Source: Microvenator marinus (GTDB lineage: Bacteria; Myxococcota_A; Bradymonadia; Bradymonadales; Bradymonadaceae). From it: a stretch of DNA of 64,000 nucleotides. Shown here piece after piece: positions 1-64,000 of this stretch. The notes below the pieces were generated by a model that made no database searches, was not told where the DNA came from, and saw only the letters and a program-made list of their open reading frames with translations. The translations under genes and the position numbers were made by a program. Numbering within the stretch: the first letter of the stretch is position 1; every line of letters begins with the position of its first letter. The stretch is taken from positions 1,774,001 to 1,838,000 of the forward strand of contig NZ_CP042467.1 of NCBI RefSeq assembly GCF_007993755.1, read 5' to 3'.

Positions 1-1224
1 GACCAAAATGCCTTCTTCGGCAGAATTATGGCCGAGTGAGTCACGAAGTGCGCTTACATCTTTTGCGCCCACTTCAGATTCACCGTTGACCACCACTTGC
101 ACACACACGCGGGTCTGGGAAAATCCACGCTTCCAGTCAGCTGTGAAGTACACATCACCCTCGCTAGTGCGCTTGGACACCTTGAGGTTGGCGTAATCAA
201 GGCGCTCGAGCAGCGTAATGACCATCATCTCCACGGCTTCAGGCTTGACGTTCTGCAACGCCTTTCCGAGCTGTGTACATGCGTCAGCACGAAGGTCTTG
301 GGCGAGTTTCTGGATCTGGCGTTCTTTTTGGACGCCGGCCTCCGAGAGTCCCCACTCCGTCAAACCCCATGTAGTAGGCCCGTAACTCGCAAAAAGTGGG
401 CGCTTCCCAAACCGCTGCCGGACCTGATTGTCGGTGACCATCGCCGACTGCACCGTTGCGGCGCGATCGTGAGTGTGGAACTTGACGAGTTTCTTCTGAA
501 AGATGGTCTGAGCGATCGCATCAACCGATTGAGGCGTACGATCCGCAGCCTTGAGAACTGCGTAAGCAGCCTCGCCAACCGATTCAAAGCGGCCACTCAC
601 TTCTGTTTGTGTGTCGACCTGGCTCGGTGCAGACTCTTGCTCAGGCGCAACGTTTTGAGCCTCTTGGCGGTCTTCTCGGTTTTCGCCGCGATTTCTACGC
701 CTTCGACGGCGCCTGCGACGGCCTGAATCGCGCCGTTCACCTTCGTTCGAAGACTCCGTTTCATCCGTTTCATCGGAATCATCTGAGTCATCATCGCCAT
801 CTTCAGAGTCGTCCTGATCGGCCTCAACCTCGTCGGTCGATGGCTCGTCTTCGTCCTCGTCTTGGTCCTCTACTTCAACCGAATCCGGCTCGTCTTCGTC
901 TTCATCCTCATCGACGGCTTCTGAAGACTCACCTTCGCTTCTCGCTGCTCTAGCCAGACGCGCTTGCTCGCGTTCTTCGGCCTCTTGGTTGAGCTTCTCG
1001 AGGATCTCTTCACGTAGGGCGTAAACACCAGGACGAGTCTTGATCACGATCGACTCATCAGCGCGACGCACTTCGAGTTCAAGACGTTCTCCCATCGTGG
1101 TTTCGGGTGTTTTTCCTACATGCGACAAAAGCGCATCGCGAATGGCTACCTCTGTGATCTTCTTGAAATGCAGAGGGCGCTTCGATCGCCGCAATACTTC
1201 TACGGCTGCTTCATAAAATGTCAT
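1..1224 (-). CDS. HARE-HTH and Mrr-like endonuclease-fold protein (3' end missing)
   Basis: Reading from an ATG at 1224 (AAGGAG 11 nt upstream), the frame stays open to base 1, so the C-terminus is outside the window. The first ~75 residues (MTFYEAAVEVLRR, LHFKKITEVAIRD, IKTRPGVYALRE) form a HARE-HTH winged helix. A long Asp/Glu-rich linker and an Arg run follow. A second HARE-HTH-like unit (EAAYAVLKAADRTPQSVDAIA ... TTWGLTEWGL) comes next, then a segment resembling Mrr_cat: MMVITLLERLDYANLKV, GDVYFTADWKRG, RVCVQVVVNG, VSALRDSLGHNSAEEGILV. In Mrr-family enzymes the strand after the Asp usually carries Q/E-x-K. Here it reads Q-V-V, so the catalytic Lys seems absent. The role is probably DNA binding, possibly of modified or damaged DNA. 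The family call is by motif only. Confidence 0.7.
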   Translation of the reverse strand, partial: MTFYEAAVEVLRRSKRPLHFKKITEVAIRDALLSHVGKTPETTMGERLELEVRRADESIVIKTRPGVYALREEILEKLNQEAEEREQARLARAARSEGESSEAVDEDEDEDEPDSVEVEDQDEDEDEPSTDEVEADQDDSEDGDDDSDDSDETDETESSNEGERRDSGRRRRRRRRRNRGENREDRQEAQNVAPEQESAPSQVDTQTEVSGRFESVGEAAYAVLKAADRTPQSVDAIAQTIFQKKLVKFHTHDRAATVQSAMVTDNQVRQRFGKRPLFASYGPTTWGLTEWGLSEAGVQKERQIQKLAQDLRADACTQLGKALQNVKPEAVEMMVITLLERLDYANLKVSKRTSEGDVYFTADWKRGFSQTRVCVQVVVNGESEVGAKDVSALRDSLGHNSAEEGILV

Positions 1225-1657
1225 TCTAAACTCCTTGGTTGGGTCAAGGAGCATCGGTTCTATTGGTTCTGAAGAAGCCCTGGTACGCGTTTCAAAGCGT
1301 ACTCAACACTCCCCCAGATACGTGGTTCGGTCTGAACCCTGGGCCAAGTTTCCACATCAGCATCCACGATTCGCCTCACCCTTCGGATTGCGCGTCACCC
1401 TCAGGCCGGGCTCTAAAAGAGCGCGACCTCAGTTCCACAGCGTCATTTCCTCTTCTCAAAATCCCCGACGCCCTTAACGCGTCAAAATCTCTATCTCATA
1501 TCTCGGTCGCTCTCGGTCACACTTTACGTGCGAACAGCGAGACGCGGCACTTAAAAATTCGTATGGCGAGAATGCAACAAACCCGCCAAGCGAACTATAA
1601 GAGCCGCAAGACGGGGTCGTCAACATTACTTTCGCGAAATCGGCGCTTACGCGCTGA
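1225..1657. other. 433-bp gap: long leader of the HARE-HTH gene
   Basis: No convincing gene lies here on either strand. The region separates the end of L31 from the start of the HARE-HTH/Mrr-like gene, both on the minus strand. A good sigma70-like promoter sits near its upstream end (1594-1623), which would leave a leader of about 365 nt before the start codon. Short inverted repeats follow the L31 stop (GCGC-GTAA-GCGC and TTTCGCGAAA around 1630-1655), but no U-tract terminator is visible. Confidence 0.5.
1594..1623 (-). promoter_or_regulatory. Candidate sigma70 promoter for the HARE-HTH gene
   Basis: On the minus strand TTGACG is followed after 18 nt by TATAGT. The orientation is toward the gene starting at 1224. 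This is a sequence match only, and read-through from rpmE is also possible. Confidence 0.4.
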
Positions 1658-1891
1658 TCACATATTGTAGCGCTTGCGGAATCGGTCAACACGACCTTCG
1701 GCATCAAGCAGCTTCTGCTTTCCGGTATAGAAAGGATGAGAAAATGCACTGATATCGGTCTGCACTACGAAGTGCTCAACGCCATCAATGACGCGAGTCT
1801 CATTCGACTTCATAGTGGAGAACGTTGCGATCTCGTACTCGCCATCGACGAATACGACTGGATGATAATTTGGATGTATTTCGGGCTTCAT
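1658..1891 (-). CDS. rpmE2: 50S ribosomal protein L31, type B (zinc-free)
   Basis: The 77-residue product is the ribosomal large-subunit protein L31, which helps bridge the two subunits. The family signature is clear: MKPEIHPNYHPVVF at the N-terminus and SHPFYTGKQKLLDAEGRVDRF near the C-terminus. It has no cysteine, so it is the 'C-minus' (type B) form that does not bind zinc. In many bacteria such a form replaces the zinc form under zinc limitation; whether a zinc-binding copy exists here cannot be seen. The start has an ideal AAGGAG and a promoter-like sequence just upstream. It is transcribed alone, in the same direction as pdxH upstream. Confidence 0.95.
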   Translation of the reverse strand: MKPEIHPNYHPVVFVDGEYEIATFSTMKSNETRVIDGVEHFVVQTDISAFSHPFYTGKQKLLDAEGRVDRFRKRYNM

Positions 1892-1929
1892 TTCGAATGC
1901 TCCTTAAGTTCAGCAAACAACGGCGCGTG

Positions 1930-1958
1930 GTTCTAGCGACTCAAACCACCTAGGTCAA
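1930..1958 (-). promoter_or_regulatory. Candidate promoter of rpmE2
   Basis: On the minus strand TTGACC, a 17-nt spacer and TAGAAC lie about 40 nt before the L31 start codon. A run of A/T (ctttttttat on the plus strand) lies just upstream. Confidence 0.45.
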
Positions 1959-1987
1959 CTCTTTTTTTATCTTAGACGATTTCTTCC

Positions 1988-2575
1988 TTAAGGAAAAAGA
2001 CGGCTCGGCACGCTCCAACCATCGGCCTGATACAAATACTCGAATCGATCGTGGAGACGGAAATCTCCAGCCTGCCAAAACTCCATGCGTCTCGGGATCA
2101 GAAGGGTTCCACCCCAATGGGGCGGTCGGGGCACCTCACTTCCCTCAAACTTCGCCTCCAGTTCCTCGACGCGCGCAAGCAAGTGCTCCCGGCTCTCTAG
2201 AGGGCGGCTCTGCATGGATGCCCACGCTCCGATCTGACTCAACCTCGGTCTCGTCGAAAAATAGAGATCGGAATCTTCATCAGCGACTCGCTCTAGTGTC
2301 CCTTCGATCCTGATCTGTCGGCTTAGCTCCCGCCAATAGAAGAGCAGACATGCCATCCCATGCCCAAGCTCACCGCCCTTCCGGCTCTCGAAGTTGGTGT
2401 AGAAGACAAAGCCCCGAGGCGTCCTCTCTTTGAGAAGCACCATGCGCGAGCTCGGCATGCCATCAGTCCCCACCGTACTCAGGGCCATCGCGTTGGGATC
2501 TGCCATGCCCTTCGCCTTGGCTTCCTCGAGCCAGCCATCAAACCATTCGAATGGATCATTTTTAGGTTCCAACAT
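1988..2575 (-). CDS. pdxH: Pyridoxamine 5'-phosphate oxidase
   Basis: The product (195 aa) is the FMN-dependent cytosolic oxidase that converts pyridoxine or pyridoxamine 5'-phosphate to pyridoxal 5'-phosphate, the last step of B6 salvage and of DXP-dependent synthesis. Visible family blocks are NAMALSTVGTDGMPSSRMVLLK, GFVFYTNFESRKGGEL (FMN/PLP contacts), the VPRPPHWGG loop, and the C-terminal RLHDRFEY ... SRLFP block. It is somewhat shorter than E. coli PdxH because the N-terminal extension is short. The start is preceded by AAGGAG. The stop codon lies in a perfect TTCCTTAAGGAA palindrome. It is divergent from clpS. Confidence 0.95.
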   Translation of the reverse strand: MLEPKNDPFEWFDGWLEEAKAKGMADPNAMALSTVGTDGMPSSRMVLLKERTPRGFVFYTNFESRKGGELGHGMACLLFYWRELSRQIRIEGTLERVADEDSDLYFSTRPRLSQIGAWASMQSRPLESREHLLARVEELEAKFEGSEVPRPPHWGGTLLIPRRMEFWQAGDFRLHDRFEYLYQADGWSVPSRLFP

Positions 2576-2761
2576 TTAAGCTCCTTAAACTCTGGGCGCC
2601 TTACGCACGCGTACGATGAACCTCTTTGACTCGGCTGACAACGCAGGACCAAGCCCACTAATTTCAGCAAACGAAACTCATCCATTTGCTACCTTCACTT
2701 GGTGGTTAGCATCTCATGGCAGTGCTAGGGTGTGGCGAGTCACACAAAGGGAGTTAGGTCC

Positions 2762-3073
<312 letters not shown>

Positions 3074-3087
3074 GGGCGGAGTTCTGA

Positions 3088-5373
3088 ATGATTCAAAAAG
3101 ATCTCGAAGTCGCTCTCTACACCGCGTACCGCGAGGCAAAAGAGCGCCGACACGAATACCTTACTCTCGAGCATTTGCTCTACGTGCTCTGCTTTGACGC
3201 GACCTCTCGGAAGATATTGAAGGCGCTCGGAGCAAACATCGAGGACCTCAAAACCGAACTCGACAAACACCTCAACCAGAATATGGAGCGCTATCCGGCG
3301 GGCCAGGAGATCGAACCCGAGCAGACGCGCGCATTCCAACGCGTGATGCAGAGGGCCGTCTTGCACGTCCAGAGTTCCGGAAAAGCTGAGGTAGACGGCG
3401 GCAATGTGCTCGTCGCACTCTTCGCAGAGCCGGAATCGTACGCAGTCTACTTCCTTGAGGAACAGGGTGTGACGAGACTCGCGCTCGTTAGCTACATCTC
3501 TCACGGGAGCGGCGCACCTGGGCGCGATGACGACGACCCGGGCCTGGGTGCTTCTCGGCGAAAGAAAGACATGGTGGGCAGTGATGAAGACGATGACGCT
3601 ATAGAAAACCCTCTCGAGGAGTTTTGTTCGAATCTGGTTGAACGCGCCACCAATGGCGATATTGATCCGCTCATCGGCCGCGAGCACGAGGTTGAGCGAA
3701 CGATGCAGATCCTCAGTCGCCGTCGCAAAAACAACCCGATTCTGGTCGGAGACCCGGGCGTTGGAAAGACAGCCATTGCCGAGGGTTTGGCGTGGAAAAT
3801 TTCAACGGGAGATGTCCCACAAACGTTAAAAAACGCCACCATCTGGTCATTAGATCTAGGCGGAATGCTCGCCGGGACAAAGTTCCGAGGCCAGTTCGAA
3901 GAGCGTCTTAAGGCGGTCATGAACGAGTTGACCGAGCAGGAAAACGCGATTCTCTTCATCGACGAGATTCATACGATCGTTGGCGCTGGCGCTACGTCGG
4001 GCGGCACCATGGATGCATCAAACATCCTCAAGCCGGCACTCGCTTCGGGCAAATTGCGTTGCATCGGATCCACCACACACGACGAGTTCCGGCGCTCTTT
4101 CGACAAAGACAGAGCGCTCGCGAGACGTTTCCAAAAGGTCGATGTGAACGAACCGTCGCTCGACGAAACCCGAGATATTCTCAAGGGCCTCAAGAAGTAT
4201 TACGCCGAGTTTCACGGAGTCGAATACACCGATGAAGCACTCGAAGCGGCGGCCCATTTGGCCAACAAGCATATCCGGGACAAAGCAAACCCGGACAAGG
4301 CGATCGATATCGTGGACGAGGCCGGTGCGAGATATCGACTTCATCCCGAGGAGTTCGAATCGAAGGTGATCGATGTCCCTGAGATTGAAAAGATCGTGGC
4401 CAAGATCGCGCGGATCCCAGAGATCACGGTGGAAGGCTCCGACAAGGAAACCCTCGCTCAGCTTGAAACTCGCCTCAAAGAGTCAGTTTATGATCAAAAC
4501 GAGGCCATCGATGCCGTTGTTACTGCGGTCAAGATGTCCAGGGCAGGTCTGACGCGCGCCGATAAACCCGTCGGGAATTTCATCTTCGCGGGCCCAACCG
4601 GTGTTGGAAAAACCGAGGTTGCCAAGCAACTTGCGGAGGCTCTAGGTATCGCATTTCTGCGCTACGACATGTCTGAGTACATGGAGAGGCATTCTGTCAG
4701 CCGCCTAATTGGAGCGCCTCCTGGCTATGTAGGGTACGATCAAGGCGGGCAACTCACCGAGGCTATTCGCAAATCGCCGCATGCTGTCGTGCTTCTCGAC
4801 GAAATCGAAAAGGCGCACCCCGATATTTTCAATATCTTGCTCCAAATCATGGATGCGGCGCGCTTGACCGACAATAACGGCCGAGAAACAGACTTCCGAA
4901 ATGTCATCTTGATTATGACGAGCAACGCTGGCGCCCAAGACATGGCCGCAAACGTTGTCGGATTTGGCAAAGGAGTCGACGTCAGCCGTGGAAAAACAGC
5001 CATCGACAAGATGTTCCCACCCGAGTTCCGAAACCGCCTCGACGGTATCGTGCTCTTCAACCCACTCAAACCTGAGGTCATGGGCAAAATCGTGGACAAG
5101 TTTGTCGCTGAATTAGCGCTCCAATTGGCCGAGAAAAACGTACGCATCGAGCTCAGTTCCAGAGCAAGAGACGTGCTCGCCAAGGAAGGATACGACGAAC
5201 GTCTGGGCGCTCGACCACTCGCCAGAGTCATTCAAGAAAAGGTCAAACAACCTTTGGCGAATGAAATCCTATTCGGAGCTTTGGAGAAAGGCGGTATCGC
5301 TACGATCGACGCAAAGGACGAGAACTTAACCTTCGAATTTGATGCTGATGAGGACGATTCAAAAGCTGAGTAG
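3088..5373 (+). CDS. clpA: ATP-dependent Clp protease ATP-binding subunit ClpA
   Basis: This is the AAA+ unfoldase (761 aa) that feeds substrates to ClpP. Order: a double Clp-N domain (residues 1 to ~140), an acidic linker, the first AAA+ module with Walker A GDPGVGKT at ~221 and Walker B ILFIDEIHT near 290, then the second module with GPTGVGKT at ~502, VVLLDEIEKAHPD, and the PEFRNRLDGIVLF sensor region. There is no ClpB/ClpC middle domain, which fits ClpA. The ClpP-docking loop appears as V-G-F just after QDMAANV, in the place of the E. coli I-G-L loop. It is co-transcribed with clpS. The last 15 bp overlap tail-to-tail with the kinase gene on the other strand. No clpP is in the window. Confidence 0.96.
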   Translation: MIQKDLEVALYTAYREAKERRHEYLTLEHLLYVLCFDATSRKILKALGANIEDLKTELDKHLNQNMERYPAGQEIEPEQTRAFQRVMQRAVLHVQSSGKAEVDGGNVLVALFAEPESYAVYFLEEQGVTRLALVSYISHGSGAPGRDDDDPGLGASRRKKDMVGSDEDDDAIENPLEEFCSNLVERATNGDIDPLIGREHEVERTMQILSRRRKNNPILVGDPGVGKTAIAEGLAWKISTGDVPQTLKNATIWSLDLGGMLAGTKFRGQFEERLKAVMNELTEQENAILFIDEIHTIVGAGATSGGTMDASNILKPALASGKLRCIGSTTHDEFRRSFDKDRALARRFQKVDVNEPSLDETRDILKGLKKYYAEFHGVEYTDEALEAAAHLANKHIRDKANPDKAIDIVDEAGARYRLHPEEFESKVIDVPEIEKIVAKIARIPEITVEGSDKETLAQLETRLKESVYDQNEAIDAVVTAVKMSRAGLTRADKPVGNFIFAGPTGVGKTEVAKQLAEALGIAFLRYDMSEYMERHSVSRLIGAPPGYVGYDQGGQLTEAIRKSPHAVVLLDEIEKAHPDIFNILLQIMDAARLTDNNGRETDFRNVILIMTSNAGAQDMAANVVGFGKGVDVSRGKTAIDKMFPPEFRNRLDGIVLFNPLKPEVMGKIVDKFVAELALQLAEKNVRIELSSRARDVLAKEGYDERLGARPLARVIQEKVKQPLANEILFGALEKGGIATIDAKDENLTFEFDADEDDSKAE

Positions 5374-6885
5374 AGGCTCAGCGGTTTCTTTCTTTTCAGG
5401 CTCAGCCTTCTTTTCGACAGCTTTTGGTTTTGGGGCCGCGATTTGCTCTTTCTTCGGCTCCACCTTCGGCGTTGGTTTCTGCTGAACAATTGCGGGCTTC
5501 AAGGCTGGGATAGGAATCACCACCTCAGGCTTCGGGTCTGCCACAGCCGGCGCGGTCTCTTCGGGCTTTTCCTCTACCGGCACCTCTTTCGGTACTGCTT
5601 CCAAGGTGGCTTCTTCCGCCTTGGGCTCTACGGCTGGCGTCACTTTAGGATTCGGGAGTTCGGGTTCGGACTTCGTGATTCTCCTCGGCCGCTCGTTCTT
5701 GGCGTCCACCAAAAGGTCACTCGTCGACTTGCTGAGATTTAGAGCCAATGAGAGAGCGTCTTTTCCTTCTGCCAGCGCGAGCTCGACCGTTGGATTATCC
5801 AAACGCTCCACGTCCTCTGGGGGTGCCGGGCTCTCCTCGACTTCAACCACAGCAACCGCCGCAGGCTCAGTGGTTTTCGAGGCGTCCCCATCCAATTCTT
5901 GAGGCGCAGGGTCTGAGGCACTCCAATAGAATCCCGCAGAAGCCACGACACCCAATGCCAGGATGGCCACAAGTCCTAAGGTTAGCCCGCGTTTTTTGCC
6001 GCTCCGCGGCTCCTCCACGCTCTCGAAAGCGCCTGTGGTAAGCACCGGTTTTGTCATCCCGTCAAAGGTCGACTGCTCACCCAAACTCAGCTGCTTCAAA
6101 ATCGAAAGCACATCGGCTGGAGAAGGCCGTTCACTCGGTGTCTTCGCCAAACAACGGTCAATGAGCAGTGATAGACCCGCCGGCACGCCTGGCGCCAAAT
6201 CGGCGAGCTTCGGAGGCTCTCTATGAACGTGCGAGAAGCCGTTATCCCCATCAATGAACGGTAATCGACCCGCAGTGAGTTCAAAAAGAGAAACCCCTAG
6301 CGCATAGATGTCGGTGGCGCCCGAAAGTTGATCCCCCGTAAACTGCTCAGGAGCCATATAGGCTGGCGAACCACGTACCCGCGTCCCGCGCTCAGCGAGC
6401 ACCTCAAGGGAGCGTGCGAGACCAAAATCAATGAGTTTGACGTCGCCACCTGGCTGCATCATGACGTTCGCAGGTTTCAAATCACGATGAATGAACCCGT
6501 TCTGGTGTAAGTACTGAATCGCGAGGGTGAGCTGCATCCCGATGTCGATCACCGTCTCGACATCTAAATTACCCTGGGCTCGGAGCACGTCATCGAGATT
6601 GTCGCCTTCGACGTACTCTAGAACCATCATCACGCGCGTGTTGTGCTCCATCACGTCGAACACGCTCACGAGGTTGGGATGCTTGAGGCTCGCGAGTGCC
6701 TGTCCCTCAGTGAGGAAAATATCCTGCGCTTCTTGTAGGTGAGCCAATTCTTCGCTGAGAATCTTCACGGCGACCGGACGGTTCAAAACCGTGTCTTTCG
6801 CCCGCAGAACCACGCCCATTCCTCCGCGGCCCAAAATCCGCTCAAACTCGTAGCGGGTCCCCATATCGAAATCTTTGTAGGACAT
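5359..6885 (-). CDS. Membrane-anchored Ser/Thr protein kinase
   Basis: A Hanks-type kinase of 508 aa. Its cytosolic kinase domain (about residues 10-268) has the glycine loop GRGGMGVV (19-26), the ATP-binding Lys in VAVKIL (~41), HRDLKPANVM (~133) and DFGLARS (~153), and GSPAYMAPEQ in the activation segment. One membrane helix follows at about 300-321 (LTLGLVAILALGVVASAGFYW). The remaining ~185 residues, outside the cytoplasm, are rich in Pro, Lys, Glu and Val with 'KPEVVIP', 'TPKVEPKKE' and 'AEPEKKE' stretches and no recognisable sensor domain. I use the ATG at 6885; a GTG two codons earlier is possible. Its target is unknown. It is convergent with clpA and divergent from the membrane protein at 7057. 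Confidence 0.9.
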   Translation of the reverse strand: MSYKDFDMGTRYEFERILGRGGMGVVLRAKDTVLNRPVAVKILSEELAHLQEAQDIFLTEGQALASLKHPNLVSVFDVMEHNTRVMMVLEYVEGDNLDDVLRAQGNLDVETVIDIGMQLTLAIQYLHQNGFIHRDLKPANVMMQPGGDVKLIDFGLARSLEVLAERGTRVRGSPAYMAPEQFTGDQLSGATDIYALGVSLFELTAGRLPFIDGDNGFSHVHREPPKLADLAPGVPAGLSLLIDRCLAKTPSERPSPADVLSILKQLSLGEQSTFDGMTKPVLTTGAFESVEEPRSGKKRGLTLGLVAILALGVVASAGFYWSASDPAPQELDGDASKTTEPAAVAVVEVEESPAPPEDVERLDNPTVELALAEGKDALSLALNLSKSTSDLLVDAKNERPRRITKSEPELPNPKVTPAVEPKAEEATLEAVPKEVPVEEKPEETAPAVADPKPEVVIPIPALKPAIVQQKPTPKVEPKKEQIAAPKPKAVEKKAEPEKKETAEPLLSF

Positions 6886-7056
6886 CTTCACCTAAATTAA
6901 ATCACCAAGGTCACTCTACAGCTTTGCAGGCGCAAATCAAAACCGCCACGCATCCCTAGGATTGAGAATCCGCATTCGAAGATGCAAAACTTTTCTGGAA
7001 TCTTTTTTTCTTCTCTCGCGTTCTGTACACTGTGAAAGGAAACACACGAGGTCCGC

Positions 7057-7749
7057 ATGAAAACAAATATCTTTAGATTTATAGGAGAAGCCCTGCTCTG
7101 GGTGGTGTCGAATGTGATTTCGGTGCTTCTACCCACAGCGCTAGCGTTCTTCCTCATCACTGAGGTTTTCCATGTAGCCGTGCCCTTCCACCCGCGCCTA
7201 GCTTGGCTCTACGTGCTTCCCTTCGCACTGGCGACTTTGACATGGGGCAGTTGGGCGGCACTGACCTGGACCAAGACACGAGCACTTCGTGTAGGCATGC
7301 GGGCATCTACCGCTGTCCCAGGTCTCCTTCTCAGCTTCTTCGGACTCTTCTTCATTAAGTCGGGCTTCGGGTTTGTTCCGGGCCTCGCCATGGTGATGGC
7401 CGGAATCGGTGCCGTGGCACTTTCAACGATTCTATCGAAGACCTTCGGCGCTAAGGCCGCAAACAGCACTCCAGTTGGCCTTCTGGCCGGGCTGGCTGCA
7501 TTCCCAGCACTGGCGACCCTCATGGCTGCGGGCGTGGGTTCTCTTTGGTTCCAACTCGTGATCAAACACGTTGAGACCGTCAGCCAAGGCGTTGGCTGTA
7601 TGCCACTTTCTCCTCTCTTTCACGCAGAACGATTCATCGACCTCTCCACCGTGATGGTGACCATCATGTCGTGGACATTGATCTCTACGGTCGTTCCCGC
7701 GATCGCTAGCAGCCTGATTCAGCGTGGCTGCAAGGCTCTCGGCTTCTAA
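7057..7749 (+). CDS. Hypothetical polytopic membrane protein
   Basis: A 230-residue protein I cannot assign to a family. It has about five to six hydrophobic segments: WVVSNVISVLLPTALAFFL, LAWLYVLPFALATLTWGSW, PGLLLSFFGLFFI, PGLAMVMAGIGAVALST, a central VGLLAGLAAFPALATLMAAGVG stretch, and a last helix with VMVTIMSWTLISTVVP. It is therefore an integral inner-membrane protein. The start follows AGGAAA and a cgagg motif. It is divergent from the kinase gene (171-nt gap), and 70 nt upstream of a Crp-like regulator on the same strand, so it may share that transcription unit. Confidence 0.7.
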   Translation: MKTNIFRFIGEALLWVVSNVISVLLPTALAFFLITEVFHVAVPFHPRLAWLYVLPFALATLTWGSWAALTWTKTRALRVGMRASTAVPGLLLSFFGLFFIKSGFGFVPGLAMVMAGIGAVALSTILSKTFGAKAANSTPVGLLAGLAAFPALATLMAAGVGSLWFQLVIKHVETVSQGVGCMPLSPLFHAERFIDLSTVMVTIMSWTLISTVVPAIASSLIQRGCKALGF

Positions 7750-7818
7750 GACGGCTCCTAGAAGACAGCCCGGTGCTTTTCTGGCATCATCTGACTCTAC
7801 TGTTTCGATGGATGCCCC

Positions 7819-8454
7819 GTGTCTTTCTGGTACCTCCACCCTGCTAAAATTCTGCGTGACCTCGACCGAAGTACACTCGACCAACTCTCTGAAGCTGGAC
7901 GACTCAAGCGCTGGGGTCACCGAGCAAGCATCCCAAACGCCCAGGACGTGGACTACGTCTCGTTAATCCTCAAAGGCTCGGTCGACGTACAAAATCTCGG
8001 CCTCAGGCTTCAAAAGGGAGACCTCTTTGGCACGCTAAGTCTAGAACTTCAGAACCCGCTTCGCGCTTTTGACGACGCCCTGATCTGCGAAGTTCCCAAA
8101 GCTGATTTCCTGGCCATCACCGAAGGCAAGCTCCCTCCGCGGCAGACCAACATGCGGCTGCGAGCGAAAGCGCTCAAGGTCGATACTAGTCGCCTCCTCT
8201 TCACAGAACCCGCCGAGCGAATCCGTCTCACGATGGCCGAGCTCGCTGAGACTTACGGCGAAAAGCTTGAATCAGGTCACGTACTTCCGCCGCTCAAAGC
8301 CAGACATTTTGCTCAACTCACAGGCTTATCAATGAGCCAAACTCGTGGCATCCTCAACCAGTTACAAGACTCAAAACTGGTCCAGACCTCACGAGGAGTG
8401 TTGATCATTCCCGATCTGGAAACGATTTTGAGGGTGGAGGAGACAAAACTATGA
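7819..8454 (+). CDS. Crp/Fnr-family transcriptional regulator
   Basis: A 211-residue cytoplasmic regulator. The first half matches a degenerate cyclic-nucleotide-binding beta-roll (ILRDLDRSTLDQLSEAGRL ... VDYVSLILKGSVDVQ ... LQKGDLFGTLSL). A dimerisation helix (LTEPAERIRLTMAELAETYG type) follows, then a winged HTH (LKARHFAQLTGLSMSQTRGILNQLQDSKLV). The usual phosphate-binding cassette (GE-L/I-x10-RxA) is not evident, so the effector need not be cAMP. The start is a GTG at 7819; the frame is closed at 7792 and holds no ATG before it. It overlaps the next gene by 4 nt (ATGA). Confidence 0.75.
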   Translation: MSFWYLHPAKILRDLDRSTLDQLSEAGRLKRWGHRASIPNAQDVDYVSLILKGSVDVQNLGLRLQKGDLFGTLSLELQNPLRAFDDALICEVPKADFLAITEGKLPPRQTNMRLRAKALKVDTSRLLFTEPAERIRLTMAELAETYGEKLESGHVLPPLKARHFAQLTGLSMSQTRGILNQLQDSKLVQTSRGVLIIPDLETILRVEETKL

Positions 8455-9101
8455 CAAAGCGCGGCGCACACCAGGTCGTTCGATCGAGCCTGATGATCGG
8501 CATCCAACTAGATGATATCGACTACCGAAACTTTCTAAAGGATTACCATCGCGACCTTGAGGAACGCTTCCCCTCTGAGGACTTTCCTGAGTTTGCTCCA
8601 AACACAGTCTTGGAGACCCTGATCACAAAACTCGAACCAGAAGCTGCTGACTCCCATGCTGGCTGCAGGTACGACGTGATGAAGGCTTTCGCTCAAAAGC
8701 ACCACAGACTGGATCTCGCGATGACCGCGAGCGATTTTGGCCCTTTTGAACAACGTCGCTCGCCCTATTCGTTTGACCGAGCCTACTACCACTTGGGCCG
8801 CACCATCTGTTCGGCGCGATTGAAGATGGAGTTCCCTGGGTACAACCCGTACAGATCGACTCGGAAATGGGATCTGGAGTTCGTTCGCCAAAATCTCGAC
8901 AATGTCTTCGAGATTCTTCCCGACTACCTCTGGTGGTCTCTTCACGATCAGCGTGATGCCATCGAAAACGCACTCGCCGACGAACAACTCAAGCAAGTGC
9001 AACGCTCCATCGAGGCCTCAGGATATAAGGTCCAGAATTTCGGGCTCTACCTGAGCACGCTTGAGACCCTACATCTCGAAGAAGAAGAGATTCCCGACTA
9101 A
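8451..9101 (+). CDS. Unknown cytosolic protein in the hrpB operon
   Basis: A 216-residue protein that I do not recognise. It has no signal peptide, membrane segment or obvious motif. It is charged and aromatic-rich in the middle (SPYSFDRAYYHLGRTIC, EFPGYNPYRSTRKWDLEF), then ILPDYLWWSLHD, and ends with an acidic tail (LHLEEEEIPD). Its start overlaps the stop of the Crp-like gene (ATGA) and its stop TAA overlaps the hrpB ATG (TAATG), so the three are translationally coupled. It may assist the helicase or its RNA substrate, but only position suggests that. Confidence 0.75.
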   Translation: MTKRGAHQVVRSSLMIGIQLDDIDYRNFLKDYHRDLEERFPSEDFPEFAPNTVLETLITKLEPEAADSHAGCRYDVMKAFAQKHHRLDLAMTASDFGPFEQRRSPYSFDRAYYHLGRTICSARLKMEFPGYNPYRSTRKWDLEFVRQNLDNVFEILPDYLWWSLHDQRDAIENALADEQLKQVQRSIEASGYKVQNFGLYLSTLETLHLEEEEIPD

Positions 9102-11497
9102 TGCAACCCTTGCCGGTGGATGAGATCGTCCAAGATGTCATCCAAGAACTCGCTCACAATCAGGCCCTCGTCATTGAGGCACCGCCCGGTGCTGGCAAGT
9201 CCACACGTCTGCCGGCTCGACTCTTTCCCCATATCAACGGTAGGATTCTCCTCCTCGAGCCCCGTCGAGTTGCAACTCGCTCCATAGCTGCGCGAATTGC
9301 CTCCGAGCTCGGGGTAAAGTTGGGCAATGAGGTCGGATATCAGGTGCGCTTTGATGATCGGACTTCGAAGCACACCAAACTCGTGGTCATGACTGAGGGA
9401 ATTCTCGCGTCTCGTCTCTACGACGACCCATTCTTGGACGGCGTGGACCTCGTGATCTTGGATGAGTTTCACGAACGCTCCATTCATTCGGATTTGACGC
9501 TGGCCTTCCTAAAGGAAGTCCTGGAGGCACGCGAAGACCTGCGCGTCATGATCATGTCCGCAACCATCGGGACTCAGCCACTGATCGACTACCTTGGCGC
9601 AAAGCTCGTGCGCTCTGACGGTCAGATTTTCCCCGTAGAGGTCGAGTACCAACCAGAGAGTCTTTTCGAGAAACTTCGCGCGTCACGGCAACTCGACCCA
9701 TTGGTTCACGCGGTGCAAAAGGCCGTCGACTCGAAGAACCACGCTGGAGATATTTTAGTATTTCTGCCTGGCGCCCGTGAGATCAACGCGTGTCTGGCGG
9801 GCCTGAAGACTTCAAGACAAATCCTTACACTCTTCGGCTCCATGAAAGCCTCGGAACAAGACAGAGTCCTCGAGCCTTCGCAGCAGGCGAGGATCATACT
9901 CGCCACGAATATTGCCGAGACGTCACTTACGATTCCAGGCGTTCGAACGGTGATCGATTCGGGGCTCCAAAGACAAATGACCACGAGCCCCGCAAGCGGG
10001 TTTGAAACTCTTGAGCTCACGCGGATCTCTATGGCGAGCGCCAAGCAGCGAGCCGGCCGTTCTGGGCGCGAAGGCCCCGGACACGTCATCAGGCTTTGGA
10101 GCCCACACGAAGAGCATCTGATGCCGGAGTTTGAGACCCCCGAAGTTCATCGCATCGACCTGACGGCTCCCGTCCTTGGCGTTTGGAATTGGACCTCGTC
10201 AAGTGCACGTGACTTCGATTGGTTCGAGGCGCCCAGTCCCGCGCGAATCACAAGAGCCGAGGAGGTGTTGAGCTCGATCGGCGCGCTCGACGCCGGTGAA
10301 CTCACAGACGCCGGGCGAAGCATGAATCGCTCGTCGTTGAGCCCTCGACTCTCGCGAGTACTACTCGAAGCAAAGAGCTGCGGCATTTCAAGACGAACAG
10401 CCCGAATCGTCGCAATCCTCAATGAGGCTGATTTCGCTGAAAATCGACCGAATCAGCCGTGGGACTCCGACCTTCTCTTTCGAGAAAGTCTATTCTTGGC
10501 CGGAAAAGGCCACCCGATGCGTCTTGATTTGGTTCGGAAGCTCGAAAGTAGGCTTTCCGATGGATCAGAGGATCGTGTTTCGGATGACAAGACCGTTTTG
10601 CAATGCCTGATGGCCGGATTTCCGGACCGCATTGGCATCAAACGAAGTGATGGATACGCCATCTCTGGGGGATACTTCGCTACGCTCTCCAGGGAATCGG
10701 TACTCTTCGAGAATCCGCCGGACTTTGTGATCGCCCACCAGATCTTGGATACGGCGGGGACACCTATGATTCGTCAGGCATCGAGAATCGAGCCCGAATG
10801 GTTAGTGTCTGCGCTGGGCCATCTCGTGGAGACATCGATTCAAACCGAGTTCAATCAGGACCTTGAACGTGTGGTTGCTCGTCAAGTCAAAAGCTTTATG
10901 GGGCTCGCCATCGAATCCAAGGAGATTTCGATATCAAAAGCAGACCCACTCGAGGTCGCAGAAACACTTCGTAAGGCCGCCGCCTCAGATTGGGATAAGG
11001 CCTTCGGAATCAACGAGAAACAAGACATTCTTCATCGCCTTGAATTCCTGCGAGACTACTACCCTGAGGAGATCCCGTCTCGAGAGGCCTTGCAGGAAGC
11101 GCTCTCAAACTCAATTTGGGGAAAGTCCAGTTTCAAGGAACTTCGCGCGATGTCTTTTCCGCAAATCGTTCAGCAGGGGCTGACCCACCGCGCGCGCTCA
11201 CTCTTGGACGCTGAGGCCCCCACACATATCCAAGTGCCGAGTGGAAGGAAACACGCCCTCGATTACACGCAGAATCCTCCGGTTCTAGCCGTGAGAATTC
11301 AGGAACTCTTCGGGATGCAGGATGCCCCACGCATTGCGGGCGGGAAGGTCAAAGTGATGCTACATCTGCTGGCGCCCAACTACCGCCCTCAACAAGTCAC
11401 GAACGACCTTACGAGCTTTTGGAAGAACACCTACCCAGAGATTAGAAAGGAGCTAAGGGCGAGGTACCCAAAACATTCGTGGCCAGAAAACCCCTGA
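9101..11497 (+). CDS. hrpB: ATP-dependent helicase HrpB
   Basis: A DEAH-box helicase of the HrpB family (798 aa, close to the ~810 aa of E. coli HrpB). It has Walker A APPGAGKST near residue 28, motif Ia LEPRRVATRS, motif II ILDEFHERS with the DEFH variant near 121, motif III MSATIG, motif V ILATNIAETSLTIPGV and motif VI KQRAGRSGREGPG. The C-terminal half matches the HrpB_C region, ending LLAPNYRPQQVTNDLTSFW and KHSWPENP, a typical HrpB terminus. Its biological substrate is poorly defined in most bacteria. It is the third gene of the Crp-like/unknown/hrpB operon and converges on the type III secretion operon with only 5 nt between. Confidence 0.95.
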   Translation: MQPLPVDEIVQDVIQELAHNQALVIEAPPGAGKSTRLPARLFPHINGRILLLEPRRVATRSIAARIASELGVKLGNEVGYQVRFDDRTSKHTKLVVMTEGILASRLYDDPFLDGVDLVILDEFHERSIHSDLTLAFLKEVLEAREDLRVMIMSATIGTQPLIDYLGAKLVRSDGQIFPVEVEYQPESLFEKLRASRQLDPLVHAVQKAVDSKNHAGDILVFLPGAREINACLAGLKTSRQILTLFGSMKASEQDRVLEPSQQARIILATNIAETSLTIPGVRTVIDSGLQRQMTTSPASGFETLELTRISMASAKQRAGRSGREGPGHVIRLWSPHEEHLMPEFETPEVHRIDLTAPVLGVWNWTSSSARDFDWFEAPSPARITRAEEVLSSIGALDAGELTDAGRSMNRSSLSPRLSRVLLEAKSCGISRRTARIVAILNEADFAENRPNQPWDSDLLFRESLFLAGKGHPMRLDLVRKLESRLSDGSEDRVSDDKTVLQCLMAGFPDRIGIKRSDGYAISGGYFATLSRESVLFENPPDFVIAHQILDTAGTPMIRQASRIEPEWLVSALGHLVETSIQTEFNQDLERVVARQVKSFMGLAIESKEISISKADPLEVAETLRKAAASDWDKAFGINEKQDILHRLEFLRDYYPEEIPSREALQEALSNSIWGKSSFKELRAMSFPQIVQQGLTHRARSLLDAEAPTHIQVPSGRKHALDYTQNPPVLAVRIQELFGMQDAPRIAGGKVKVMLHLLAPNYRPQQVTNDLTSFWKNTYPEIRKELRARYPKHSWPENP

Positions 11498-11502
11498 GCC
11501 GA

Positions 11503-11889
11503 TCAGGACTTCTCGGCGCGACTCATCAATTCGTGTTTGAGTGCACCGTAGAACTTCAACACATCCACCATCCTATCCACGCGATGCGCTCCAGCCGAGT
11601 CGAGCCCTTGTTTGAGCGAATCGACTTGCCCAGGAAGACGCTGGAGAATCGCGGTCATCTCCCGTGAGTCAGGCGGAGAGCCGCCTCGAAAAGGAGGCGC
11701 CGGCGTTAGTGTTGATGGCGACTCTGCGAGCGAATCCAAACGGGCGAGCAACTCACCCACCACGTTGGCCAGGTGTGACTCCTGAAGCCCGCCGGATTCG
11801 TTGATGACAGCCTTTCGAAGCTCCTCGACTCGATCTGGAGAGCCTGTATCCCAAAGAGCGTCCGCCCTGTTTTCTCCAACTCTATTCAT
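11503..11889 (-). CDS. Unknown last gene of the type III secretion operon
   Basis: The product (128 aa) is unrecognised. I chose the ATG at 11889 because GGAG lies 6 nt upstream and the start overlaps the stop of the preceding sctO by ATGA. It is soluble and mostly helical, with a Pro-rich centre (SPSTLTPAPPFRGGSPP) and a C-terminal helix RVDRMVDVLKFYGALKHEL. In Ysc-type loci the gene after sctO encodes the needle-length ruler SctP, but this protein is much shorter and shows no substrate-switch domain. A chaperone or regulator of secretion is equally possible. The function rests on position only. Confidence 0.65.
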   Translation of the reverse strand: MNRVGENRADALWDTGSPDRVEELRKAVINESGGLQESHLANVVGELLARLDSLAESPSTLTPAPPFRGGSPPDSREMTAILQRLPGQVDSLKQGLDSAGAHRVDRMVDVLKFYGALKHELMSRAEKS

Positions 11890-12368
11890 TGTTTGCTCCA
11901 TCCTCTGATTGCAATTTCATCGAGCGCGTCTGCTGCCTTTCGATCGGCCTCCAGATCCTGCTCCGCCTTCCAACCCTCAAAGTGTTTCTCAACCGCCATC
12001 ACAGCTTTTTGCGCCTCTTGGAACGCCTTGAGGGCCTCTTGAACCACGCTCTTCTGGTGCTCCTGAGCTGCGCGTTCCGCAGTCCTCACAGACTCCTCAG
12101 CCCGGACCACATCATCTTTGAGAGCCCTCTCAAATTCTCGATGCAGACCGATATCGGTCATCAAGATTTCGTCGCCGGAGCGTGCGCGACGGGCCTCCTC
12201 TTGTGCACTCACGACGGCTTGCCTGGCGGATTCAAGTCGAGCCTCCTCTTGGCGCACTTGAGCGGCCAGGCGCTCCTGATCGCGCAAAGTCTCCGCGTAG
12301 GCTTGTTCGGCCAGATCACGCTCTTGTTCGCGAATCTTTCGCAGCGTTGCCAATGGATAGTCGTTCAT
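11886..12368 (-). CDS. sctO: Type III secretion stalk protein SctO (YscO/FliJ-like)
   Basis: A 160-residue protein, nearly all coiled coil: LRKIREQERDLAEQAYAETL, VRQEEARLESARQAVVSAQEEA, RAEESVRTAERAAQEHQKS. SctO proteins form the central stalk inside the ATPase hexamer and link it to the export gate, like the F1 gamma subunit. The N-terminal pattern YPLATLRKIREQERD resembles FliJ/YscO (PLxxLLxlRexxEd). The position directly after the ATPase gene (7-nt gap) is the usual place for sctO. The ATG at 12368 has GAGG 5 nt upstream. Sequence similarity in this family is weak, so context carries part of the call. Confidence 0.75.
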   Translation of the reverse strand: MNDYPLATLRKIREQERDLAEQAYAETLRDQERLAAQVRQEEARLESARQAVVSAQEEARRARSGDEILMTDIGLHREFERALKDDVVRAEESVRTAERAAQEHQKSVVQEALKAFQEAQKAVMAVEKHFEGWKAEQDLEADRKAADALDEIAIRGWSKQ

Positions 12369-12375
12369 CAAAACC

Positions 12376-13695
12376 TCACGCCACGATATCCATCATCAAC
12401 TGTACGGTTTCATCCAAGGTCGTCCATTCATCGAGCCGCTGCTTAAGCACCGACTCAACTTCCTCAATCACATCGATGGCGAAGTCTACCTTCTCATCCG
12501 TGCCGTATTCGTAAGCGCCGAGCGAAATCAAATCGCGCTTGGCTTCGTACTCTGCAAGCACCTCTCTAAAGCGCCCAGCAGCCGCCTGGTGGTCTTTTGA
12601 CACGACGGCCCCCATCACACGCGACAATGAAGGTAAAACGTCAATAGCGGGCCAATGGTTGCGTGCTCCGAGTTTGCGATTCAAGATGATATGCCCGTCG
12701 AGGATACCCCTGACCTCGTCTGCGATGGGCTCCTCCATGTCCCCGCCAGCTACGAGAACCGTGTAGAGTGCGGTAATCGAGCCCTTTCCAGAGTTTCCCG
12801 TTCGCTCCAAAAGACGTGGCAACATGCTGAAGACGCTCGGCGGATAACCTTGTCGCGCCGGTGGTTCGCCCGCGGCGAGTCCGACCTCGCGCTGAGCTCT
12901 GGCGAAACGTGTCACCGAGTCCATCATCAGGAGCACACTTTGACCGCGGTCGCGGAACCACTCACAGACTGCGGTCGCAACGAACGCGGACTTCAGACGC
13001 ACAAGGCTCGGTGCGTCACTCGTCGCACAAATCACCACCGAGCGCTTTAGCCCTTCTTCACCCAAGACCTCTTCGATGAAATCGCGCACCTCGCGTCCGC
13101 GCTCGCCGATCAAGCAAATCACGATCACATCGGCGTTTGCGCCACGCGCAATCTGCCCCATCAAGGTGGACTTACCTACACCCGAACCTGCAAAGAGACC
13201 TACCCTTTGACCCTGCCCCACGGTAAGGAGGCCGTCGATCGCCCGAACTCCGGTGACCATGGGCTCGTGAATCGGGATTCGCTCAAGAGGATGAGGCGCG
13301 GCGCGGTCGATCGACCACGGCTCAAACCCCTCCCCAATCAACGGCGGACCATCGTCGATTGGACGACCAAGCCCGTCGAGTACTCGCCCCTTGAGTCCGT
13401 TTCCACACATGATTGAGAAAGGCTTTCCGGTGGTTTCAACTTCGGCGGTATTGCTCACGCCATCCACGTTTCCAAGTGGCATCAAGACCGCGCTTTCACC
13501 CCGGAATCCAACAATCTCCGCGTATCGATCTTCTCCTGCAGAATTCCGAATGCGCACCACATCTCCGATACTCGCGTCCGGCACGATGGCCCGGATCACA
13601 AGCCCCGTGACCTCCTCCACTCGCCCGCGCATCTTGGTGGTCTGCACATCATCGAGCTTGTTGAGGTATTTTGAAAGAAGTCGATCGCTCATCAT
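12376..13695 (-). CDS. sctN: Type III secretion ATPase SctN
   Basis: The 439-residue hexameric ATPase at the cytoplasmic base of the injectisome strips chaperones and unfolds substrates. An F1-like N-terminal barrel comes first. The nucleotide-binding core has LFAGSGVGKSTLMGQIA (P-loop at 170-177), CLIGERGREVRDFIEE, LLMMDSVTRFARAQREVGLAAGEPPARQGYPPSVF, and the RTGNSGKGSITALYTVLV stretch shared by SctN and FliI. A C-terminal alpha domain follows. The start is the first of two ATG codons, in a 4-nt ATGA overlap with sctL. Sequence alone separates SctN from FliI poorly; the neighbours sctI, sctJ and sctK, and the absence of flagellar genes here, favour SctN. Confidence 0.93.
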   Translation of the reverse strand: MMSDRLLSKYLNKLDDVQTTKMRGRVEEVTGLVIRAIVPDASIGDVVRIRNSAGEDRYAEIVGFRGESAVLMPLGNVDGVSNTAEVETTGKPFSIMCGNGLKGRVLDGLGRPIDDGPPLIGEGFEPWSIDRAAPHPLERIPIHEPMVTGVRAIDGLLTVGQGQRVGLFAGSGVGKSTLMGQIARGANADVIVICLIGERGREVRDFIEEVLGEEGLKRSVVICATSDAPSLVRLKSAFVATAVCEWFRDRGQSVLLMMDSVTRFARAQREVGLAAGEPPARQGYPPSVFSMLPRLLERTGNSGKGSITALYTVLVAGGDMEEPIADEVRGILDGHIILNRKLGARNHWPAIDVLPSLSRVMGAVVSKDHQAAAGRFREVLAEYEAKRDLISLGAYEYGTDEKVDFAIDVIEEVESVLKQRLDEWTTLDETVQLMMDIVA

Positions 13696-14333
13696 GACAC
13701 CAATGCATCGCGTAGAATCTGAAGCTGAGTATCCAACCGGCCATCGATGCGGCCCACCTCGGTCTCGATCACGCATTCCCCGCGCGAAAGTGTGGCATCG
13801 TCATCAAAATAGACCGCGGCTCCCTCGAGTTCCTGTGAGAGCGTTTGTTGTTGAGCACGCACTAGTTCCAAATCGTCTGGGTGCACCCGAAAGACAAGAG
13901 AACGGCGCCCTCTGGCACTTTGCGCCACCTCCTTGAGAACGTCGAGGACGAGCTCCGGTTCAGCCTCGATCTTCTTCGAGATAATCCGCCTCGCCAGTGC
14001 GAAGGCGAGGTCGAGCGCCTCGGATTCGGCCTCTTGCAGAAGTGCTTCACGCTCCGCCCTGACCTTCGCGAGCTCGTGGGTCAAAGACGCCCACGCCTCT
14101 TGCTGACCTTGCTCACGCGCCTCCTCGCGAATCGCGTCTGCCTCGGCTACCGCCTTGCTTACAACATCCTCTGCCTCCTTAGTCGCGCGCTCTAGGATCG
14201 CGTCGATTTCAAGCATCGCCTTGACCTCACGAACACTGACTTTCTTGCGTTCGGCCGCAAAGATGGGTTCGACGAAGGGTTTTGAACTCTCTGAGATCTC
14301 GAGTCGCTTTAGAAGTCTTGGACTTTCACTCAT
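13692..14333 (-). CDS. sctL: Type III secretion stator protein SctL (FliH-like)
   Basis: A 213-residue peripheral-stalk protein that dimerises and tethers the ATPase to the cytoplasmic sorting platform. The N-terminal half is a long Glu/Ala/Arg coiled coil (ILERATKEAEDVVSKAVAEA, AEREALLQEAESEALDLAFAL). The C-terminal half has the FliH/YscL globular pattern: ARRIISKKIEAEPELVLDVL, VFRVHPDDLELV, and LSRGECVIETEVGRIDGRLDTQL. The gene overlaps sctK upstream and sctN downstream by ATGA, so the three proteins are translationally coupled, which fits their joint assembly. Confidence 0.9.
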   Translation of the reverse strand: MSESPRLLKRLEISESSKPFVEPIFAAERKKVSVREVKAMLEIDAILERATKEAEDVVSKAVAEADAIREEAREQGQQEAWASLTHELAKVRAEREALLQEAESEALDLAFALARRIISKKIEAEPELVLDVLKEVAQSARGRRSLVFRVHPDDLELVRAQQQTLSQELEGAAVYFDDDATLSRGECVIETEVGRIDGRLDTQLQILRDALVS

Positions 14334-14890
14334 GGACTACTCTCTCGACTAAAGAAATTCGCCAACGTCTTTCTAAAGGCCTGATCGATTGCATGGTGCT
14401 CTTCGAGTTGGGCCTTCACCATGAGCCTGCGAAGCACCCGAGCATCCTCAACGTCAATTCGCTGGGCGATCCTCTCGATGGCGCGCCAGTACCTTCGGCC
14501 CGCTGCGTGCGCGATCACGATCTTTCCAAGAGAAGAGGCAAGCTGTGCCGGCTCCGCAACCAACCTTGTAACGTAGGGCTCCATCACACCGATCTCTTCC
14601 TTGGAAATCTCCACGCTCAACGCCCGCTTGTTCAACTCACTCCACGCACTCTCGGACCACGATCGCTGTAATCTCACTAGGAGCCTACGATCATTGCCCC
14701 GCAACTTGAGCACATAGAGTAGGCCAACTCGTTCAAAGAGTTCAGTAAAGCCCCCTGCCCGAGCTAATTCATCAAGGTTGATTCCGGAGGATTCTCCCTT
14801 CATCTCGGCCGCTACGTCTGCTGGCAGAAACTCCAAGAGCCCGACGTCGTCTCCAACCCAATCTTTCAACGCGAGTTCTTCTGACGTCAT
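14330..14890 (-). CDS. sctK: Probable sorting-platform protein SctK
   Basis: A 186-residue soluble protein between sctJ and sctL, the usual place of sctK, whose product joins the SctD ring to SctQ/SctL pods. It is mostly helical and has KDWVGDDVGLLEFLPADVA near the N-terminus, a basic centre (LYVLKLRGNDRRLLVRLQR), and IVIAHAAGRRYWRAIERIAQ towards the end. SctK sequences diverge strongly and I see no diagnostic motif, so the name rests mainly on gene order. Both ends overlap neighbours by ATGA. Confidence 0.6.
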   Translation of the reverse strand: MTSEELALKDWVGDDVGLLEFLPADVAAEMKGESSGINLDELARAGGFTELFERVGLLYVLKLRGNDRRLLVRLQRSWSESAWSELNKRALSVEISKEEIGVMEPYVTRLVAEPAQLASSLGKIVIAHAAGRRYWRAIERIAQRIDVEDARVLRRLMVKAQLEEHHAIDQAFRKTLANFFSRESSP

Positions 14891-15630
14891 CGTTTTCGCA
14901 TCACCAAGAAGAGAACAGCCCCGACCAAGACCAAGATCACGCTAAAGAGGCCACCGATCGTGGCCTGAAGAGCAAACTTGCCCGAATTGACCACCGCAAT
15001 CGGCCCAACCTGAGTCACCCGAACTTGTTCTTCGGGCATCACGCTATTCTCCATTTTCGAGAACATGACCTGCACATCTTCAGGGAGCATGCGGTCCACA
15101 GCGCCAGTCACAACCCTCGCGATCTCTTCTTCGGTGATCGGTAGCTCTCCCTCCACGACCTCACGATACTTCACCAAAACGCTCGCGCGCGGCCGTGGCG
15201 CCTCTTCCCCGCTTAGCCGAATTCTCGGCTGCTCCGGAATCACAAGATTGACCTGAGCGTCCACCACTCCGTCGACCAATACCAGGGTCTGGCGCAGCTC
15301 CTGGGCCGTCGCATATTGCACCAAAATCCGCTCCTCGGAGGCGGATGGCACCAGTGCTTCTCGTGGATAAAACTCGCCGAAGCCCTGAACGCGCGGCCTT
15401 GGGAGGCCCTCCGAGCTCAGAATATTCCACGCGTCCACACGCACCGCTTCGGGAACAGAAACCGTCCAGAACAACGGGTCACGTGGATCGGGCTTCTTCT
15501 GGGCCTCAATTCCCTTGCGCTCAAGAGCCACCACGATCTCATTCGCTTCACGCTCTTCCAAGCCGTGATGGAGCTCCGACGTGCAGCCCAAAATCAAGGT
15601 ACTAAATAGAATCAAAATAAAGAGTCTCAT
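14887..15630 (-). CDS. sctJ: Type III secretion inner-ring lipoprotein SctJ
   Basis: A 247-residue lipoprotein of the YscJ/FliF-like family that forms the inner-membrane ring. The signal peptide ends in a lipobox (ILFSTLILGC, Cys 16). The first ring-building domain follows (LEEREANEIVVALERKGIEAQK ... FWTVSVPEA), then the second (ERILVQYATAQELRQTLVLVDGVVDAQVNLVIPEQ ... RASVLVKY). A C-terminal membrane helix (IGGLFSVILVLVGAVLFLV) ends in MRKR. It begins only 3 nt after sctI. Unlike FliF (about 550 aa) it has a single C-terminal TM and a lipid anchor, which points to an injectisome and not a flagellum. Confidence 0.93.
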   Translation of the reverse strand: MRLFILILFSTLILGCTSELHHGLEEREANEIVVALERKGIEAQKKPDPRDPLFWTVSVPEAVRVDAWNILSSEGLPRPRVQGFGEFYPREALVPSASEERILVQYATAQELRQTLVLVDGVVDAQVNLVIPEQPRIRLSGEEAPRPRASVLVKYREVVEGELPITEEEIARVVTGAVDRMLPEDVQVMFSKMENSVMPEEQVRVTQVGPIAVVNSGKFALQATIGGLFSVILVLVGAVLFLVMRKR

Positions 15631-15633
15631 GGA

Positions 15634-16053
15634 CTATACCTGCGTGTTCAACACTTGTTTGAGGCCACCAGTGACCTTTTCAACGACCTTTGTGGCCAGC
15701 TCCACCCTCTGCGCATAGCGATAGGTCACACCCTGCATTTGAAGGAGCTCGGCGTTCGAAAAATCCGCACCGCGCTGAGCGCGTTTCATCATCTTGTCGA
15801 TCGACTTCTCATCCTTACGAATCGCATCGACGAACGTGTCCACCTTGTTTTGTGTCTCAACTTTTTGAGGCTTGATATTCTCAGCAGCCTGCGTCTCTTT
15901 GACCTTTGTGTCAGCTCCCACATTTTCGGTCTTCGTGGAGTCGTTCATCATCTCTTTGAACGCACCCTTCCCCTCCTTCATCCCCGGCTTTTGGGCCGGC
16001 TCATATTGGGGAATCGAAACACTTGCCAGACCCCGAGCGCTCACCGGATCCAT
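15634..16053 (-). CDS. sctI: Type III secretion inner-rod protein SctI
   Basis: A 139-residue protein. I start at the ATG at 16053 because a perfect GGAGGT lies 5 nt upstream; an in-frame TTG at 16065 overlaps that site. The C-terminal segment SNAELLQMQGVTYRYAQRVE then LATKVVEKVTGGLKQVLNTQ is the typical SctI pattern (LLxLQ ... Y ... VELxxKVxxKxxxxxKqxLxxQ) of the rod that joins the export gate to the needle. The N-terminal half is polar, Lys/Glu-rich and probably disordered, as expected of a secreted early substrate. It is the first gene of the visible operon; 161 nt separate its start from the divergent TPR-PEGA gene. Confidence 0.85.
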   Translation of the reverse strand: MDPVSARGLASVSIPQYEPAQKPGMKEGKGAFKEMMNDSTKTENVGADTKVKETQAAENIKPQKVETQNKVDTFVDAIRKDEKSIDKMMKRAQRGADFSNAELLQMQGVTYRYAQRVELATKVVEKVTGGLKQVLNTQV

Positions 16054-16214
16054 ACCTACCTCCAAAAAAGAGTCTCTCTATATATTTTCGGACACTTTTC
16101 CCAAGTGTTGCGAAAAAAGTTCATTTTTTTCACAACCGGCTGATTTTATTGTCAAAAAATCGCACCTATCGCTTCTGATTGACAGGACATCTGCGACTGC
16201 TACCCTTGGGAACG

Positions 16215-16976
16215 ATGAAACGCGCGATTTTCCTTAGCATTATCCTCTTTTCGAACTCAGCCTTTGGGGAGGAATACGCCAATTGCTTTGGAGACGGTCT
16301 TCGGCTTTACGCTCAGGGGCACTATAACGACGCCCTCGAGAGCCTCTATCGAGCCTATGCTATCAAGCCGTCGGCCGAAGTTCTGAACATCATCGTGCGC
16401 ACGCATGATTTTGCCGGCCAATGCTCCGCGGTAGAGCGTCAGCTCACGCTTTTCAAAGAGTTGTTTCCCCGCGAAAAATCACCCAAAGCCCAGCTCTGTG
16501 CCGAACCAGGAGAGCTGAGAATTGAGTGCACCCCGCACGCTTCTCAGGTGATGATCAACCACACCATGCGTGCCCATTGCGGCACCACCATCAAGGTTCC
16601 AGAAGGCACCCATACCGTTCATAGCGACGAACTCAACGAAGCGAAAACCTTTGCGGTGAAGAAGGGTGAGACCACGGTTGCGAAACTTCAACTGGTCCCT
16701 CAAAAATGGGCAACTCAGGTGGACAAACTCGACGATTTTCGCCCGTACACCGCCATTAAGAGTGCTGATGGACTCTTCGAAATCTGGGTCCGCTCATCAC
16801 TTAGAGACGACCCCGAAATGGGTGCCGAAATCCGGGTTCCCGGGTTTACCATCGTCAGAAGTACGGACGGCCTTTACGACATTTCGAGCGACGAGCTCAA
16901 ACCGGTTGAGCCCGGACGGCGCCCCCTAAAGCCAGCTCCCGGTCCAAAGATCGATATCCCAGCGCTGATGCCCTAA
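16215..16976 (+). CDS. Exported TPR/PEGA-like protein
   Basis: A 253-residue protein starting at the ATG at 16215, which gives a clean signal peptide (MKRAIFLSIILFSNSAFGEE). A TPR-like pair of helices follows (DGLRLYAQGHYNDALESLYR, AYAIKPSAEVLNIIVR). Then comes a PEGA-like beta unit (GELRIECTPHASQVMINH ... GTTIKVPEGTHTVHSDE). The C-terminal half is unrecognised and contains a near-repeat: KSADGLFEIWVR and RSTDGLYDISSD. It ends Pro-rich. Proteins with TPR plus PEGA units are common in Myxococcota envelopes. It is divergent from the type III operon, but nothing ties it to secretion except position. Confidence 0.7.
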   Translation: MKRAIFLSIILFSNSAFGEEYANCFGDGLRLYAQGHYNDALESLYRAYAIKPSAEVLNIIVRTHDFAGQCSAVERQLTLFKELFPREKSPKAQLCAEPGELRIECTPHASQVMINHTMRAHCGTTIKVPEGTHTVHSDELNEAKTFAVKKGETTVAKLQLVPQKWATQVDKLDDFRPYTAIKSADGLFEIWVRSSLRDDPEMGAEIRVPGFTIVRSTDGLYDISSDELKPVEPGRRPLKPAPGPKIDIPALMP

Positions 16977-16978
16977 AC

Positions 16979-18355
16979 TCAGGCCAAGAAACGCACGTCT
17001 GCCGCTTCACCATCGTGAGAGAGCTCACGCAGAAGCTCAGCGTTCATGCCCTCTTTCTTCCCACAAATCGCAACTACTCGGGTTTCATCCGAACGACGCT
17101 CGTTCTCAACGATCGCTGTGCATCTAAGCGCCGCAGCCGAAACGTGCCCGACACCCTCTGGGGGTTCAAAAAGTATGGCGATCATATCGGTAGGATCTCC
17201 GGCACAGGCCGCCATAATTACATGAAACGGCGTCAAATCCCGTTGCCATACGCGTTTAAGTTCTTCGACACCATGCGTGCCACCTGCGCACGACGGCAAA
17301 TGTAGCCATCGGCGAATCGGTCCCATCTCGCGAATCACGTCCAGGGCCTGATAAACCTCATCCGCGATCGATAAGTCGCACGGAATACGGTCCACCGAGG
17401 CGAGCGGCTCCTCACCGACAACTAAGACTCGACCTTTCCATGCGTTGGCGATCTCTTCCACCAGGCCATCCCAACCTCCCGATGCATCCGTGATCAAATA
17501 GACTCCATCGGATCCACCGTTCACTCCATCGCCAGCTGGTTTCTCGACCATCGACCAGAGCACACGGGCGCCTTCCGGAAGCCCAACCCGTAGCTCATCG
17601 GCACCGCCACACAACTCTTCTACCAATTGCTCAGCCACTTCCTCGGGCTTTCGGTACCCCACGTCCAGATCGATGACCTTGACGAGATGCTCCGAAACCT
17701 CGCGCGCGAGCTCAGCAATACCCATAAGCCCAAACTGGTACGCATTCTGTGCCGTGCAGGCCTCGGTCGCAAAACGTCCTCCGGTATCCTGAATCAATAC
17801 CACGCCATTTTGTTCAACTTCGAAAACTGCTCGCATCGCGACATCGAGCCCGGCCCGCATTTTGTCCGGTTCAAGCTGCAGAGCGGCCAACGAGATCACC
17901 ACATCTGAAGGCACTAAACTCGGACTCAATGTTGCCCAGAACCCTCGTGCGTTCAGCTTTTCAACAAGGTGTTCAGCCACGCCAAACGCGTCAGGCATCA
18001 CACAAACGGTGGCTCCGTCACGAAGCGCACTAAACGCCTTGCCTGGAGCGGCACTCTCCACAATATGCGGCTCGTATCGCGCATGCCCCTTTGCGGGCGA
18101 CTCGCGAATCTCACGAATAAACTTCGCGGTCTGTTCCTCGGTTCCAAACGCATGATGAACTGTCTGATCAGGATCGACACCAAATCCCTCAAGAACCTTG
18201 AGGAGCTTGGCTTGAGAGCTTCCGATCGCTTCGAGGTACTTTTCATGACTCTGAGCCAATGCCCGTTGGTAGACCTCGTGGGCATGGGTCATTTGACGTT
18301 GAGTTTCCTTGTACGCTTCGATCCACTTCGCGATTTCTTCACTCTCATCAGACAT
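16979..18355 (-). CDS. Orphan PUFA-synthase-type ketoreductase-like protein
   Basis: A 458-residue cytosolic protein. The N-terminus is a helical stretch (YKETQRQMTHAHEVYQRAL) like the helix linkers of PfaA-type polyketide synthases. The middle resembles the N-terminal structural half of a polyketide ketoreductase: VVLIQDTGGRFATEACTAQNAYQFGLMGIAELAREV, VIDLD, and ELRVGLPEGARV. A Rossmann-like segment follows (GVYLITDASGGWDGLVEEI, VLVVGEEPLASVDRIPCDLS). The usual TGGxxGxG loop reads TDASGGWDG, and no YxxxN/YxxxK catalytic pair is visible, so activity is doubtful. There is no ketosynthase, acyltransferase or carrier domain here. It starts 13 nt after the lysC-lysA gene and may be co-transcribed. 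The family call is tentative. Confidence 0.5.
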   Translation of the reverse strand: MSDESEEIAKWIEAYKETQRQMTHAHEVYQRALAQSHEKYLEAIGSSQAKLLKVLEGFGVDPDQTVHHAFGTEEQTAKFIREIRESPAKGHARYEPHIVESAAPGKAFSALRDGATVCVMPDAFGVAEHLVEKLNARGFWATLSPSLVPSDVVISLAALQLEPDKMRAGLDVAMRAVFEVEQNGVVLIQDTGGRFATEACTAQNAYQFGLMGIAELAREVSEHLVKVIDLDVGYRKPEEVAEQLVEELCGGADELRVGLPEGARVLWSMVEKPAGDGVNGGSDGVYLITDASGGWDGLVEEIANAWKGRVLVVGEEPLASVDRIPCDLSIADEVYQALDVIREMGPIRRWLHLPSCAGGTHGVEELKRVWQRDLTPFHVIMAACAGDPTDMIAILFEPPEGVGHVSAAALRCTAIVENERRSDETRVVAICGKKEGMNAELLRELSHDGEAADVRFLA

Positions 18356-18368
18356 CAAGGGACCTCAG

Positions 18369-20933
18369 TTATCTAAGGATGCGTTCGATTGCCGGTTTCC
18401 GAAGGTTATATTGCGAACCCATGACATAGCCATACGCTCCAGCACTTGCAATGAGGAACACGTCCCCTTCCTCGGACACTGGCAATCTTCGTTTATGACC
18501 TAATACGTCGCCAGTCTCGCATATTGGGCCCACGACGTCGGCCACAATTTTCGGGGATCCATCCACTTTGCTCAGGTTGACGATGGGGTGATACGCACCG
18601 TAGAGCGCTGGACGAATCAATGAATTCATCCCGATATCGAGGCCCACAAAGAAACGTCCACCCTCCTTCTCTTTGATCTGAGTGACACGCCCCAAAAGCA
18701 CTCCTGATTCCGCAACGAGGTACCGACCAGGCTCCATCCACAATTCGAACTCCGGCCGAGCCTGCCTAAACGCGGCAATCGTCTCTTTAACCTCCGAGAG
18801 GTCGAGTCGTTTGTCCCCAAGCTTTTCAGGCACACCAAGGCCACCGCCGAGGTTTAAGATGCGCACGCTTCCAAGACGATCAGCCACCCCAGCCAAGAAC
18901 ATCGCGGTCTCTGACCACGTGGCGGCGTAGGTAATCCCGCTTCCCACATGAGAGTGAAGCCCGATCACGTTGATATCATGCCTTTTCACGAGGTCAGCCA
19001 GTTCCTCGACCTGTTCAGGCGGAATCCCAAACTTCGACTGAGCCCCAGCCGTCTTAACCTTCTTATGATGGCCGCGACCATGCCCCGGATCCATACGCAC
19101 AAGGATGTCCCTGCCTGCGAACACTTCAGGCCAATGCCGCAATGGATGAAGGTTATCGAGCGTCAGATACGTCGCAGACTCAAATCCGGAGATGTACTCT
19201 TCTTTAGGTGCAAAATTAGGTGTGAAAAGACGCTCACTCGCACCCATCGCCTTCGCGTGTTCGAGCTCTCCGGGCGAGACACACTCCAAACCAAAACCAA
19301 AGTCCAAGATAGTCTTCAATACTTCGGGATTCGGGTTGGCTTTAATCGCATAGAAGACTCGGTCCAGCCCAAGCCCCTGCAGCTCCTCAGCTCGCCGCTG
19401 AATCGTCGAGACGTCGTAGACATATGCGGGGCCATCTTTGGCCAACTCAAGCAATTCTGAGCGCTTTGAGAACCACCAGACGTCGTCGTCCAAGCGGTCT
19501 GAATCTCCGTCCGGGTGGAAGAGAGCATTCCAGGTAGGCCCGAGGAGCGCGTCAGAGACTCGGTCGTGGAAGAGAAGTTCGTGGAGCCGCTGCACAAGCT
19601 TATTTGCGTGCTCTTCGTCCACCACAAAGGTCAGGTTCAAGTCGCTAGCTGCTTGAGACACCAAATAAATCCGCTGTTCACCAAAGGCTTCGAGGGCCGG
19701 ACCAAGCTGATGCAAAATCGCTCGGATATTGTGCCCAACAAGGCTCACCGCCGCACATGGTCCGATCATCCTGGCCGTGCAGAACTCTCTAAGGTCGCTC
19801 AGTAGCGCCTCAGAAGTAGCAGGATCGAGCACATTCGCCGCGGGATCGAGCGACACCGTCACGTTCGACTCCGAGGTAGTCACAAGGTCGATCGAGAGCC
19901 CATGACGCTTAAAACAATCAAAGGTATCTGCAAGGAATCCAACCTGCTGCCACATGCCCAGGGTGTCCATAGACACGAGCATGACACCGCCCTTCGATGA
20001 GATCGCTTTGACCTGCGCACCAAAATCTGGCGAATCTCCTGAGATCACGGTGCCTTCTACGTCCGGCAACTCCGTACACTTGATATGGAGTGGGATTCCC
20101 GCCTCTCGCACCGGGGCGAGGCAACGCGGATGAAGGACCTTGGCTCCCATCGAGGCAAGCTCTTGCGCCTCCTCGTAGTGCAACTGCTTAAGGAGCCTCG
20201 CGGACGCCACCTCCCGCGGATTCGCGGTGTACATCCCTGGCACGTCCGTCCAAATCTCTAGGCGGGTGGCACCAAGCTTATGAGCGAAATATGCGCCAGA
20301 CGTGTCACTGCCTCCACGCCCCAAAAGAACGGTCTCGCCGGGTTTATGAGCGTGGGTGGCGATGAACCCCTGAGTCACCACGGCCACACGCGGTTTGAGC
20401 GCTGCCGCGAGCTCCTCATCGGCCGAATAATCGCAAAGGGCCGAAAGATAGTGCTTGGCGTCCGGCTCATTCGGAAGAGCTACGGCCTTGAGATGTTGAC
20501 GCGCGTCCATCCACTCAGACTCGACGCCAATCGACTCAAGGAATGCTGCACCGAGGCGCGTGGACATCAACTCACCCATCCCCAAAGCACGAGCCCGAAG
20601 GCGCGGCGAGACCTCGTTGGTCAACGATGCGCCGAGAGCGAGTCGACCGAGCTCCGTGAGTTCGTTTGAAACCAACTCAAAAGGAACCCCAAGCTCAGCA
20701 GCGATTTCTTTGTGGCGCCCCTCAATGGTCGCCAAGGTTTCATGATGGGTGCCGCTCGGCGCCTCGACCAAAAGCCGCTCCAAGAGGTTTGTAACGCCGC
20801 TCAGCGCCGAACACACGACGAACGGCGTTTCATTCGCCTCAATTCGCGAGCGAACGATCGAAGCGATCGTCTCCCAACGAGCTCGACTCGACACACTGGT
20901 TCCACCAAACTTCAGGACCACATAATTCTTCAT
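18369..20933 (-). CDS. lysC-lysA: Bifunctional aspartate kinase / diaminopimelate decarboxylase
   Basis: An 854-residue fusion of the first and last enzymes of lysine synthesis. Residues 1 to ~450 are an aspartate kinase: KFGGTSVSS, LLGRGGSDTSGAYFAHKLGA, EIWTDVPGMYTANPR, then ACT-like regulatory segments (VMLVSMDTLGMWQQVGFLAD, TTSESNVTVSLD). After a linker, residues ~490-854 are a PLP-dependent decarboxylase: VFYAIKANPNPEV with the PLP Lys at 531, GLHSHVGSG, LNLGGGLGVPE, MEPGRYLVAESG, and GPICETGDVLG with the active-site Cys. Similar LysC-LysA fusions are known in other Gram-negative bacteria. Feedback control of the kinase by lysine may directly tune flux to the same polypeptide; that is inference. 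Confidence 0.95.
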   Translation of the reverse strand: MKNYVVLKFGGTSVSSRARWETIASIVRSRIEANETPFVVCSALSGVTNLLERLLVEAPSGTHHETLATIEGRHKEIAAELGVPFELVSNELTELGRLALGASLTNEVSPRLRARALGMGELMSTRLGAAFLESIGVESEWMDARQHLKAVALPNEPDAKHYLSALCDYSADEELAAALKPRVAVVTQGFIATHAHKPGETVLLGRGGSDTSGAYFAHKLGATRLEIWTDVPGMYTANPREVASARLLKQLHYEEAQELASMGAKVLHPRCLAPVREAGIPLHIKCTELPDVEGTVISGDSPDFGAQVKAISSKGGVMLVSMDTLGMWQQVGFLADTFDCFKRHGLSIDLVTTSESNVTVSLDPAANVLDPATSEALLSDLREFCTARMIGPCAAVSLVGHNIRAILHQLGPALEAFGEQRIYLVSQAASDLNLTFVVDEEHANKLVQRLHELLFHDRVSDALLGPTWNALFHPDGDSDRLDDDVWWFSKRSELLELAKDGPAYVYDVSTIQRRAEELQGLGLDRVFYAIKANPNPEVLKTILDFGFGLECVSPGELEHAKAMGASERLFTPNFAPKEEYISGFESATYLTLDNLHPLRHWPEVFAGRDILVRMDPGHGRGHHKKVKTAGAQSKFGIPPEQVEELADLVKRHDINVIGLHSHVGSGITYAATWSETAMFLAGVADRLGSVRILNLGGGLGVPEKLGDKRLDLSEVKETIAAFRQARPEFELWMEPGRYLVAESGVLLGRVTQIKEKEGGRFFVGLDIGMNSLIRPALYGAYHPIVNLSKVDGSPKIVADVVGPICETGDVLGHKRRLPVSEEGDVFLIASAGAYGYVMGSQYNLRKPAIERILR

Positions 20934-20998
20934 CGACTGCTCTCCTCGCTCGCAAATGCGCGAAAAATAGGCCGGTTCCTATAGCGCAGAACTTGGAT

Positions 20999-21038
20999 AA
21001 AAAAAACACCTCCCAAATCGAATCGAAATGAGAGGTGT
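20999..21038 (-). terminator. Rho-independent terminator after the DUF1501 gene
   Basis: On the minus strand GACACCTC pairs with GAGGTGT across a ~19-nt loop and is followed by a run of eight T. It lies 31 nt beyond the stop of the DUF1501 gene and upstream of lysC-lysA. Confidence 0.75.
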
Positions 21039-21068
21039 CAGGCTCGCGCAGCAAATTGTAAACGGGTC

Positions 21069-22328
21069 CTAACTCCCAAAGAGCGGCAGGTATTCCTTCA
21101 CATCGAGTGGGAATTGCGCGTGCAGCGGGGAGTTCTCGATCTTCGCAAGTTTGCGAAGGGCCCAGTGAACGTGCCCGGGCTCGATCCGAATGCCAGCGTC
21201 ATCCACACGAAGCGAGGACGGATCCACCGTGCGCAGACGGTGTTCGTGCGTTGTCTCGCCGATCAACGTGTTGCCCGGAATGCCATTCCCCATGAGGATC
21301 ATGGAGGTGACCGACCAGTGGTCTTTACCGTTGTTGGAGTTGTAGCGAGGTGTTCGCCCAAAGTCCGATCCGATGATCACGACCACTTTGTCCGCTACGC
21401 CCTGACGCTCCGCCTCTTCCCACAAGTAATCCACTCCTGCCCAGATATTATTCAGGCGAGGAAGGTGGCTCTGGTCGTGGTTACCGTGGGTGTCAAAGCC
21501 CCCGGTCGAAAGCGTTGCGGAAACACAAGCACCAGCTTTGTAGGCCGCAATGGCAAGCTGCGCCTGGCGCTCGAGACCGCCGTTTGGCCGCTCATCAGGG
21601 AGCGTATCCAAAAGTCGGCTGAGCACATTATCAGACCCACGCGCCATGTGGAGCGTGCTCATGGTCTGCTGCTCTTTCGGCAACTTCGCCTGTTGCTTCA
21701 TCGCCAAAAGCCGCGATTGCTGCGCCTCTTGAATTCGCGCCATCGTCTCTTCGGTGTGGAAGAGCCGATCGTTTTGAATAGTGTTCGGTCGTGCAATTCG
21801 CTCAAACGCCGCAAGGTTGCCCACGCGGGTTCGAGCCGTGGTTCCAGACGTTGCGTCGTAGAAACCGTTGGTGATGAAGCCCATAGGCATTCCGGCACCG
21901 TACTCTGCCGCAACCAGTGCGCCAAACGCCGGGAATCCGTCGTTGAGCTTACCGCTTGCAACCACGCGTCGACCCGAGTCGTGTCCGTTGGTCTTGGTAT
22001 CAATGCCGTTGATCACCATCATCTTTTGATAATGACGCTCAACAAACGCCGGGTACTCACCCACCGGTGCGAACGGCAGATTACCCACAGTTCCGATATC
22101 CGCGTTGGCATAGGTCCGGTTCATCGGGTTGTCTTCGTCCTCAGACATGAACCCTTTCGGGTCACAAAAGAACGTCGGGTCCCAACCACCGTTGGCGCCA
22201 ACAAAGACAAAGAGCGGTCCGTCATAGGGGCGCGCGCCTTCCTGTGCGGTCGCGTCACGCGACGGTAGCGGCGATGCGAGCACCAGGCCTGTTGCGCCTG
22301 CCAATTTCATGAAATCTCTGCGATCCAT
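21069..22328 (-). CDS. Tat-exported DUF1501 family protein
   Basis: A 419-residue protein starting at the ATG at 22328 (GGAGAAAG upstream), which gives a twin-arginine-type leader MDRRDFMKLAGATGLVLASP. Family features of DUF1501, a sulfatase/phosphatase-fold group, are VFVGANGGWDPTFFCDPKG at the mature N-terminus, STGGFDTHGNHDQSHLPRLN, VVIIGSDFGRTPRYNSNNGKDHW, and a C-terminal IRIEPGHVHWALRKL. No substrate is known for most members. It follows a CxxCH lipoprotein gene by 29 nt, in the manner of DUF1501 proteins that pair with planctomycete-type cytochrome proteins. It ends in a strong terminator. Confidence 0.85.
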   Translation of the reverse strand: MDRRDFMKLAGATGLVLASPLPSRDATAQEGARPYDGPLFVFVGANGGWDPTFFCDPKGFMSEDEDNPMNRTYANADIGTVGNLPFAPVGEYPAFVERHYQKMMVINGIDTKTNGHDSGRRVVASGKLNDGFPAFGALVAAEYGAGMPMGFITNGFYDATSGTTARTRVGNLAAFERIARPNTIQNDRLFHTEETMARIQEAQQSRLLAMKQQAKLPKEQQTMSTLHMARGSDNVLSRLLDTLPDERPNGGLERQAQLAIAAYKAGACVSATLSTGGFDTHGNHDQSHLPRLNNIWAGVDYLWEEAERQGVADKVVVIIGSDFGRTPRYNSNNGKDHWSVTSMILMGNGIPGNTLIGETTHEHRLRTVDPSSLRVDDAGIRIEPGHVHWALRKLAKIENSPLHAQFPLDVKEYLPLFGS

Positions 22329-22357
22329 ATTCTTTCTCCGTATCTCGTGCTCGTTAA

Positions 22358-24631
22358 TTACTCGTAAACAAACCGGTAGTCGGCCAAGAGATAAGTCACC
22401 ACAGCCATCCATGCTCGGATGATGTACTGCTCATCGGTGCGAATCTGCTCTTCCTCTGGAAGCTCAACGCCATCCAGAGTCATCGTAGCGCGACACTCAA
22501 GGTTTGAACTAATTCCGTCGGTAGCAAGCTTCAACTGCCCCTCTTGCATGGTCTGCAGGAAGAGGTTGTAAGTTCGAGTTACTTCGCTATCCGACGCGTC
22601 AAGACGCTCTCCCAGAATATGGTGGTGCATATGAGCGATGTTCTTGCGAATCAAAAGCTCGTTGTCCAAATCGGGGAAGCCCTGATCGTTGAACGGTGAC
22701 GTTGTGCGATCCACGAACGGGAAGAGCCTTCTGCGCTGCTCTGGCGCCGTGAAGTCACTGGCCGTCACGCGGCATGCCATCTCATTGGCCATACGCATCT
22801 GAATATTGGCCATGATGCCGTTTGGCGACGTAATTCGCTGAGTCACGTCGTTCGAATCGATTCCACCATAGAGGAGTCGATACTCGTTCGAATCGAGCAG
22901 GTAGCTATCACCGTCTCTATCAACCCAAGACGTTCCGAGAACCGCCTCGATTTTTCGGTCGAGAAGCTCAGGCGTCAGCATACGCATAGAGCCGAGCTCC
23001 ACCATCTCTTCTGCCAAAGTCTCATCGTTGAGGTCCTTCGCACGGAAGTACTGAGACTTAACCAATTCTTTGAAGACCACCCGTAGGTCGTACTCGCTGT
23101 CCATGAACTTCTGAGCAATCGACTCAAACACAGCGGTCTGAACCTCAAACTCTTTGACGCGCGCCAGGTACTTCTCGTCCGAGGAATCGGTCGGGAAGAC
23201 AAGAGGCTCGTAGCCAGTCAAGCCTCGGTACATGTGGTGAACCATCGAGAGCGCGAAGCGTGGGTCGTTTGCCACCTGATTCGCGAGCCAGCGCGCAGCT
23301 GTCTGCAAGTCGGTCTCGTAGTTGAGTTTCCGATCTTCGAAGCCCGGCGAGATCATGTCTGTGAACCAACCGTCTTCCATCGGAGCGTAGTTACCTTGCT
23401 CGTCCCAGTTCTGAAGTGCGCCTGCGAGAGGGTCGATGACTTTATGACAGACGTTGCAGTTGGCGTTGTTCATGGTTGGGTTGAAGTCCACGATATTCGT
23501 CGGGTCCAACGGACGATCTGCCAGACGGTTCACGTCGGTCGCGAGGAAGAACCAATAAACCATACGCGCACGGTGGCGGTTGCGGTTCGTCGGTGTGGTT
23601 GGGAATCGGTTGAGCCACATTGGCGATGTGAGCACACCTGCGTGGGGAACGCCCGGAATCTGACCCGCACGCCATTCGTTTGGATCCATCGGATTCTCAA
23701 ACTCAAGCTCCACGCCGTACGAACGCGCCGTGTATGGGTTCATAACCATATAGTCGGCTGTCAGAATTTCAGTGAATGGGCGGTCGTTACGCACGAGGTA
23801 AGTCGCGAGCTTGAGGTTTTCTCGAGCCATCGAGTCGTTCGTGTACAACCGAGCATTCGCCAGGAATTCCTGGTTCTCGCCGTCGAGCGCACCCGGATTA
23901 TCCTCGTCCTCAACAAACCAACGTGCGTTTGGATAGTAGTCTCCGTCGAGGAGGTCCAAAGCGTTGGTTCGTCCGAGGTAGCGGTCAGTGAGGAACATAT
24001 CGTTGAAGATTTCTTCCATGCGTGCATAGAAGGCTTCTTCGTGAAGGATCTTCTCAAGCTCTTGGTCGAGCGCTTCTTCACCGCCAGTCGCGATGTTGAA
24101 GTCCTCGAGAGCGGTTGGAAGGCGCCCCGCCAGATTGATCGAAGCCTTGCGGAAGGTCTCGTTCGGATCCATCAAAGTGACAGCTTCGAAATGCTCACCC
24201 GTGCCAGCATCTCCACATGTAACAGGGTTATCAAAGCGCTCCATCATTTTGACGAGGGCTTGATACTGCTCGCTGTCCACGTCGAAGACTTTCCCGCCGT
24301 CGTGCGCAACTTGCATGGTCGGCTTCAAAAGAAGCACGGACTGGCCTTCACGCTCGTAAGCGGCTACGTCCTTCAACGTCGCCAGATTGGCATCGATGAA
24401 GCCGGTCTGTGCCTCAGACTTAAGCACGAGTTTCGTCGCGCCTGCCTGACCACCAGTCGTGTGACATGAAACACATTGCTGCGCCATGAACTTCGACCAA
24501 ACTTCCTGCTGAAAATAACGCTTGTCGTCTACGCACTCGTCGCCGGTGGCTTCAGGTTCTGAATCACAACCTGTCACCGCTAACGCCGCTAGCGCGAAAG
24601 ACAACCACAATGGTGCCTTACCTGGTCTCAT
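22358..24631 (-). CDS. Planctomycete-type c-haem lipoprotein (DUF1588/DUF1592-like)
   Basis: A 757-residue lipoprotein with the lipobox ALAALAVTGC. Just after the anchor comes a CxxCH motif (AQQCVSCHTTGG) and a second one in the middle (NNANCNVCHKVIDPLAG). The second resembles the DUF1588 C-terminal motif CxxCHxxIDP. Met and His ligands for the haems cannot be named with confidence. The rest is long helical segments with RASINLAGRLPTALEDFN (DUF1587-like), and the ends of DUF1585-like type are not obvious. These proteins accompany DUF1501/DUF1552 partners at the cell surface, and redox or polymer degradation roles have been proposed. Start ATG has AAGGAG upstream. Confidence 0.75.
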   Translation of the reverse strand: MRPGKAPLWLSFALAALAVTGCDSEPEATGDECVDDKRYFQQEVWSKFMAQQCVSCHTTGGQAGATKLVLKSEAQTGFIDANLATLKDVAAYEREGQSVLLLKPTMQVAHDGGKVFDVDSEQYQALVKMMERFDNPVTCGDAGTGEHFEAVTLMDPNETFRKASINLAGRLPTALEDFNIATGGEEALDQELEKILHEEAFYARMEEIFNDMFLTDRYLGRTNALDLLDGDYYPNARWFVEDEDNPGALDGENQEFLANARLYTNDSMARENLKLATYLVRNDRPFTEILTADYMVMNPYTARSYGVELEFENPMDPNEWRAGQIPGVPHAGVLTSPMWLNRFPTTPTNRNRHRARMVYWFFLATDVNRLADRPLDPTNIVDFNPTMNNANCNVCHKVIDPLAGALQNWDEQGNYAPMEDGWFTDMISPGFEDRKLNYETDLQTAARWLANQVANDPRFALSMVHHMYRGLTGYEPLVFPTDSSDEKYLARVKEFEVQTAVFESIAQKFMDSEYDLRVVFKELVKSQYFRAKDLNDETLAEEMVELGSMRMLTPELLDRKIEAVLGTSWVDRDGDSYLLDSNEYRLLYGGIDSNDVTQRITSPNGIMANIQMRMANEMACRVTASDFTAPEQRRRLFPFVDRTTSPFNDQGFPDLDNELLIRKNIAHMHHHILGERLDASDSEVTRTYNLFLQTMQEGQLKLATDGISSNLECRATMTLDGVELPEEEQIRTDEQYIIRAWMAVVTYLLADYRFVYE

Positions 24632-25001
24632 GCTTGCTCCTTCACTTGCTCGTGTTTTGCTGCTCGCTTCCCAAAAAATTACTTTCTTCTACGACGCCCG
24701 TCAAACTCATGTTCATTCGCCGACCCGCATGAACACTTGACTTGCGACCTACAACCACCCACAGATTACCACCTTGTCCGACACCACCCTTCATTGGATC
24801 CTGTGGGTTTCCACCCGCGATCGTTGAGTCTGCGTCACACCTTTCGATGACTAATTGTGACATAATTACCACACTCTGCTATCAACCAAGGTCTCAAGTG
24901 CCTAAAAACTAGGGCAAACCGTATTCTTGGTTGGTTGGCTAAGAGTGTATATTGCACGGTGCGTGCCAAGGTGGGGTCTGGAGTTCTCAGAGGTGGGGAC
25001 T
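24632..25001. other. 370-bp gap upstream of the c-haem lipoprotein
   Basis: It probably carries the promoter of the c-haem lipoprotein/DUF1501 operon. On the minus strand an open frame from 24863 to 24642 encodes 73 residues with a Gly-rich stretch (GGNPQDPMKGGVGQGGN) and ends 10 nt before the lipoprotein start, but it lacks a ribosome site and similarity I recognise. A 'ttggttggttggc' direct repeat lies near 24930. No confident promoter was found. Confidence 0.4.
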
Positions 25002-25259
25002 TTAGTCACCTTTGACTACACGGACCATGATCTCCACATGATCGCCTGGGCTGAATTTGGGCTGGGGCAGTTGGAACTCAAGCGCCCCACTTTCGTTAAC
25101 CACCGCAGAAAGTCTCTCCCATTCGGCGTTGGTTGAGTCGCGCGCTGGCCCATCTAAAACGCGCAGCCACTCATCGGGGCCGCTCGGACCTTCTTCGTCG
25201 AGGTCCATATCTTCAAACCGAATCGTCTGTCTCAAGTCGTAGTCGTCATCTTCATTCAT
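25002..25259 (-). CDS. Small acidic hypothetical protein
   Basis: An 85-residue cytosolic protein starting at the ATG at 25259, with AGGGG 5 nt upstream. It is acidic at the N-terminus (MNEDDDYDLRQTIRFEDMDLDEE) and ends with a predicted beta segment (PGDHVEIMVRVVKGD). It starts 8 nt after the DUF4870 gene, so the two are probably one operon. I do not recognise it. The 'TIRFED' motif near the N-terminus is similar to Thr-containing sites bound by FHA domains in kinase pathways, but that is speculation. Confidence 0.6.
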   Translation of the reverse strand: MNEDDDYDLRQTIRFEDMDLDEEGPSGPDEWLRVLDGPARDSTNAEWERLSAVVNESGALEFQLPQPKFSPGDHVEIMVRVVKGD

Positions 25260-25267
25260 AGACACCC

Positions 25268-25813
25268 CTACTTCACGTCGATCTTGAATATTGATTCTCC
25301 CAGCGTCCCAAGACCCCACGGTCCTGCCTCCTTGCCGCCCGCAGCATTTACCATTCCAACGATGGCAAAAACCCACGGTAAGAAGAGCAATGGGAACCCG
25401 AGCCCGCAGGTCACAAAGGTCACTGCCAGAGCGAACATCATGAAGATAAAGTTCGCGGCCGCCGCCTTGGCGTGGTGCAACGAAAACGCGTTGTCTCGCG
25501 TAATCAAGGGAATGATGAAGAGAGGTAGTCCGAAGAGAATCCCGAGATGAGATAAGAGGGCCAGCGTACGTCCACTCTCGACGTCATACTCGAATCGATT
25601 AGCTGGCTCGCGCTGAGGATTGCCCCAATCATTCGTCGGTTGCAGCGAACTATTCGGCGGAGGTTCTTGTGCGACCCCGTACGTGAACTCATTCTGATGA
25701 AGGGGTTTAGGGTCTTGATAGAATTCTTCTTCATTGAGCCCACCCTTTTCGCCGGCGGAATCTTCCACCACCCAACCGTCTTCTCCACCTTTCCAATCCG
25801 ACCCCTGACTCAT
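25268..25813 (-). CDS. DUF4870 (Tic20-like) membrane protein
   Basis: A 181-residue protein. The first ~85 residues are polar and disordered (Glu, Pro and Asn rich). Then comes the DUF4870 domain: ESGRTLALLSHLGILFGLPL, then FIIPLITRDNAFSLHHAKAA, AANFIFMMFALAVTFVTCGL, and PLLFLPWVFAIVGMVNAAGG. It has three or four membrane helices with the conserved His-x-x-x-Ala-x-N pattern. No molecular role is established for most members. Start has AGGAGAG. It is 17 nt after nth and may be transcribed with it. Confidence 0.85.
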   Translation of the reverse strand: MSQGSDWKGGEDGWVVEDSAGEKGGLNEEEFYQDPKPLHQNEFTYGVAQEPPPNSSLQPTNDWGNPQREPANRFEYDVESGRTLALLSHLGILFGLPLFIIPLITRDNAFSLHHAKAAAANFIFMMFALAVTFVTCGLGFPLLFLPWVFAIVGMVNAAGGKEAGPWGLGTLGESIFKIDVK

Positions 25814-25830
25814 TGCACTCTCCTAAAAAA

Positions 25831-26499
25831 TCATCGTTTCTTCTTATCGTTGGTTTTCGCCTCAAGTGCACGCGTTTTCGGACTCGAAGCCCAAGAACAA
25901 ATCGGACATTGGTCGAAATCGTGGCTTCGAGACGGGCAATACTCTCGACCGAAGAAAATGATCTGCAAGTGACGCCGATTCCACGTGTCTTTCGGAAAGA
26001 CCTTCTTGAGGTCTTTCTCGGTCTGGTCCACGTTCTTGCCGCTCGAGAGTCCCCAACGGCGGGCCAGCCGGTGGATATGGGTATCCACCGGAAACGCGGG
26101 CACGCCAAACCACTGGGCCATCACTACAGATGCCGTTTTGTGCCCCACACCGGGAAGCGTCTCCAGTTCTTCAAGCGTCTCGGGAATCTCACCGGCAAAA
26201 TCATCGACCAGTATCCCAACGAGCTTCTTGATATTTCTAGCCTTTGTTGGGGCCAAGCCGCAGGTCTTGATCGCCGCCAAGATGTCTTCTTCGCTCACAT
26301 TATTGAGTTCAGCCGGCGTCCTGCCCAACTCCCACAGGCCCGGCGTAACGAGGTTCACCCGAGCGTCTGTGGTCTGAGCCGAGAGTAGAACTGCGATCAA
26401 AAGGGTAAAACCATCGGTATGATCAAGGGGCACCGGAGGCTCGGGATATAGCTCCTCGAGCATTTCAGAAACACGATCGGCTACCTCTTGTTTTTTCAT
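25831..26499 (-). CDS. nth: Endonuclease III
   Basis: A base-excision repair glycosylase/AP lyase (222 aa) that removes oxidised pyrimidines. The start is the ATG at 26499 (GGAGA upstream); a longer frame to 26559 lacks support. It has the helix-hairpin-helix LETLPGVGHKTASVV with the catalytic Lys, and FPVDTHIHRLARRWGL with the catalytic Asp. The C-terminal cluster loop has only three Cys (C-x9-C-x2-C: REYCPSRSHDFDQCPIC); a Phe stands where related proteins have another Cys. The 4Fe-4S cluster may therefore be altered or absent. The C-terminal tail is Lys-rich. Confidence 0.93.
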   Translation of the reverse strand: MKKQEVADRVSEMLEELYPEPPVPLDHTDGFTLLIAVLLSAQTTDARVNLVTPGLWELGRTPAELNNVSEEDILAAIKTCGLAPTKARNIKKLVGILVDDFAGEIPETLEELETLPGVGHKTASVVMAQWFGVPAFPVDTHIHRLARRWGLSSGKNVDQTEKDLKKVFPKDTWNRRHLQIIFFGREYCPSRSHDFDQCPICSWASSPKTRALEAKTNDKKKR

Positions 26500-26569
26500 G
26501 GTCGTCTCCAAGTCCTCAGATAACGCGCGCAGGATGGCGAATACCGCCGAGAAAAACAAGTTCGACCTT

Positions 26570-27697
26570 TCAGAGTGCGGCTGGGCTCGAGAGTACCAAC
26601 TGAACCAATTCAGACTGACGATTTACCCCGGTCTTGGAAAACACACGCTTTAGATGAGTTCTGACGGTCGCGGCCGAACACCTTCGTAGCGAAGCTACCT
26701 GTTCGATGGAGAGGCCCTGAGCGAGCTTTGAGGCCACAAAAGCCTCGGTATGTGTGAGCCCAAAGAGCGCGGCGACCATATCCTCTTCGAGTTCCACTGC
26801 CTGTTCGGGGTCGTAAATCAAGAGCATGACGCGAGCACTCGTTTGCGCCGCTCGCATGGAGAATTTCGGGCGCAACGGGGCTGCCATCACGTGAATCGCC
26901 TGCCGACCTTGCCGTGCTATCGTAAGGACTGGCGTAGGGCCCACCCCGAGTTCGAAATCTCCATTCGCCTCTTGAACCGCATGATGAATCATGGCCTCGA
27001 GCGCGTTGGTGTCTCCTGGGCGCTCTGCCCTAAGGGTCTGCCTCGAACTTACAAGCCCGCCATTCTCAAGGAGTCGACGCGCTTTGCGGTTCAGGCAAAG
27101 AATTTTTCGCTCTTCAGTTAGGATGATGGCCGCTGTGCGGAGCCCTTCCATGGCGATTGAAAGATCGCCAACTTGCCGCTCCAATTCGTTGAATTTTGCC
27201 TGCAGAGAGAGGGCACGCCCAAGATGCGGAAGAATCCCTTCGAGTCGTTGTACCTCTTCAGGGCGATATCCACCCATTACTCTCTCTCGCATCAGCGCAA
27301 ACCCAGCGACAAGCCCTTCACCCACAGGCATGACCGTGGTCATCGAGTATCGCATCTCGTACTGTCGAAATAACTCGTTATACACGAGCGAGTTTTCATA
27401 CTCGCCGTTTTGAAAGACCTCGACATCGTTGATGATTTTGCCGATGTTCTGCAGCGATACCGGCCATCTAACGTCCAAATGTGAGATTTCGCGGTACGCG
27501 TCTGCTCCATCTGGGTCGGCACCCACGATCGTATCCACCAAGTAGAGTTCCTGATCTGGCGGTCGCAAGAACACGTTGCTCACCACCGAATCAAAGGATT
27601 TCGTAATCGTTAAAAGCGCTTCATCCCACCCGTTCTCAGACCCAACACTATCATAGATGGACCCAAGGATAGCGCTGAGGTTGTCCCTTTCGCTCAT
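26570..27697 (-). CDS. LuxR-type regulator with long sensor region
   Basis: A 375-residue regulator starting at the ATG at 27697 with GGGAG upstream. The C-terminus is a LuxR/GerE HTH: FGLTHTEAFVASKLAQGLSI EQVASLRRCSAATVRTHLKR VFSKTGV. The N-terminal ~300 residues are a sensor region with a GAF/PAS-like first part (LSAILGSIYDSVGSENGWDE) and a second PAS-like part (GLRTAAIILTEERKILCLNR). The same two-part region, without the HTH, is encoded by the divergent gene at 27928. It has no receiver domain, so it is probably a one-component regulator. The ligand is unknown. Confidence 0.85.
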   Translation of the reverse strand: MSERDNLSAILGSIYDSVGSENGWDEALLTITKSFDSVVSNVFLRPPDQELYLVDTIVGADPDGADAYREISHLDVRWPVSLQNIGKIINDVEVFQNGEYENSLVYNELFRQYEMRYSMTTVMPVGEGLVAGFALMRERVMGGYRPEEVQRLEGILPHLGRALSLQAKFNELERQVGDLSIAMEGLRTAAIILTEERKILCLNRKARRLLENGGLVSSRQTLRAERPGDTNALEAMIHHAVQEANGDFELGVGPTPVLTIARQGRQAIHVMAAPLRPKFSMRAAQTSARVMLLIYDPEQAVELEEDMVAALFGLTHTEAFVASKLAQGLSIEQVASLRRCSAATVRTHLKRVFSKTGVNRQSELVQLVLSSPAAL

Positions 27698-27927
27698 GCT
27701 CTCCCTCTCAAGGTTGTTTGCTTCGGATAGCATACCAAACACGAGGCGTATGGTCATTAAACAATTCCCAACCTAGAGAGCACTTTGCGAGTATTTCTAC
27801 CCAAAATGAGGTACGACCATTTCACTTCGAGCACTTATGGTGATAATATGCTTAGTAGCTAAGAGTCCGAGATTCACCAGGTAGGGACACCTTGGATCCG
27901 GGCATAGACCATAACACGGGAGTCCAT

Positions 27928-28785
27928 ATGGTTTTTTGCGAGGGGACTGATCACATCATCCATACCATTTACGAATTCGCGAACGGCGAGCAATCGCTAG
28001 ATTCGGTAGTTCTACAAATCTCTCAAGCCATCTCAACCCAAGTCGAGATCTTTGTGGCCAATCCCGCACGGGACCACCTCGCCCACGGGGCGGAGTGGGA
28101 ACGTGTGGCGCTTGAAAAGTGTTGGTTTTCGGATGCTATCAAGCCGAAAGCTACCGCAACCTGCGAGAACGCGCTTCTGATGTTTCGGCCTCAGGATCGT
28201 ATCGAGGCGCCACACGCAACACTCAGCATTGTTGCGGCGGAACGAGATGATATCGAGGGTGGCTTTCGCTTCAAATCAGGGACATCTGAGTTTGACTACC
28301 GATTGCTTATGACCGTGATCCCTCACCTTCTTCGTGCGGTCCGAATCTTCCACAAACGCAACAACTTGCAGTCGGATGCTGCACTTCTAGCGGGAGCGCT
28401 CGAAGTGATTCCGGCGCCCGTCATCTTGGTCTCGAAAGGACTCAGAGTCCTCGGCATGAATACCCAAGCTCAGGTGTTCCTGAACAAGTCCGGTGAGCTC
28501 CGCGTAAGACGAGGGCGGCTTAGGGTGCAAAGATCGACTGAACTCCTCGCCTTGGAGTCGGCCGTCAACTCGGCGATCGAAGATGGGTTGGTGCCAGCGC
28601 AAGTTGAGGGGTTGGCTGAAGATTCAAGCTACTCAGTCTCAATCTCTCAGGGTGCGAGAGATATTGAAGTGTTGGCCATGCCTATTCGCCAAGCCTCAAC
28701 AACCGAATTCGGCGCACTTTTGGTACTGAACGCACAGCCTCCAACAACCCTCTTTCAGTTCGCGAGGCAGCCTCTTTCCAGGTGA
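27928..28785 (+). CDS. HTH-less paralogue of the neighbouring LuxR regulator's sensor region
   Basis: A 285-residue protein. I use the ATG at 27928 because GGGAG lies 5 nt upstream; an in-frame TTG at 27892 would add 12 residues. It aligns by eye with the sensor region of the divergent LuxR-type gene: VIPHLLRAVRIFHKRNNLQ versus ILPHLGRALSLQAKFNELE, then APVILVSKGLRVLGMNTQAQ versus AAIILTEERKILCLNRKARR, then IEVLAMPIRQ versus IHVMAAPLRP. It ends where the HTH would begin, and no HTH remnant fits in the 70 nt before the next gene. It may be a ligand-binding partner or competitor of the regulator. Confidence 0.7.
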   Translation: MVFCEGTDHIIHTIYEFANGEQSLDSVVLQISQAISTQVEIFVANPARDHLAHGAEWERVALEKCWFSDAIKPKATATCENALLMFRPQDRIEAPHATLSIVAAERDDIEGGFRFKSGTSEFDYRLLMTVIPHLLRAVRIFHKRNNLQSDAALLAGALEVIPAPVILVSKGLRVLGMNTQAQVFLNKSGELRVRRGRLRVQRSTELLALESAVNSAIEDGLVPAQVEGLAEDSSYSVSISQGARDIEVLAMPIRQASTTEFGALLVLNAQPPTTLFQFARQPLSR

Positions 28786-28855
28786 GTTTCACCAAAAACT
28801 GGCCATAGCCTAATCCATAAGTATCGTATGAGTCTGACACCACGGATGGTGAGAG

Positions 28856-30445
28856 ATGAAGCACAGATACTACCTATTTGCGGCCGGCCTTTTAGCTGGC
28901 GCTTTCACACAGAGTTGCGGGGATTCCACGCCACCGGCCGAGCCCCCCCAATCCACGGCGGCGCCAAAGATTGTGGAGTCTCCTAAAGTTGTGGAACCCG
29001 CTTTAGACGCGTTGGTTAAATCAAAGCTAGCCAATCAAAGATGGGAGTTTCAAGGTCTCCTGGCGGATGCCTATCAGGCCCGTGGCTACAGCCCCGTCTG
29101 GCACCATAACTCGGAGCTTAGCGTTCAAGGCCAATCGTTGCTCGCGGCACTCCTGGACGCTGCACCGGTTCACGGACTCATGCTAGACCTCAAGCTCGAG
29201 AAGATCCGGGAGCTTCGCGCGCAGCAATCGCGCCAGGCACAGGCGGAAGTCGACATTTTGCTTTCCGAAGGGGCGCTGAGATTCGCTCAGGCGATGAAGT
29301 ACTCGAACCCAGTCTGGGAGGCATCTCTCGAAGCCGATTTCCTGGCGGTTGCAAAGAGTCCCGCGGGAATCCACCAGTTTTTGGCAGACCTTCCGCCCCA
29401 TTTTGAAGACTACGAGCGACTCACCCACTCCTTGCGCCGGTATCAGAACTTCGTCGACCAGGGTGGTTGGTCAGAACTTGCCGCAGAAATTCAGGGTCTT
29501 AAGGCAACTGGCCCGCTGGTTCCAGCCCTCAAGGAACGCCTCAGAGCCGAAGGGTTCTGGGACGATGAGTCGTCCGAAGCATTTGGCCCAAAGTTGCGTG
29601 CAGCGATCATTGAGTATCAACAAACTCATCAGTTGGTCGAAGCTGGCTGGATCACGGATGAAACCTTCAGAAGTCTGAATATCAGTGCTGAGACCCGAAG
29701 GGATCAGATCAGGCTCAGTCTAGAGCGGTGGCGAGAGAGCCCGATTGGTCCCAATGATACGTATATCTTTGTGAATATACCGGACTTCCACGCTGAGGTT
29801 TGGATTGATGGAGATAAGCAATCGAGATTCAAGGTGGTCACCGGCTCGACTCGAACTCAGTGGGACGCTGAGCGTGAGGAACACGTCATGGTATCAGCCA
29901 CACCTCGAATATCGAGCACCCTAGAACATGTGGTTTTCAACCCATTCTGGAATGTACCCAACTCGATTCGAACCCGGGAGATCGAGCCCAAGATGGCCGA
30001 AAATCCAGAGTACGCAGATGAGATGGGATTCGAGATCGCGCTCGATGGTACGCGAGAGTACTTGCGACAGCGTCCGGGGCCCCTTAATGCGCTCGGGCAG
30101 GTCAAATTCATGTTCGCCAACGACCATGACGTCTACCTTCACGACACGCCCGACAAAGAATTCTTCAACTACCCTATTCGAGCCTTTTCCCACGGCTGTG
30201 TGCGCGTTGACCAGCCGATGGAACTTGCCAGGCTCCTCGTGGAAGAGCGCAGTCCATGGCCGGTCTCCAAGATTGACGAGTGGATGGCGAAGCCCGAAGA
30301 GACCTGGGTACGCCTGACTAAACCAGTCCCCATTCATATCGACTACATCGTAGTTCGCGCCGACGAAGCTGGCCGTACCCACTTCTTTGCGGACATCTAC
30401 AAGCTGGACAAGGAACGTCTTTCTTCTCCGCTTGGGACGGATTGA
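28856..30445 (+). CDS. L,D-transpeptidase (YcbB/LdtD-type) lipoprotein
   Basis: A 529-residue periplasmic enzyme that makes 3-3 cross-links in peptidoglycan. It has a lipobox (LLAGAFTQSC) and a Pro-rich tether. The scaffold region follows (AYQARGYSPVWHH ... LDAAPVHGL). A peptidoglycan-binding helical unit is next (FGPKLRAAIIEYQQTHQLV), then the YkuD catalytic domain with FANDHDVYLHDTPDKEFF and the active-site motif RAFSHGCVRV (Cys 448). The order and size match E. coli LdtD, though that protein has a cleaved or anchored signal and not a lipid anchor. It is convergent with secG. Confidence 0.93.
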   Translation: MKHRYYLFAAGLLAGAFTQSCGDSTPPAEPPQSTAAPKIVESPKVVEPALDALVKSKLANQRWEFQGLLADAYQARGYSPVWHHNSELSVQGQSLLAALLDAAPVHGLMLDLKLEKIRELRAQQSRQAQAEVDILLSEGALRFAQAMKYSNPVWEASLEADFLAVAKSPAGIHQFLADLPPHFEDYERLTHSLRRYQNFVDQGGWSELAAEIQGLKATGPLVPALKERLRAEGFWDDESSEAFGPKLRAAIIEYQQTHQLVEAGWITDETFRSLNISAETRRDQIRLSLERWRESPIGPNDTYIFVNIPDFHAEVWIDGDKQSRFKVVTGSTRTQWDAEREEHVMVSATPRISSTLEHVVFNPFWNVPNSIRTREIEPKMAENPEYADEMGFEIALDGTREYLRQRPGPLNALGQVKFMFANDHDVYLHDTPDKEFFNYPIRAFSHGCVRVDQPMELARLLVEERSPWPVSKIDEWMAKPEETWVRLTKPVPIHIDYIVVRADEAGRTHFFADIYKLDKERLSSPLGTD

Positions 30446-30512
30446 GTAGAAAGACAAAGTTCAGGCTACCCCAAGTGTTTTGACGTTGAACCAACGCGGA
30501 AAGAATCTGCGT

Positions 30513-30965
30513 TTACTCGGCAGGGGCAGCTTCCTCAGCAGGAGCAGCTTCCTCAGCAGGAGCAGCTTCCTCGGCAGGAGCAGCCTCAGCAGGAGCCGGG
30601 GCAGCTTCCTCAGCTGGGGCTGGGGCTGGAGTTGGAGTTGGAGCAGGCGCCGAGCCAGACTCCAGAATTTCGTCTTCATTGGTGGACGTCACACCACTGG
30701 TCTCCGAGAGATCCATCGTGGAGCTTGGCTTACTTGAGAGGTAAGCGAGGGTGAGACTGGTCACCATGAAGATGACGGATACCGAAACAGTTGATTTCGC
30801 TAGGAACGTAGTTGTTCCGCCACCACCCAGAATCTGTGTTGCAGCCGAAGATGCTCCACCAAAACCGGCGCCCATACCGCCTCCCTTGCCCGATTGGAGA
30901 AGAATCGAGCCAATGAGTAGGAGTGAAGCAGTAACGTGAATGACCAATAGTAGTACTGTAAGCAT
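30513..30965 (-). CDS. secG: Preprotein translocase subunit SecG with Ala/Pro/Glu tail
   Basis: SecG supports SecYEG-mediated export. Its two membrane helices are present (LTVLLLVIHVTASLLLIGSILL and a second helix with TVSVSVIFMVTSLTLAYL), joined by the conserved QSGKGGGMGAGFGG loop. The family norm is 75-110 residues, but this one is 150 because of a C-terminal tail of about 50 residues: PAPTPTPAPAPAEEAAPAPA followed by repeated E-E-A-A-P-A units. The tail's coding DNA is an 18-bp tandem repeat (see that entry). The tail faces the periplasm or cytoplasm depending on topology, and its role is unknown. Confidence 0.93.
   Translation of the reverse strand: MLTVLLLVIHVTASLLLIGSILLQSGKGGGMGAGFGGASSAATQILGGGGTTTFLAKSTVSVSVIFMVTSLTLAYLSSKPSSTMDLSETSGVTSTNEDEILESGSAPAPTPTPAPAPAEEAAPAPAEAAPAEEAAPAEEAAPAEEAAPAE
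30516..30610 (+). repeat. 18-bp tandem repeat in the end of secG
   Basis: Units of the type ctcagcaggagcagcttc occur at 30516, 30534 and 30552 with little change, followed by degenerate or shortened copies to about 30610. Read on the minus strand they give the E-E-A-A-P-A units of the SecG tail. Such a tract is prone to in-frame copy number change (18 bp is a multiple of three). Confidence 0.8.
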
Positions 30966-31006
30966 AAAACCGAACCGGGGTTATCGCGTCAGGGCGAAAG
31001 CTAGCC

Positions 31007-31035
31007 TCTATAACCACAATTGCAAGTAATCGCAA
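31007..31035 (-). promoter_or_regulatory. Candidate promoter of secG
   Basis: On the minus strand TTGCGA, a 17-nt spacer and TATAGA lie about 40 nt upstream of the secG start codon. Confidence 0.45.
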
Positions 31036-31062
31036 CGCCCAAAGTGACCCTGCAGATTTCGG

Positions 31063-32418
31063 CTACTTGATCTGACCGAAAATCACGTACTCGATTTCGT
31101 TGTAGTTGCCGTCAGCATCGCGGTAGGACTCATAGCTTGAAAATCCGCGGATGAAATCGCGTGTGACGTGGAAGTTTAGCTTCAATGTCTCGATTTGGTC
31201 GCGATTGTATGCACGTTGGTTTTCGCGGTAGATGTCTGGATAGAGCACATTGCTCGCTCCGATTACAGTCGTACCACTCCAACCCGAGCTGCAAAGTGAC
31301 GATTGAGAAATCTGGGCTCTGACCTGACTCCGGAACTCGGAGCAAGTGCTTTCGCTTGATGTGACCGAACCTTCACATTTTTGAGTTCCGGTAAGCGGCG
31401 AATCCATCGCCACGACAATCTCACCATTCTTGACTTCCAACCCAATATTGCCGGTCTTGTCGGTGTTGCTGTTGTAGATGGCGTCGCGGAAACTATGACA
31501 CTCAGGGTGAGTGTTTCCGCCGGAGAAGTACACGATCTGATAAGCGATTTGATCAAATCTCAAGGCGCTCAGATAGTCCCACTCACCACATCCAGTCAGT
31601 TCATTGCAGGGTCGCAGACGCTGGAAGAACTCGAACTCACCTAGAGTTGTGGTTGACGCGCCTGGGGCAAAAAGCGCGATGGCTTCTTCCTGGGTGATCT
31701 TTGCCACGTTGTTTAGAGACGAATCGAAAGGGTCGTAGCTCGTAGGAAGAGCGTTGTTCTGGCCGTATTCAAGGAGTTTCTCAAACGCACTCGCCCCTAC
31801 GTATGGAGCCTCATCGAGTTTGGCGAGCGAGGAGATTGGATTCTTGGCTCGAGCGTTGATGATTCCTTGAGCAGCGCGTGCATCCAGCGCGACATCGAAA
31901 TCGAGTTCCTCAAAGCTCAACGAGTTTGCAACACTCAGGATGATCTGGGCTTCTTCCGAGCCCTCTTCAAAGCCATGGATAAGATAGACGTGCTCGTATC
32001 CGATGTACCCGTAATCTTGAGCGTAGGTCAGAAGCTTTGAGAATGCCCGCGAGCCAACCCATGGAATCTCGTCGAGCTCGGCGAGTGTGGTGATTCGGTG
32101 ATCGTCTGCGGTCAAGAGTACGCCATCAGCCCCAACACGGGCGTTAGCAATGCTGGCCGCAGCCCGACTGTCCAAGGCTACGTCGTCATCGAGTGCGTCC
32201 AAGGTCAAGGTATTGACCACTGCGAGCACGCCCTTGGCTTCTGCGCTTCCTTCTGCAGGCCCAAGTCCGTCAGCTTTGCCATCCACCGAGAGAAATGCGT
32301 CGTTTTCGGCATCAGCCGCTTCGTTGATGGACTCCTCCGCTCCGGCACAGCCGAATACAAAGGCGCTCAATGCGATCCATGTGAAGTTTTTGAGAGCGTT
32401 CTTTTGGTTGAGTTTCAT
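31063..32418 (-). CDS. Lipoprotein with two helix-hairpin-helix units
   Basis: A 451-residue lipoprotein (lipobox LSAFVFGC). After an Asp/Glu-rich tether it has two copies of a ~75-residue unit. Each begins with 'VVNTLTLDALDDDVALDSRA' or 'VANSLSFEELDFDVALDARA' and ends in a ComEA-type hairpin: LAELDEIPWVGSRAFSKLL and LAKLDEAPYVGASAFEKLL. The remaining ~220 residues are a Cys-containing domain I do not recognise (RLRPCNELTGCGEWDYLSAL, GNTHPECHSF). Helix-hairpin-helix pairs usually bind DNA, but on a surface lipoprotein they could serve another role. Start has GAGGT upstream. It lies between secG and the dnaE2 cassette, transcribed the same way, but separate. Confidence 0.75.
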   Translation of the reverse strand: MKLNQKNALKNFTWIALSAFVFGCAGAEESINEAADAENDAFLSVDGKADGLGPAEGSAEAKGVLAVVNTLTLDALDDDVALDSRAAASIANARVGADGVLLTADDHRITTLAELDEIPWVGSRAFSKLLTYAQDYGYIGYEHVYLIHGFEEGSEEAQIILSVANSLSFEELDFDVALDARAAQGIINARAKNPISSLAKLDEAPYVGASAFEKLLEYGQNNALPTSYDPFDSSLNNVAKITQEEAIALFAPGASTTTLGEFEFFQRLRPCNELTGCGEWDYLSALRFDQIAYQIVYFSGGNTHPECHSFRDAIYNSNTDKTGNIGLEVKNGEIVVAMDSPLTGTQKCEGSVTSSESTCSEFRSQVRAQISQSSLCSSGWSGTTVIGASNVLYPDIYRENQRAYNRDQIETLKLNFHVTRDFIRGFSSYESYRDADGNYNEIEYVIFGQIK

Positions 32419-32482
32419 GTTTGACCTCGTTGGTTAATCGTTGTGAACAAGGGCAAACTAAGGGTTTGCAAGCTCAACATCA

Positions 32483-32510
32483 CCTAAAGGAGACTGAATG
32501 CTCCTTAAGG
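32483..32510. repeat. Inverted repeat between dnaE2 and the HhH lipoprotein
   Basis: The arms cctaaaggag and ctccttaagg (9 of 10 bases pair) enclose an 8-nt loop. The hairpin lies 54 nt past the dnaE2 stop on the minus strand. No clear T-tract follows on either strand, so it may be a weak terminator, a processing site or an operator. Confidence 0.45.
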
Positions 32511-32563
32511 TTAAATCCGTGGCCCTAAGAGATTCTGAAGAAACCTGAAACTACTGCGGAAAC

Positions 32564-35500
32564 TCAATGGAAATCACGACTTTTTAGTCGAACGGAGTTC
32601 ACATCCGTGAAGCGTGGAATCCAGAGGTATTCAGCCAAGACATGGACCACGCCGTATTGATTCTGCACCCGTCCTGAAATCCCCAAAAACACCTGGGTTT
32701 TTGTCAAAATTCGGTATTGCTCATAAACCTTTGGAAACACCACTACGTTCACAAACCCGGTCTCATCTTCCATGGTCATAAACACGATTCCCGAGGCTGT
32801 GGATGGACGCTGCCGGCATATCACCATGCCTGCGTAATGCGTCCACGCGCCGTCTCGCTGAGCCAAGAGGTCATTGGCGCTAGGCATACCGCGATCTTGA
32901 AGGTCCTGACGAATGGTCTGCATGGGATGCCCACGAGGACTATGAAAGCTCGTTTGATAATCCCATGAGATAGCTTCGAAAGGAGTAAGTTCGTCCAGAA
33001 TCGGCCTTCTAGCCGTGGTCTCAAACGGTAATGGCAACGTCCCCTTGTCCAGAGCCTGTGCGTCCCAAAGGGCCTCGCGCCTGGTCAGGCCCAGAGACTC
33101 AAAAGCTCCGGACTCGGCGAGCCGCCTGATGAGACCACGATTAACACTGGTGCGAGCTGCGAAATCGCGCACGGAAGCAAAAGGAGCGCGTTCCCGAGCG
33201 GCAAGAATGCTTTCACCATCCACCTCAGAAATGCCTTTGATCATCCTGAGGCCCATTCGAATTGCAAACTCTTGGCCCAGAGGCTGCATTGTGTTGTCCC
33301 ACTCACTGACATTGATATCGACGGGCATAAAGCGAACCCCGCGCCGCTTGGCGTCATCCACGATGGTAGCGGACGTGTAGAAACCCATGGGCTGCGAGTT
33401 CAAAAGTCCGCACGCAAATTCCTCGGGCCAATGAGCGCGCATGTACGCGGTGGCATAAGTGATCAGCGCAAAACTCGCCGCATGGCTCTCTGGGAAGCCG
33501 TACTCACCAAACCCCTGAATCTGGGCGAACACACGCTCTGCAAACTCCACCTCGATTCCCTTGGCGCACATCCTCTTGATCATACGCTCGCGGTGTTGAT
33601 CGATTCTGCCTTTGCTACGCCACGCAGCCATATCGCGTCTTAACTGGTCGGCCTCACCGGGCGTATAATCTGCTGCTACGACGGCAAGCTTCATGACCTG
33701 TTCCTGAAAGAGCGGAATGCCAAGGGTCTTTTCGAGCACAGGCTCAAGGCTAGGGTGTGGATAGGTGACGGGCTCTTCGCCATTTCTTCGGCGTAGATAG
33801 GGATGGACCATATCGCCCGTGATGGGGCCCGGGCGGACAATTCCAACCTCGATAACAAGGTCATAGAATTTCTGAGGCCTTAGACGCGGCAACATCGCCA
33901 TCTGTGCACGGCTCTCGATCTGAAAGACTCCCACAGTCTCCGCCCTACAAATCATCTCATAGGTCTCTGGATCATCTTGGGGAAGTGTGGCCATGGAGAG
34001 GTCTACCCCTCGATGCCTTCGCAAGAGCTCAAAGCTCTTGTTCAGATGTGTCAGCGCGCCAAGCCCAAGCAGGTCCACCTTAAACAAGTCAAGCGCCTCG
34101 ACATCGTATTTGTCCCATTGAATCACCGTCCGGTCCGCCATCGTCGCGTTCTCAATGGGTACGAGGTGATGCACCGGTTCATGGCCGAGCAGAAATCCCC
34201 CGGGATGGATGGACATATGCCGTGGAAACTCTTGGATCTCCTTTGTGAGCTCAAGCAATTGAAGCGTGGTTGGCCCGTCGATCTTCAAGCCCGCACTCTC
34301 AATATCTTCGAGGAGCGGCGTTTCTCGATACGAGAGCATTTTGGCCATTCTATCCAAAGATGTTTCTGGAATTCCGAGCGCCTTACCTACGTCTCGAATG
34401 GCTGAGCGCGGCCTGTAGCGCACCATATTTGCCACCATCGCCGCACGGTTTCTGCCGTAGCGTTGGTACACCCACTGGATCACTTCTTCGCGGCGTTCAT
34501 GAGAGATATCGAGGTCGATATCCGGAGGCTCTGCCCTCTCCAACGAAATGAATCGTTCAAAAAGCAACTTCATTTTGATGGGGTCAACTGCGGTGACCTC
34601 GAGGCAAAAACACACGATCGAGTTTGCGGCCGAACCCCGTCCCTGACACAAAATATGCTGCGTTCGGCAAAAGTTCACGATCTCCCACATCGTCAGAAAG
34701 TATCCCGGGTACTCGAGCTTCTCGATCACATCGAGCTCGTAGTTCAACTGGCGCAATGCCTCATCACTGATCCCTTCTGGATAGCGCATCTTCGCCCCCT
34801 CAAACGCCAAATCCCTGAGCCATTGCATGGATGTCTTGCCATCAGGCAGGTCTTCGCTCGGGTAGACATAACGAATTTGAGAGAGATTAAACGTGCATTC
34901 CGACGCGATATCGTAGGTAGCCGCAATGGCATCCTGACGGTCTTCGTAGAGCTTTTGGAACTCGGATATGGGACGAAGACCAAAAGACGCATTAGGGAGC
35001 AAATAGCGACCCGCCTCGTGTATTTTCACGCCGTGCTTGATGCATCTGAGGATATCTTGAAGCCTGCGTCGTTGAGCAGAGTGATAGAGGATCTGTGGGA
35101 AGGCCACACAGCGGATGCCTAGCTCCTTGCTATGCTTAAAAAGACGCTCCTCTTCGGCCTTTTCGCGATCGAGATAGTGGCGGCTAAGCCCTGCGTAGAA
35201 GCGTTGACCAAAAACTTCTTTGAGTTGCCAGGCAACTTTCGGGAGCACAGGTCTAATAAGGCCGTCTCTCCAGATCAGGATGAGCCCCTCGTGATGCTCT
35301 AAGAGCTCTGACCAAAGGATCAGACTCTTTCCTTTCTCCGAGCGTAGCCGTCCCTTGGTGATCAGTTTGCAGAGGGTTCTATAAGCCGCGTGGTCTCTAG
35401 CCAGAACAACTAGAGTACCTTGTTCAAGCGTTAGCTCCGACCCATAGATCACGCGGGCGCCGAGCTCCTTTGCTCGGGCCCAGGCCCGAACAATACCATG

Positions 35501-35629
35501 GACACCATCGCGGTCTGTCAGTGCCCATGGCTGGCCTTCTGCAAGCTCATGCCAGGTCTCGACGTACTCTTCTGGATGGCTTGCCCCCTCGAGAAACGAG
35601 AAGTTTGATTTGCACCAGAGCGGAATCAT
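32564..35629 (-). CDS. dnaE2: Error-prone DNA polymerase DnaE2
   Basis: The translesion C-family polymerase of the ImuA/ImuB/DnaE2 mutasome (1021 aa). A PHP domain opens the protein (IPLWCKSNFSFLEGASHPEE). The palm Asp motif PPDIDLDISHERREE lies near residue 370, followed by the finger region (GRGSAANSIVCFCLEVT just before, MSIHPGGFLLG after). A helix-hairpin-helix and an OB fold come near the end (HYAGMVICRQRPSTASGIVF, MTMEDETGFVNVV). The length of ~1020-1080 and the short C-terminus fit DnaE2, not replicative DnaE1. The ATG overlaps the imuB stop (ATGA), so the two are coupled. Confidence 0.96.
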   Translation of the reverse strand: MIPLWCKSNFSFLEGASHPEEYVETWHELAEGQPWALTDRDGVHGIVRAWARAKELGARVIYGSELTLEQGTLVVLARDHAAYRTLCKLITKGRLRSEKGKSLILWSELLEHHEGLILIWRDGLIRPVLPKVAWQLKEVFGQRFYAGLSRHYLDREKAEEERLFKHSKELGIRCVAFPQILYHSAQRRRLQDILRCIKHGVKIHEAGRYLLPNASFGLRPISEFQKLYEDRQDAIAATYDIASECTFNLSQIRYVYPSEDLPDGKTSMQWLRDLAFEGAKMRYPEGISDEALRQLNYELDVIEKLEYPGYFLTMWEIVNFCRTQHILCQGRGSAANSIVCFCLEVTAVDPIKMKLLFERFISLERAEPPDIDLDISHERREEVIQWVYQRYGRNRAAMVANMVRYRPRSAIRDVGKALGIPETSLDRMAKMLSYRETPLLEDIESAGLKIDGPTTLQLLELTKEIQEFPRHMSIHPGGFLLGHEPVHHLVPIENATMADRTVIQWDKYDVEALDLFKVDLLGLGALTHLNKSFELLRRHRGVDLSMATLPQDDPETYEMICRAETVGVFQIESRAQMAMLPRLRPQKFYDLVIEVGIVRPGPITGDMVHPYLRRRNGEEPVTYPHPSLEPVLEKTLGIPLFQEQVMKLAVVAADYTPGEADQLRRDMAAWRSKGRIDQHRERMIKRMCAKGIEVEFAERVFAQIQGFGEYGFPESHAASFALITYATAYMRAHWPEEFACGLLNSQPMGFYTSATIVDDAKRRGVRFMPVDINVSEWDNTMQPLGQEFAIRMGLRMIKGISEVDGESILAARERAPFASVRDFAARTSVNRGLIRRLAESGAFESLGLTRREALWDAQALDKGTLPLPFETTARRPILDELTPFEAISWDYQTSFHSPRGHPMQTIRQDLQDRGMPSANDLLAQRDGAWTHYAGMVICRQRPSTASGIVFMTMEDETGFVNVVVFPKVYEQYRILTKTQVFLGISGRVQNQYGVVHVLAEYLWIPRFTDVNSVRLKSRDFH

Positions 35630-37134
35630 TCAGCCTCCCCGTGCAAGTACCACTGCCCGCGAGACTGATCCCAATAGACCCAAAACACATCCCCCCTCTC
35701 GGTTCGGGCGAGCCAATACTCGCGCGCAATTTCATCCTTTTGCGTCCACCATTGAGCCTCAACAAGAAAAGGACCGTGGGCTTCCACCACAGGTCCGGCA
35801 TCAAGCCCACGTAGAATCCAGCCTTCGAGTGGTTTTCTTTCGAAGCGCATGAGCGGCTCTGGTCGAAGCTGAATGCGCCTTACCAGACCGGCATTGGCGG
35901 GCAACTCCACGTGAATTTCGGCCGGGCGTTCGACCTTCAGACGAACATTCGAGGTAGGAAAGAGTTCGAACCCCTTTTCAGGGACGTGACTATTTCCCTC
36001 TCGCAATTCCAGAACACTCTCATCCCCAAATTCGGATCGGATACGCGCAAGGGCGTGAGACGCTGCCTCGAGGTCGCGTCGGCCTCCGGCAAAAAGCCCG
36101 AGCTGTTCTCGTCGAAGCTCCACACCCTCGACACGCAGAATTACAGACACAACCCCGCTTGGAATAACCAGGTTTTCTAGACGAAGACGCACAAGCTCAA
36201 GAATGCGAAGCTCATCAAGTGTAGGCCGCGCGGGGCGGATCTGGTGCTCGTGGGTATCGCCGCCACGAAGACATAGCACGAGTTCGAGCTCGAGCAGGTC
36301 TTGATGACGCGCCGCGAGTTGTAGAAGGAGGCCACGCAGCTCGCGTTTGATAATGAAGAGAAGTCGAGTCACCTCGGCCTCATCGTCTTCAAAATCAATC
36401 TTGGTCTCGAGGTCTTCTTCGAAGCGCAGGGGTGTCATTGGCAACGAGAGTTCGCCCCGAGCCAGCCGATGAAGCCGAGTCGCAAGCGCCCCGTACCTCT
36501 CCTGCACACCTGATGGTGGTAGCCTGACAAATTGCCCGACACTCCGAATCCCAAGTCGTGTCAGCGCGCTCAACACATCGGGTTCAAGGCCCACACGCTC
36601 GAGAGAAAGGGACTCAACAACCTGACACTCATCCTCATGGGTTTCAAAAACCCATGTTCCACGCCTCAGAGAGCGCGCCATTGCATAGGTATGAAAACGC
36701 GAGAACCCCACGACCGAGGCTGCAATAAACCCATACTCATCAATCTCGTGGACCAGGCCTTCTGACCAACGCTTCATGCCTCCAAAGAGGGGCGCAAGCC
36801 CTTTGACACACACCCAGAACACCCCCGATTCACCAGCGCGCTCAAAACGCGGGCTAAAATGCCCTAGAATCTTGCCAAGCTCCTCGAGGTGCGCTTCTAC
36901 CTCGGACTCATCGACCACTGCAGCCCGGAGGTTCCGGTCCAATGAGAGCCCGGCTGCATAACGCATTCCCGGCAAAATCCGATGCGCTCTCGCCTGCCTA
37001 TTGACCTCCAAAATCCGCCCCATCGGCTTGAGTTCATCCACAATAACAGCGGATACCTCACGGTAATCAGGATACCTGCGCATGATGATTTGAAGCGCCA
37101 CATAGGGCACACTAACGCATGCCAACGGGTCCAT
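35626..37134 (-). CDS. imuB: ImuB, non-catalytic Y-family polymerase-like protein
   Basis: The 502-residue hub of the mutasome that binds the beta clamp, ImuA and DnaE2. The N-terminus matches Y-family polymerases in fold (ALQIIMRRYPDYREVSAVIV, RILEVNRQARAHRILPGMRY), but the usual metal-binding DxDxFFAxVE reads VSVPYVALQI, as in other ImuB proteins that lack polymerase activity. A helix-hairpin-helix segment follows (DVLSALTRLGIRSVGQFVRL), then a little-finger-like region. Its 3' end overlaps dnaE2 by 4 nt, and its 5' end overlaps imuA by 23 nt. Confidence 0.92.
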   Translation of the reverse strand: MDPLACVSVPYVALQIIMRRYPDYREVSAVIVDELKPMGRILEVNRQARAHRILPGMRYAAGLSLDRNLRAAVVDESEVEAHLEELGKILGHFSPRFERAGESGVFWVCVKGLAPLFGGMKRWSEGLVHEIDEYGFIAASVVGFSRFHTYAMARSLRRGTWVFETHEDECQVVESLSLERVGLEPDVLSALTRLGIRSVGQFVRLPPSGVQERYGALATRLHRLARGELSLPMTPLRFEEDLETKIDFEDDEAEVTRLLFIIKRELRGLLLQLAARHQDLLELELVLCLRGGDTHEHQIRPARPTLDELRILELVRLRLENLVIPSGVVSVILRVEGVELRREQLGLFAGGRRDLEAASHALARIRSEFGDESVLELREGNSHVPEKGFELFPTSNVRLKVERPAEIHVELPANAGLVRRIQLRPEPLMRFERKPLEGWILRGLDAGPVVEAHGPFLVEAQWWTQKDEIAREYWLARTERGDVFWVYWDQSRGQWYLHGEAE

Positions 37135-37753
37135 AGCACCTCCTCTCTACTCTCCAATTTCCTCCACCCTTATTGCGTTGTGCGTGTACTGAACACACGA
37201 GCTCTCTGCCCCTGGACTCCTTGGTCACCTCCACACTAAGCGCCACCATACTCCCCAAACTTCGATGTTCTTCAGACTCCTCCGAGCGTGTCAGACACAC
37301 CACCGCGCTCTGATGCTTATGCGCCCCTTGCATCAAACGGTTTTGCATGGGCTCAGGGACGTTCAGATCCTCACCAAGGTCGAGAATAATCAGCCCAAAA
37401 GCACCTGAGCGAAGCACGTGTTCGGCGGCCCTCGCACCGAGCTTTGCTCCGTGTACTCGGACGATGACGAGAGCCCCGAGATCGATCCCCTGCTCCGCCA
37501 TATCTGGCGGATAGAATAACGAGTCATTGGTCATGATCCAGGCAATAGGCTCGTAGGCTGTTTGAGCCTCTTTAAGCAAAGACAAAGCGGTGCTCAGCCC
37601 TGCCGGTGACCCCACGCTCCGCACCTCCACGAGCTTACCCTTCACCGCAGCCAAATCGAACGAACCACGACTCTGAGACTGCCGTGCTTCGAGCTCACGG
37701 CCGGTAGTGATGAAAGGAGAGTTTAATAACGATTTGGCGAGCGCAGACTTCAT
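37112..37753 (-). CDS. imuA: ImuA, RecA-like mutasome protein
   Basis: A 213-residue RecA-fold protein. It lacks a clear Walker A motif at the start but has the RecA-like order GSPAGLSTALSLLKEA, IAWIMTNDSLFYPPDMAEQG, LGALVIVRV and FGLIILDLGED, then VVCLTRSEE. It works with ImuB and DnaE2 in damage-induced mutagenesis. I chose the ATG at 37753: the frame continues upstream to a TTG at 37789, but that stretch contains the palindromic operator, and the protein family normally begins with a helix such as MKSALAKSLLNSPF. No ribosome site precedes 37753, so the transcript may be leaderless or start nearby. Confidence 0.85.
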   Translation of the reverse strand: MKSALAKSLLNSPFITTGRELEARQSQSRGSFDLAAVKGKLVEVRSVGSPAGLSTALSLLKEAQTAYEPIAWIMTNDSLFYPPDMAEQGIDLGALVIVRVHGAKLGARAAEHVLRSGAFGLIILDLGEDLNVPEPMQNRLMQGAHKHQSAVVCLTRSEESEEHRSLGSMVALSVEVTKESRGRELVCSVHAQRNKGGGNWRVERRCYGPVGMR

Positions 37754-37765
37754 ACTCAAGAACAT

Positions 37766-37777
37766 GAACACATGTTC
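37766..37777. promoter_or_regulatory. Putative LexA operator (GAAC-N4-GTTC) of imuA
   Basis: The dyad GAACACATGTTC matches the GAAC-N4-GTTC type of SOS box. It lies 13-24 nt upstream of the imuA start and overlaps a region with a perfect TTGACA (minus strand 37789-37784), where bound repressor would block RNA polymerase. The cassette is SOS-controlled in many bacteria. lexA itself is not in the window. Confidence 0.65.
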
Positions 37778-37810
37778 AGTACATGTCAAGATGCTCGCCT
37801 ATAGAGAAAT

Positions 37811-37840
37811 AAAAAAGGCCTCACCAAAACGGCGAGACCT
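37811..37840 (-). terminator. Terminator of the TadE/TadG-like operon
   Basis: On the minus strand AGGTCTCGCC and GGTGAGGCCT pair across a GTTTT loop and are followed by TTTTTT. It lies 28 nt beyond the stop of the exported protein gene and insulates imuA. Confidence 0.8.
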
Positions 37841-37867
37841 CACGAAAAACCAATTCTCATCAGCAAC

Positions 37868-38902
37868 TTAGAAAGCCTCCACCACAGTTACACTCGTTTC
37901 ACCAAGTTTTGTGTCTGGAGCGATCGCAATAAAGGCATCGAGCCCCTCGCGACTGAACGACATGATCTTACCCTCTGGCACCCCACCGATATAAGCACGC
38001 GCAAACTCAACGGCTTTTGAACCGTCAGAAAGCTCAAATCCGCGGCTTCTCATGGCTGTTTCGTAGAAACCCACCAGATCGTCGGTCGAGCGACCACCGT
38101 AGAAATGGCCGATCCGATAGCGATGCGATTTATCCAGGCTCTTCATCTGCGAACCCACTGAACACCCCATACACACAGGGGTCTCCATGATCGGGTTCAC
38201 ACCTGCCTTTTGAGGGTTACCCATAGCCTCGAAATTGGTGTTATCCCCGCTCCACATGCTGGTAACACGCGTGTAATTAGGCCCGAGAGCCTGAGCATCA
38301 ATGAAGCGCCACGCACCCATCTTTGTGCCCAACCTGTCGATCTGATCGATCTGCCAATCCGCAAAGAGCTCCTCTAGCGAATCATGCCGATCGTCCTTTG
38401 GAACCATGCCGCCCATCGCCACGTAGCCTTCGCGTCTCTCGAGCGGAACCACGCCCCCATTGAGAATCGCCTCGTTATAATCGAGCTCGTCTTCGTTGAG
38501 ATTGATGCGCTTGGGATCAAGTGAGGCAAAATCATCCAGGGTGCGCTTGTACTTACCCTCAGGGACCTCCAGAAACTCCTTCTTGTTGATCCCAGCCTCT
38601 ACAAAACGCTTCTGATAAGCTTCTAGAATCTCGGTCGGAGAGCGTTCGGTATAATTGACTGCAAAATACACGAGCTGCCCATTGAGCTCATAAGGCTTCG
38701 GTTTAAGACCGCTACTCTCCACGACCTTGGCAAAGTCTTCATCGTAGAGCGCCTTAGTGGTCGTGAATGTAGCGATATCAGCTTCCGCCTCAGAAACCTC
38801 ACCATCAGGCTGGGTCACGAGCATCACACCTGCCACACCGGCGATAATCGCACCGGCGAGCCCGAGTTTGCCAAATACTTTAAGAGTGGAAAATGTCTTC
38901 AT
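37868..38902 (-). CDS. Exported protein of the TadE/TadG-like operon
   Basis: A 344-residue protein with an N-terminal signal anchor (LGLAGAIIAGVAGVMLVTQ). I do not recognise a domain. The mature part contains a CxxC (ETPVCMGCSVGSQM), a tract TERSPTEILEAYQKRFVEAG, and RSTDDLVGFYETAMRSRGFE; the latter two look like a duplicated helix of the kind seen in proteins that end 'hYxxxLxxxGW'. Its ATG overlaps the TadE gene stop by 4 nt, so it belongs to that operon and may assist pilus or surface assembly. A strong terminator follows. Confidence 0.7.
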   Translation of the reverse strand: MKTFSTLKVFGKLGLAGAIIAGVAGVMLVTQPDGEVSEAEADIATFTTTKALYDEDFAKVVESSGLKPKPYELNGQLVYFAVNYTERSPTEILEAYQKRFVEAGINKKEFLEVPEGKYKRTLDDFASLDPKRINLNEDELDYNEAILNGGVVPLERREGYVAMGGMVPKDDRHDSLEELFADWQIDQIDRLGTKMGAWRFIDAQALGPNYTRVTSMWSGDNTNFEAMGNPQKAGVNPIMETPVCMGCSVGSQMKSLDKSHRYRIGHFYGGRSTDDLVGFYETAMRSRGFELSDGSKAVEFARAYIGGVPEGKIMSFSREGLDAFIAIAPDTKLGETSVTVVEAF

Positions 38903-39954
38903 GGGCTTATACTCGCTGGATTCGTGGGCACAGGTCCCTCAAAGAACTCACCCGCGTTACCAATCACATTATTGAAGAAATCGAGGACATTGCCGCCTGC
39001 GCTCGAGGCATTGGCCCCACCGCACGCCCCGCCGCCCCGAATATCTCGGAGAAGGTCCATAGAGTCCATGGCGTCGCTAAGACCAAAAGAGCCGCTCGTA
39101 ATGCCCTCCATCTGACTCATACAATCTTCCGTGTCACCTGTATCTGCAGACGTACTCAGATCCATCTCAAAGGCGAGCATCTTATGATTGTAGGCCTCGT
39201 CATCAGCCAAATAGAGGCGTGCCACGGCAAAACTAATCCACTTGGACGTAGGACGAGTCGGCGCAGCGATATGTTGATAGGTCTCAACCTTCCAATCACG
39301 CCCCATAAACGAGCGTGTCTCGTCAAATTTACCCTCAGCAACTCCGTACCTTAAGCCCGCTGCAAGGGCTGGACGTGCGCCCGCCGTGTCGAGGAACCCG
39401 TTGACGAATCCCGTCCAACCTTGGCCGTTATCAAACCCACCTAGGTTCACCAGGTCCGAGTTCCAATCGTTGGTAAACGTGACCTGATTTCCAAAATCGG
39501 TCTCGATCTCAGACGTCACGGAGGGCACGCTCATATGCAACTTGGCAGGCTCGATCTCCATGGTCTGCGCGGTGTCCGAAGGGGGACCGGCGAGAAGCGC
39601 CCGCGAATATGACTCCATCATATGGCCCGCACCGATCGGCACCGAATCAAACACGGCATCGGCCGCCAAATCTCGGCCGCTCGACGTCTCGCTATGGTAA
39701 ACCACGGCTCGACCAGCACCCGAAATCGGATGGATCACCCAGTCGAAAGGGATCCAATCCGTCTGGATTTCTTTGAAATGCTCCATGCCGCGTGCATACG
39801 CCGTAGATTGGCCTTGAATAGCGAGGTCTTGAATCCCATGCAGATGAAGAATCCCCACAAAACTCATTACGAAGATCGGCAACGTAATGACAAACTCAGT
39901 CATCGTCGCGCCATCCTCGTTATCCCACACACGTAGTCGTCTAAAAAACTTCAT
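38899..39954 (-). CDS. TadE-like pseudopilin
   Basis: A 351-residue protein of TadE type. A short basic leader (MKFFRRLRVWDNEDGATMTE) precedes the hydrophobic helix FVITLPIFVMSFVGILHLHG, with the conserved Gly-Ala-x-x-x-Glu at the processing site. TadE-like pseudopilins are cut by a TadV-type prepilin peptidase and support Flp/Tad pilus assembly. The C-terminal part is longer than in classical TadE and unrecognised, with a Gly-rich GGGACGGANASSAGGN stretch. Both ends overlap neighbours by ATGA. Confidence 0.75.
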   Translation of the reverse strand: MKFFRRLRVWDNEDGATMTEFVITLPIFVMSFVGILHLHGIQDLAIQGQSTAYARGMEHFKEIQTDWIPFDWVIHPISGAGRAVVYHSETSSGRDLAADAVFDSVPIGAGHMMESYSRALLAGPPSDTAQTMEIEPAKLHMSVPSVTSEIETDFGNQVTFTNDWNSDLVNLGGFDNGQGWTGFVNGFLDTAGARPALAAGLRYGVAEGKFDETRSFMGRDWKVETYQHIAAPTRPTSKWISFAVARLYLADDEAYNHKMLAFEMDLSTSADTGDTEDCMSQMEGITSGSFGLSDAMDSMDLLRDIRGGGACGGANASSAGGNVLDFFNNVIGNAGEFFEGPVPTNPASISP

Positions 39955-41711
39955 TTTTCAAACCCGTCGTGTTGTTTGTCCACAGTATACGGGTCCGTAG
40001 CGCGCTCCATATAGAACGCGTCATTCGCCATCCCCGTGAGATAGTTAAGCCCCTGCCCAAGCTGCCCTGAGAGGTTCGTCATAGAATTCAGATCCGGGAA
40101 ACTTGCGCCCTCTCCGTACAAATAGGCGAGTGGAGCAAGAGGAATCATGAACGCGAGAGCGTCGTGGTAAATCTTGTCCAAATCGTCCAAAGACTCCGTC
40201 TCATTTGGCAGAGCGAGAGGTCTCAAGCGCGAGGTCCAATGCGGCTCCCACATATTCGGCTCATTCAGAAGGTTCGCGAGATATCCAAAGATCTGACCGG
40301 CGAGTGGGATCTGATTAATCCCACTCATATTTGCCGCCAGACTACCGGCGATGCCTTTATCGAAGACCATTTCACTCTTTGAAATGGTCCAATATCCTTC
40401 GTTTGAGAAGAGTACCTTTCTGGCACCCATCGAATAGTCCTGCTCCATAAACTGAAGCTTCTGGCGCCCACCATCATTGGCGTTGCGACCATCCCCGTGC
40501 TTATAGCCGACCACAACATTCTGTGTGGCTCGAAGCCATTTATCCGGCGTCTCACTTCCCAAGATTCCAGAAATGGGGTTGGTCGAAACACTCACCTTGA
40601 TTTCATAAGGAAGCACCTCGTGACCGAGCGTCAGACCCGAGACCACACAGCCGAGCGGAAGGTTCATGATCTCAAGCGTTGTCACCAGCGTTTGCGGCGC
40701 GATCTTGGCTCCTGATGGCGCGGAAGTATCTCGCCAATAACCCTCACTTTTCCCGTTTCGCCAGTGGTCGTGATAGTACTGCACAAGCCAGAATTCCGGA
40801 GAGGTCAGCATACCGCCGCAGAGCTTGGCGTGAGAGACAAATTTGGGAACCCCAATGCTGCCGAGAGGCCCAAATGAGGCAGCATCCGGAATCTGTTCGA
40901 TCGGCAGGCTATCCTTCTCATTGGTCATCCTGAAAATATCGTCAGGAGCCGGCACCGTTGAACCAAAAATGCCGTTGATGGCATTGAGGCCAAAGCGCAC
41001 TTTTTCGCGAAGCCGAGTCGCATCACCCTCAGGAATTGGCGCGGTTCCCACTAGAGTTGCCCCGTTTCGCATACCGCGCGTGACAGCCTCACCCCAGCCC
41101 CACCACGGGGCGATCTTCTTCATATAACCCTGGTAATAATCGAGTGCAGCGACCTCACGAATAGAGCGCCCCACCTCATCGCCTCCGGCTCCGAGGCCGT
41201 AAAGGCGGCCTCCATTGATGGCAATGAACTCAACCACCTCCAACATGAGTTGCACCACCCCTTTGAGGCCTTCTATCGCGTTCACAATCGCCTGATAGGC
41301 GTTGGCAATCGGAATCGCACACCCCACGATGGTCACGCACGCTGGCAGCGTCTTGACCGCTTTGGCAGCCTTAATCCCAGCAACCGCCATATAATAAGCC
41401 GACGCCTCCACGAGCGCTAAGAATGCCGCGATATAGAGCGTGTTGTACCCATAAAGTATGCGCTTCTGGATATTGGTATACGCGATCATATTCATAGAGC
41501 GCGCTTTAACCGTAGCTTGACTTAGTGCAGCTGCGTCCGCCCCCTTTTGAACTTCGATCTTGTCGCGGGCACCTTTACCGGCATCCCACATCATCATGGT
41601 GCTCATGAAGATGATAAGAAGGCCAGCTAAACAGAGGAGCGCGATAGCCCCGTCCTGATTGCCGTGGAAGCGCTTGAGCTGCGTGTGTATTCGACTCGTT
41701 AGGGTATTCAT
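39951..41711 (-). CDS. TadG-like (Tad domain) protein
   Basis: A 586-residue protein starting at the ATG at 41711 with GGGAG 8 nt upstream. The N-terminal GNQDGAIALLCLAGLLIIFM is the Tad-domain (TadG-type) helix preceded by G-A-I. The pattern RDKIEVQKGADAAALSQATV fits the 'D-x-x-AxxxAADAAALA' region of TadG-like proteins. The remainder is large and extracytoplasmic, without a von Willebrand domain that I can see. Several Trp/Gly-rich stretches (IAPWWGWGEA, NGKSEGYWRD) are present. It sits between two TadE-like genes. Confidence 0.7.
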   Translation of the reverse strand: MNTLTSRIHTQLKRFHGNQDGAIALLCLAGLLIIFMSTMMMWDAGKGARDKIEVQKGADAAALSQATVKARSMNMIAYTNIQKRILYGYNTLYIAAFLALVEASAYYMAVAGIKAAKAVKTLPACVTIVGCAIPIANAYQAIVNAIEGLKGVVQLMLEVVEFIAINGGRLYGLGAGGDEVGRSIREVAALDYYQGYMKKIAPWWGWGEAVTRGMRNGATLVGTAPIPEGDATRLREKVRFGLNAINGIFGSTVPAPDDIFRMTNEKDSLPIEQIPDAASFGPLGSIGVPKFVSHAKLCGGMLTSPEFWLVQYYHDHWRNGKSEGYWRDTSAPSGAKIAPQTLVTTLEIMNLPLGCVVSGLTLGHEVLPYEIKVSVSTNPISGILGSETPDKWLRATQNVVVGYKHGDGRNANDGGRQKLQFMEQDYSMGARKVLFSNEGYWTISKSEMVFDKGIAGSLAANMSGINQIPLAGQIFGYLANLLNEPNMWEPHWTSRLRPLALPNETESLDDLDKIYHDALAFMIPLAPLAYLYGEGASFPDLNSMTNLSGQLGQGLNYLTGMANDAFYMERATDPYTVDKQHDGFEK

Positions 41712-41715
41712 TCGA

Positions 41716-42708
41716 CTACTCCCAGGACGAGAATGGGTTGATTCCACCGCCCAAGAAACTCAAGAATGAGCGCGGAGGCGTTGGATTGGGCTCGATTTGG
41801 GTCGGAAGCTCATAAGCACGTGAAATCCGCGTATAAGCCTCGAGTCCGCGACGCTCGCCGAAGATAAATCCGACCATCGGCATGACCTGTTTTAAGTCGT
41901 AGTGAACCACCGTTTTGATCTTGCCACCGGAGACCGAGTAGCTTGCCTCGGTATTGCAGTAGGCGACGTAGAATTTGAGCGGACCGCGTAGCTCAAAGGC
42001 GTCCTTATCATAACCCTTGACGATGGTTTCGTTGCGGTTGGAGCCTATAGAACGCGCACCGGCCAGACCTTTGATGGCGCTCACGGAAAGGCCCACTCCT
42101 GTGCCGACACCTTCAATCCCCACGCTCGCAAAAGCTGCCAACTTCGCCTCGAATTGAGGCGAGGTATCGCACGACTCACGAAACATCGAGGGAGCCGTCG
42201 GAGTCACAACGCTCGCTGCCGCAATTCGGGCCCGCTCCGCCACCTGAGGACCTGTCAGTCCGCCATTTCTCTTCGAGCCCGTGGTTTCAGGCTGCCAGAG
42301 ATAAACCGTACGACCCGCCTGAAATGCCGAGAGACTCGTCAACATGGCGGCCGTGTTATTGATGGTGAGCTGCAACAATCCAAAAAGTAGAAGGAGAAAC
42401 ACGGGGAAAACGATCAAGGTCTCGGTCAGGACTGTGCCACGACTAAGTTTGACCACCCGCGGCTCGGATCGTTGTTTGTGCAGGCGCCCAATCTGCATCA
42501 TGAGCAGCCTTGCCATGGCCCAAAGACACGCCGAAAGCCCAAGATGGAGTAGAATTTCTCTGGTGTTCTGTTCCAGGAATCCGTGCGCCTCAGCCGTCGC
42601 CAATGCGCTCGCCACCTCCGCAGAACCAAAACTCCATATCGACACGCAGAACACCACCCCGACGGCTATGGCATCTGCTATCAACATCAAAATGAGTCGT
42701 GCATTCAT
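41716..42708 (-). CDS. TadE-like protein with extra N-terminal membrane helices
   Basis: A 330-residue protein. Two hydrophobic helices open it (ILMLIADAIAVGVVFCVSIW, HLGLSACLWAMARLLMM). A basic stretch leads to a TadE segment RGTVLTETLIVFPVFLLLLF with the conserved Thr-Glu at the fifth position. The C-terminal region is extracytoplasmic. The composition (helices before TadE) is unusual: it may be a fusion of a small membrane protein with a pseudopilin. First gene of the operon that runs to 37868; the next gene starts 4 nt downstream. It is divergent from the sirtuin gene. Confidence 0.7.
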   Translation of the reverse strand: MNARLILMLIADAIAVGVVFCVSIWSFGSAEVASALATAEAHGFLEQNTREILLHLGLSACLWAMARLLMMQIGRLHKQRSEPRVVKLSRGTVLTETLIVFPVFLLLLFGLLQLTINNTAAMLTSLSAFQAGRTVYLWQPETTGSKRNGGLTGPQVAERARIAAASVVTPTAPSMFRESCDTSPQFEAKLAAFASVGIEGVGTGVGLSVSAIKGLAGARSIGSNRNETIVKGYDKDAFELRGPLKFYVAYCNTEASYSVSGGKIKTVVHYDLKQVMPMVGFIFGERRGLEAYTRISRAYELPTQIEPNPTPPRSFLSFLGGGINPFSSWE

Positions 42709-42861
42709 CTCTTTTCATCCCATGTTACGATTCATGGCCCAACTGACTGTAGATGCAGCAAATTCTATTCCAAAACAGACTTTTTAGAACATATGGTGCT
42801 TCACGACAAACCCTTGAGCCAAACTGTCACACCTGTGATTTCAAAACACCCCGGATTTAGG

Positions 42862-43614
42862 ATGAGTGACCAACTAAAAACATGGATCGAGCAGGCAAAG
42901 AACATCATCGTTTTGACCGGTGCAGGAATCTCAGCGGAAAGCGGAATCCCCACCTTTCGAGACGCACTTGAGGGACTCTGGTCAAACTATTCTCCAGAGG
43001 AATTGGCCACACCAGAGGCCTGGCAACGACAACCTGAACTCGTCTCCAAATGGTACGAAGACCGCCGCGAAAAAGTGCTGGCGTGCGAGCCCAACCCCGG
43101 CCATGAGGCCATCGCAAATTTCCAGATTTGGGCGGAACATGCGGGGAAACGGGTCACAGTTCTGACCCAAAACGTGGACGGGCTTCACTTCAGGGCTGCC
43201 GAAAAAGCAGGCGCAAACACGGCCGATATCATCGAAGTCCACGGCTCATTGCTGAGATGGCGCTGCACTAAAACCCAAAAGGAAACGCTCGACCTTCCCA
43301 GCCCCTTTCCTCAACACCCGCTGCCATCTGCCGATGGCGGCTTCTTAAGGCCAGCAGTCGTTTGGTTCGGAGAATTCCTTCCTGAAGCAGCGCTCAAACG
43401 GGCGGCAGAGGAATTGAGCCACGTAGATCTCTTCATCTCGATCGGCACCAGCGGCAACGTCTACCCGGTCGCGGGCTGGTTGTTTGACGCGAAACGCGCA
43501 GGCGCGAAGACCATGGAGGTCAATCGCGACCCCTCGCAATTCTCCTCTGAATTCGATATCAGCCTGAGGGGTAAGGCCGGCGAGCTATTGCCTTCTTTGC
43601 TTCCACACAACTAG
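42862..43614 (+). CDS. Sir2-family NAD-dependent deacylase lacking zinc cysteines
   Basis: A 250-residue class III-type sirtuin. The NAD pocket is intact (VLTGAGISAESGIPTFRDA, TQNVDGLH, then EVHGSL with the catalytic His). The Tyr/Arg pair that marks desuccinylases is present in KWYEDRREKV. The usual four zinc Cys are not: after HGSLLRWRC only that one Cys remains, and the second CxxC is replaced by FPQHPLPSADGG before LRPAVVWFGEFLP. The ATG at 42862 gives the normal family N-terminus; an in-frame ATG at 42793 would add 23 residues. It lies 51 nt before the mutase gene. Acyl-CoA metabolism next door suits a deacylase, but this is inference. Confidence 0.88.
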   Translation: MSDQLKTWIEQAKNIIVLTGAGISAESGIPTFRDALEGLWSNYSPEELATPEAWQRQPELVSKWYEDRREKVLACEPNPGHEAIANFQIWAEHAGKRVTVLTQNVDGLHFRAAEKAGANTADIIEVHGSLLRWRCTKTQKETLDLPSPFPQHPLPSADGGFLRPAVVWFGEFLPEAALKRAAEELSHVDLFISIGTSGNVYPVAGWLFDAKRAGAKTMEVNRDPSQFSSEFDISLRGKAGELLPSLLPHN

Positions 43615-43665
43615 GCGATGCATTAAGGTCGGGCCCGAAATCCAAGTCTTCTCCTGTGAGAAATT

Positions 43666-46600
43666 ATGCCAACCACAAATAAAGCCGGACTTCCTCTCAA
43701 ACTTATCTACTCAGATGATCCAGAGAACGCTCGATTTATCGGTGGGGGCCTAACCGAGGCTATCCCTGCGGTCGATTCGCGTGTGAAGCCCGACCAGATT
43801 CAGATTTTCAAGAGTCGGGATTACACAACCCTGCTCGCGACCGAGCCTCTGCCCGAATCGCTGAAAAAGGCTATCACCGAGCAAGGGCTTTTGCTCATTG
43901 AGATCAACCAGGAAACAGACCCAATCGCGGCGAATATCTCCAATGTTCTGGAGGGCGGCTCAGCCAACCCTACCGATGCCTCTGAAAACGCGCTCGCGTA
44001 CCTCTTGCACCTCTATGGTGCACTGCCCACAACCGAGCTCGCTTACGCACTGGCTCTGGCGTCTGAGCGCTTCAGGCATCAAGCATATCAACTTAAAGTC
44101 TGGATAGGGCTTGGGACTGATGTCTTCTTGAATATCGCCAAAATTAGAGCATTGCGAAGTGCACTAAACTCCCTCTATTGCAATGCCGGGCTGGCACCTG
44201 ATTTCACGATTCATGCGCTCCAATCTGAGACCGTGCTCACTCACCAAGACCCTTGGACAAACGCCTTGAGGTCTTGCGTTGCGGGGACTAGCGCGTTCAT
44301 CGCAGAGGCTGATTCGGTGACACTTTTTTCGCACGATTGGCGGGCAGATGCGCTTAGCGACACAGGAATTCGGGTCTGTGCCAATACGCCCCATATCTTG
44401 AGGAGTGAAGGATGGCTTGATGGCTGGGTTCAGGACCCGGCATCGGGTTCTGGCTATATTGAGGAGATGACCCAGCAGCTCGCCGAAGGCGCCTGGAAAA
44501 TGGCTCAGAACATCGAGGAGCGCGGCGGAATTTCTTCGGTAGCAGGCCTGTCGTGGGTCGCCTCGAAAGTTGTGGAAGATAGGGAGTCGCAACGCAACGA
44601 GGACCGCGTGATCGTGGGAGTTACGAAGTTCCAAGCCGACCCCGCACCACCACAAAACCCGACGAAGTTTCTCTACGTAGACGACCTGAACCCCATTGCA
44701 TTGAACGTACCTGAGCTTGCTGACGGGGAGCCAGCGAACCCATCCGTTCTGCTCGAGACCACGTACCGGCACCTCAACAAGAAGCCAAAGAAGTCGACGA
44801 GTGGCCGGAAAGATACTCCAGAAGGCATTCAACGCCGCGAAAGCTACACGGCTATGGACGTCAGAAATGAGACGCACCTCGGTAGCGCACCCGGCGAGTT
44901 TCCATTCACGCGCGGCGTGTACGCAACCATGTACTCTGGGCGCCCCTGGACCATTCGACAATATGCCGGCTTCTCCACCGCCGAGGACTCAAACGCGTTC
45001 TACCGAAGAAACCTCGCCGCGGGACAAAAAGGCCTCTCAATCGCTTTCGATCTGGCAACGCATCGCGGCTACGATAGCGACCATCCGAGAGTCAGTGGAG
45101 ACGTCGGGATGGCCGGCGTGGCTATCGACTCCATCCTCGATATGCAGATTCTCTTCGACCAGATTCCTCTGGATAAGATGAGCGTTTCGATGACCATGAA
45201 CGGAGCGGTCTTGCCAATCATGGCCCTCTATATCGTGGCTGCAGAGGAACAAGGTGTGCCGATGAAAGCGCTCACTGGCACCATTCAAAATGATATTCTT
45301 AAAGAATTCATGGTGCGAAACACCTATATCTACCCGCCTGCGCCCTCCATGCGAATCATCGCGGACATCTTTGAGTTTGCGGCACGAAACATGCCAAAAT
45401 TCAACACGATCAGTGTCTCGGGCTACCATATGCAAGAGGCTGGTGCTACGGCAGACCTCGAGCTCGCCTACACACTCGCAGACGGTATTGAATACGTGAG
45501 AACCGGCGTAAAATCCGGGCTCGATGTGGACGATTTTGCGCCTCGAATCTCGTTCTTTTTTGCCACCGGGATGAACTACTTCATGGAGGTGGCCAAGTTG
45601 AGAGCGGCGAGAACGCTCTGGGCTGAGTTGATGCAGGAATTTAGTCCGAAGGACCCGAAATCGTCCATGTTGCGGACACATTGTCAAACATCGGGCTGGA
45701 GCTTGACGGCAAAGGATGTGTTCAACAACGTGGTGCGCACCGGACTTGAGGCCATGGCAGCCGTACATGGCCATACCCAGTCTTTGCACACGAACAGCCT
45801 GGACGAGGCGCTCGCGCTACCTACAGACTTCAGTGCGCGCATCGCCCGAAATACACAGCTCTTCTTGCAACACGAGGCTGGCTCGACTCAGGTGGTCGAC
45901 CCCTGGGGCGGCAGTCTTTACGTCGAGAACCTGACGGGCGAACTCATTCGAAAAGCCCGCAAACATATCGCAGAGATCGACGAGCTTGGCGGCATGACAC
46001 GTGCCATTGAGAAAGGCGTTCCGAAAATGCGGATCGAAGAAGCCGCAGCGCGCACCCAGGCTCGGATCGACACGGCCGCTCAACCTATCATTGGCGTCAA
46101 TAAATATCGTGAGAGCAGCGACGAGGAGATCCCTATCCTCAAGGTAGATAACTCAGCCGTGTTGGACTCACAAATCGCGCGCCTCAAGAAGCTGCGAGAA
46201 CAGAGGGATCAGGGCGCCGTAGACAAGGCCTTGGAGGCGTTGCGAGAGGCTGCAAAGAGTGGTCAAGGAAATCTCTTGGAACTCAGTGTTGATGCGGCTC
46301 GAGTCCGTGCCACACTCGGTGAGATAAGCCAGGCGTTGGAAGACGTCTTCGGACGGCATCATGCCACCACACAGACCATTCAAGGCGTCTACAAGAAGGA
46401 AATCGAAACAGGGAGTCAGTCTTTGAATACAATCGAAGCCAAGGTCCTCGAATTCGAAAAATCGGAGGGGCGGCGCCCTAGAATTCTCGTGGCCAAAATG
46501 GGTCAAGATGGACATGACCGTGGCCAGAAAGTCATCGCAACCGCGTTTGCGGATATCGGGTTTGATGTAGATATCGGCCCTCTCTTTCAGACGCCTGAAG

Positions 46601-46878
46601 AGACGGCACGACAGGCTGTTGAAAACGACGTTCATATCGTGGGCGTGAGCTCGCTCGCCGCGGGGCACCTGACCCTTGTGCCGAAGCTCGTCAACGCACT
46701 CAAAGTCCTTGGGCGCGAAGATATTTTGATTGTGGTGGGTGGCGTGATTCCACCTGACGATTATCAGGCGCTTCGAGACGCTGGGGCGTCTGCCATCTTT
46801 GGTCCTGGAACCGTCATCGCAGACGCTGCCGTGGAATTGATCGACATCCTGAGTGAACGGCTGGGATTTAACGGATAA
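43666..46878 (+). CDS. Single-chain methylmalonyl-CoA mutase (small and large subunits fused)
   Basis: A 1070-residue protein. Residues ~385-1070 are a full large subunit: [20 protein letters not shown] then [47 protein letters not shown] with the catalytic His, [20 protein letters not shown], and the B12 domain [20 protein letters not shown]. Residues 1 to ~330 look like the second half of a small-subunit barrel: [57 protein letters not shown]. The first barrel half and the small subunit's C-terminal domain are missing. The enzyme interconverts methylmalonyl-CoA and succinyl-CoA with adenosylcobalamin. The large-subunit assignment is strong; the fusion is read from the continuous frame. Confidence 0.9.
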
Positions 46879-47884
46879 GCTTTTGAAACGGCAATCGCTA
46901 AATGTACAAGACTACGTTCGGGGGGTCGAGTCGGGTGACCGTGCAGTTTTAGCGCGGGCGATTACGCTCGTCGAGTCCAATCGCGCAGACCACCGGGAGA
47001 TGGCCCACGACATGCTTGACCAGCTCATGCCACGCACAGGTAGCGCAATCAGGCTCGGTATCACTGGCGTTCCCGGGGTGGGCAAGAGCACGTTTATTGA
47101 AGCGTTGGGATTGCACCTCATCAACGGACTCGGCCTCAGCGTGGCGGTCCTCGCCGTGGACCCGTCGAGCAGCGTGCGCGGCGGTAGCATTCTCGGGGAT
47201 AAGACGCGGATGCAGCGGCTATCGCAAGAGACCGAGGCATTCATCAGGCCATCGCCGTCACAGGGCTCACTTGGCGGAGTACACCGAAAAACCCGAGAGT
47301 CGCTCTTGGTCTGCGAGGCGGCAGGCTTTGACGTGGTGCTTGTGGAAACGGTTGGCGTGGGCCAGTCCGAGACTACTGTTGCCAACATGGTGGACACCTT
47401 TCTGGTCCTGATGCTCGCCGGTGCAGGAGATGAACTTCAGGGCATCAAGAAGGGTATTTTGGAGGTCGCGGATATCCTGGCGATCAACAAAGCGGACGGC
47501 GAGAACCTCAGTGCTGCCGACCGCGCCAGACGCGACTACAAGAACGCCCTTCATTTGTTCACGCCTCGGGATGCCGCGTGGCATCCGCCAGTGTTGACAT
47601 GCTCAGCCTTGGAGTCAAACGGCATCGAGAAGGTGTGGGACACCGTCATTGAACATCGAGAAACCTTGAGGGCATCTGGCGCATTTTCGTTGAGACGTGC
47701 GGAACAGAACCAGTCGTGGTTATGGTCGCTGGTCGAGGACGAACTCTTGCAGACCTTCAAAGCAAATCCGGATGTGCAAGAGGAGCTAGCGATGCTCGTC
47801 GACCCCGTTCGAACCGGTCAGATCAATCCGACCGGGGCCGCAGACCGCCTACTGAAAATATTCTTTGGAACACGTGACGCATGA
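46853..47884 (+). CDS. meaB: MeaB/ArgK-type GTPase chaperone of methylmalonyl-CoA mutase
   Basis: A 343-residue G3E-type GTPase that gates cofactor loading and protects the mutase from inactivation. It has [18 protein letters not shown] (P-loop), [45 protein letters not shown], and a NKAD base-recognition motif ([13 protein letters not shown]). The GTG at 46853 lies inside the end of the mutase gene (26-nt overlap); a TTG at ~46883 is a weaker alternative. The position directly after the mutase supports the mutase-chaperone role. The stop overlaps the ATG of the hydrolase (ATGA). Confidence 0.93.
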
Positions 47885-48672
47885 CACTCCCAAAATCACC
47901 ATCGGACCAGTCGCCCACCCTCCACAAAGGGTGGTCATTTACTTCGTTCGGACCGGAGGACGACACGGTTCCTATCATCGCCATTCATGGACTGCCCGGG
48001 TCCGTGCGCGATTTTAGGTGGCTCGAAGGGGCCTTAAATGAAATCGAGTTCGAAGGGCGCTTCATTCGACTCGAGATGCCAGGGTTCGGTCAAACTACCC
48101 GTGCAGCCGGACCGAGCCCTCAAGAAATCGCGCATGCCCTGGTAGATTTTATTGACGAAGTGGCTGGTGGGCGCGCGGTCCTGATGGCTCATTCCTTTGG
48201 GTCTGTTTATGCGGCAGAAGTAGCGGCCAGATACCCTACGCGCGTCACAGAACTTGTCTTCATCTCGCCGGTCAGCTTGAGTCCGCATCGAGGGTATCGA
48301 AAATTGCCTCCGATGCCGCTTGTGCGGGCTGCGTTGGCTTCCAAGACCACACAGCGACTCTTTCTACCTCGGTTCACAAAGGCGATGGAAAGCATGGGCT
48401 TCAAGAACATGACTGATAGAGATTCGCTACGGGTTCTTGAGTGTTTGACGAACTGGTCTTGGGAAAGACAGGCTGAAAATATGCGTTTGATCGCCCAACC
48501 CCGCACCATCTTTCACGCGAAGGACGACCGCCTTATCGAGCCAGAAAGGGTCGAAGAGCTCGCCGAGCTACTAGGCGTTGAGGTTCAATGGTTTGAGACG
48601 GGTGGGCATAATCCGCAAAAGACTCAGGCCATGGAGATTGCCGCTCAGGTCCCAAGCCCAAGACCTACCTGA
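47881..48672 (+). CDS. Alpha/beta-hydrolase
   Basis: A 263-residue alpha/beta-hydrolase fold protein. The oxyanion region is IAIHGLPGSVRDFRWL, the nucleophile elbow is LMAHSFGSVYAAEVA (A-H-S-F-G), the acid is in FHAKDDRLIEPER, and the catalytic His is in FETGGHNPQK. It has no signal peptide. The substrate is unknown. The ATGA overlap with meaB puts it in the mutase operon, so a thioesterase or acyl-ester hydrolase is conceivable. The last 28 bp overlap tail-to-tail with the outer-membrane protein gene on the other strand. Confidence 0.85.
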   Translation: MTLPKSPSDQSPTLHKGWSFTSFGPEDDTVPIIAIHGLPGSVRDFRWLEGALNEIEFEGRFIRLEMPGFGQTTRAAGPSPQEIAHALVDFIDEVAGGRAVLMAHSFGSVYAAEVAARYPTRVTELVFISPVSLSPHRGYRKLPPMPLVRAALASKTTQRLFLPRFTKAMESMGFKNMTDRDSLRVLECLTNWSWERQAENMRLIAQPRTIFHAKDDRLIEPERVEELAELLGVEVQWFETGGHNPQKTQAMEIAAQVPSPRPT

Positions 48673-49241
48673 AGCATGATGCCGTACTGAATGTAGTGAG
48701 CTGCGCGGATGTTTTCCTCGTTATCCTCCGGCCAGAGCCTGTAATACTGGACGTATGGCGCGATATCGAGGCCCAGGATCATGGGAATGATGGGAAGTGA
48801 GAGACCCGCAGCAACTCCAACGTTGACGCCCTCTGAGTCAATTCTCGGCGTGAATCCAAAGACCTCCGTTTCTACACTACCCGTGGCATACCCCACATTC
48901 GCTTGGAACATGACGATAGCCCATTCTTGCTTGACCATGGCACCGAACGTCGTGTTCCGAAATGTGAAGTCGAGCGGTCCGGACTCGTGTGGTGCTGACG
49001 CCGCGTAGCTGACGTACGGCCCCGTTAATGAGCCACCAAAGTCGAGCAAGAAGTTCGCCCCGAACCCGCCACCATAGCCCGAGCCGAATTCCACATCCGT
49101 ACCCGCGGAACTGGAATCTTGGTCCACGGCGGCCATACCACCGGACACATTGGCTTGCAGTTTAAAGCCGAGAGCCGAGGCCTCGCCAACTCCAAAGGTA
49201 AGTAGAACTGCCGAACATAAAAGGACTCGATACACATTCAT
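48645..49241 (-). CDS. Outer-membrane beta-barrel-like protein
   Basis: A 198-residue exported protein. It starts at the ATG at 49241 with AAGGAG upstream, giving the signal peptide MNVYRVLLCSAVLLTFGVGE then ASA. The mature part alternates hydrophobic and polar residues with Gly-rich turns (VEFGSGYGGGFGANFLLDFG, GPYVSYAAS, FRNTTFGAMVKQEWAIVMFQ, GVAAGLSLPIIPMI), the pattern of a small beta-barrel. No named family is recognised. It stands alone, convergent with the hydrolase. Confidence 0.7.
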   Translation of the reverse strand: MNVYRVLLCSAVLLTFGVGEASALGFKLQANVSGGMAAVDQDSSSAGTDVEFGSGYGGGFGANFLLDFGGSLTGPYVSYAASAPHESGPLDFTFRNTTFGAMVKQEWAIVMFQANVGYATGSVETEVFGFTPRIDSEGVNVGVAAGLSLPIIPMILGLDIAPYVQYYRLWPEDNEENIRAAHYIQYGIMLQVGLGLGT

Positions 49242-49335
49242 AATCACTCCTTCTCAGGTTCATCTCATCGCCCCAAAGTATGAAGTGAAATGGCGGGCCG
49301 TGCAACTCGACGGCCGCGCCAAGAGAATAGGCAGC

Positions 49336-49830
49336 TTAGCTCAGTGCAGCAATCGCAGCATCGTAGTCGGGCTCTTGTGCAATCTCTGGAACGAGTTCCA
49401 CGTACTTGACCACGCCTGCCCCATCCAAAATCACAACGGCGCGAGCAAAGAGCCCTTTGAACGGCCCGTCAGTGATCTCAAAACCGAGCTCTTTTGAGGC
49501 ATCGCTTCTGAATCCGGAGAGCACGTGAACGCCCTCAATACCTTCCGCACCGCAAAAGCGATTCATCGCGAACGGCAAGTCATTCGAGATATTGAGCACT
49601 GTGACGCCATCGATAGCTGCCGCCTTCTCGTTGAACTTTCGAACCGACGCGGAGCACACGGGAGTGTCAATGCTCGGGAAGATATTCAGAATGCGGGTAC
49701 CGCTGAACTTGCTCAACTGAGTGTCTTCGAGCCCGCCACTGGTCAACGTGACATCGGCCAGGGTAGCGCCCGTCGCAGGTACGTCGCCGTTGGTATGAAA
49801 TGGATTACCTTTGAGTGTGATAGTCGCCAT
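49336..49830 (-). CDS. tpx: Thiol peroxidase
   Basis: A 164-residue atypical 2-Cys peroxiredoxin that reduces hydrogen and lipid peroxides with thioredoxin. The peroxidatic Cys is in FPSIDTPVCSASVRKFN (Cys 59) and the resolving Cys in MNRFCGAEG (Cys 93). VLNISNDLPFA and FARAVVILDGAGVVKYVELV also fit. The start is the ATG at 49830 with AAGGAGG upstream; the frame stays open much further upstream, but that is shadow of the YceI gene. It is divergent from the YceI lipoprotein gene across 178 nt. An inverted repeat CTAAG-N17-CTTAG (49902-49928) lies in that gap and could be an operator. Confidence 0.95.
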   Translation of the reverse strand: MATITLKGNPFHTNGDVPATGATLADVTLTSGGLEDTQLSKFSGTRILNIFPSIDTPVCSASVRKFNEKAAAIDGVTVLNISNDLPFAMNRFCGAEGIEGVHVLSGFRSDASKELGFEITDGPFKGLFARAVVILDGAGVVKYVELVPEIAQEPDYDAAIAALS

Positions 49831-50008
49831 TGCTTCCTCCTTAAAGAAGTCTTGAGTTCTAAGAACTTTCCAATACGTGGCTTGGATGCCACCACAAAAA
49901 ACTAAGATGCATTTTTTCTGAAACTTAGAGTACGGTGCGCGCATCTGAGTTCCCGCCAATTTTTGGCGTAAACCACGAACACCCAAACCTTTGAAGGAAG
50001 GTAAAGAA

Positions 50009-50656
50009 ATGAAGAAACTTCTTGTACTAGCTGCTCTCGGACTCACCATCTCTGCGTGTAAGAGCGAAATCGACAACAAGCCAGCAGCCGTAGTTGCAGA
50101 GACCGAACAAGCCGTTGAAAAGGCTGAAGAAAAAACTGAAGAAGCGGCGGCTGAGGCTGGCGAGACCACAAAATTGAACCTCGGCCCAGACTCCAAAGTG
50201 GAGTGGGTTGGTGCAAAGGTTACGGGCGACCACACCGGCGGATTCGAGAAAATCTCGGGTATGGCTGAGCTCGACAAAGACGGAAACCTCACCAAGGTTG
50301 AAGTCAGCGCAGACACCACGAGCATCTACTCCGACGCTGACAAACTCACTGAGCACTTGAAGTCAGACGACTTCTTCAGTGTTGAGAAGTTCCCAACCGC
50401 AAAATTCGAAGCAACCAAAATCGAAGCCAAGCCTTCTGACAACGGAACTCACGAAATCACTGGCAACATGACCATTCGTGACCAGACCAAAACCATCACC
50501 ATTCCTGCAAAAGTTGAAGTTTCGGACTCTGGCGTGAAGGCTCAATCGGAGTTCACCCTCAAGCGTTTCGATTTCGGTATCGAGTACAAAGGAAAGGCTG
50601 ATGACCTTATCAAGGACGACGTCCTTATGAAGCTCACCTTGAACTTCCCTAAGTAA
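50009..50656 (+). CDS. YceI-family lipoprotein
   Basis: A 215-residue lipoprotein (lipobox LGLTISAC, Cys 17). A Glu/Ala-rich coiled tether follows (EQAVEKAEEKTEEAAAEAGE). The YceI lipocalin-like barrel is then clear: SKVEWVGAKVTGDHTGGFEKI, LTKVEVSADTTSIYSD, HLKSDDFFSVEKFPTAKFEA, HEITGNMTIRDQTKTITIPA, FDFGIEY. YceI proteins bind isoprenoid-type lipids, and several respond to stress. The AAGGAAGG motif lies about 7 nt upstream of the ATG at 50009. Together with tpx it may respond to oxidative stress, which is only suggested by the divergent arrangement. Confidence 0.93.
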   Translation: MKKLLVLAALGLTISACKSEIDNKPAAVVAETEQAVEKAEEKTEEAAAEAGETTKLNLGPDSKVEWVGAKVTGDHTGGFEKISGMAELDKDGNLTKVEVSADTTSIYSDADKLTEHLKSDDFFSVEKFPTAKFEATKIEAKPSDNGTHEITGNMTIRDQTKTITIPAKVEVSDSGVKAQSEFTLKRFDFGIEYKGKADDLIKDDVLMKLTLNFPK

Positions 50657-51713
50657 TCAGTCGCTCGACTTCTTCCCACATCCCAAATGTGCCGAGCAGG
50701 CGCGCTTCGTTGATACCACTGTACATCTCGAAGCGCGGCTCGAAATCCGGGATGAAAAGCACCCAACCGTGGCGGGGATGCAAAAACGAGTGACCGCGCT
50801 CGCGCCAAGTGATTGGCTCGAGGCCGCGGTGCACGAGTTGGAGCTCAACCAATGCCTGCAGGGCCAGAAACGCTTTTGGCCCTAGCTCGCCATTCATTCG
50901 ACTATAGGTGCCGAGCAGGGCTTCCCAAACCACCTCGGTCATTCCTTTGGGAAGAAAGGCTTGCCGCCTGTCCAAGAGGTCGTAGAGGAATTGACCTTCG
51001 GCAATCAGGCGCTGCAACCCCTGATCGCCGAGCGATTTGGCCGCCCGAGAAATTTCTGATCGGGAGCGCCCCACAAGATTTCCATGTTCGATTGCCGCCT
51101 CAATATAGCTCTCATGCTCGGGCTCAAGCGCCCCCAGCAGGCGAGGATCGACCACCAACTCCAAGATCTCGAGCGCCAAGATGCGTGCGCGAGCCTCATC
51201 TGAAGGTCGAAGGCCAGCGGACTGCTGCCCTTCTAAGACAGCCACCACGAAATCTGCATCCCGCAACACAACCTGCTCGCCGAGACTTGCGCGATGAGTT
51301 AGCTCCACCATCGCGACCTTAATCATCTCAAGGACCTCGATGATACGACGCCCCTTGCGATCCGGAAGCGCACCCAAAAGCCCTCGCGTCACTACTGCAA
51401 GCGCCAACGATTGCTTGGCCCAGCCCGTAAAGAGCCCAAAGCCAATAGCTCTATTCGCTCGATAGTCGTCGCTTAGAAGATAGTCGACAACTCGCTGAGG
51501 AGCAGCATCCATGCGTAGAAGCGTCATAACCTCAGCGTCCAGCATCCAAACCTGCCCATAACTCGTGCGCGCATCAAAGCGTTGTACCGTGACCGCACCA
51601 CATCGCTTGCAGGTGAAGAAGTTCAAGCCCTGATCATCGCTCGTCCACGGCTGAGCCCGCACCGAGGTGTATTGCGTCAGAGGCACATATTCGCATTGGT
51701 CGCATCGAGACAT
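50649..51713 (-). CDS. Unknown protein with N-terminal zinc ribbon
   Basis: A 354-residue cytosolic protein that I do not recognise. It opens with two CxxC pairs about 30 residues apart (MSRCDQCEYVPL, FFTCKRCGAVTVQRF), which form a zinc-ribbon-like knuckle. The remaining ~300 residues are helical with no motif I can name: RKGRRIIEVLEMIKVAMVEL, ARILALEILELVVDPRLLGA, EISRAAKSLGDQGLQRLIAE. It ends WLFIPDFEPRFEM-like (VLFIPDFEPRFEMYSGINEA). The stop overlaps the end of the YceI gene by 8 nt tail-to-tail. Confidence 0.7.
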   Translation of the reverse strand: MSRCDQCEYVPLTQYTSVRAQPWTSDDQGLNFFTCKRCGAVTVQRFDARTSYGQVWMLDAEVMTLLRMDAAPQRVVDYLLSDDYRANRAIGFGLFTGWAKQSLALAVVTRGLLGALPDRKGRRIIEVLEMIKVAMVELTHRASLGEQVVLRDADFVVAVLEGQQSAGLRPSDEARARILALEILELVVDPRLLGALEPEHESYIEAAIEHGNLVGRSRSEISRAAKSLGDQGLQRLIAEGQFLYDLLDRRQAFLPKGMTEVVWEALLGTYSRMNGELGPKAFLALQALVELQLVHRGLEPITWRERGHSFLHPRHGWVLFIPDFEPRFEMYSGINEARLLGTFGMWEEVERLIT

Positions 51714-51841
51714 GTCCGCATTCTATCGATATTTCTACGTTGGTCGAATTAGTCGAAGGACCTTTGAATCATTCAGCAATCTTGCGCTAAACTCCGCACC
51801 TTAGTCATCCAATCGCCATAGACCCCAAAACCCAGACGCCC

Positions 51842-54316
51842 TTGACTGCCACATATCGAAAACACTCCCCGGGTTTGCTTCTCGTCGGTCTCATCGCATT
51901 GGGTTCTTCTGCTCACGCACAACATCCCAAATCCGGTTTGGAGATCGACCCGACCTTCAACGTGCTTCACCAACACGTGTCGCAATACGGGCACAACTCC
52001 CCTATCTTTGGAAACGGTCTAGACCCTAGAGTCCCACTAGATCGAGTGGGCGCGCTGGTTCGCTTTTCGCCTGAACCAACCAAGGAAGATCTCGAATCAT
52101 TGTCCTCCAACGGCTGGGAGTTTCTCTCATCCACTGCTAATGCGGGTGTCTGGCGAGTCCGTATCCCCTTTGAGTGGTTCGAAGCCAAGAGTTTTCCAGA
52201 CGGTCTCCAAGCTAAAATCGAAGCGACTTGGACGCCGATTAAGCTGACCCCGCTCGAGAGCACCCTCGCATTGGTGGGTGCCGATCATCTCCATCGGGCT
52301 CCTGGACTTGAGTTGACCGGAAAAGGCGTGCGGATCGCCACATTAGATTCAGGGATCGACGCGTTTCATCCTCATTTCTTCCGCGCTTCGACAGACTACT
52401 TCGACTGGCTCGACGTCAACGAAAACGGCAGCTTCGACCCAGACGTCGATGCGGTGGACATGAACTCGGACGGCAAACCACAGCTCAATGAGACGCTGCG
52501 GTTCTTGAAATCCGACGAGCGTAGCTTTCATGCCGCCAAAGACTGGTTGTTTGCAGACTTGAATCGCGATGGCGCGCGTAATTACGGTGCCGCTCAAGGA
52601 TTCGATGATGAATCTCCAGCGTTTGGAGAACCGATCTTTCTTGTAGACGATCTCAACGGCGATGGTGCGCTGAACCCCGAGGAAAAGCTCGTGAGACTGG
52701 GGGCATCTAAAGTTGAGCGATTTGACGACGGGTCGGCCGTCTGGATTCGCGGCGAGAATCTAGCGGCCTCGGAGATGTCCGAGGCCTTTTCGAGAACATT
52801 TCATGGCACGGGCGTGGCGAGCATTCTTGCTGGAGGGCAGGTGAAGTTCCACGATCGCGTAGGTATGGCTCCAGATGCGGAACTTCTCGTCTACGGGGTC
52901 ACTCAGGTGGATGGAGAGCTCGACCAAGACTTTTCGGACTCGAGACCGGTAGCAGCACTTGAGGATGCCCTTGAGCGCGAAGTCAGCATCGTGCTCCACG
53001 AATGGACCAATCCATACTCAGCCCCACATGATGGGTCAGGCCCTTTTGCAGACATCGTAGACACATCGTCCGCAGGTGGGATCCTGCACGTGATGCCCGT
53101 TGGAAATCTGAACCTGGCGGGCAAGCACGTGGAGGTGCCCGTTGAACCCGGAGCAGCCACGCTCGCCTTTGACGTTCCTGATTCCGAATCTCTCAACTAC
53201 CCAGAATTTCGGATTGCCTACATCACACTCTCGTGGAGAGGTCCCCATCTACCGGTGATTTCCGTAGAAAGCCCTGACGGAGAAAGCGTGCAACTCGCGT
53301 TTAACACGGAAGACGTCGAGCTCGGGCCTCACCGCATCCAGGCAACCTTTCAGCGCACCGAGAGAGACACCGCCTTCGCGCGAATCTACGTCTACTCAGA
53401 AGGCGCACTCAGCCTCGGAACATGGACGATTCGTGCCGAAGGATTTACCGAACAAGACGTTATTTTCGGCAGAATCTCGGACTTCTACTCGGGATGGAAG
53501 CCGGGAATTGGATGGGTTGAGCCGACTCAGGATCGAGGGACGGTGGTCTACCCATCCGTGATCGATTCTTCGATTTCGGTCGGCGCCTGGGGGTCTAACT
53601 CCGAAGGGCTGCTCGGGGTACGCGCTTCATCTGGGCGCGGGCCCAGGCTCGATGGCGCGGCGGTTGTCGATCTGGTTGCGCCGGACAATCCGGTCTCCGC
53701 GCTCGCTCTGACGCCAGAAGCCGCCGCAAATGGATTTACGCCTGGGTGGTTTGCTCCCTTTGGAGGCACCAGTGGGGCTGCACCACACGTCGCTGGCGCA
53801 TTAGCCCTGCTCCTCGAGGCACAAACCTCAGATCCTGCGGGTGTACTGCGCGACGCGTCCTCGGAGGTTGCTGAAGCATCGGAAAACGCGGCTGGTGCGG
53901 GCCTTCTCGCCTTAGACTCAATCTTCGAGCGGCCGCCCGGCCCCACCCTTCCTCCGAGTTTTGATGCGAATTGGTCAGAGGATACCCTGACCATAGAAGA
54001 CGATGTGGATACCCAAGAGTACGCTTTGGACTTCGATTATAACGGCTCGATAGACCGAAACTGGACGTCGGAGAAGAGCTTCGAAATCCCAGAAGAAATT
54101 CAGACCGTCAAAGTGATAGGGCGCAGTATACAAGGCATTGAGCGGGGTCTTGTTTTGGAACGCGATACGCCTGTCATCGAGCCAACTCCAGAAACCAAGA
54201 GTGGATGCGGTTGCGGCGTGGGCGCCGAGTTCCCGGGTTTTTTGGCGCTCTTCTTGTTGTTCGTACAAGCATGGCTCTCCAAAATTTACCCGAACTCCAA
54301 ACCAATCCGTAGGTAG
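51842..54316 (+). CDS. Subtilisin-like serine protease with MYXO-CTERM-like tail
   Basis: An 824-residue secreted protease. The start is a TTG at 51842; no ATG precedes the signal peptide (RKHSPGLLLVGLIALGSSAHA). The S8 triad is Asp 169 (IATLDSGIDAFHPHF), His 321 (FHGTGVASILAGG) and Ser 644 (GGTSGAAPHVAGAL). Between Asp and His are at least three DxNxDG/DxDxDG-type calcium-loop motifs (DVNENGSFD, DMNSDGKP, DLNRDGAR, DLNGDGALN). A long insertion separates His and Ser. The C-terminus is Cys-rich (SGCGCGVGAEF), then a hydrophobic helix (GFLALFLLFVQAWL), then basic residues (KPIRR). This tripartite tail is typical of sorting signals such as MYXO-CTERM. Confidence 0.88.
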   Translation: MTATYRKHSPGLLLVGLIALGSSAHAQHPKSGLEIDPTFNVLHQHVSQYGHNSPIFGNGLDPRVPLDRVGALVRFSPEPTKEDLESLSSNGWEFLSSTANAGVWRVRIPFEWFEAKSFPDGLQAKIEATWTPIKLTPLESTLALVGADHLHRAPGLELTGKGVRIATLDSGIDAFHPHFFRASTDYFDWLDVNENGSFDPDVDAVDMNSDGKPQLNETLRFLKSDERSFHAAKDWLFADLNRDGARNYGAAQGFDDESPAFGEPIFLVDDLNGDGALNPEEKLVRLGASKVERFDDGSAVWIRGENLAASEMSEAFSRTFHGTGVASILAGGQVKFHDRVGMAPDAELLVYGVTQVDGELDQDFSDSRPVAALEDALEREVSIVLHEWTNPYSAPHDGSGPFADIVDTSSAGGILHVMPVGNLNLAGKHVEVPVEPGAATLAFDVPDSESLNYPEFRIAYITLSWRGPHLPVISVESPDGESVQLAFNTEDVELGPHRIQATFQRTERDTAFARIYVYSEGALSLGTWTIRAEGFTEQDVIFGRISDFYSGWKPGIGWVEPTQDRGTVVYPSVIDSSISVGAWGSNSEGLLGVRASSGRGPRLDGAAVVDLVAPDNPVSALALTPEAAANGFTPGWFAPFGGTSGAAPHVAGALALLLEAQTSDPAGVLRDASSEVAEASENAAGAGLLALDSIFERPPGPTLPPSFDANWSEDTLTIEDDVDTQEYALDFDYNGSIDRNWTSEKSFEIPEEIQTVKVIGRSIQGIERGLVLERDTPVIEPTPETKSGCGCGVGAEFPGFLALFLLFVQAWLSKIYPNSKPIRR

Positions 54317-54346
54317 TCATAGGTCTGAGAAAAATGTACCCAAAAA

Positions 54347-55348
54347 ATGAAATACACCATCGTCCTATCGCTACTGCTCATCAGCACCGTTTTAACCACA
54401 GCATGCACATCTGATCTGGATCGAAACACTGACGGCCCCCCCGACAACCGAGACTCCGGATCCGACGCCCAAGTCGAACCTGACACTGGCCCACACGACG
54501 CGGACCTTGCCGACTTGGAAGACCAAGGAGATATGGCGTCGATCGACCTAGGAGAGTCAGGAGACTCACCGCCCGATATGGTCCCGCTGGATATGGAATC
54601 GGGCGTTTGCGCCAGGGCCGTTGCAAGGGTCGCTCACGACTTGAGCGCACTCTCAGATATCACTCTGGAATATGGCCGCCCCCTCAAACTCCTACACCAC
54701 GAATCATCGAGCCCCGCAGCACCCATTGCGGAGCACTCATGGAAGGTGGTCACTCAACCCGTGGATAGTCCACGCGCCTTGCAGGACGGTTTTCTTACTC
54801 CGACGATTGCCGGAGTATACGTGGCTGAGTTGACCGTGAGGGATGAGGCCGGCAACACGAATTGCAATGACTACGACACACGTTTTGTAACTGTTCGCGT
54901 CACGGATTCACCTGAGTTTATCGCTGAAATTAGCTGGTCTGGAGACGCCGAGCAGGGACCGGACTTCGACCTTCACTACAAACACCCAAACGGGCAGTGG
55001 AACAATGCACCCTGGGATATCTACTGGCGTAATCGAACCAGCGACTGGGGAGTCTCAGGGGGGGCCGACGACCCACACCTGATGCAAGACACGAACACCT
55101 GGGGCTACGAACACGTCATTCACCGCAATCCAGAGTCGATTGCCTACGATTTCGGTGCCTACGTTTACGCCTTCAGAATGCGCCCTTCGTCTCTCCGAGC
55201 CTCGATCTGGATTCGCGGCCAGCTCGAGCTCGTCCTACTCGAAAACGATCTAGAGCAAGATCAATTCTGGCACATCGCTGAAATCACCTGGCCAACAGGT
55301 CAGGTCAACTCAATCGACAACGTTACGTCCGGCTTCCCAAACCCCTAG
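54347..55348 (+). CDS. Lipoprotein with Asp-rich tether and PKD-like domain
   Basis: A 333-residue lipoprotein (lipobox STVLTTAC). A ~75-residue tether is very Asp-rich (DTGPHDADLADLEDQGDMAS, IDLGESGDSPPDM). It is followed by a beta domain of PKD-like character (GVYVAELTVRDEAGNTNCNDYDT) and a C-terminal Asp/Trp-rich domain: AEISWSGDAEQGPDFDLHYK HPNGQW, YWRNRTSDWG and DDPHLMQDTNTWGYEHV. The 'DFDLHYxHP' pattern recurs in secreted proteins of Myxococcota. It is 30 nt downstream of the subtilase gene on the same strand, so it could be its partner. The last 4 bp overlap the convergent OMP gene. Confidence 0.75.
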   Translation: MKYTIVLSLLLISTVLTTACTSDLDRNTDGPPDNRDSGSDAQVEPDTGPHDADLADLEDQGDMASIDLGESGDSPPDMVPLDMESGVCARAVARVAHDLSALSDITLEYGRPLKLLHHESSSPAAPIAEHSWKVVTQPVDSPRALQDGFLTPTIAGVYVAELTVRDEAGNTNCNDYDTRFVTVRVTDSPEFIAEISWSGDAEQGPDFDLHYKHPNGQWNNAPWDIYWRNRTSDWGVSGGADDPHLMQDTNTWGYEHVIHRNPESIAYDFGAYVYAFRMRPSSLRASIWIRGQLELVLLENDLEQDQFWHIAEITWPTGQVNSIDNVTSGFPNP

Positions 55349-56352
55349 GGACGAAAGTGGTTGCGGTCCGGCAGGCTCCAGGAAAGACCGGCGCCCACCA
55401 TCCAGATCGTCTCGTCAAACCGAAGATTGTAGTGGTCGTGCCCCATGTGCATCCGCAGATACGGCGCGATACCGCCCGCCCTTCCGAAGGACCGAGACAC
55501 CTCGGTGGTGAGAGACCAAGGCTGAACGGCCTCACCTGTGCCCTGCATGTAATCAATCCCGACTTGAACTCTGAGATAGCCAGCCGTGATTCGCTCGGCG
55601 CTCACGAAGTCTTCGTAGACATACCGAAGGCGATATTGTGAATCCCCGTAGAGTGCTCGCTGATCTTCCTTGATGCCTCCGCCACGCCCAGGAAGGTGGA
55701 CCATCGCCGTGAATCCAAGCTCATGACTACGCGTCAGCCGCGTCCCCTCAAATTCGGTCATGAAGAGCACACCTGCACGCAGGCCAAGATTGTTCGTTGT
55801 GAAACTTCCATCCACCTTGTTTACTGAGTTCAATGGGCCGTCGTACATCTCGGGAAACTCGCAAGACTCCTCTCCGACATCACCCACAAGTTCTTGACCG
55901 GCTAGAAAGCAACCCGACTGACCGTTCGAATAATGTTCGGCGATGAATTGCAGGTTTAGGAGTCTCCCTGAAACGGCCTGAGGGCCCGCAACCATCATGT
56001 CCTGATGGAAAGCTTGGAAATTTAATGAAGGGCGAAACGAAGGAGGCCTGACGGGTGCCGAATACACAAAGTACATGCGCGCATCGATCCGAGGCGCGAG
56101 CGATGCCGAGAACGCCCAACCGCTCTTGATGCCCAACTCCCGCAAGTTCGAATAGAAAAAGACGTTTGGAGTGAGGCTTCCCTCCACAATAACGGGAAAT
56201 GCCTTCTCGCCGCCTTTCAGAAAGAGCGGGAAGACCACAAAATAGGAGCGCTCCAGAAAGTAGTCGTGGTCCCAAGGCTCATCAACACCAAACGCCGGCT
56301 GACTAAGAACCAGAATCCCCGCCACCAGCAAAAACTTCCAAAGACGAGTCAT
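55345..56352 (-). CDS. Outer-membrane barrel-like protein
   Basis: A 335-residue exported protein (signal peptide MTRLWKFLLVAGILVLSQPA). The mature sequence has many amphipathic beta strands and aromatic girdles (YSNLRELGIKSGWAFSASLA, ARMYFVYSAP, LRMHMGHDHYNLRF) and ends with ETIWMVGAGLSWSLPD-type strands. A Cys pair (GCFLAGQEL ... ESCEFPEM) suggests one disulfide. I recognise no named family. It begins right after the DUF3943 gene with no gap, so the two are probably co-translated and act in the same envelope process. Confidence 0.65.
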   Translation of the reverse strand: MTRLWKFLLVAGILVLSQPAFGVDEPWDHDYFLERSYFVVFPLFLKGGEKAFPVIVEGSLTPNVFFYSNLRELGIKSGWAFSASLAPRIDARMYFVYSAPVRPPSFRPSLNFQAFHQDMMVAGPQAVSGRLLNLQFIAEHYSNGQSGCFLAGQELVGDVGEESCEFPEMYDGPLNSVNKVDGSFTTNNLGLRAGVLFMTEFEGTRLTRSHELGFTAMVHLPGRGGGIKEDQRALYGDSQYRLRYVYEDFVSAERITAGYLRVQVGIDYMQGTGEAVQPWSLTTEVSRSFGRAGGIAPYLRMHMGHDHYNLRFDETIWMVGAGLSWSLPDRNHFRP

Positions 56353-57720
56353 CTAGAGTTTCCAAAGCAAGAAGAGTTGTTCGGTGTAGTAGGACGAAAA
56401 TATGTTCTCTCCGACGTCTGGAATGGTTTGTCTGTCGTAGACGTCGATACCAAAGACGAGCCCGAGGTTGCCGTAGATCGGAACGTGCAGATGTCCGCTC
56501 GTTACGCCGGCATACTCGTTCCCGTCCAATCCGTTTAGGCTGCGAAGAAAGTAGCGAGTGTTCTGGGCGCGGAGTTCAAAATGATTGAACCAACCTGAGT
56601 CGCGATTGCGCATCCATCGAAGCGCTCCAAACGCCCGCACCATGCCTCCCGGACCAAGGCTATAGTTCAGCGCGAAATCCGCCGACGTCAAAGAACTGAA
56701 GCCTCCCAAGGCGATGATATCGGCGTGCGCTCCCGTGCGAAGTCGAAAGTGTTGCCATTCGAACTCCGCCATCAAACTCGCCCCTACAGACGATGTCCCA
56801 ACTTTGAAGATTGGCGTGTCGATGTACGCGTAATGCTGATTCAGACCGAGAACACACGTTCCTCCACAATCGAACTTCCAGCGGGCGAGCAGACCCAGGA
56901 TATCGATCTGACCGCGCTGCGGTTTGCCTTCAAAGAGGTTCAGTGAGCTCGAGAGGGTAAACCAGTCAAAGGGGCGAAAGTCCGAAGTTTGCTGGAGTTC
57001 TCCGTATTCCACGAGCAGGCCGAACCTCAGACTACGTAGCGAAATGGTGCTGGTATCAGATCGAAGTAGGTCTGGGCCAACCATGATCGCCCCTCGGCTT
57101 GGCCAATCCTCGACTCGCTCGCGGTGTTCATTGACCTCGCCGTTGATGACGCGGCTCAAACCATGGGTTGGCGTCAGGAGGCCGGCGCCGATCTCGCGAG
57201 CGATTCGTTCGCCTCCACTTGAATCGGGCTCCATGAGATTCGCCGAAAGTCGATACAACGCCTCTCCTACGGCAATGCCACCGAACGTCGTGGTGATGAG
57301 GTCGTTGTAGGATGGGAGCTCGTTCTCCATGAAGTACTCCCACTGCAGGCTTCCGAAAAACGTGTAAATGCCGGAAACCCAGAAATCATGACCGCTCGCC
57401 CTCGCTGCCGCAAAGTAGAGCTGGCCTTGATAGGGATGGCCCAACTGGTTCGTAGCGAATGCATCGTCGTCCCACTCCCAACCTTCTCGGAAATTCCTTG
57501 CGATGGTTGAAGGGGTGACATCTGAGTAGTCGGAATCAAGGACCAGCCTGCCCCAACCCCAAAAGACGAGGTTGGAAAAGATGATGAGACCTGCCGGCAA
57601 CACGTAATCTTCTACGTCGAGTTCCCGGTCCACGTGAACTGGTGAAGCAGCCCAAGATTGCCCGATCCCCATGAACAGAACCAACACAGATACGAGTATC
57701 CGCGCCCTAATCTCGCTCAT
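56353..57720 (-). CDS. DUF3943 domain outer-membrane protein
   Basis: A 455-residue exported protein from the ATG at 57720 (a TTG at 57747 is the alternative); the signal peptide is LVSVLVLFMGIGQSWA. The DUF3943 pattern is clear at about residues 60-190: HPYQGQLYFAAARASGHDFW, then GSLQWEYFMENELPSYNDLI, TTTFGGIAVGEALYRLSANL, and REIGAGLLTPTHGLSRVING. The remaining half is a beta-barrel-like region with alternating strands. Family members are outer-membrane proteins of unknown role. It lies directly upstream of a second barrel-like gene (0-nt gap). Confidence 0.85.
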   Translation of the reverse strand: MSEIRARILVSVLVLFMGIGQSWAASPVHVDRELDVEDYVLPAGLIIFSNLVFWGWGRLVLDSDYSDVTPSTIARNFREGWEWDDDAFATNQLGHPYQGQLYFAAARASGHDFWVSGIYTFFGSLQWEYFMENELPSYNDLITTTFGGIAVGEALYRLSANLMEPDSSGGERIAREIGAGLLTPTHGLSRVINGEVNEHRERVEDWPSRGAIMVGPDLLRSDTSTISLRSLRFGLLVEYGELQQTSDFRPFDWFTLSSSLNLFEGKPQRGQIDILGLLARWKFDCGGTCVLGLNQHYAYIDTPIFKVGTSSVGASLMAEFEWQHFRLRTGAHADIIALGGFSSLTSADFALNYSLGPGGMVRAFGALRWMRNRDSGWFNHFELRAQNTRYFLRSLNGLDGNEYAGVTSGHLHVPIYGNLGLVFGIDVYDRQTIPDVGENIFSSYYTEQLFLLWKL

Positions 57721-57733
57721 CACTAGATTGCCA

Positions 57734-58630
57734 TTAGCGGTTTTCAATCAATAACCCGTCGTGGAGTGCGTCAAACACAACTCGGATACGCTGGCTCGCC
57801 TTTACTTCTCGATGGGCCGTCAACCAGATTGGAAAAGGAAATGAGACGATGTCTCGCAGCACAGGCACGACCTTTTCTTCGCGCTCACCCACACTCTCCA
57901 TCATCACCCCAATGCCAAGGTCTTGTTTGACCATCTCCCACTGCACCAGTTGGTTAGCAGAGACCACACCAAAATTTGTCGCTCTAAGCCCCATTCCGTG
58001 ATGATTCAGAAGTTCCATCAGCCGACCGTCAAAATCAAAACCCAAGAATCTGGCTTTCCCGAAGTCTTCCACACCATCTGGACTTCCGACCCTTTCAAGA
58101 TAAGCCTTAGTCGCATAAAGGAAAGCCCGTGTATCGCGAACCTTTCTTACCACCAACTCGGGATCCTTCGGTTGGTAGTTTCGGATAGCGATATCGGCCT
58201 GCCGTCGTCTAAGGTCGCTCGTTTGATTGGTCGCGATGACCTCGATTCTGAGCCCCGGATAGGCGTCCAAAATCGCATTGATGATCGGCGGAAGCAGAAA
58301 TGCCGAAATCACCTCACTTGCGCTTATAGAGACCTCGCCCTCTAGAGCCACGGATTGACCAGCAGCAACGCGCGAAACACCTTCGGCCGCCTTGCCCATC
58401 ACCTTGATATGCTCGAGTAACTCCCATCCGCCTTCGGTCAACTCGACGCCTTTGCCTATGCGTTCCACCAGGACCACGCCGAGCTCTTCTTCCAATGCCG
58501 TGATCTGGCGACCAATCGTGGACTGTGTCGTACCCAAGACACGCGCAGCACCAGAAAATGAGCCCGTTTCGGCAGTAAAGAGCAGGGCCTTTGCCCGATT
58601 CCAGTCGAAATTTGATTTCGCCTCATCCAT
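57734..58630 (-). CDS. LysR-family transcriptional regulator
   Basis: A 298-residue regulator (start at 58630; an in-frame ATG at 58642 would add four residues). The N-terminal winged HTH is FDWNRAKALLFTAETGSFSG AARVLGTTQSTIGRQITALE. A type 2 periplasmic-binding-like effector domain follows (EVSISASEVISAFLLPPIIN, YPGLRIEVIATNQTSDLRRR, ADIAIRNYQP). It is divergent from the MDR oxidoreductase gene (105 nt between starts), the usual LysR arrangement, so it likely controls that gene and itself. The effector is unknown. Confidence 0.9.
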   Translation of the reverse strand: MDEAKSNFDWNRAKALLFTAETGSFSGAARVLGTTQSTIGRQITALEEELGVVLVERIGKGVELTEGGWELLEHIKVMGKAAEGVSRVAAGQSVALEGEVSISASEVISAFLLPPIINAILDAYPGLRIEVIATNQTSDLRRRQADIAIRNYQPKDPELVVRKVRDTRAFLYATKAYLERVGSPDGVEDFGKARFLGFDFDGRLMELLNHHGMGLRATNFGVVSANQLVQWEMVKQDLGIGVMMESVGEREEKVVPVLRDIVSFPFPIWLTAHREVKASQRIRVVFDALHDGLLIENR

Positions 58631-58642
58631 GCAAAAACGCAT
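58629..58642. promoter_or_regulatory. Inverted repeat ATGC-N6-GCAT at the lysR start
   Basis: The dyad ATGCAAAAACGCAT covers the lysR start and lies in the divergent region shared with the MDR gene. It could be a LysR-type site, but it lacks the canonical T-N11-A spacing. Confidence 0.3.
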
Positions 58643-58735
58643 AGCACATTTGCAAAATCTTGGAATTTAAAATGCGCCTGTGCATAGCCATACTTTCATT
58701 ATGGCAATGAGGCCTTCGAAACCAGGAGTTTCCAG

Positions 58736-59755
58736 ATGAAAGCTATTATTCAAAACCAATACGGCTCCCCCAACGTCCTAGTCCCCGGAATGATTAACCC
58801 GCCACAGGTCAGCGATCACGACGTACTAATCGAGATTTATGCAAGCACTGTTACCCAAGGAGACCGTCGGCTGAGGGCCGCAGACTTTCCGGGCATCGGC
58901 ATGATCCCAGGGCGTATCATGATGGGGATTTTCCGCCCCAAACACCGCATTCCCGGAACTGTTTTCGCCGGCATTGTGCGAAACGTAGGAGTCCAAGTGA
59001 GACGCTTTCGGGTTGGCGACCGCGTGTTTGGAATGTGCCCCGGGGGAGCTTACTCGCAGTTCATTGCTATTGCTGAAAACTCCACTCTATCGACGGCCCC
59101 GGACGGGTACAGCTTTGCTGAGCTCGCCTCCGTGCCCTACGGAGCGATCAGCGCGAAGCGATTCGTAAGGGATCTGGGCGAAGTCGGTGCCGGCTCTAGA
59201 GTCTTGATCATTGGAGCAGCTGGGGGAGTTGGCAGATGGGCGGTACAAGTCGCGAAGTCATTGGACGCCGTAGTTCACGGATTGTGCAAGGCGGACGACC
59301 ACGTGGTCGTCCAGAAACTCGGGGCTGATGACGTCTTCGAAGAGGCCCCGCTTTTCGAATCCTACGATCTGATCCTAGACACGAGCAGCACTTGGACCTT
59401 TAGACGTGCGACCGAACTGCTCAAGGCCAGTGGACGTTTCGTCTCGTCTGACATGAGCCTAAGACTCATCCTAGACATGGCTCTGAACGCCATTCGACCT
59501 GGCCCAAAGGCCATCTTTGGAATCGTCGAGTCCAAGCCCGACGACCTGAAGTGGGTCGCTTCAAGACTTGCGAACTCCAAGCTCAAGCCAACTCCGATCC
59601 GCACCTTTTCACTTTCCAAGAGTGCCGATGCCCACCGCGCGTTCGAACGCGAAAAGCTGCGCGGTGAGATCATCATTCAGGTCCGCCAGGAGGCGAAAGC
59701 TCCCCGTCGCCTACCCAACATTTCATCGCCCTTAGAGAGGGTGGCTTCAGCGTAG
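58736..59755 (+). CDS. MDR-superfamily NAD(P)-dependent oxidoreductase
   Basis: A 339-residue zinc-free medium-chain dehydrogenase of quinone-oxidoreductase type. It has MKAIIQNQYGSPNVL, HDVLIEIYASTVTQGDRRLR, IPGTVFAGIVRNVGVQVRRF, GDRVFGM, and the Rossmann motif VLIIGAAGGVGRWAVQVAK. The catalytic-zinc Cys/His of alcohol dehydrogenases are absent. The substrate is unknown; quinone or enone reduction is typical of the group. AGGAG lies 8 nt before the ATG. The LysR regulator is its divergent neighbour and likely regulator. Confidence 0.9.
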   Translation: MKAIIQNQYGSPNVLVPGMINPPQVSDHDVLIEIYASTVTQGDRRLRAADFPGIGMIPGRIMMGIFRPKHRIPGTVFAGIVRNVGVQVRRFRVGDRVFGMCPGGAYSQFIAIAENSTLSTAPDGYSFAELASVPYGAISAKRFVRDLGEVGAGSRVLIIGAAGGVGRWAVQVAKSLDAVVHGLCKADDHVVVQKLGADDVFEEAPLFESYDLILDTSSTWTFRRATELLKASGRFVSSDMSLRLILDMALNAIRPGPKAIFGIVESKPDDLKWVASRLANSKLKPTPIRTFSLSKSADAHRAFEREKLRGEIIIQVRQEAKAPRRLPNISSPLERVASA

Positions 59756-59759
59756 GGAA

Positions 59760-59789
59760 TTGACAAGAATTGCGATCCCGAGGCTTAAT
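59760..59789 (+). promoter_or_regulatory. Candidate promoter for the 59813 gene cluster
   Basis: A perfect TTGACA at 59760 is followed after 18 nt by CTTAAT (59784-59789), about 24 nt upstream of the ATG at 59813. It could drive the unknown gene and the three paralogues after it. Confidence 0.5.
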
Positions 59790-59812
59790 CCTCATGCACG
59801 TTGGAGGTCAAG

Positions 59813-60430
59813 ATGGCACATGTCGTGATGCAAGCCGCGGAGTTCCCCAGAGTAGAGCTCGCAATCGAAGCAGAGAAGCAACTCGGTGAATTGCGTAAGG
59901 CCTACATCGAGTTCGAAAAAACAGACCCCGACCCTTGGGGTTTTAAGGAAGTTCCTAAGCCGCTCTTGGAGTTCGGGGCACGTCACGGTGTTGATTGGCC
60001 TCACCGAAAGGATGCACGATTCCTACTTAAGGATAGCTTCGACGAGGCTACAAGGCTCATTCGCATAGAGCGAATGGTCTTCTTCTACGGAGGAGGGTTT
60101 GATCTGGGTGGGCCGACCCTTCGTTCGATCTTGAGTGCCATGGGAGCAGAGATCGTGGACGAATTCTGTTACTTAAAGATTCGTAGCGAGACCCCTGACC
60201 AACGGCTGGAGGAATTGGTGGAATTCCTCGAGGATGAAGAGCTGGAAGATCAGTTTGAGATTGATCCCGAAGACCGAGACGACTTCTTACACCTCTTGGA
60301 AATCAAGGGACCTCGGCATTCTAGAATCTTAGGTTTTGACGACTCAGGTGTTTCGGACTGGGCCTTTATCCATTTGATTCCCCAACTAGATGGCGAGGAC
60401 CCATCGTTCATAAGGCGAGAGGAGGAATGA
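59813..60430 (+). CDS. Unknown cytosolic protein upstream of the paralogue trio
   Basis: A 205-residue protein. The ATG at 59813 is preceded by GGAGGT at a 4-nt spacing; a TTG at 59801 is less likely. No signal or membrane segment is visible. There are two parts: a first half with EAEKQLGELRKAYIEFEKTD and a possible DNA/RNA-binding-like MVFFYGGGFDLGGPTLRSIL, and an acidic second half (EFLEDEELEDQFEIDPEDRD). It ends with FIHLIPQLDGED. I do not recognise the family. The next gene begins 61 nt downstream on the same strand, so it may be the first gene of a four-gene cluster. Confidence 0.75.
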   Translation: MAHVVMQAAEFPRVELAIEAEKQLGELRKAYIEFEKTDPDPWGFKEVPKPLLEFGARHGVDWPHRKDARFLLKDSFDEATRLIRIERMVFFYGGGFDLGGPTLRSILSAMGAEIVDEFCYLKIRSETPDQRLEELVEFLEDEELEDQFEIDPEDRDDFLHLLEIKGPRHSRILGFDDSGVSDWAFIHLIPQLDGEDPSFIRREEE

Positions 60431-60491
60431 GTTCGTTGTAATTCCAGTTCAAGTCGTTATTCTTAAGATCTCGTCAAAAATCGGAGCGTCG

Positions 60492-60974
60492 ATGGAATGG
60501 TTTCTATTTGTGAGTGTGATCTTCGCCACGCCACTCTTTGTTGTGGACCATCATCAGACGATGGAGGCCGGAGAAAACGTCGAGGCAACTACCTCCATTC
60601 GGGAAAACCCTCGAATCAGACTCTCAGAGCGTAAGCCTATAACTTTCAAAGACGTGGGCCACCTGCACTACAAGATCCAACTGGACCGTGACAAGCGCAC
60701 ATCTACGCCAACCCAACAGCACAGGGAAAGTCTACGCGAAGTGTTAACGGAACTTGAAGTGATCACCAGCGTACCCCGTCGCCCACGAAACGCTAAGAAA
60801 GGCACGGGAAGGAGTAGCGTTTGGGGCAAAGACGCCGACGTGGAATGGGGCCCAGGCACAATCAACTGGCGACCTCCAAAGACACCCAAACGAAGCCTCG
60901 TTAAATCGAACGATGTGGAAGACCTTGCGACCCACCTGCAATCCAAACGAGCGGCACGAATGGAGGAACCCTAG
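60492..60974 (+). CDS. Member 1 of a tandem paralogue family (two modules)
   Basis: A 160-residue protein of a family I cannot name. It starts MEWFLFVSVIFATPLFVVD, a short hydrophobic leader shared with the next two genes. The mature part is very basic. It carries two degenerate copies of a ~24-residue module: residues 48-69 (KPITFKDVGHLHYKIQLDRDKR) and 132-156 (PKRSLVKSNDVEDLATHLQS then KRAARM). After the first comes a Leu/Glu stretch (HRESLREVLTELEVITSVPR). GGAG precedes the ATG at the usual distance. The stop is followed immediately by the next start. Confidence 0.65.
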   Translation: MEWFLFVSVIFATPLFVVDHHQTMEAGENVEATTSIRENPRIRLSERKPITFKDVGHLHYKIQLDRDKRTSTPTQQHRESLREVLTELEVITSVPRRPRNAKKGTGRSSVWGKDADVEWGPGTINWRPPKTPKRSLVKSNDVEDLATHLQSKRAARMEEP

Positions 60975-61262
60975 ATGGAATGGTTTCTCTACGTAAGTCT
61001 GGTCTTGGCGACACCCCTCTTTGCCGCTGATACATTGCACGCAATAGAAACAGAACGGGCCGACCGGATCGTAAGTAGCCGACGTCCACCAATTAGGTTA
61101 AACGACATACGTTCCAAGGTGACCGAGATTCAGGCGAAACGAGATGCTCGACTCGGGGAAGCCAATGAATTCCACAGTCAGACGTTAGAGGAATGGTTTT
61201 CAAGGTTCGAAGTTCACTGCACCCACGTGCCTCGCAGGGTGCCCCTAGAGAAAGCGAAGTGA
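60975..61262 (+). CDS. Member 2 of the tandem paralogue family (one module)
   Basis: A 95-residue protein, the shortest of the trio. The leader is MEWFLYVSLVLATPLFAADT, possibly cut after FAA. A single module covers residues 38-61 (PPIRLNDIRSKVTEIQAKRD then ARLG) and is followed by HSQTLEEWFSRFEVHCTHVP and RRVP, matching the post-module segment of member 1 (LREVLTELEV ... VPRRPR). The ATG directly follows the TAG of member 1, with GGAGG inside the end of that gene. So the three are likely translated from one mRNA. No known family is recognised. Confidence 0.65.
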   Translation: MEWFLYVSLVLATPLFAADTLHAIETERADRIVSSRRPPIRLNDIRSKVTEIQAKRDARLGEANEFHSQTLEEWFSRFEVHCTHVPRRVPLEKAK

Positions 61263-61269
61263 GGACTTT

Positions 61270-61761
61270 ATGGATTGGTTTTTGTTCGTAAGCTTCATCA
61301 TGGCCACTCCACTTTTTGCGGCAGATACCCTGCACTCGTTGGAAGTTGAGCGTGCTGAAGTGCTTGAGAGACGTAGCCCCATCAACCTTCGGGACGCCTT
61401 GCAAAGAAGACCGCAACTGCAAGAGGCGAGGGATCGACGGTATGGCGCACTGAGTACCCACCGTGTAAAGACAATTCAGGACGTTGAAGTTCAGATGAAA
61501 CCAACCATTAGAGGCCACAGACCTGGCCCTTTTATGGCATGGGCTCCCGACCAACGTCCTCCGATAAGGCTTGACCAGGTGCGCTCAATGGCAACTGAGA
61601 TACAAGCAAAACGTGATGCCCGCATCGGAAGAACACATGAAGTCCGCATATCGAAAGCGAGAGAAATGATTGCTCGTCTTGAAGGCCCCTATATGCACGG
61701 GCGTGCATTCCGCCCGAGACGCAAAGTGCACTCAAACTTTCTACCCAAAGTGTCCGAATAG
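61270..61761 (+). CDS. Member 3 of the tandem paralogue family (two modules)
   Basis: A 163-residue protein. The leader MDWFLFVSFIMATPLFAADT is nearly identical to that of member 2. Module copies lie at residues 36-59 (SPINLRDALQRRPQLQEARD then RRYG) and 97-120 (RPPIRLDQVRSMATEIQAKRD then ARIG); the second is very close to the member 2 module. A His then a Leu/Glu/Val segment follows each copy. It ends basic (FRPRRKVHSNFL). GAGG lies 7 nt before the ATG. It is the last of the trio, 58 nt before the PEGA kinase. No function can be assigned. Confidence 0.65.
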   Translation: MDWFLFVSFIMATPLFAADTLHSLEVERAEVLERRSPINLRDALQRRPQLQEARDRRYGALSTHRVKTIQDVEVQMKPTIRGHRPGPFMAWAPDQRPPIRLDQVRSMATEIQAKRDARIGRTHEVRISKAREMIARLEGPYMHGRAFRPRRKVHSNFLPKVSE

Positions 61762-61819
61762 TTACATGTAATGAAACTCCGTGTTAGCCTCCGTGCAAAC
61801 TGACGAAGGGTAGCAGGAC

Positions 61820-64000
61820 ATGGGTGAAATTTTCGGCAACTACGAGCTTGTACGAAAAATTGCGACGGGCGGAATGGCAGAAGTCTTTCTGGCCAAACGT
61901 GTGGGCGAGTTGGGTGGATTTTCCAAGCGAGTCGCTATCAAACGTATGTTTCCACACATGGCTGACGATGACGAAGCCAGAAACATGTTTTTGGACGAGG
62001 CGAAAATTGCCGCGCAACTCAGCCATCCAAACATCGTTCAAGTCTACGAGCTAGGCCAGCAGGACGAGCATCTTTACATTGTGATGGAGTACGTTCACGG
62101 ACGTGATTTGAGGACGGTGCTCGACACCTCCAAAGACATCGGCTCGCTTCCCGTGCACATGTCGGTTGGAATCGTGTCTCAGGCGGCGGCAGGCCTGCAT
62201 CATGCGCACTTCCAGACCGACGAGTCCGGTGAACCCATGCGCGTGGTCCATCGCGACGTCTCGCCGCAAAACGTTTTGGTTGCCATCGACGGGCACGTCA
62301 AAGTCTGTGATTTCGGAATCGCACGGGCTGAGGACCGGATTCATCACACCAAACAAGGTCAGTACAAAGGCAAGATCTCGTACATGAGTCCCGAGCAATT
62401 CGAGACATCAGAGCTCGACCATCGCGCCGATATCTACGGCCTCGGTGTGCTTCTTTACGAGGCGACTACTGGCCACCGGCTCTATGAAGCGGACACTGAC
62501 TTGGAGATGCTGAGGCTTCTGAGTATCGGCGATTTTAAGGCGCCGAGCGTGCTGAGTCCTGGCTTTCCTCGCGACCTTGAAGCCATCATCCTCAAGGCCA
62601 TCGCGCGCGACCCGAACGACCGATTTCAAACGGCCCAGGAGTTCCAACTCGAGCTCGAAGGGTGGATGGAGACGAATGCTTCGCGAGTCAGTCCGATACA
62701 GATCGGGCGCTTCATGCAGACGCTTTTCCCGGAACTGGCGGATCCAAAGACGGTCACTGCCGAACAACAAAAAGTCCATAGCGCGCGGACCGTCACTCAT
62801 GACCAGAAGACCTTGCGTTCAAGCCCGGACTCTTTCGAATCCAGCATGCTCGAAGAAGCGCGACCTCCTGCCAAGCCACATTGGGATGAGCCCGATGAGA
62901 CCTTGATCGTGGAGATGCCCAAAGAAGCCCCTGCAGCAGAGACCAAGGAGATTCCACAATTCGATCCCCCTGTGGACGACCAGACTCAGACTGCGGAGAT
63001 GGACGCCTTTTCACGAGAAGCCATTCGGCAGGAACTTGAGCGGGCACAGCCAAAACCCGTGGAGGCACCAAAGCCCGTTGAGAAGAAGGTTGAGCTTCCG
63101 AAGCCCAGTTTTGCGGCCGGACCACCGGCAGCTGCTCTTCCGAAGCCTAGTTTTGGTCAGGCATCGAACATCGCAAGTTCACCGGCGCCAATAGGTCCAT
63201 CGACGAATTCGGAGGCCAAGCCCCAAGGTGAGCCGGTCCTAACGCGGACAGAGCCCGCGTCTACGGGGCCTCCAGCTTCACTACACCCACCGACGGCTTC
63301 AGGGCCCAAGGCACAAGGTGCGCCTGTTGCAGCGCGGCCAGCGCCCGCGGCCAGGCCAGCACCGACAAGCGATTTTAGCGACGACATCCCAGTTCAGTGG
63401 AAGCCAGAAAAGCAAAAAGGCCCGATCCTGATGGCGATTGGGGTTCTCCTCTTGGTCTTGGCTGGATTTGGAATCTTCTATGTAAGCCTTAACAGCGAGT
63501 CTCAGCTGACCAAAGACGCTGAAGCTACAAGGATCGACCCAGAACTCCTGGAAGAAGAACCGATTCCGGTCCCGGAAATGGTGAGCGTCGCGCTTGAGAG
63601 CAATCCGCCCGGCGCCACCTGGGTGGTCAATGGCCTGCTCGCGGAGACGCGCGGTACCGAAGTACAAATTCGTCAGGGCGTTGAAAACCACGTAACCGCG
63701 CTGCTCGCCGGGCATGAGCCTGCCCATATGCGCGTTCAGGGCACCGCAAGTACCTCGCCGCGCGTGGTAGAACTCAAGCCTGCGAACACCAACAAAAAGG
63801 CGTCCTTGGCTATCGTCACCGAACCGCCAGAGGCCGTGGTCTACATCAACGGTGAGGAGCGCGGGCGCACACCCGCGACTATTCAGGACCTGGACGCCGG
63901 GGTCGAGTACCACGTGGAGCTGACGCGCGAAGGACGGTTTGGCTACGCTGGATTTGTGGAGCTAGTTGCGGACTCAGAAAACCTCATCAAGGCTGACCTT
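61820..64000 (+). CDS. Ser/Thr protein kinase with PEGA repeats (3' end missing)
   Basis: The frame from the ATG at 61820 (AGGA upstream) is open to the window end (727 residues shown). The kinase domain occupies about residues 1-280: IATGGMAEVFLAK (glycine loop), RVAIKRM, VVHRDVSPQNVLV (catalytic loop in the Myxococcota style), VCDFGIARAE, and ISYMSPEQ. A Pro/Lys/Glu-rich linker follows, then a membrane helix GPILMAIGVLLLVLAGFGIF near residue 535. Outside the membrane are two PEGA-like units (ALESNPPGATWVVNGLL and LAIVTEPPEAVVYINGEERG). The PEGA part may bind envelope components. It is 58 nt downstream of the paralogue trio on the same strand, so it may be part of the same system. Confidence 0.9.
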   Translation, partial: MGEIFGNYELVRKIATGGMAEVFLAKRVGELGGFSKRVAIKRMFPHMADDDEARNMFLDEAKIAAQLSHPNIVQVYELGQQDEHLYIVMEYVHGRDLRTVLDTSKDIGSLPVHMSVGIVSQAAAGLHHAHFQTDESGEPMRVVHRDVSPQNVLVAIDGHVKVCDFGIARAEDRIHHTKQGQYKGKISYMSPEQFETSELDHRADIYGLGVLLYEATTGHRLYEADTDLEMLRLLSIGDFKAPSVLSPGFPRDLEAIILKAIARDPNDRFQTAQEFQLELEGWMETNASRVSPIQIGRFMQTLFPELADPKTVTAEQQKVHSARTVTHDQKTLRSSPDSFESSMLEEARPPAKPHWDEPDETLIVEMPKEAPAAETKEIPQFDPPVDDQTQTAEMDAFSREAIRQELERAQPKPVEAPKPVEKKVELPKPSFAAGPPAAALPKPSFGQASNIASSPAPIGPSTNSEAKPQGEPVLTRTEPASTGPPASLHPPTASGPKAQGAPVAARPAPAARPAPTSDFSDDIPVQWKPEKQKGPILMAIGVLLLVLAGFGIFYVSLNSESQLTKDAEATRIDPELLEEEPIPVPEMVSVALESNPPGATWVVNGLLAETRGTEVQIRQGVENHVTALLAGHEPAHMRVQGTASTSPRVVELKPANTNKKASLAIVTEPPEAVVYINGEERGRTPATIQDLDAGVEYHVELTREGRFGYAGFVELVADSENLIKADL

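What the first reader, a model, noticed from the sequence alone, without database searches (positions are those of the whole stretch)
60492..61761. Three tandem paralogues with a shared leader and a recurring ~24-residue module: a candidate new protein family
Seen: three consecutive genes whose proteins all begin M(E/D)WFL(F/Y)VS...ATPLF and have a repeated module (consensus PIxLxDVRSxxTEIQAKRDARxG) in copy numbers 2, 1 and 2. Each module is followed by a His and a Leu/Glu-rich stretch ending in VPRR-type residues. Members 1 and 2 abut exactly and member 3 starts 8 nt later. Inferred: duplicated secreted or membrane-associated, strongly basic proteins. The neighbours are an unknown gene in front and a PEGA kinase behind, so they could be surface proteins or kinase partners.
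Basis: partly seen in the sequence, partly recalled or inferred. Interest (0 to 1): 0.8.

Follow-up and report, generated by a model that had tools for sequence, protein, structure and literature searches.

The report
Lineage-specific tandem exported repeat proteins
Three neighbouring genes in a bradymonad-like bacterium (probably a marine predator) encode an undescribed family of small, probably exported, basic proteins built from a shared leader and a repeated ~23-residue helix; the only other members we found are a tandem pair in one related genus, so the family is real but narrow and its job is unknown.

Summary
Three tight same-strand genes (60492-60974, 60975-61262, 61270-61761) share a 19-residue leader and carry 2, 1 and 2 copies of a 23-residue module. 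Paralogue comparison shows near-saturated synonymous change with dN about 0.15, so these are old, protein-selected genes. No match in Pfam, NCBIfam, PHROGs, PADLOC, PDB, phages, plasmids, viral contigs or 84,980 species contigs. New here: distant relatives. In one related genus (G004) two overlapping genes, unlinked to the kinase, encode proteins with the same module and textbook Sec signal peptides. The reverse search with that pair, in 57 genomes of the class, returned only itself and window gene C. In 379 genomes of the phylum the module occurs only in these two genera. The kinase association is not kept: 15 kinase orthologues lack the cluster, and the G004 pair sits elsewhere. Best reading: a lineage-restricted family of small, basic, extracytoplasmic "helix on a flexible string" proteins, the modules acting as binding elements for an unidentified envelope partner or anionic polymer. 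Export is well supported for the relatives and inferred for the window proteins; the ligand is a guess. An orphan family of modest interest, not a new kind of system.

The parts
60492..60974 (+). gene A, 160 aa: leader, module copy at aa 49-71, module copy at aa 136-158 (C-terminal)
60975..61262 (+). gene B, 95 aa: leader, one module at aa 39-61, VPRR tail
61270..61761 (+). gene C, 163 aa: leader, modules at aa 37-59 and 98-120
60492..60548 (+). leader of A, MEWFLFVSVIFATPLFVVD (hydrophobic; probable signal/anchor, poor cleavage site)
60975..61031 (+). leader of B, MEWFLYVSLVLATPLFAAD (probable signal peptide, candidate cut after LFA)
61270..61326 (+). leader of C, MDWFLFVSFIMATPLFAAD
60636..60704 (+). 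module A1 PITFKDVGHLHYKIQLDRDKRTS
60897..60965 (+). module A2 LVKSNDVEDLATHLQSKRAARME
61089..61157 (+). module B PIRLNDIRSKVTEIQAKRDARLG
61378..61446 (+). module C1 PINLRDALQRRPQLQEARDRRYG
61561..61629 (+). module C2 PIRLDQVRSMATEIQAKRDARIG

Best explanation
A-B-C is a tandem, probably co-expressed cluster of a lineage-restricted family of small exported proteins. The leader directs Sec export (B and C probably cut after ...TPLFA; A, lacking a good cut site, may stay anchored). The mature part is basic and mostly flexible, with one or two ~23-residue helical modules ([PA][IVL]x[LF]x(8-10)[ILT]QxxRDxRxG in the clearest copies) as beads on a string. The modules most likely act as repeated binding elements for an envelope partner or anionic polymer, copy number setting avidity. 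Shown: gene reality, selection, modularity, a related tandem pair with Sec-type signal peptides in another genus. Inferred: export of A-C, co-expression. Guessed: the ligand.
For: Leader and modules kept with pS 0.71-0.91 (dS mostly saturated) but dN 0.15-0.18 between paralogues; dN 0.24 between the G004 pair. Profile of A/B/C N-termini hits both adjacent genes of the G004 pair (E 0.007 and 0.024); profile of the G004 pair, in 57 genomes, hits only itself and window C (E 0.015). Alignment score C vs E p about 1e-5, C vs D 2e-4 against shuffles; module matrix from the window finds PVTLPHALQMRRYIQEARDKRTG in E far above 3000 shuffles (33.8, null mean 4.9, sd 3.7). G004 relatives start with canonical signal peptides. 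In both genera one paralogue carries an extra module next to the leader. AlphaFold models: separate helices at the modules (pLDDT about 82-84 in B and in C's second module, about 56-64 in C's first) joined by low-confidence linkers. Tight spacing (TAGATG; 7 nt; ATGA overlap in G004) suggests translational coupling.
Against: The window leaders have no basic n-region (M-E/D-W) and A has no acceptable -3/-1 pair near ...LFVVD, so export of A-C rests on homology and hydrophobicity; no SignalP was available. Each single search hit linking the two genera is weak on its own (E 0.007-0.024 per genome). The modules are not amphipathic helices. Models are low confidence (mean pLDDT 66 and 59, pTM 0.28 and 0.22). 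Nothing identifies a ligand.
Confidence: 0.5

Rival explanations
1. Precursor proteins: the modules, or the stretches between dibasic sites (RR, KR, VPRR), are released by proteolysis as basic peptides acting outside the cell, for instance as antimicrobial or signalling peptides.
For: Repeated conserved units in a variable, linker-like background, export signals in the relatives, dibasic residues around the units, basic charge; probable predator lineage (PMC7460792).
Against: No recognisable maturation, transport or immunity gene beside the cluster in either genome; modules carry many acidic residues and are not amphipathic.
Confidence: 0.15
2. N-terminally anchored cytoplasmic-body proteins (N-out/C-in) that act as adaptors or substrates of the adjacent PEGA kinase.
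For: Acidic N-terminus, short hydrophobic stretch and basic body fit the positive-inside rule for N-out/C-in; kinase starts 58 nt downstream.
Against: No copy near any of 15 kinase orthologues; closest orthologue has a subtilase-like gene upstream; relatives have cleavable Sec-type signals and lie away from a kinase.
Confidence: 0.12
3. The cross-genus link is convergent low-complexity similarity, so A-B-C is an orphan family of one genome.
For: Only two of the 13 genera sampled in this taxonomic family have it, and per-search E-values are marginal.
Against: Reciprocal specificity across 57 genomes, both members of a tandem pair hit, same spacing in the modules, shuffle p down to 1e-5.
Confidence: 0.15
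4. Spurious or decaying ORFs.
For: No database match; rare in relatives.
Against: Near-saturated synonymous change with low dN in both genomes, SD-like sites, intact frames.
Confidence: 0.03

Closest known systems
G004 tandem pair (L078:935-1378 and 1375-2073), unnamed
   Same: Tandem small basic exported proteins with the Q-x-x-R-D-x-R-x-G module at the same internal spacing; one paralogue has an extra module
   Different: Canonical signal peptides, mature N-terminus HVVGV..LPPxPEYERIL, an additional SIAAIQxRRAxRT block, different neighbours
Lineage-specific small exported repeat proteins (general kind, e.g. modular surface or periplasmic orphans)
   Same: Signal-like leader, flexible linkers, copy-number-variable short modules, tandem paralogues
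   Different: No sequence link to any named family in Pfam, NCBIfam, PHROGs, PADLOC or PDB
Multi-core ribosomal peptide precursors (RiPPs)
   Same: Shared leader followed by repeated conserved units, tandem precursor genes
   Different: Leader is Sec-like, no modifying enzyme or transporter nearby; units are long, charged helices

Membership tests
Same family as the G004 pair | Detectable reciprocal profile similarity | tested here: met
   shuffles
Same family as the G004 pair | Tandem, tightly spaced same-strand genes | tested here: met
Same family as the G004 pair | N-terminal export signal | tested here: inconclusive
   canonical in G004; hydrophobic but without basic n-region in the window
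Any Pfam / NCBIfam / PHROGs / PADLOC family | Profile match above curated cut-off, or E below 0.001 where none exists | tested here: not met
   best stray hits E 0.027-0.27; Pfam also empty for the G004 pair
PEGA-kinase partner | Kept beside the kinase in orthologous loci | tested here: not met
Multi-core RiPP precursor | Modifying enzyme or dedicated exporter in the cluster | tested here: not met
   neighbours are LysR regulator, zinc-type dehydrogenase, unknown gene and PEGA kinase; in G004 PDH E1-like, unknown and leucyl-tRNA synthetase
Phage or plasmid cargo | Relatives on phage or plasmid records | tested here: not met

The most novel reading that the evidence does not exclude
A two-genus family of exported modular precursor proteins that releases repeated basic helical peptides used by these bacteria against or in contact with other cells.
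Probability: 0.08. Interest if true: 0.7.

Novelty: new member of a known kind. Interest (0 to 1): 0.35.

Why it matters
It adds an undescribed, selected protein family with a clear repeat grammar, found in two genera of one bacterial family, with an extra module gained beside the leader in one paralogue of each set. If the export reading is right these are candidate envelope or contact proteins of a probable predatory lineage. Without a ligand or phenotype it stays one orphan family among many.

Tried and rejected
Kinase-partner reading: rejected as not conserved. Mobile-element cargo: no phage, plasmid or viral-contig relatives. Weak hits in other genomes were sampled by reading the frames (L006-L011, L013, L016-L018, L020, L077, L079-L082, L088-L090, L092-L095, L104-L109) and are GC-rich shadow frames, out-of-context or unrelated proteins. 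The upstream gene as a fixed partner: its one good orthologue (54% identity, G004 contig 16) is not next to the relatives. RNA families: none. Sigma-70 promoter scan: none found, where shuffles give 1.4 on average, so uninformative. Fold search was not run because both models are low confidence.

Full report
Observation. The three ORFs, their spacing, the common leader and the 2/1/2 module count are all in the sequence. BLAST-type similarity among the three is strong, the only convincing copies in the 5.85-Mb genome are these, and the modules exceed shuffled controls. Two details needed correcting: the VPRR-like ending follows three of the five modules only, and B is only mildly basic.

Are they genes? 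Between paralogues, synonymous positions are at or near saturation (pS 0.71-0.91) while non-synonymous divergence is about 0.15-0.18 in leader and module. That is what long-term protein-level selection leaves, and it argues against chance ORFs and against recent DNA duplication. Each start is preceded by a Shine-Dalgarno-like stretch (read), and no ATG/GTG/TTG lengthens the frames.

Known families. No match in Pfam, NCBIfam, PHROGs or PADLOC or in PDB sequences; no relative in phages, plasmids, viral contigs, or contigs of 84,980 bacterial and archaeal species. The contig scans find only close relatives, and the tools note that near relatives of the window genome may be left out of those collections.

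Relatives. A single-protein search of 58 genomes (own and relatives) gave nothing convincing. A profile of the three N-termini hit two neighbouring stretches on one contig of G004, a genome of the same family but another genus. They are two overlapping genes, D (147 aa) and E (232 aa), with classical signal peptides. E holds PVTLPHALQMRRYIQEARDKRTG, close in sequence and identical in spacing to PINLRDALQRRPQLQEARDRRYG of C, plus a further copy, and D one more. Scores beat shuffles (C-E p about 1e-5; module matrix). The reverse search with D/E returned, in 57 genomes, only itself and window C. A profile of eight module copies found, in 379 genomes of the phylum, five copies in the window genome and three in G004 (these eight are the copies it was built from); the six other hits (E at least 0.0016) are not credible on reading the frames. 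I therefore treat A-E as one family, with some reserve because each linking hit alone is marginal.

Context. The kinase downstream has good orthologues in most genomes of the family, but none of the 15 regions fetched holds the cluster (one weak tblastn match of C in L069, E 0.002, lies about 4 kb from that kinase, is split in two pieces and was not followed further); in G004 a subtilase-like gene precedes the kinase. D and E lie on a different contig between a PDH E1-like and a leucyl-tRNA synthetase gene. The gene in front of A has one good orthologue, again elsewhere in G004. So the cluster travels with none of these neighbours.

Mechanism. AlphaFold on three sequences gives helices over the leader and over each module, joined by low-confidence linkers (B: H3-34, H42-82; C: H3-34, H40-73, H101-137). 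The modules are hydrophilic, rich in R, D, E and Q, and not amphipathic, which argues against a membrane-active helix and for a helix recognised by a partner. With signal peptides in D and E and TP[LA]FA-type leader ends in B, C and D, the likeliest picture is an exported, flexible, basic protein with one or more helical binding elements. Export is supported only by sequence, and the binding partner is a guess.

Organism. The window genome is one 5.85-Mb contig whose family includes single-contig genomes of 5.0 and 8.0 Mb. The literature reports three complete bradymonad genomes, strains FA350, V1718 and YN101, in an order with genomes of 5.0-8.0 Mb (PMC7460792). I infer, without a direct test, that the window comes from a bradymonad, possibly strain V1718; the predator description rests on that inference.

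Noticed in passing
L078:935-1378 and 1375-2073 (G004 contig 17): Both relatives would expose an N-terminal histidine after signal-peptide cleavage (AFA|HVVGV, ASA|HVVGV), as some copper-binding exported proteins do; the window proteins do not share it.
   Followed up: no
59819-60430: Unknown ~203-aa gene in front of the cluster with one good orthologue (54%) in G004 and only a weak PIN-domain hit (E 0.055).
   Followed up: partly
L058:3314-5965: Large subtilase-like gene directly upstream of the closest kinase orthologue in G004 (by reading the translation; no profile run).
   Followed up: no
L069:1491-1683 (minus strand): Weak two-piece tblastn match of C (E 0.002) about 4 kb from the kinase orthologue of G013; probably chance, not read further.
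   Followed up: no
L010 (G036 contig 102), near 1501-1713: Frame with a short tandem peptide repeat (HFDGRSLV/FFDGRSL) turned up as a chance hit.
   Followed up: no
L097:2515-5960 (minus strand): Two adjacent Cys-rich lipoprotein-like genes with long Asn-rich (NNxNN) linkers after the N-terminus; another of the same style lies after the kinase in L058.
   Followed up: no
56353-57747 (minus strand): DUF3943 protein next to a LysR-type regulator, divergent from a zinc-type dehydrogenase gene.
   Followed up: no
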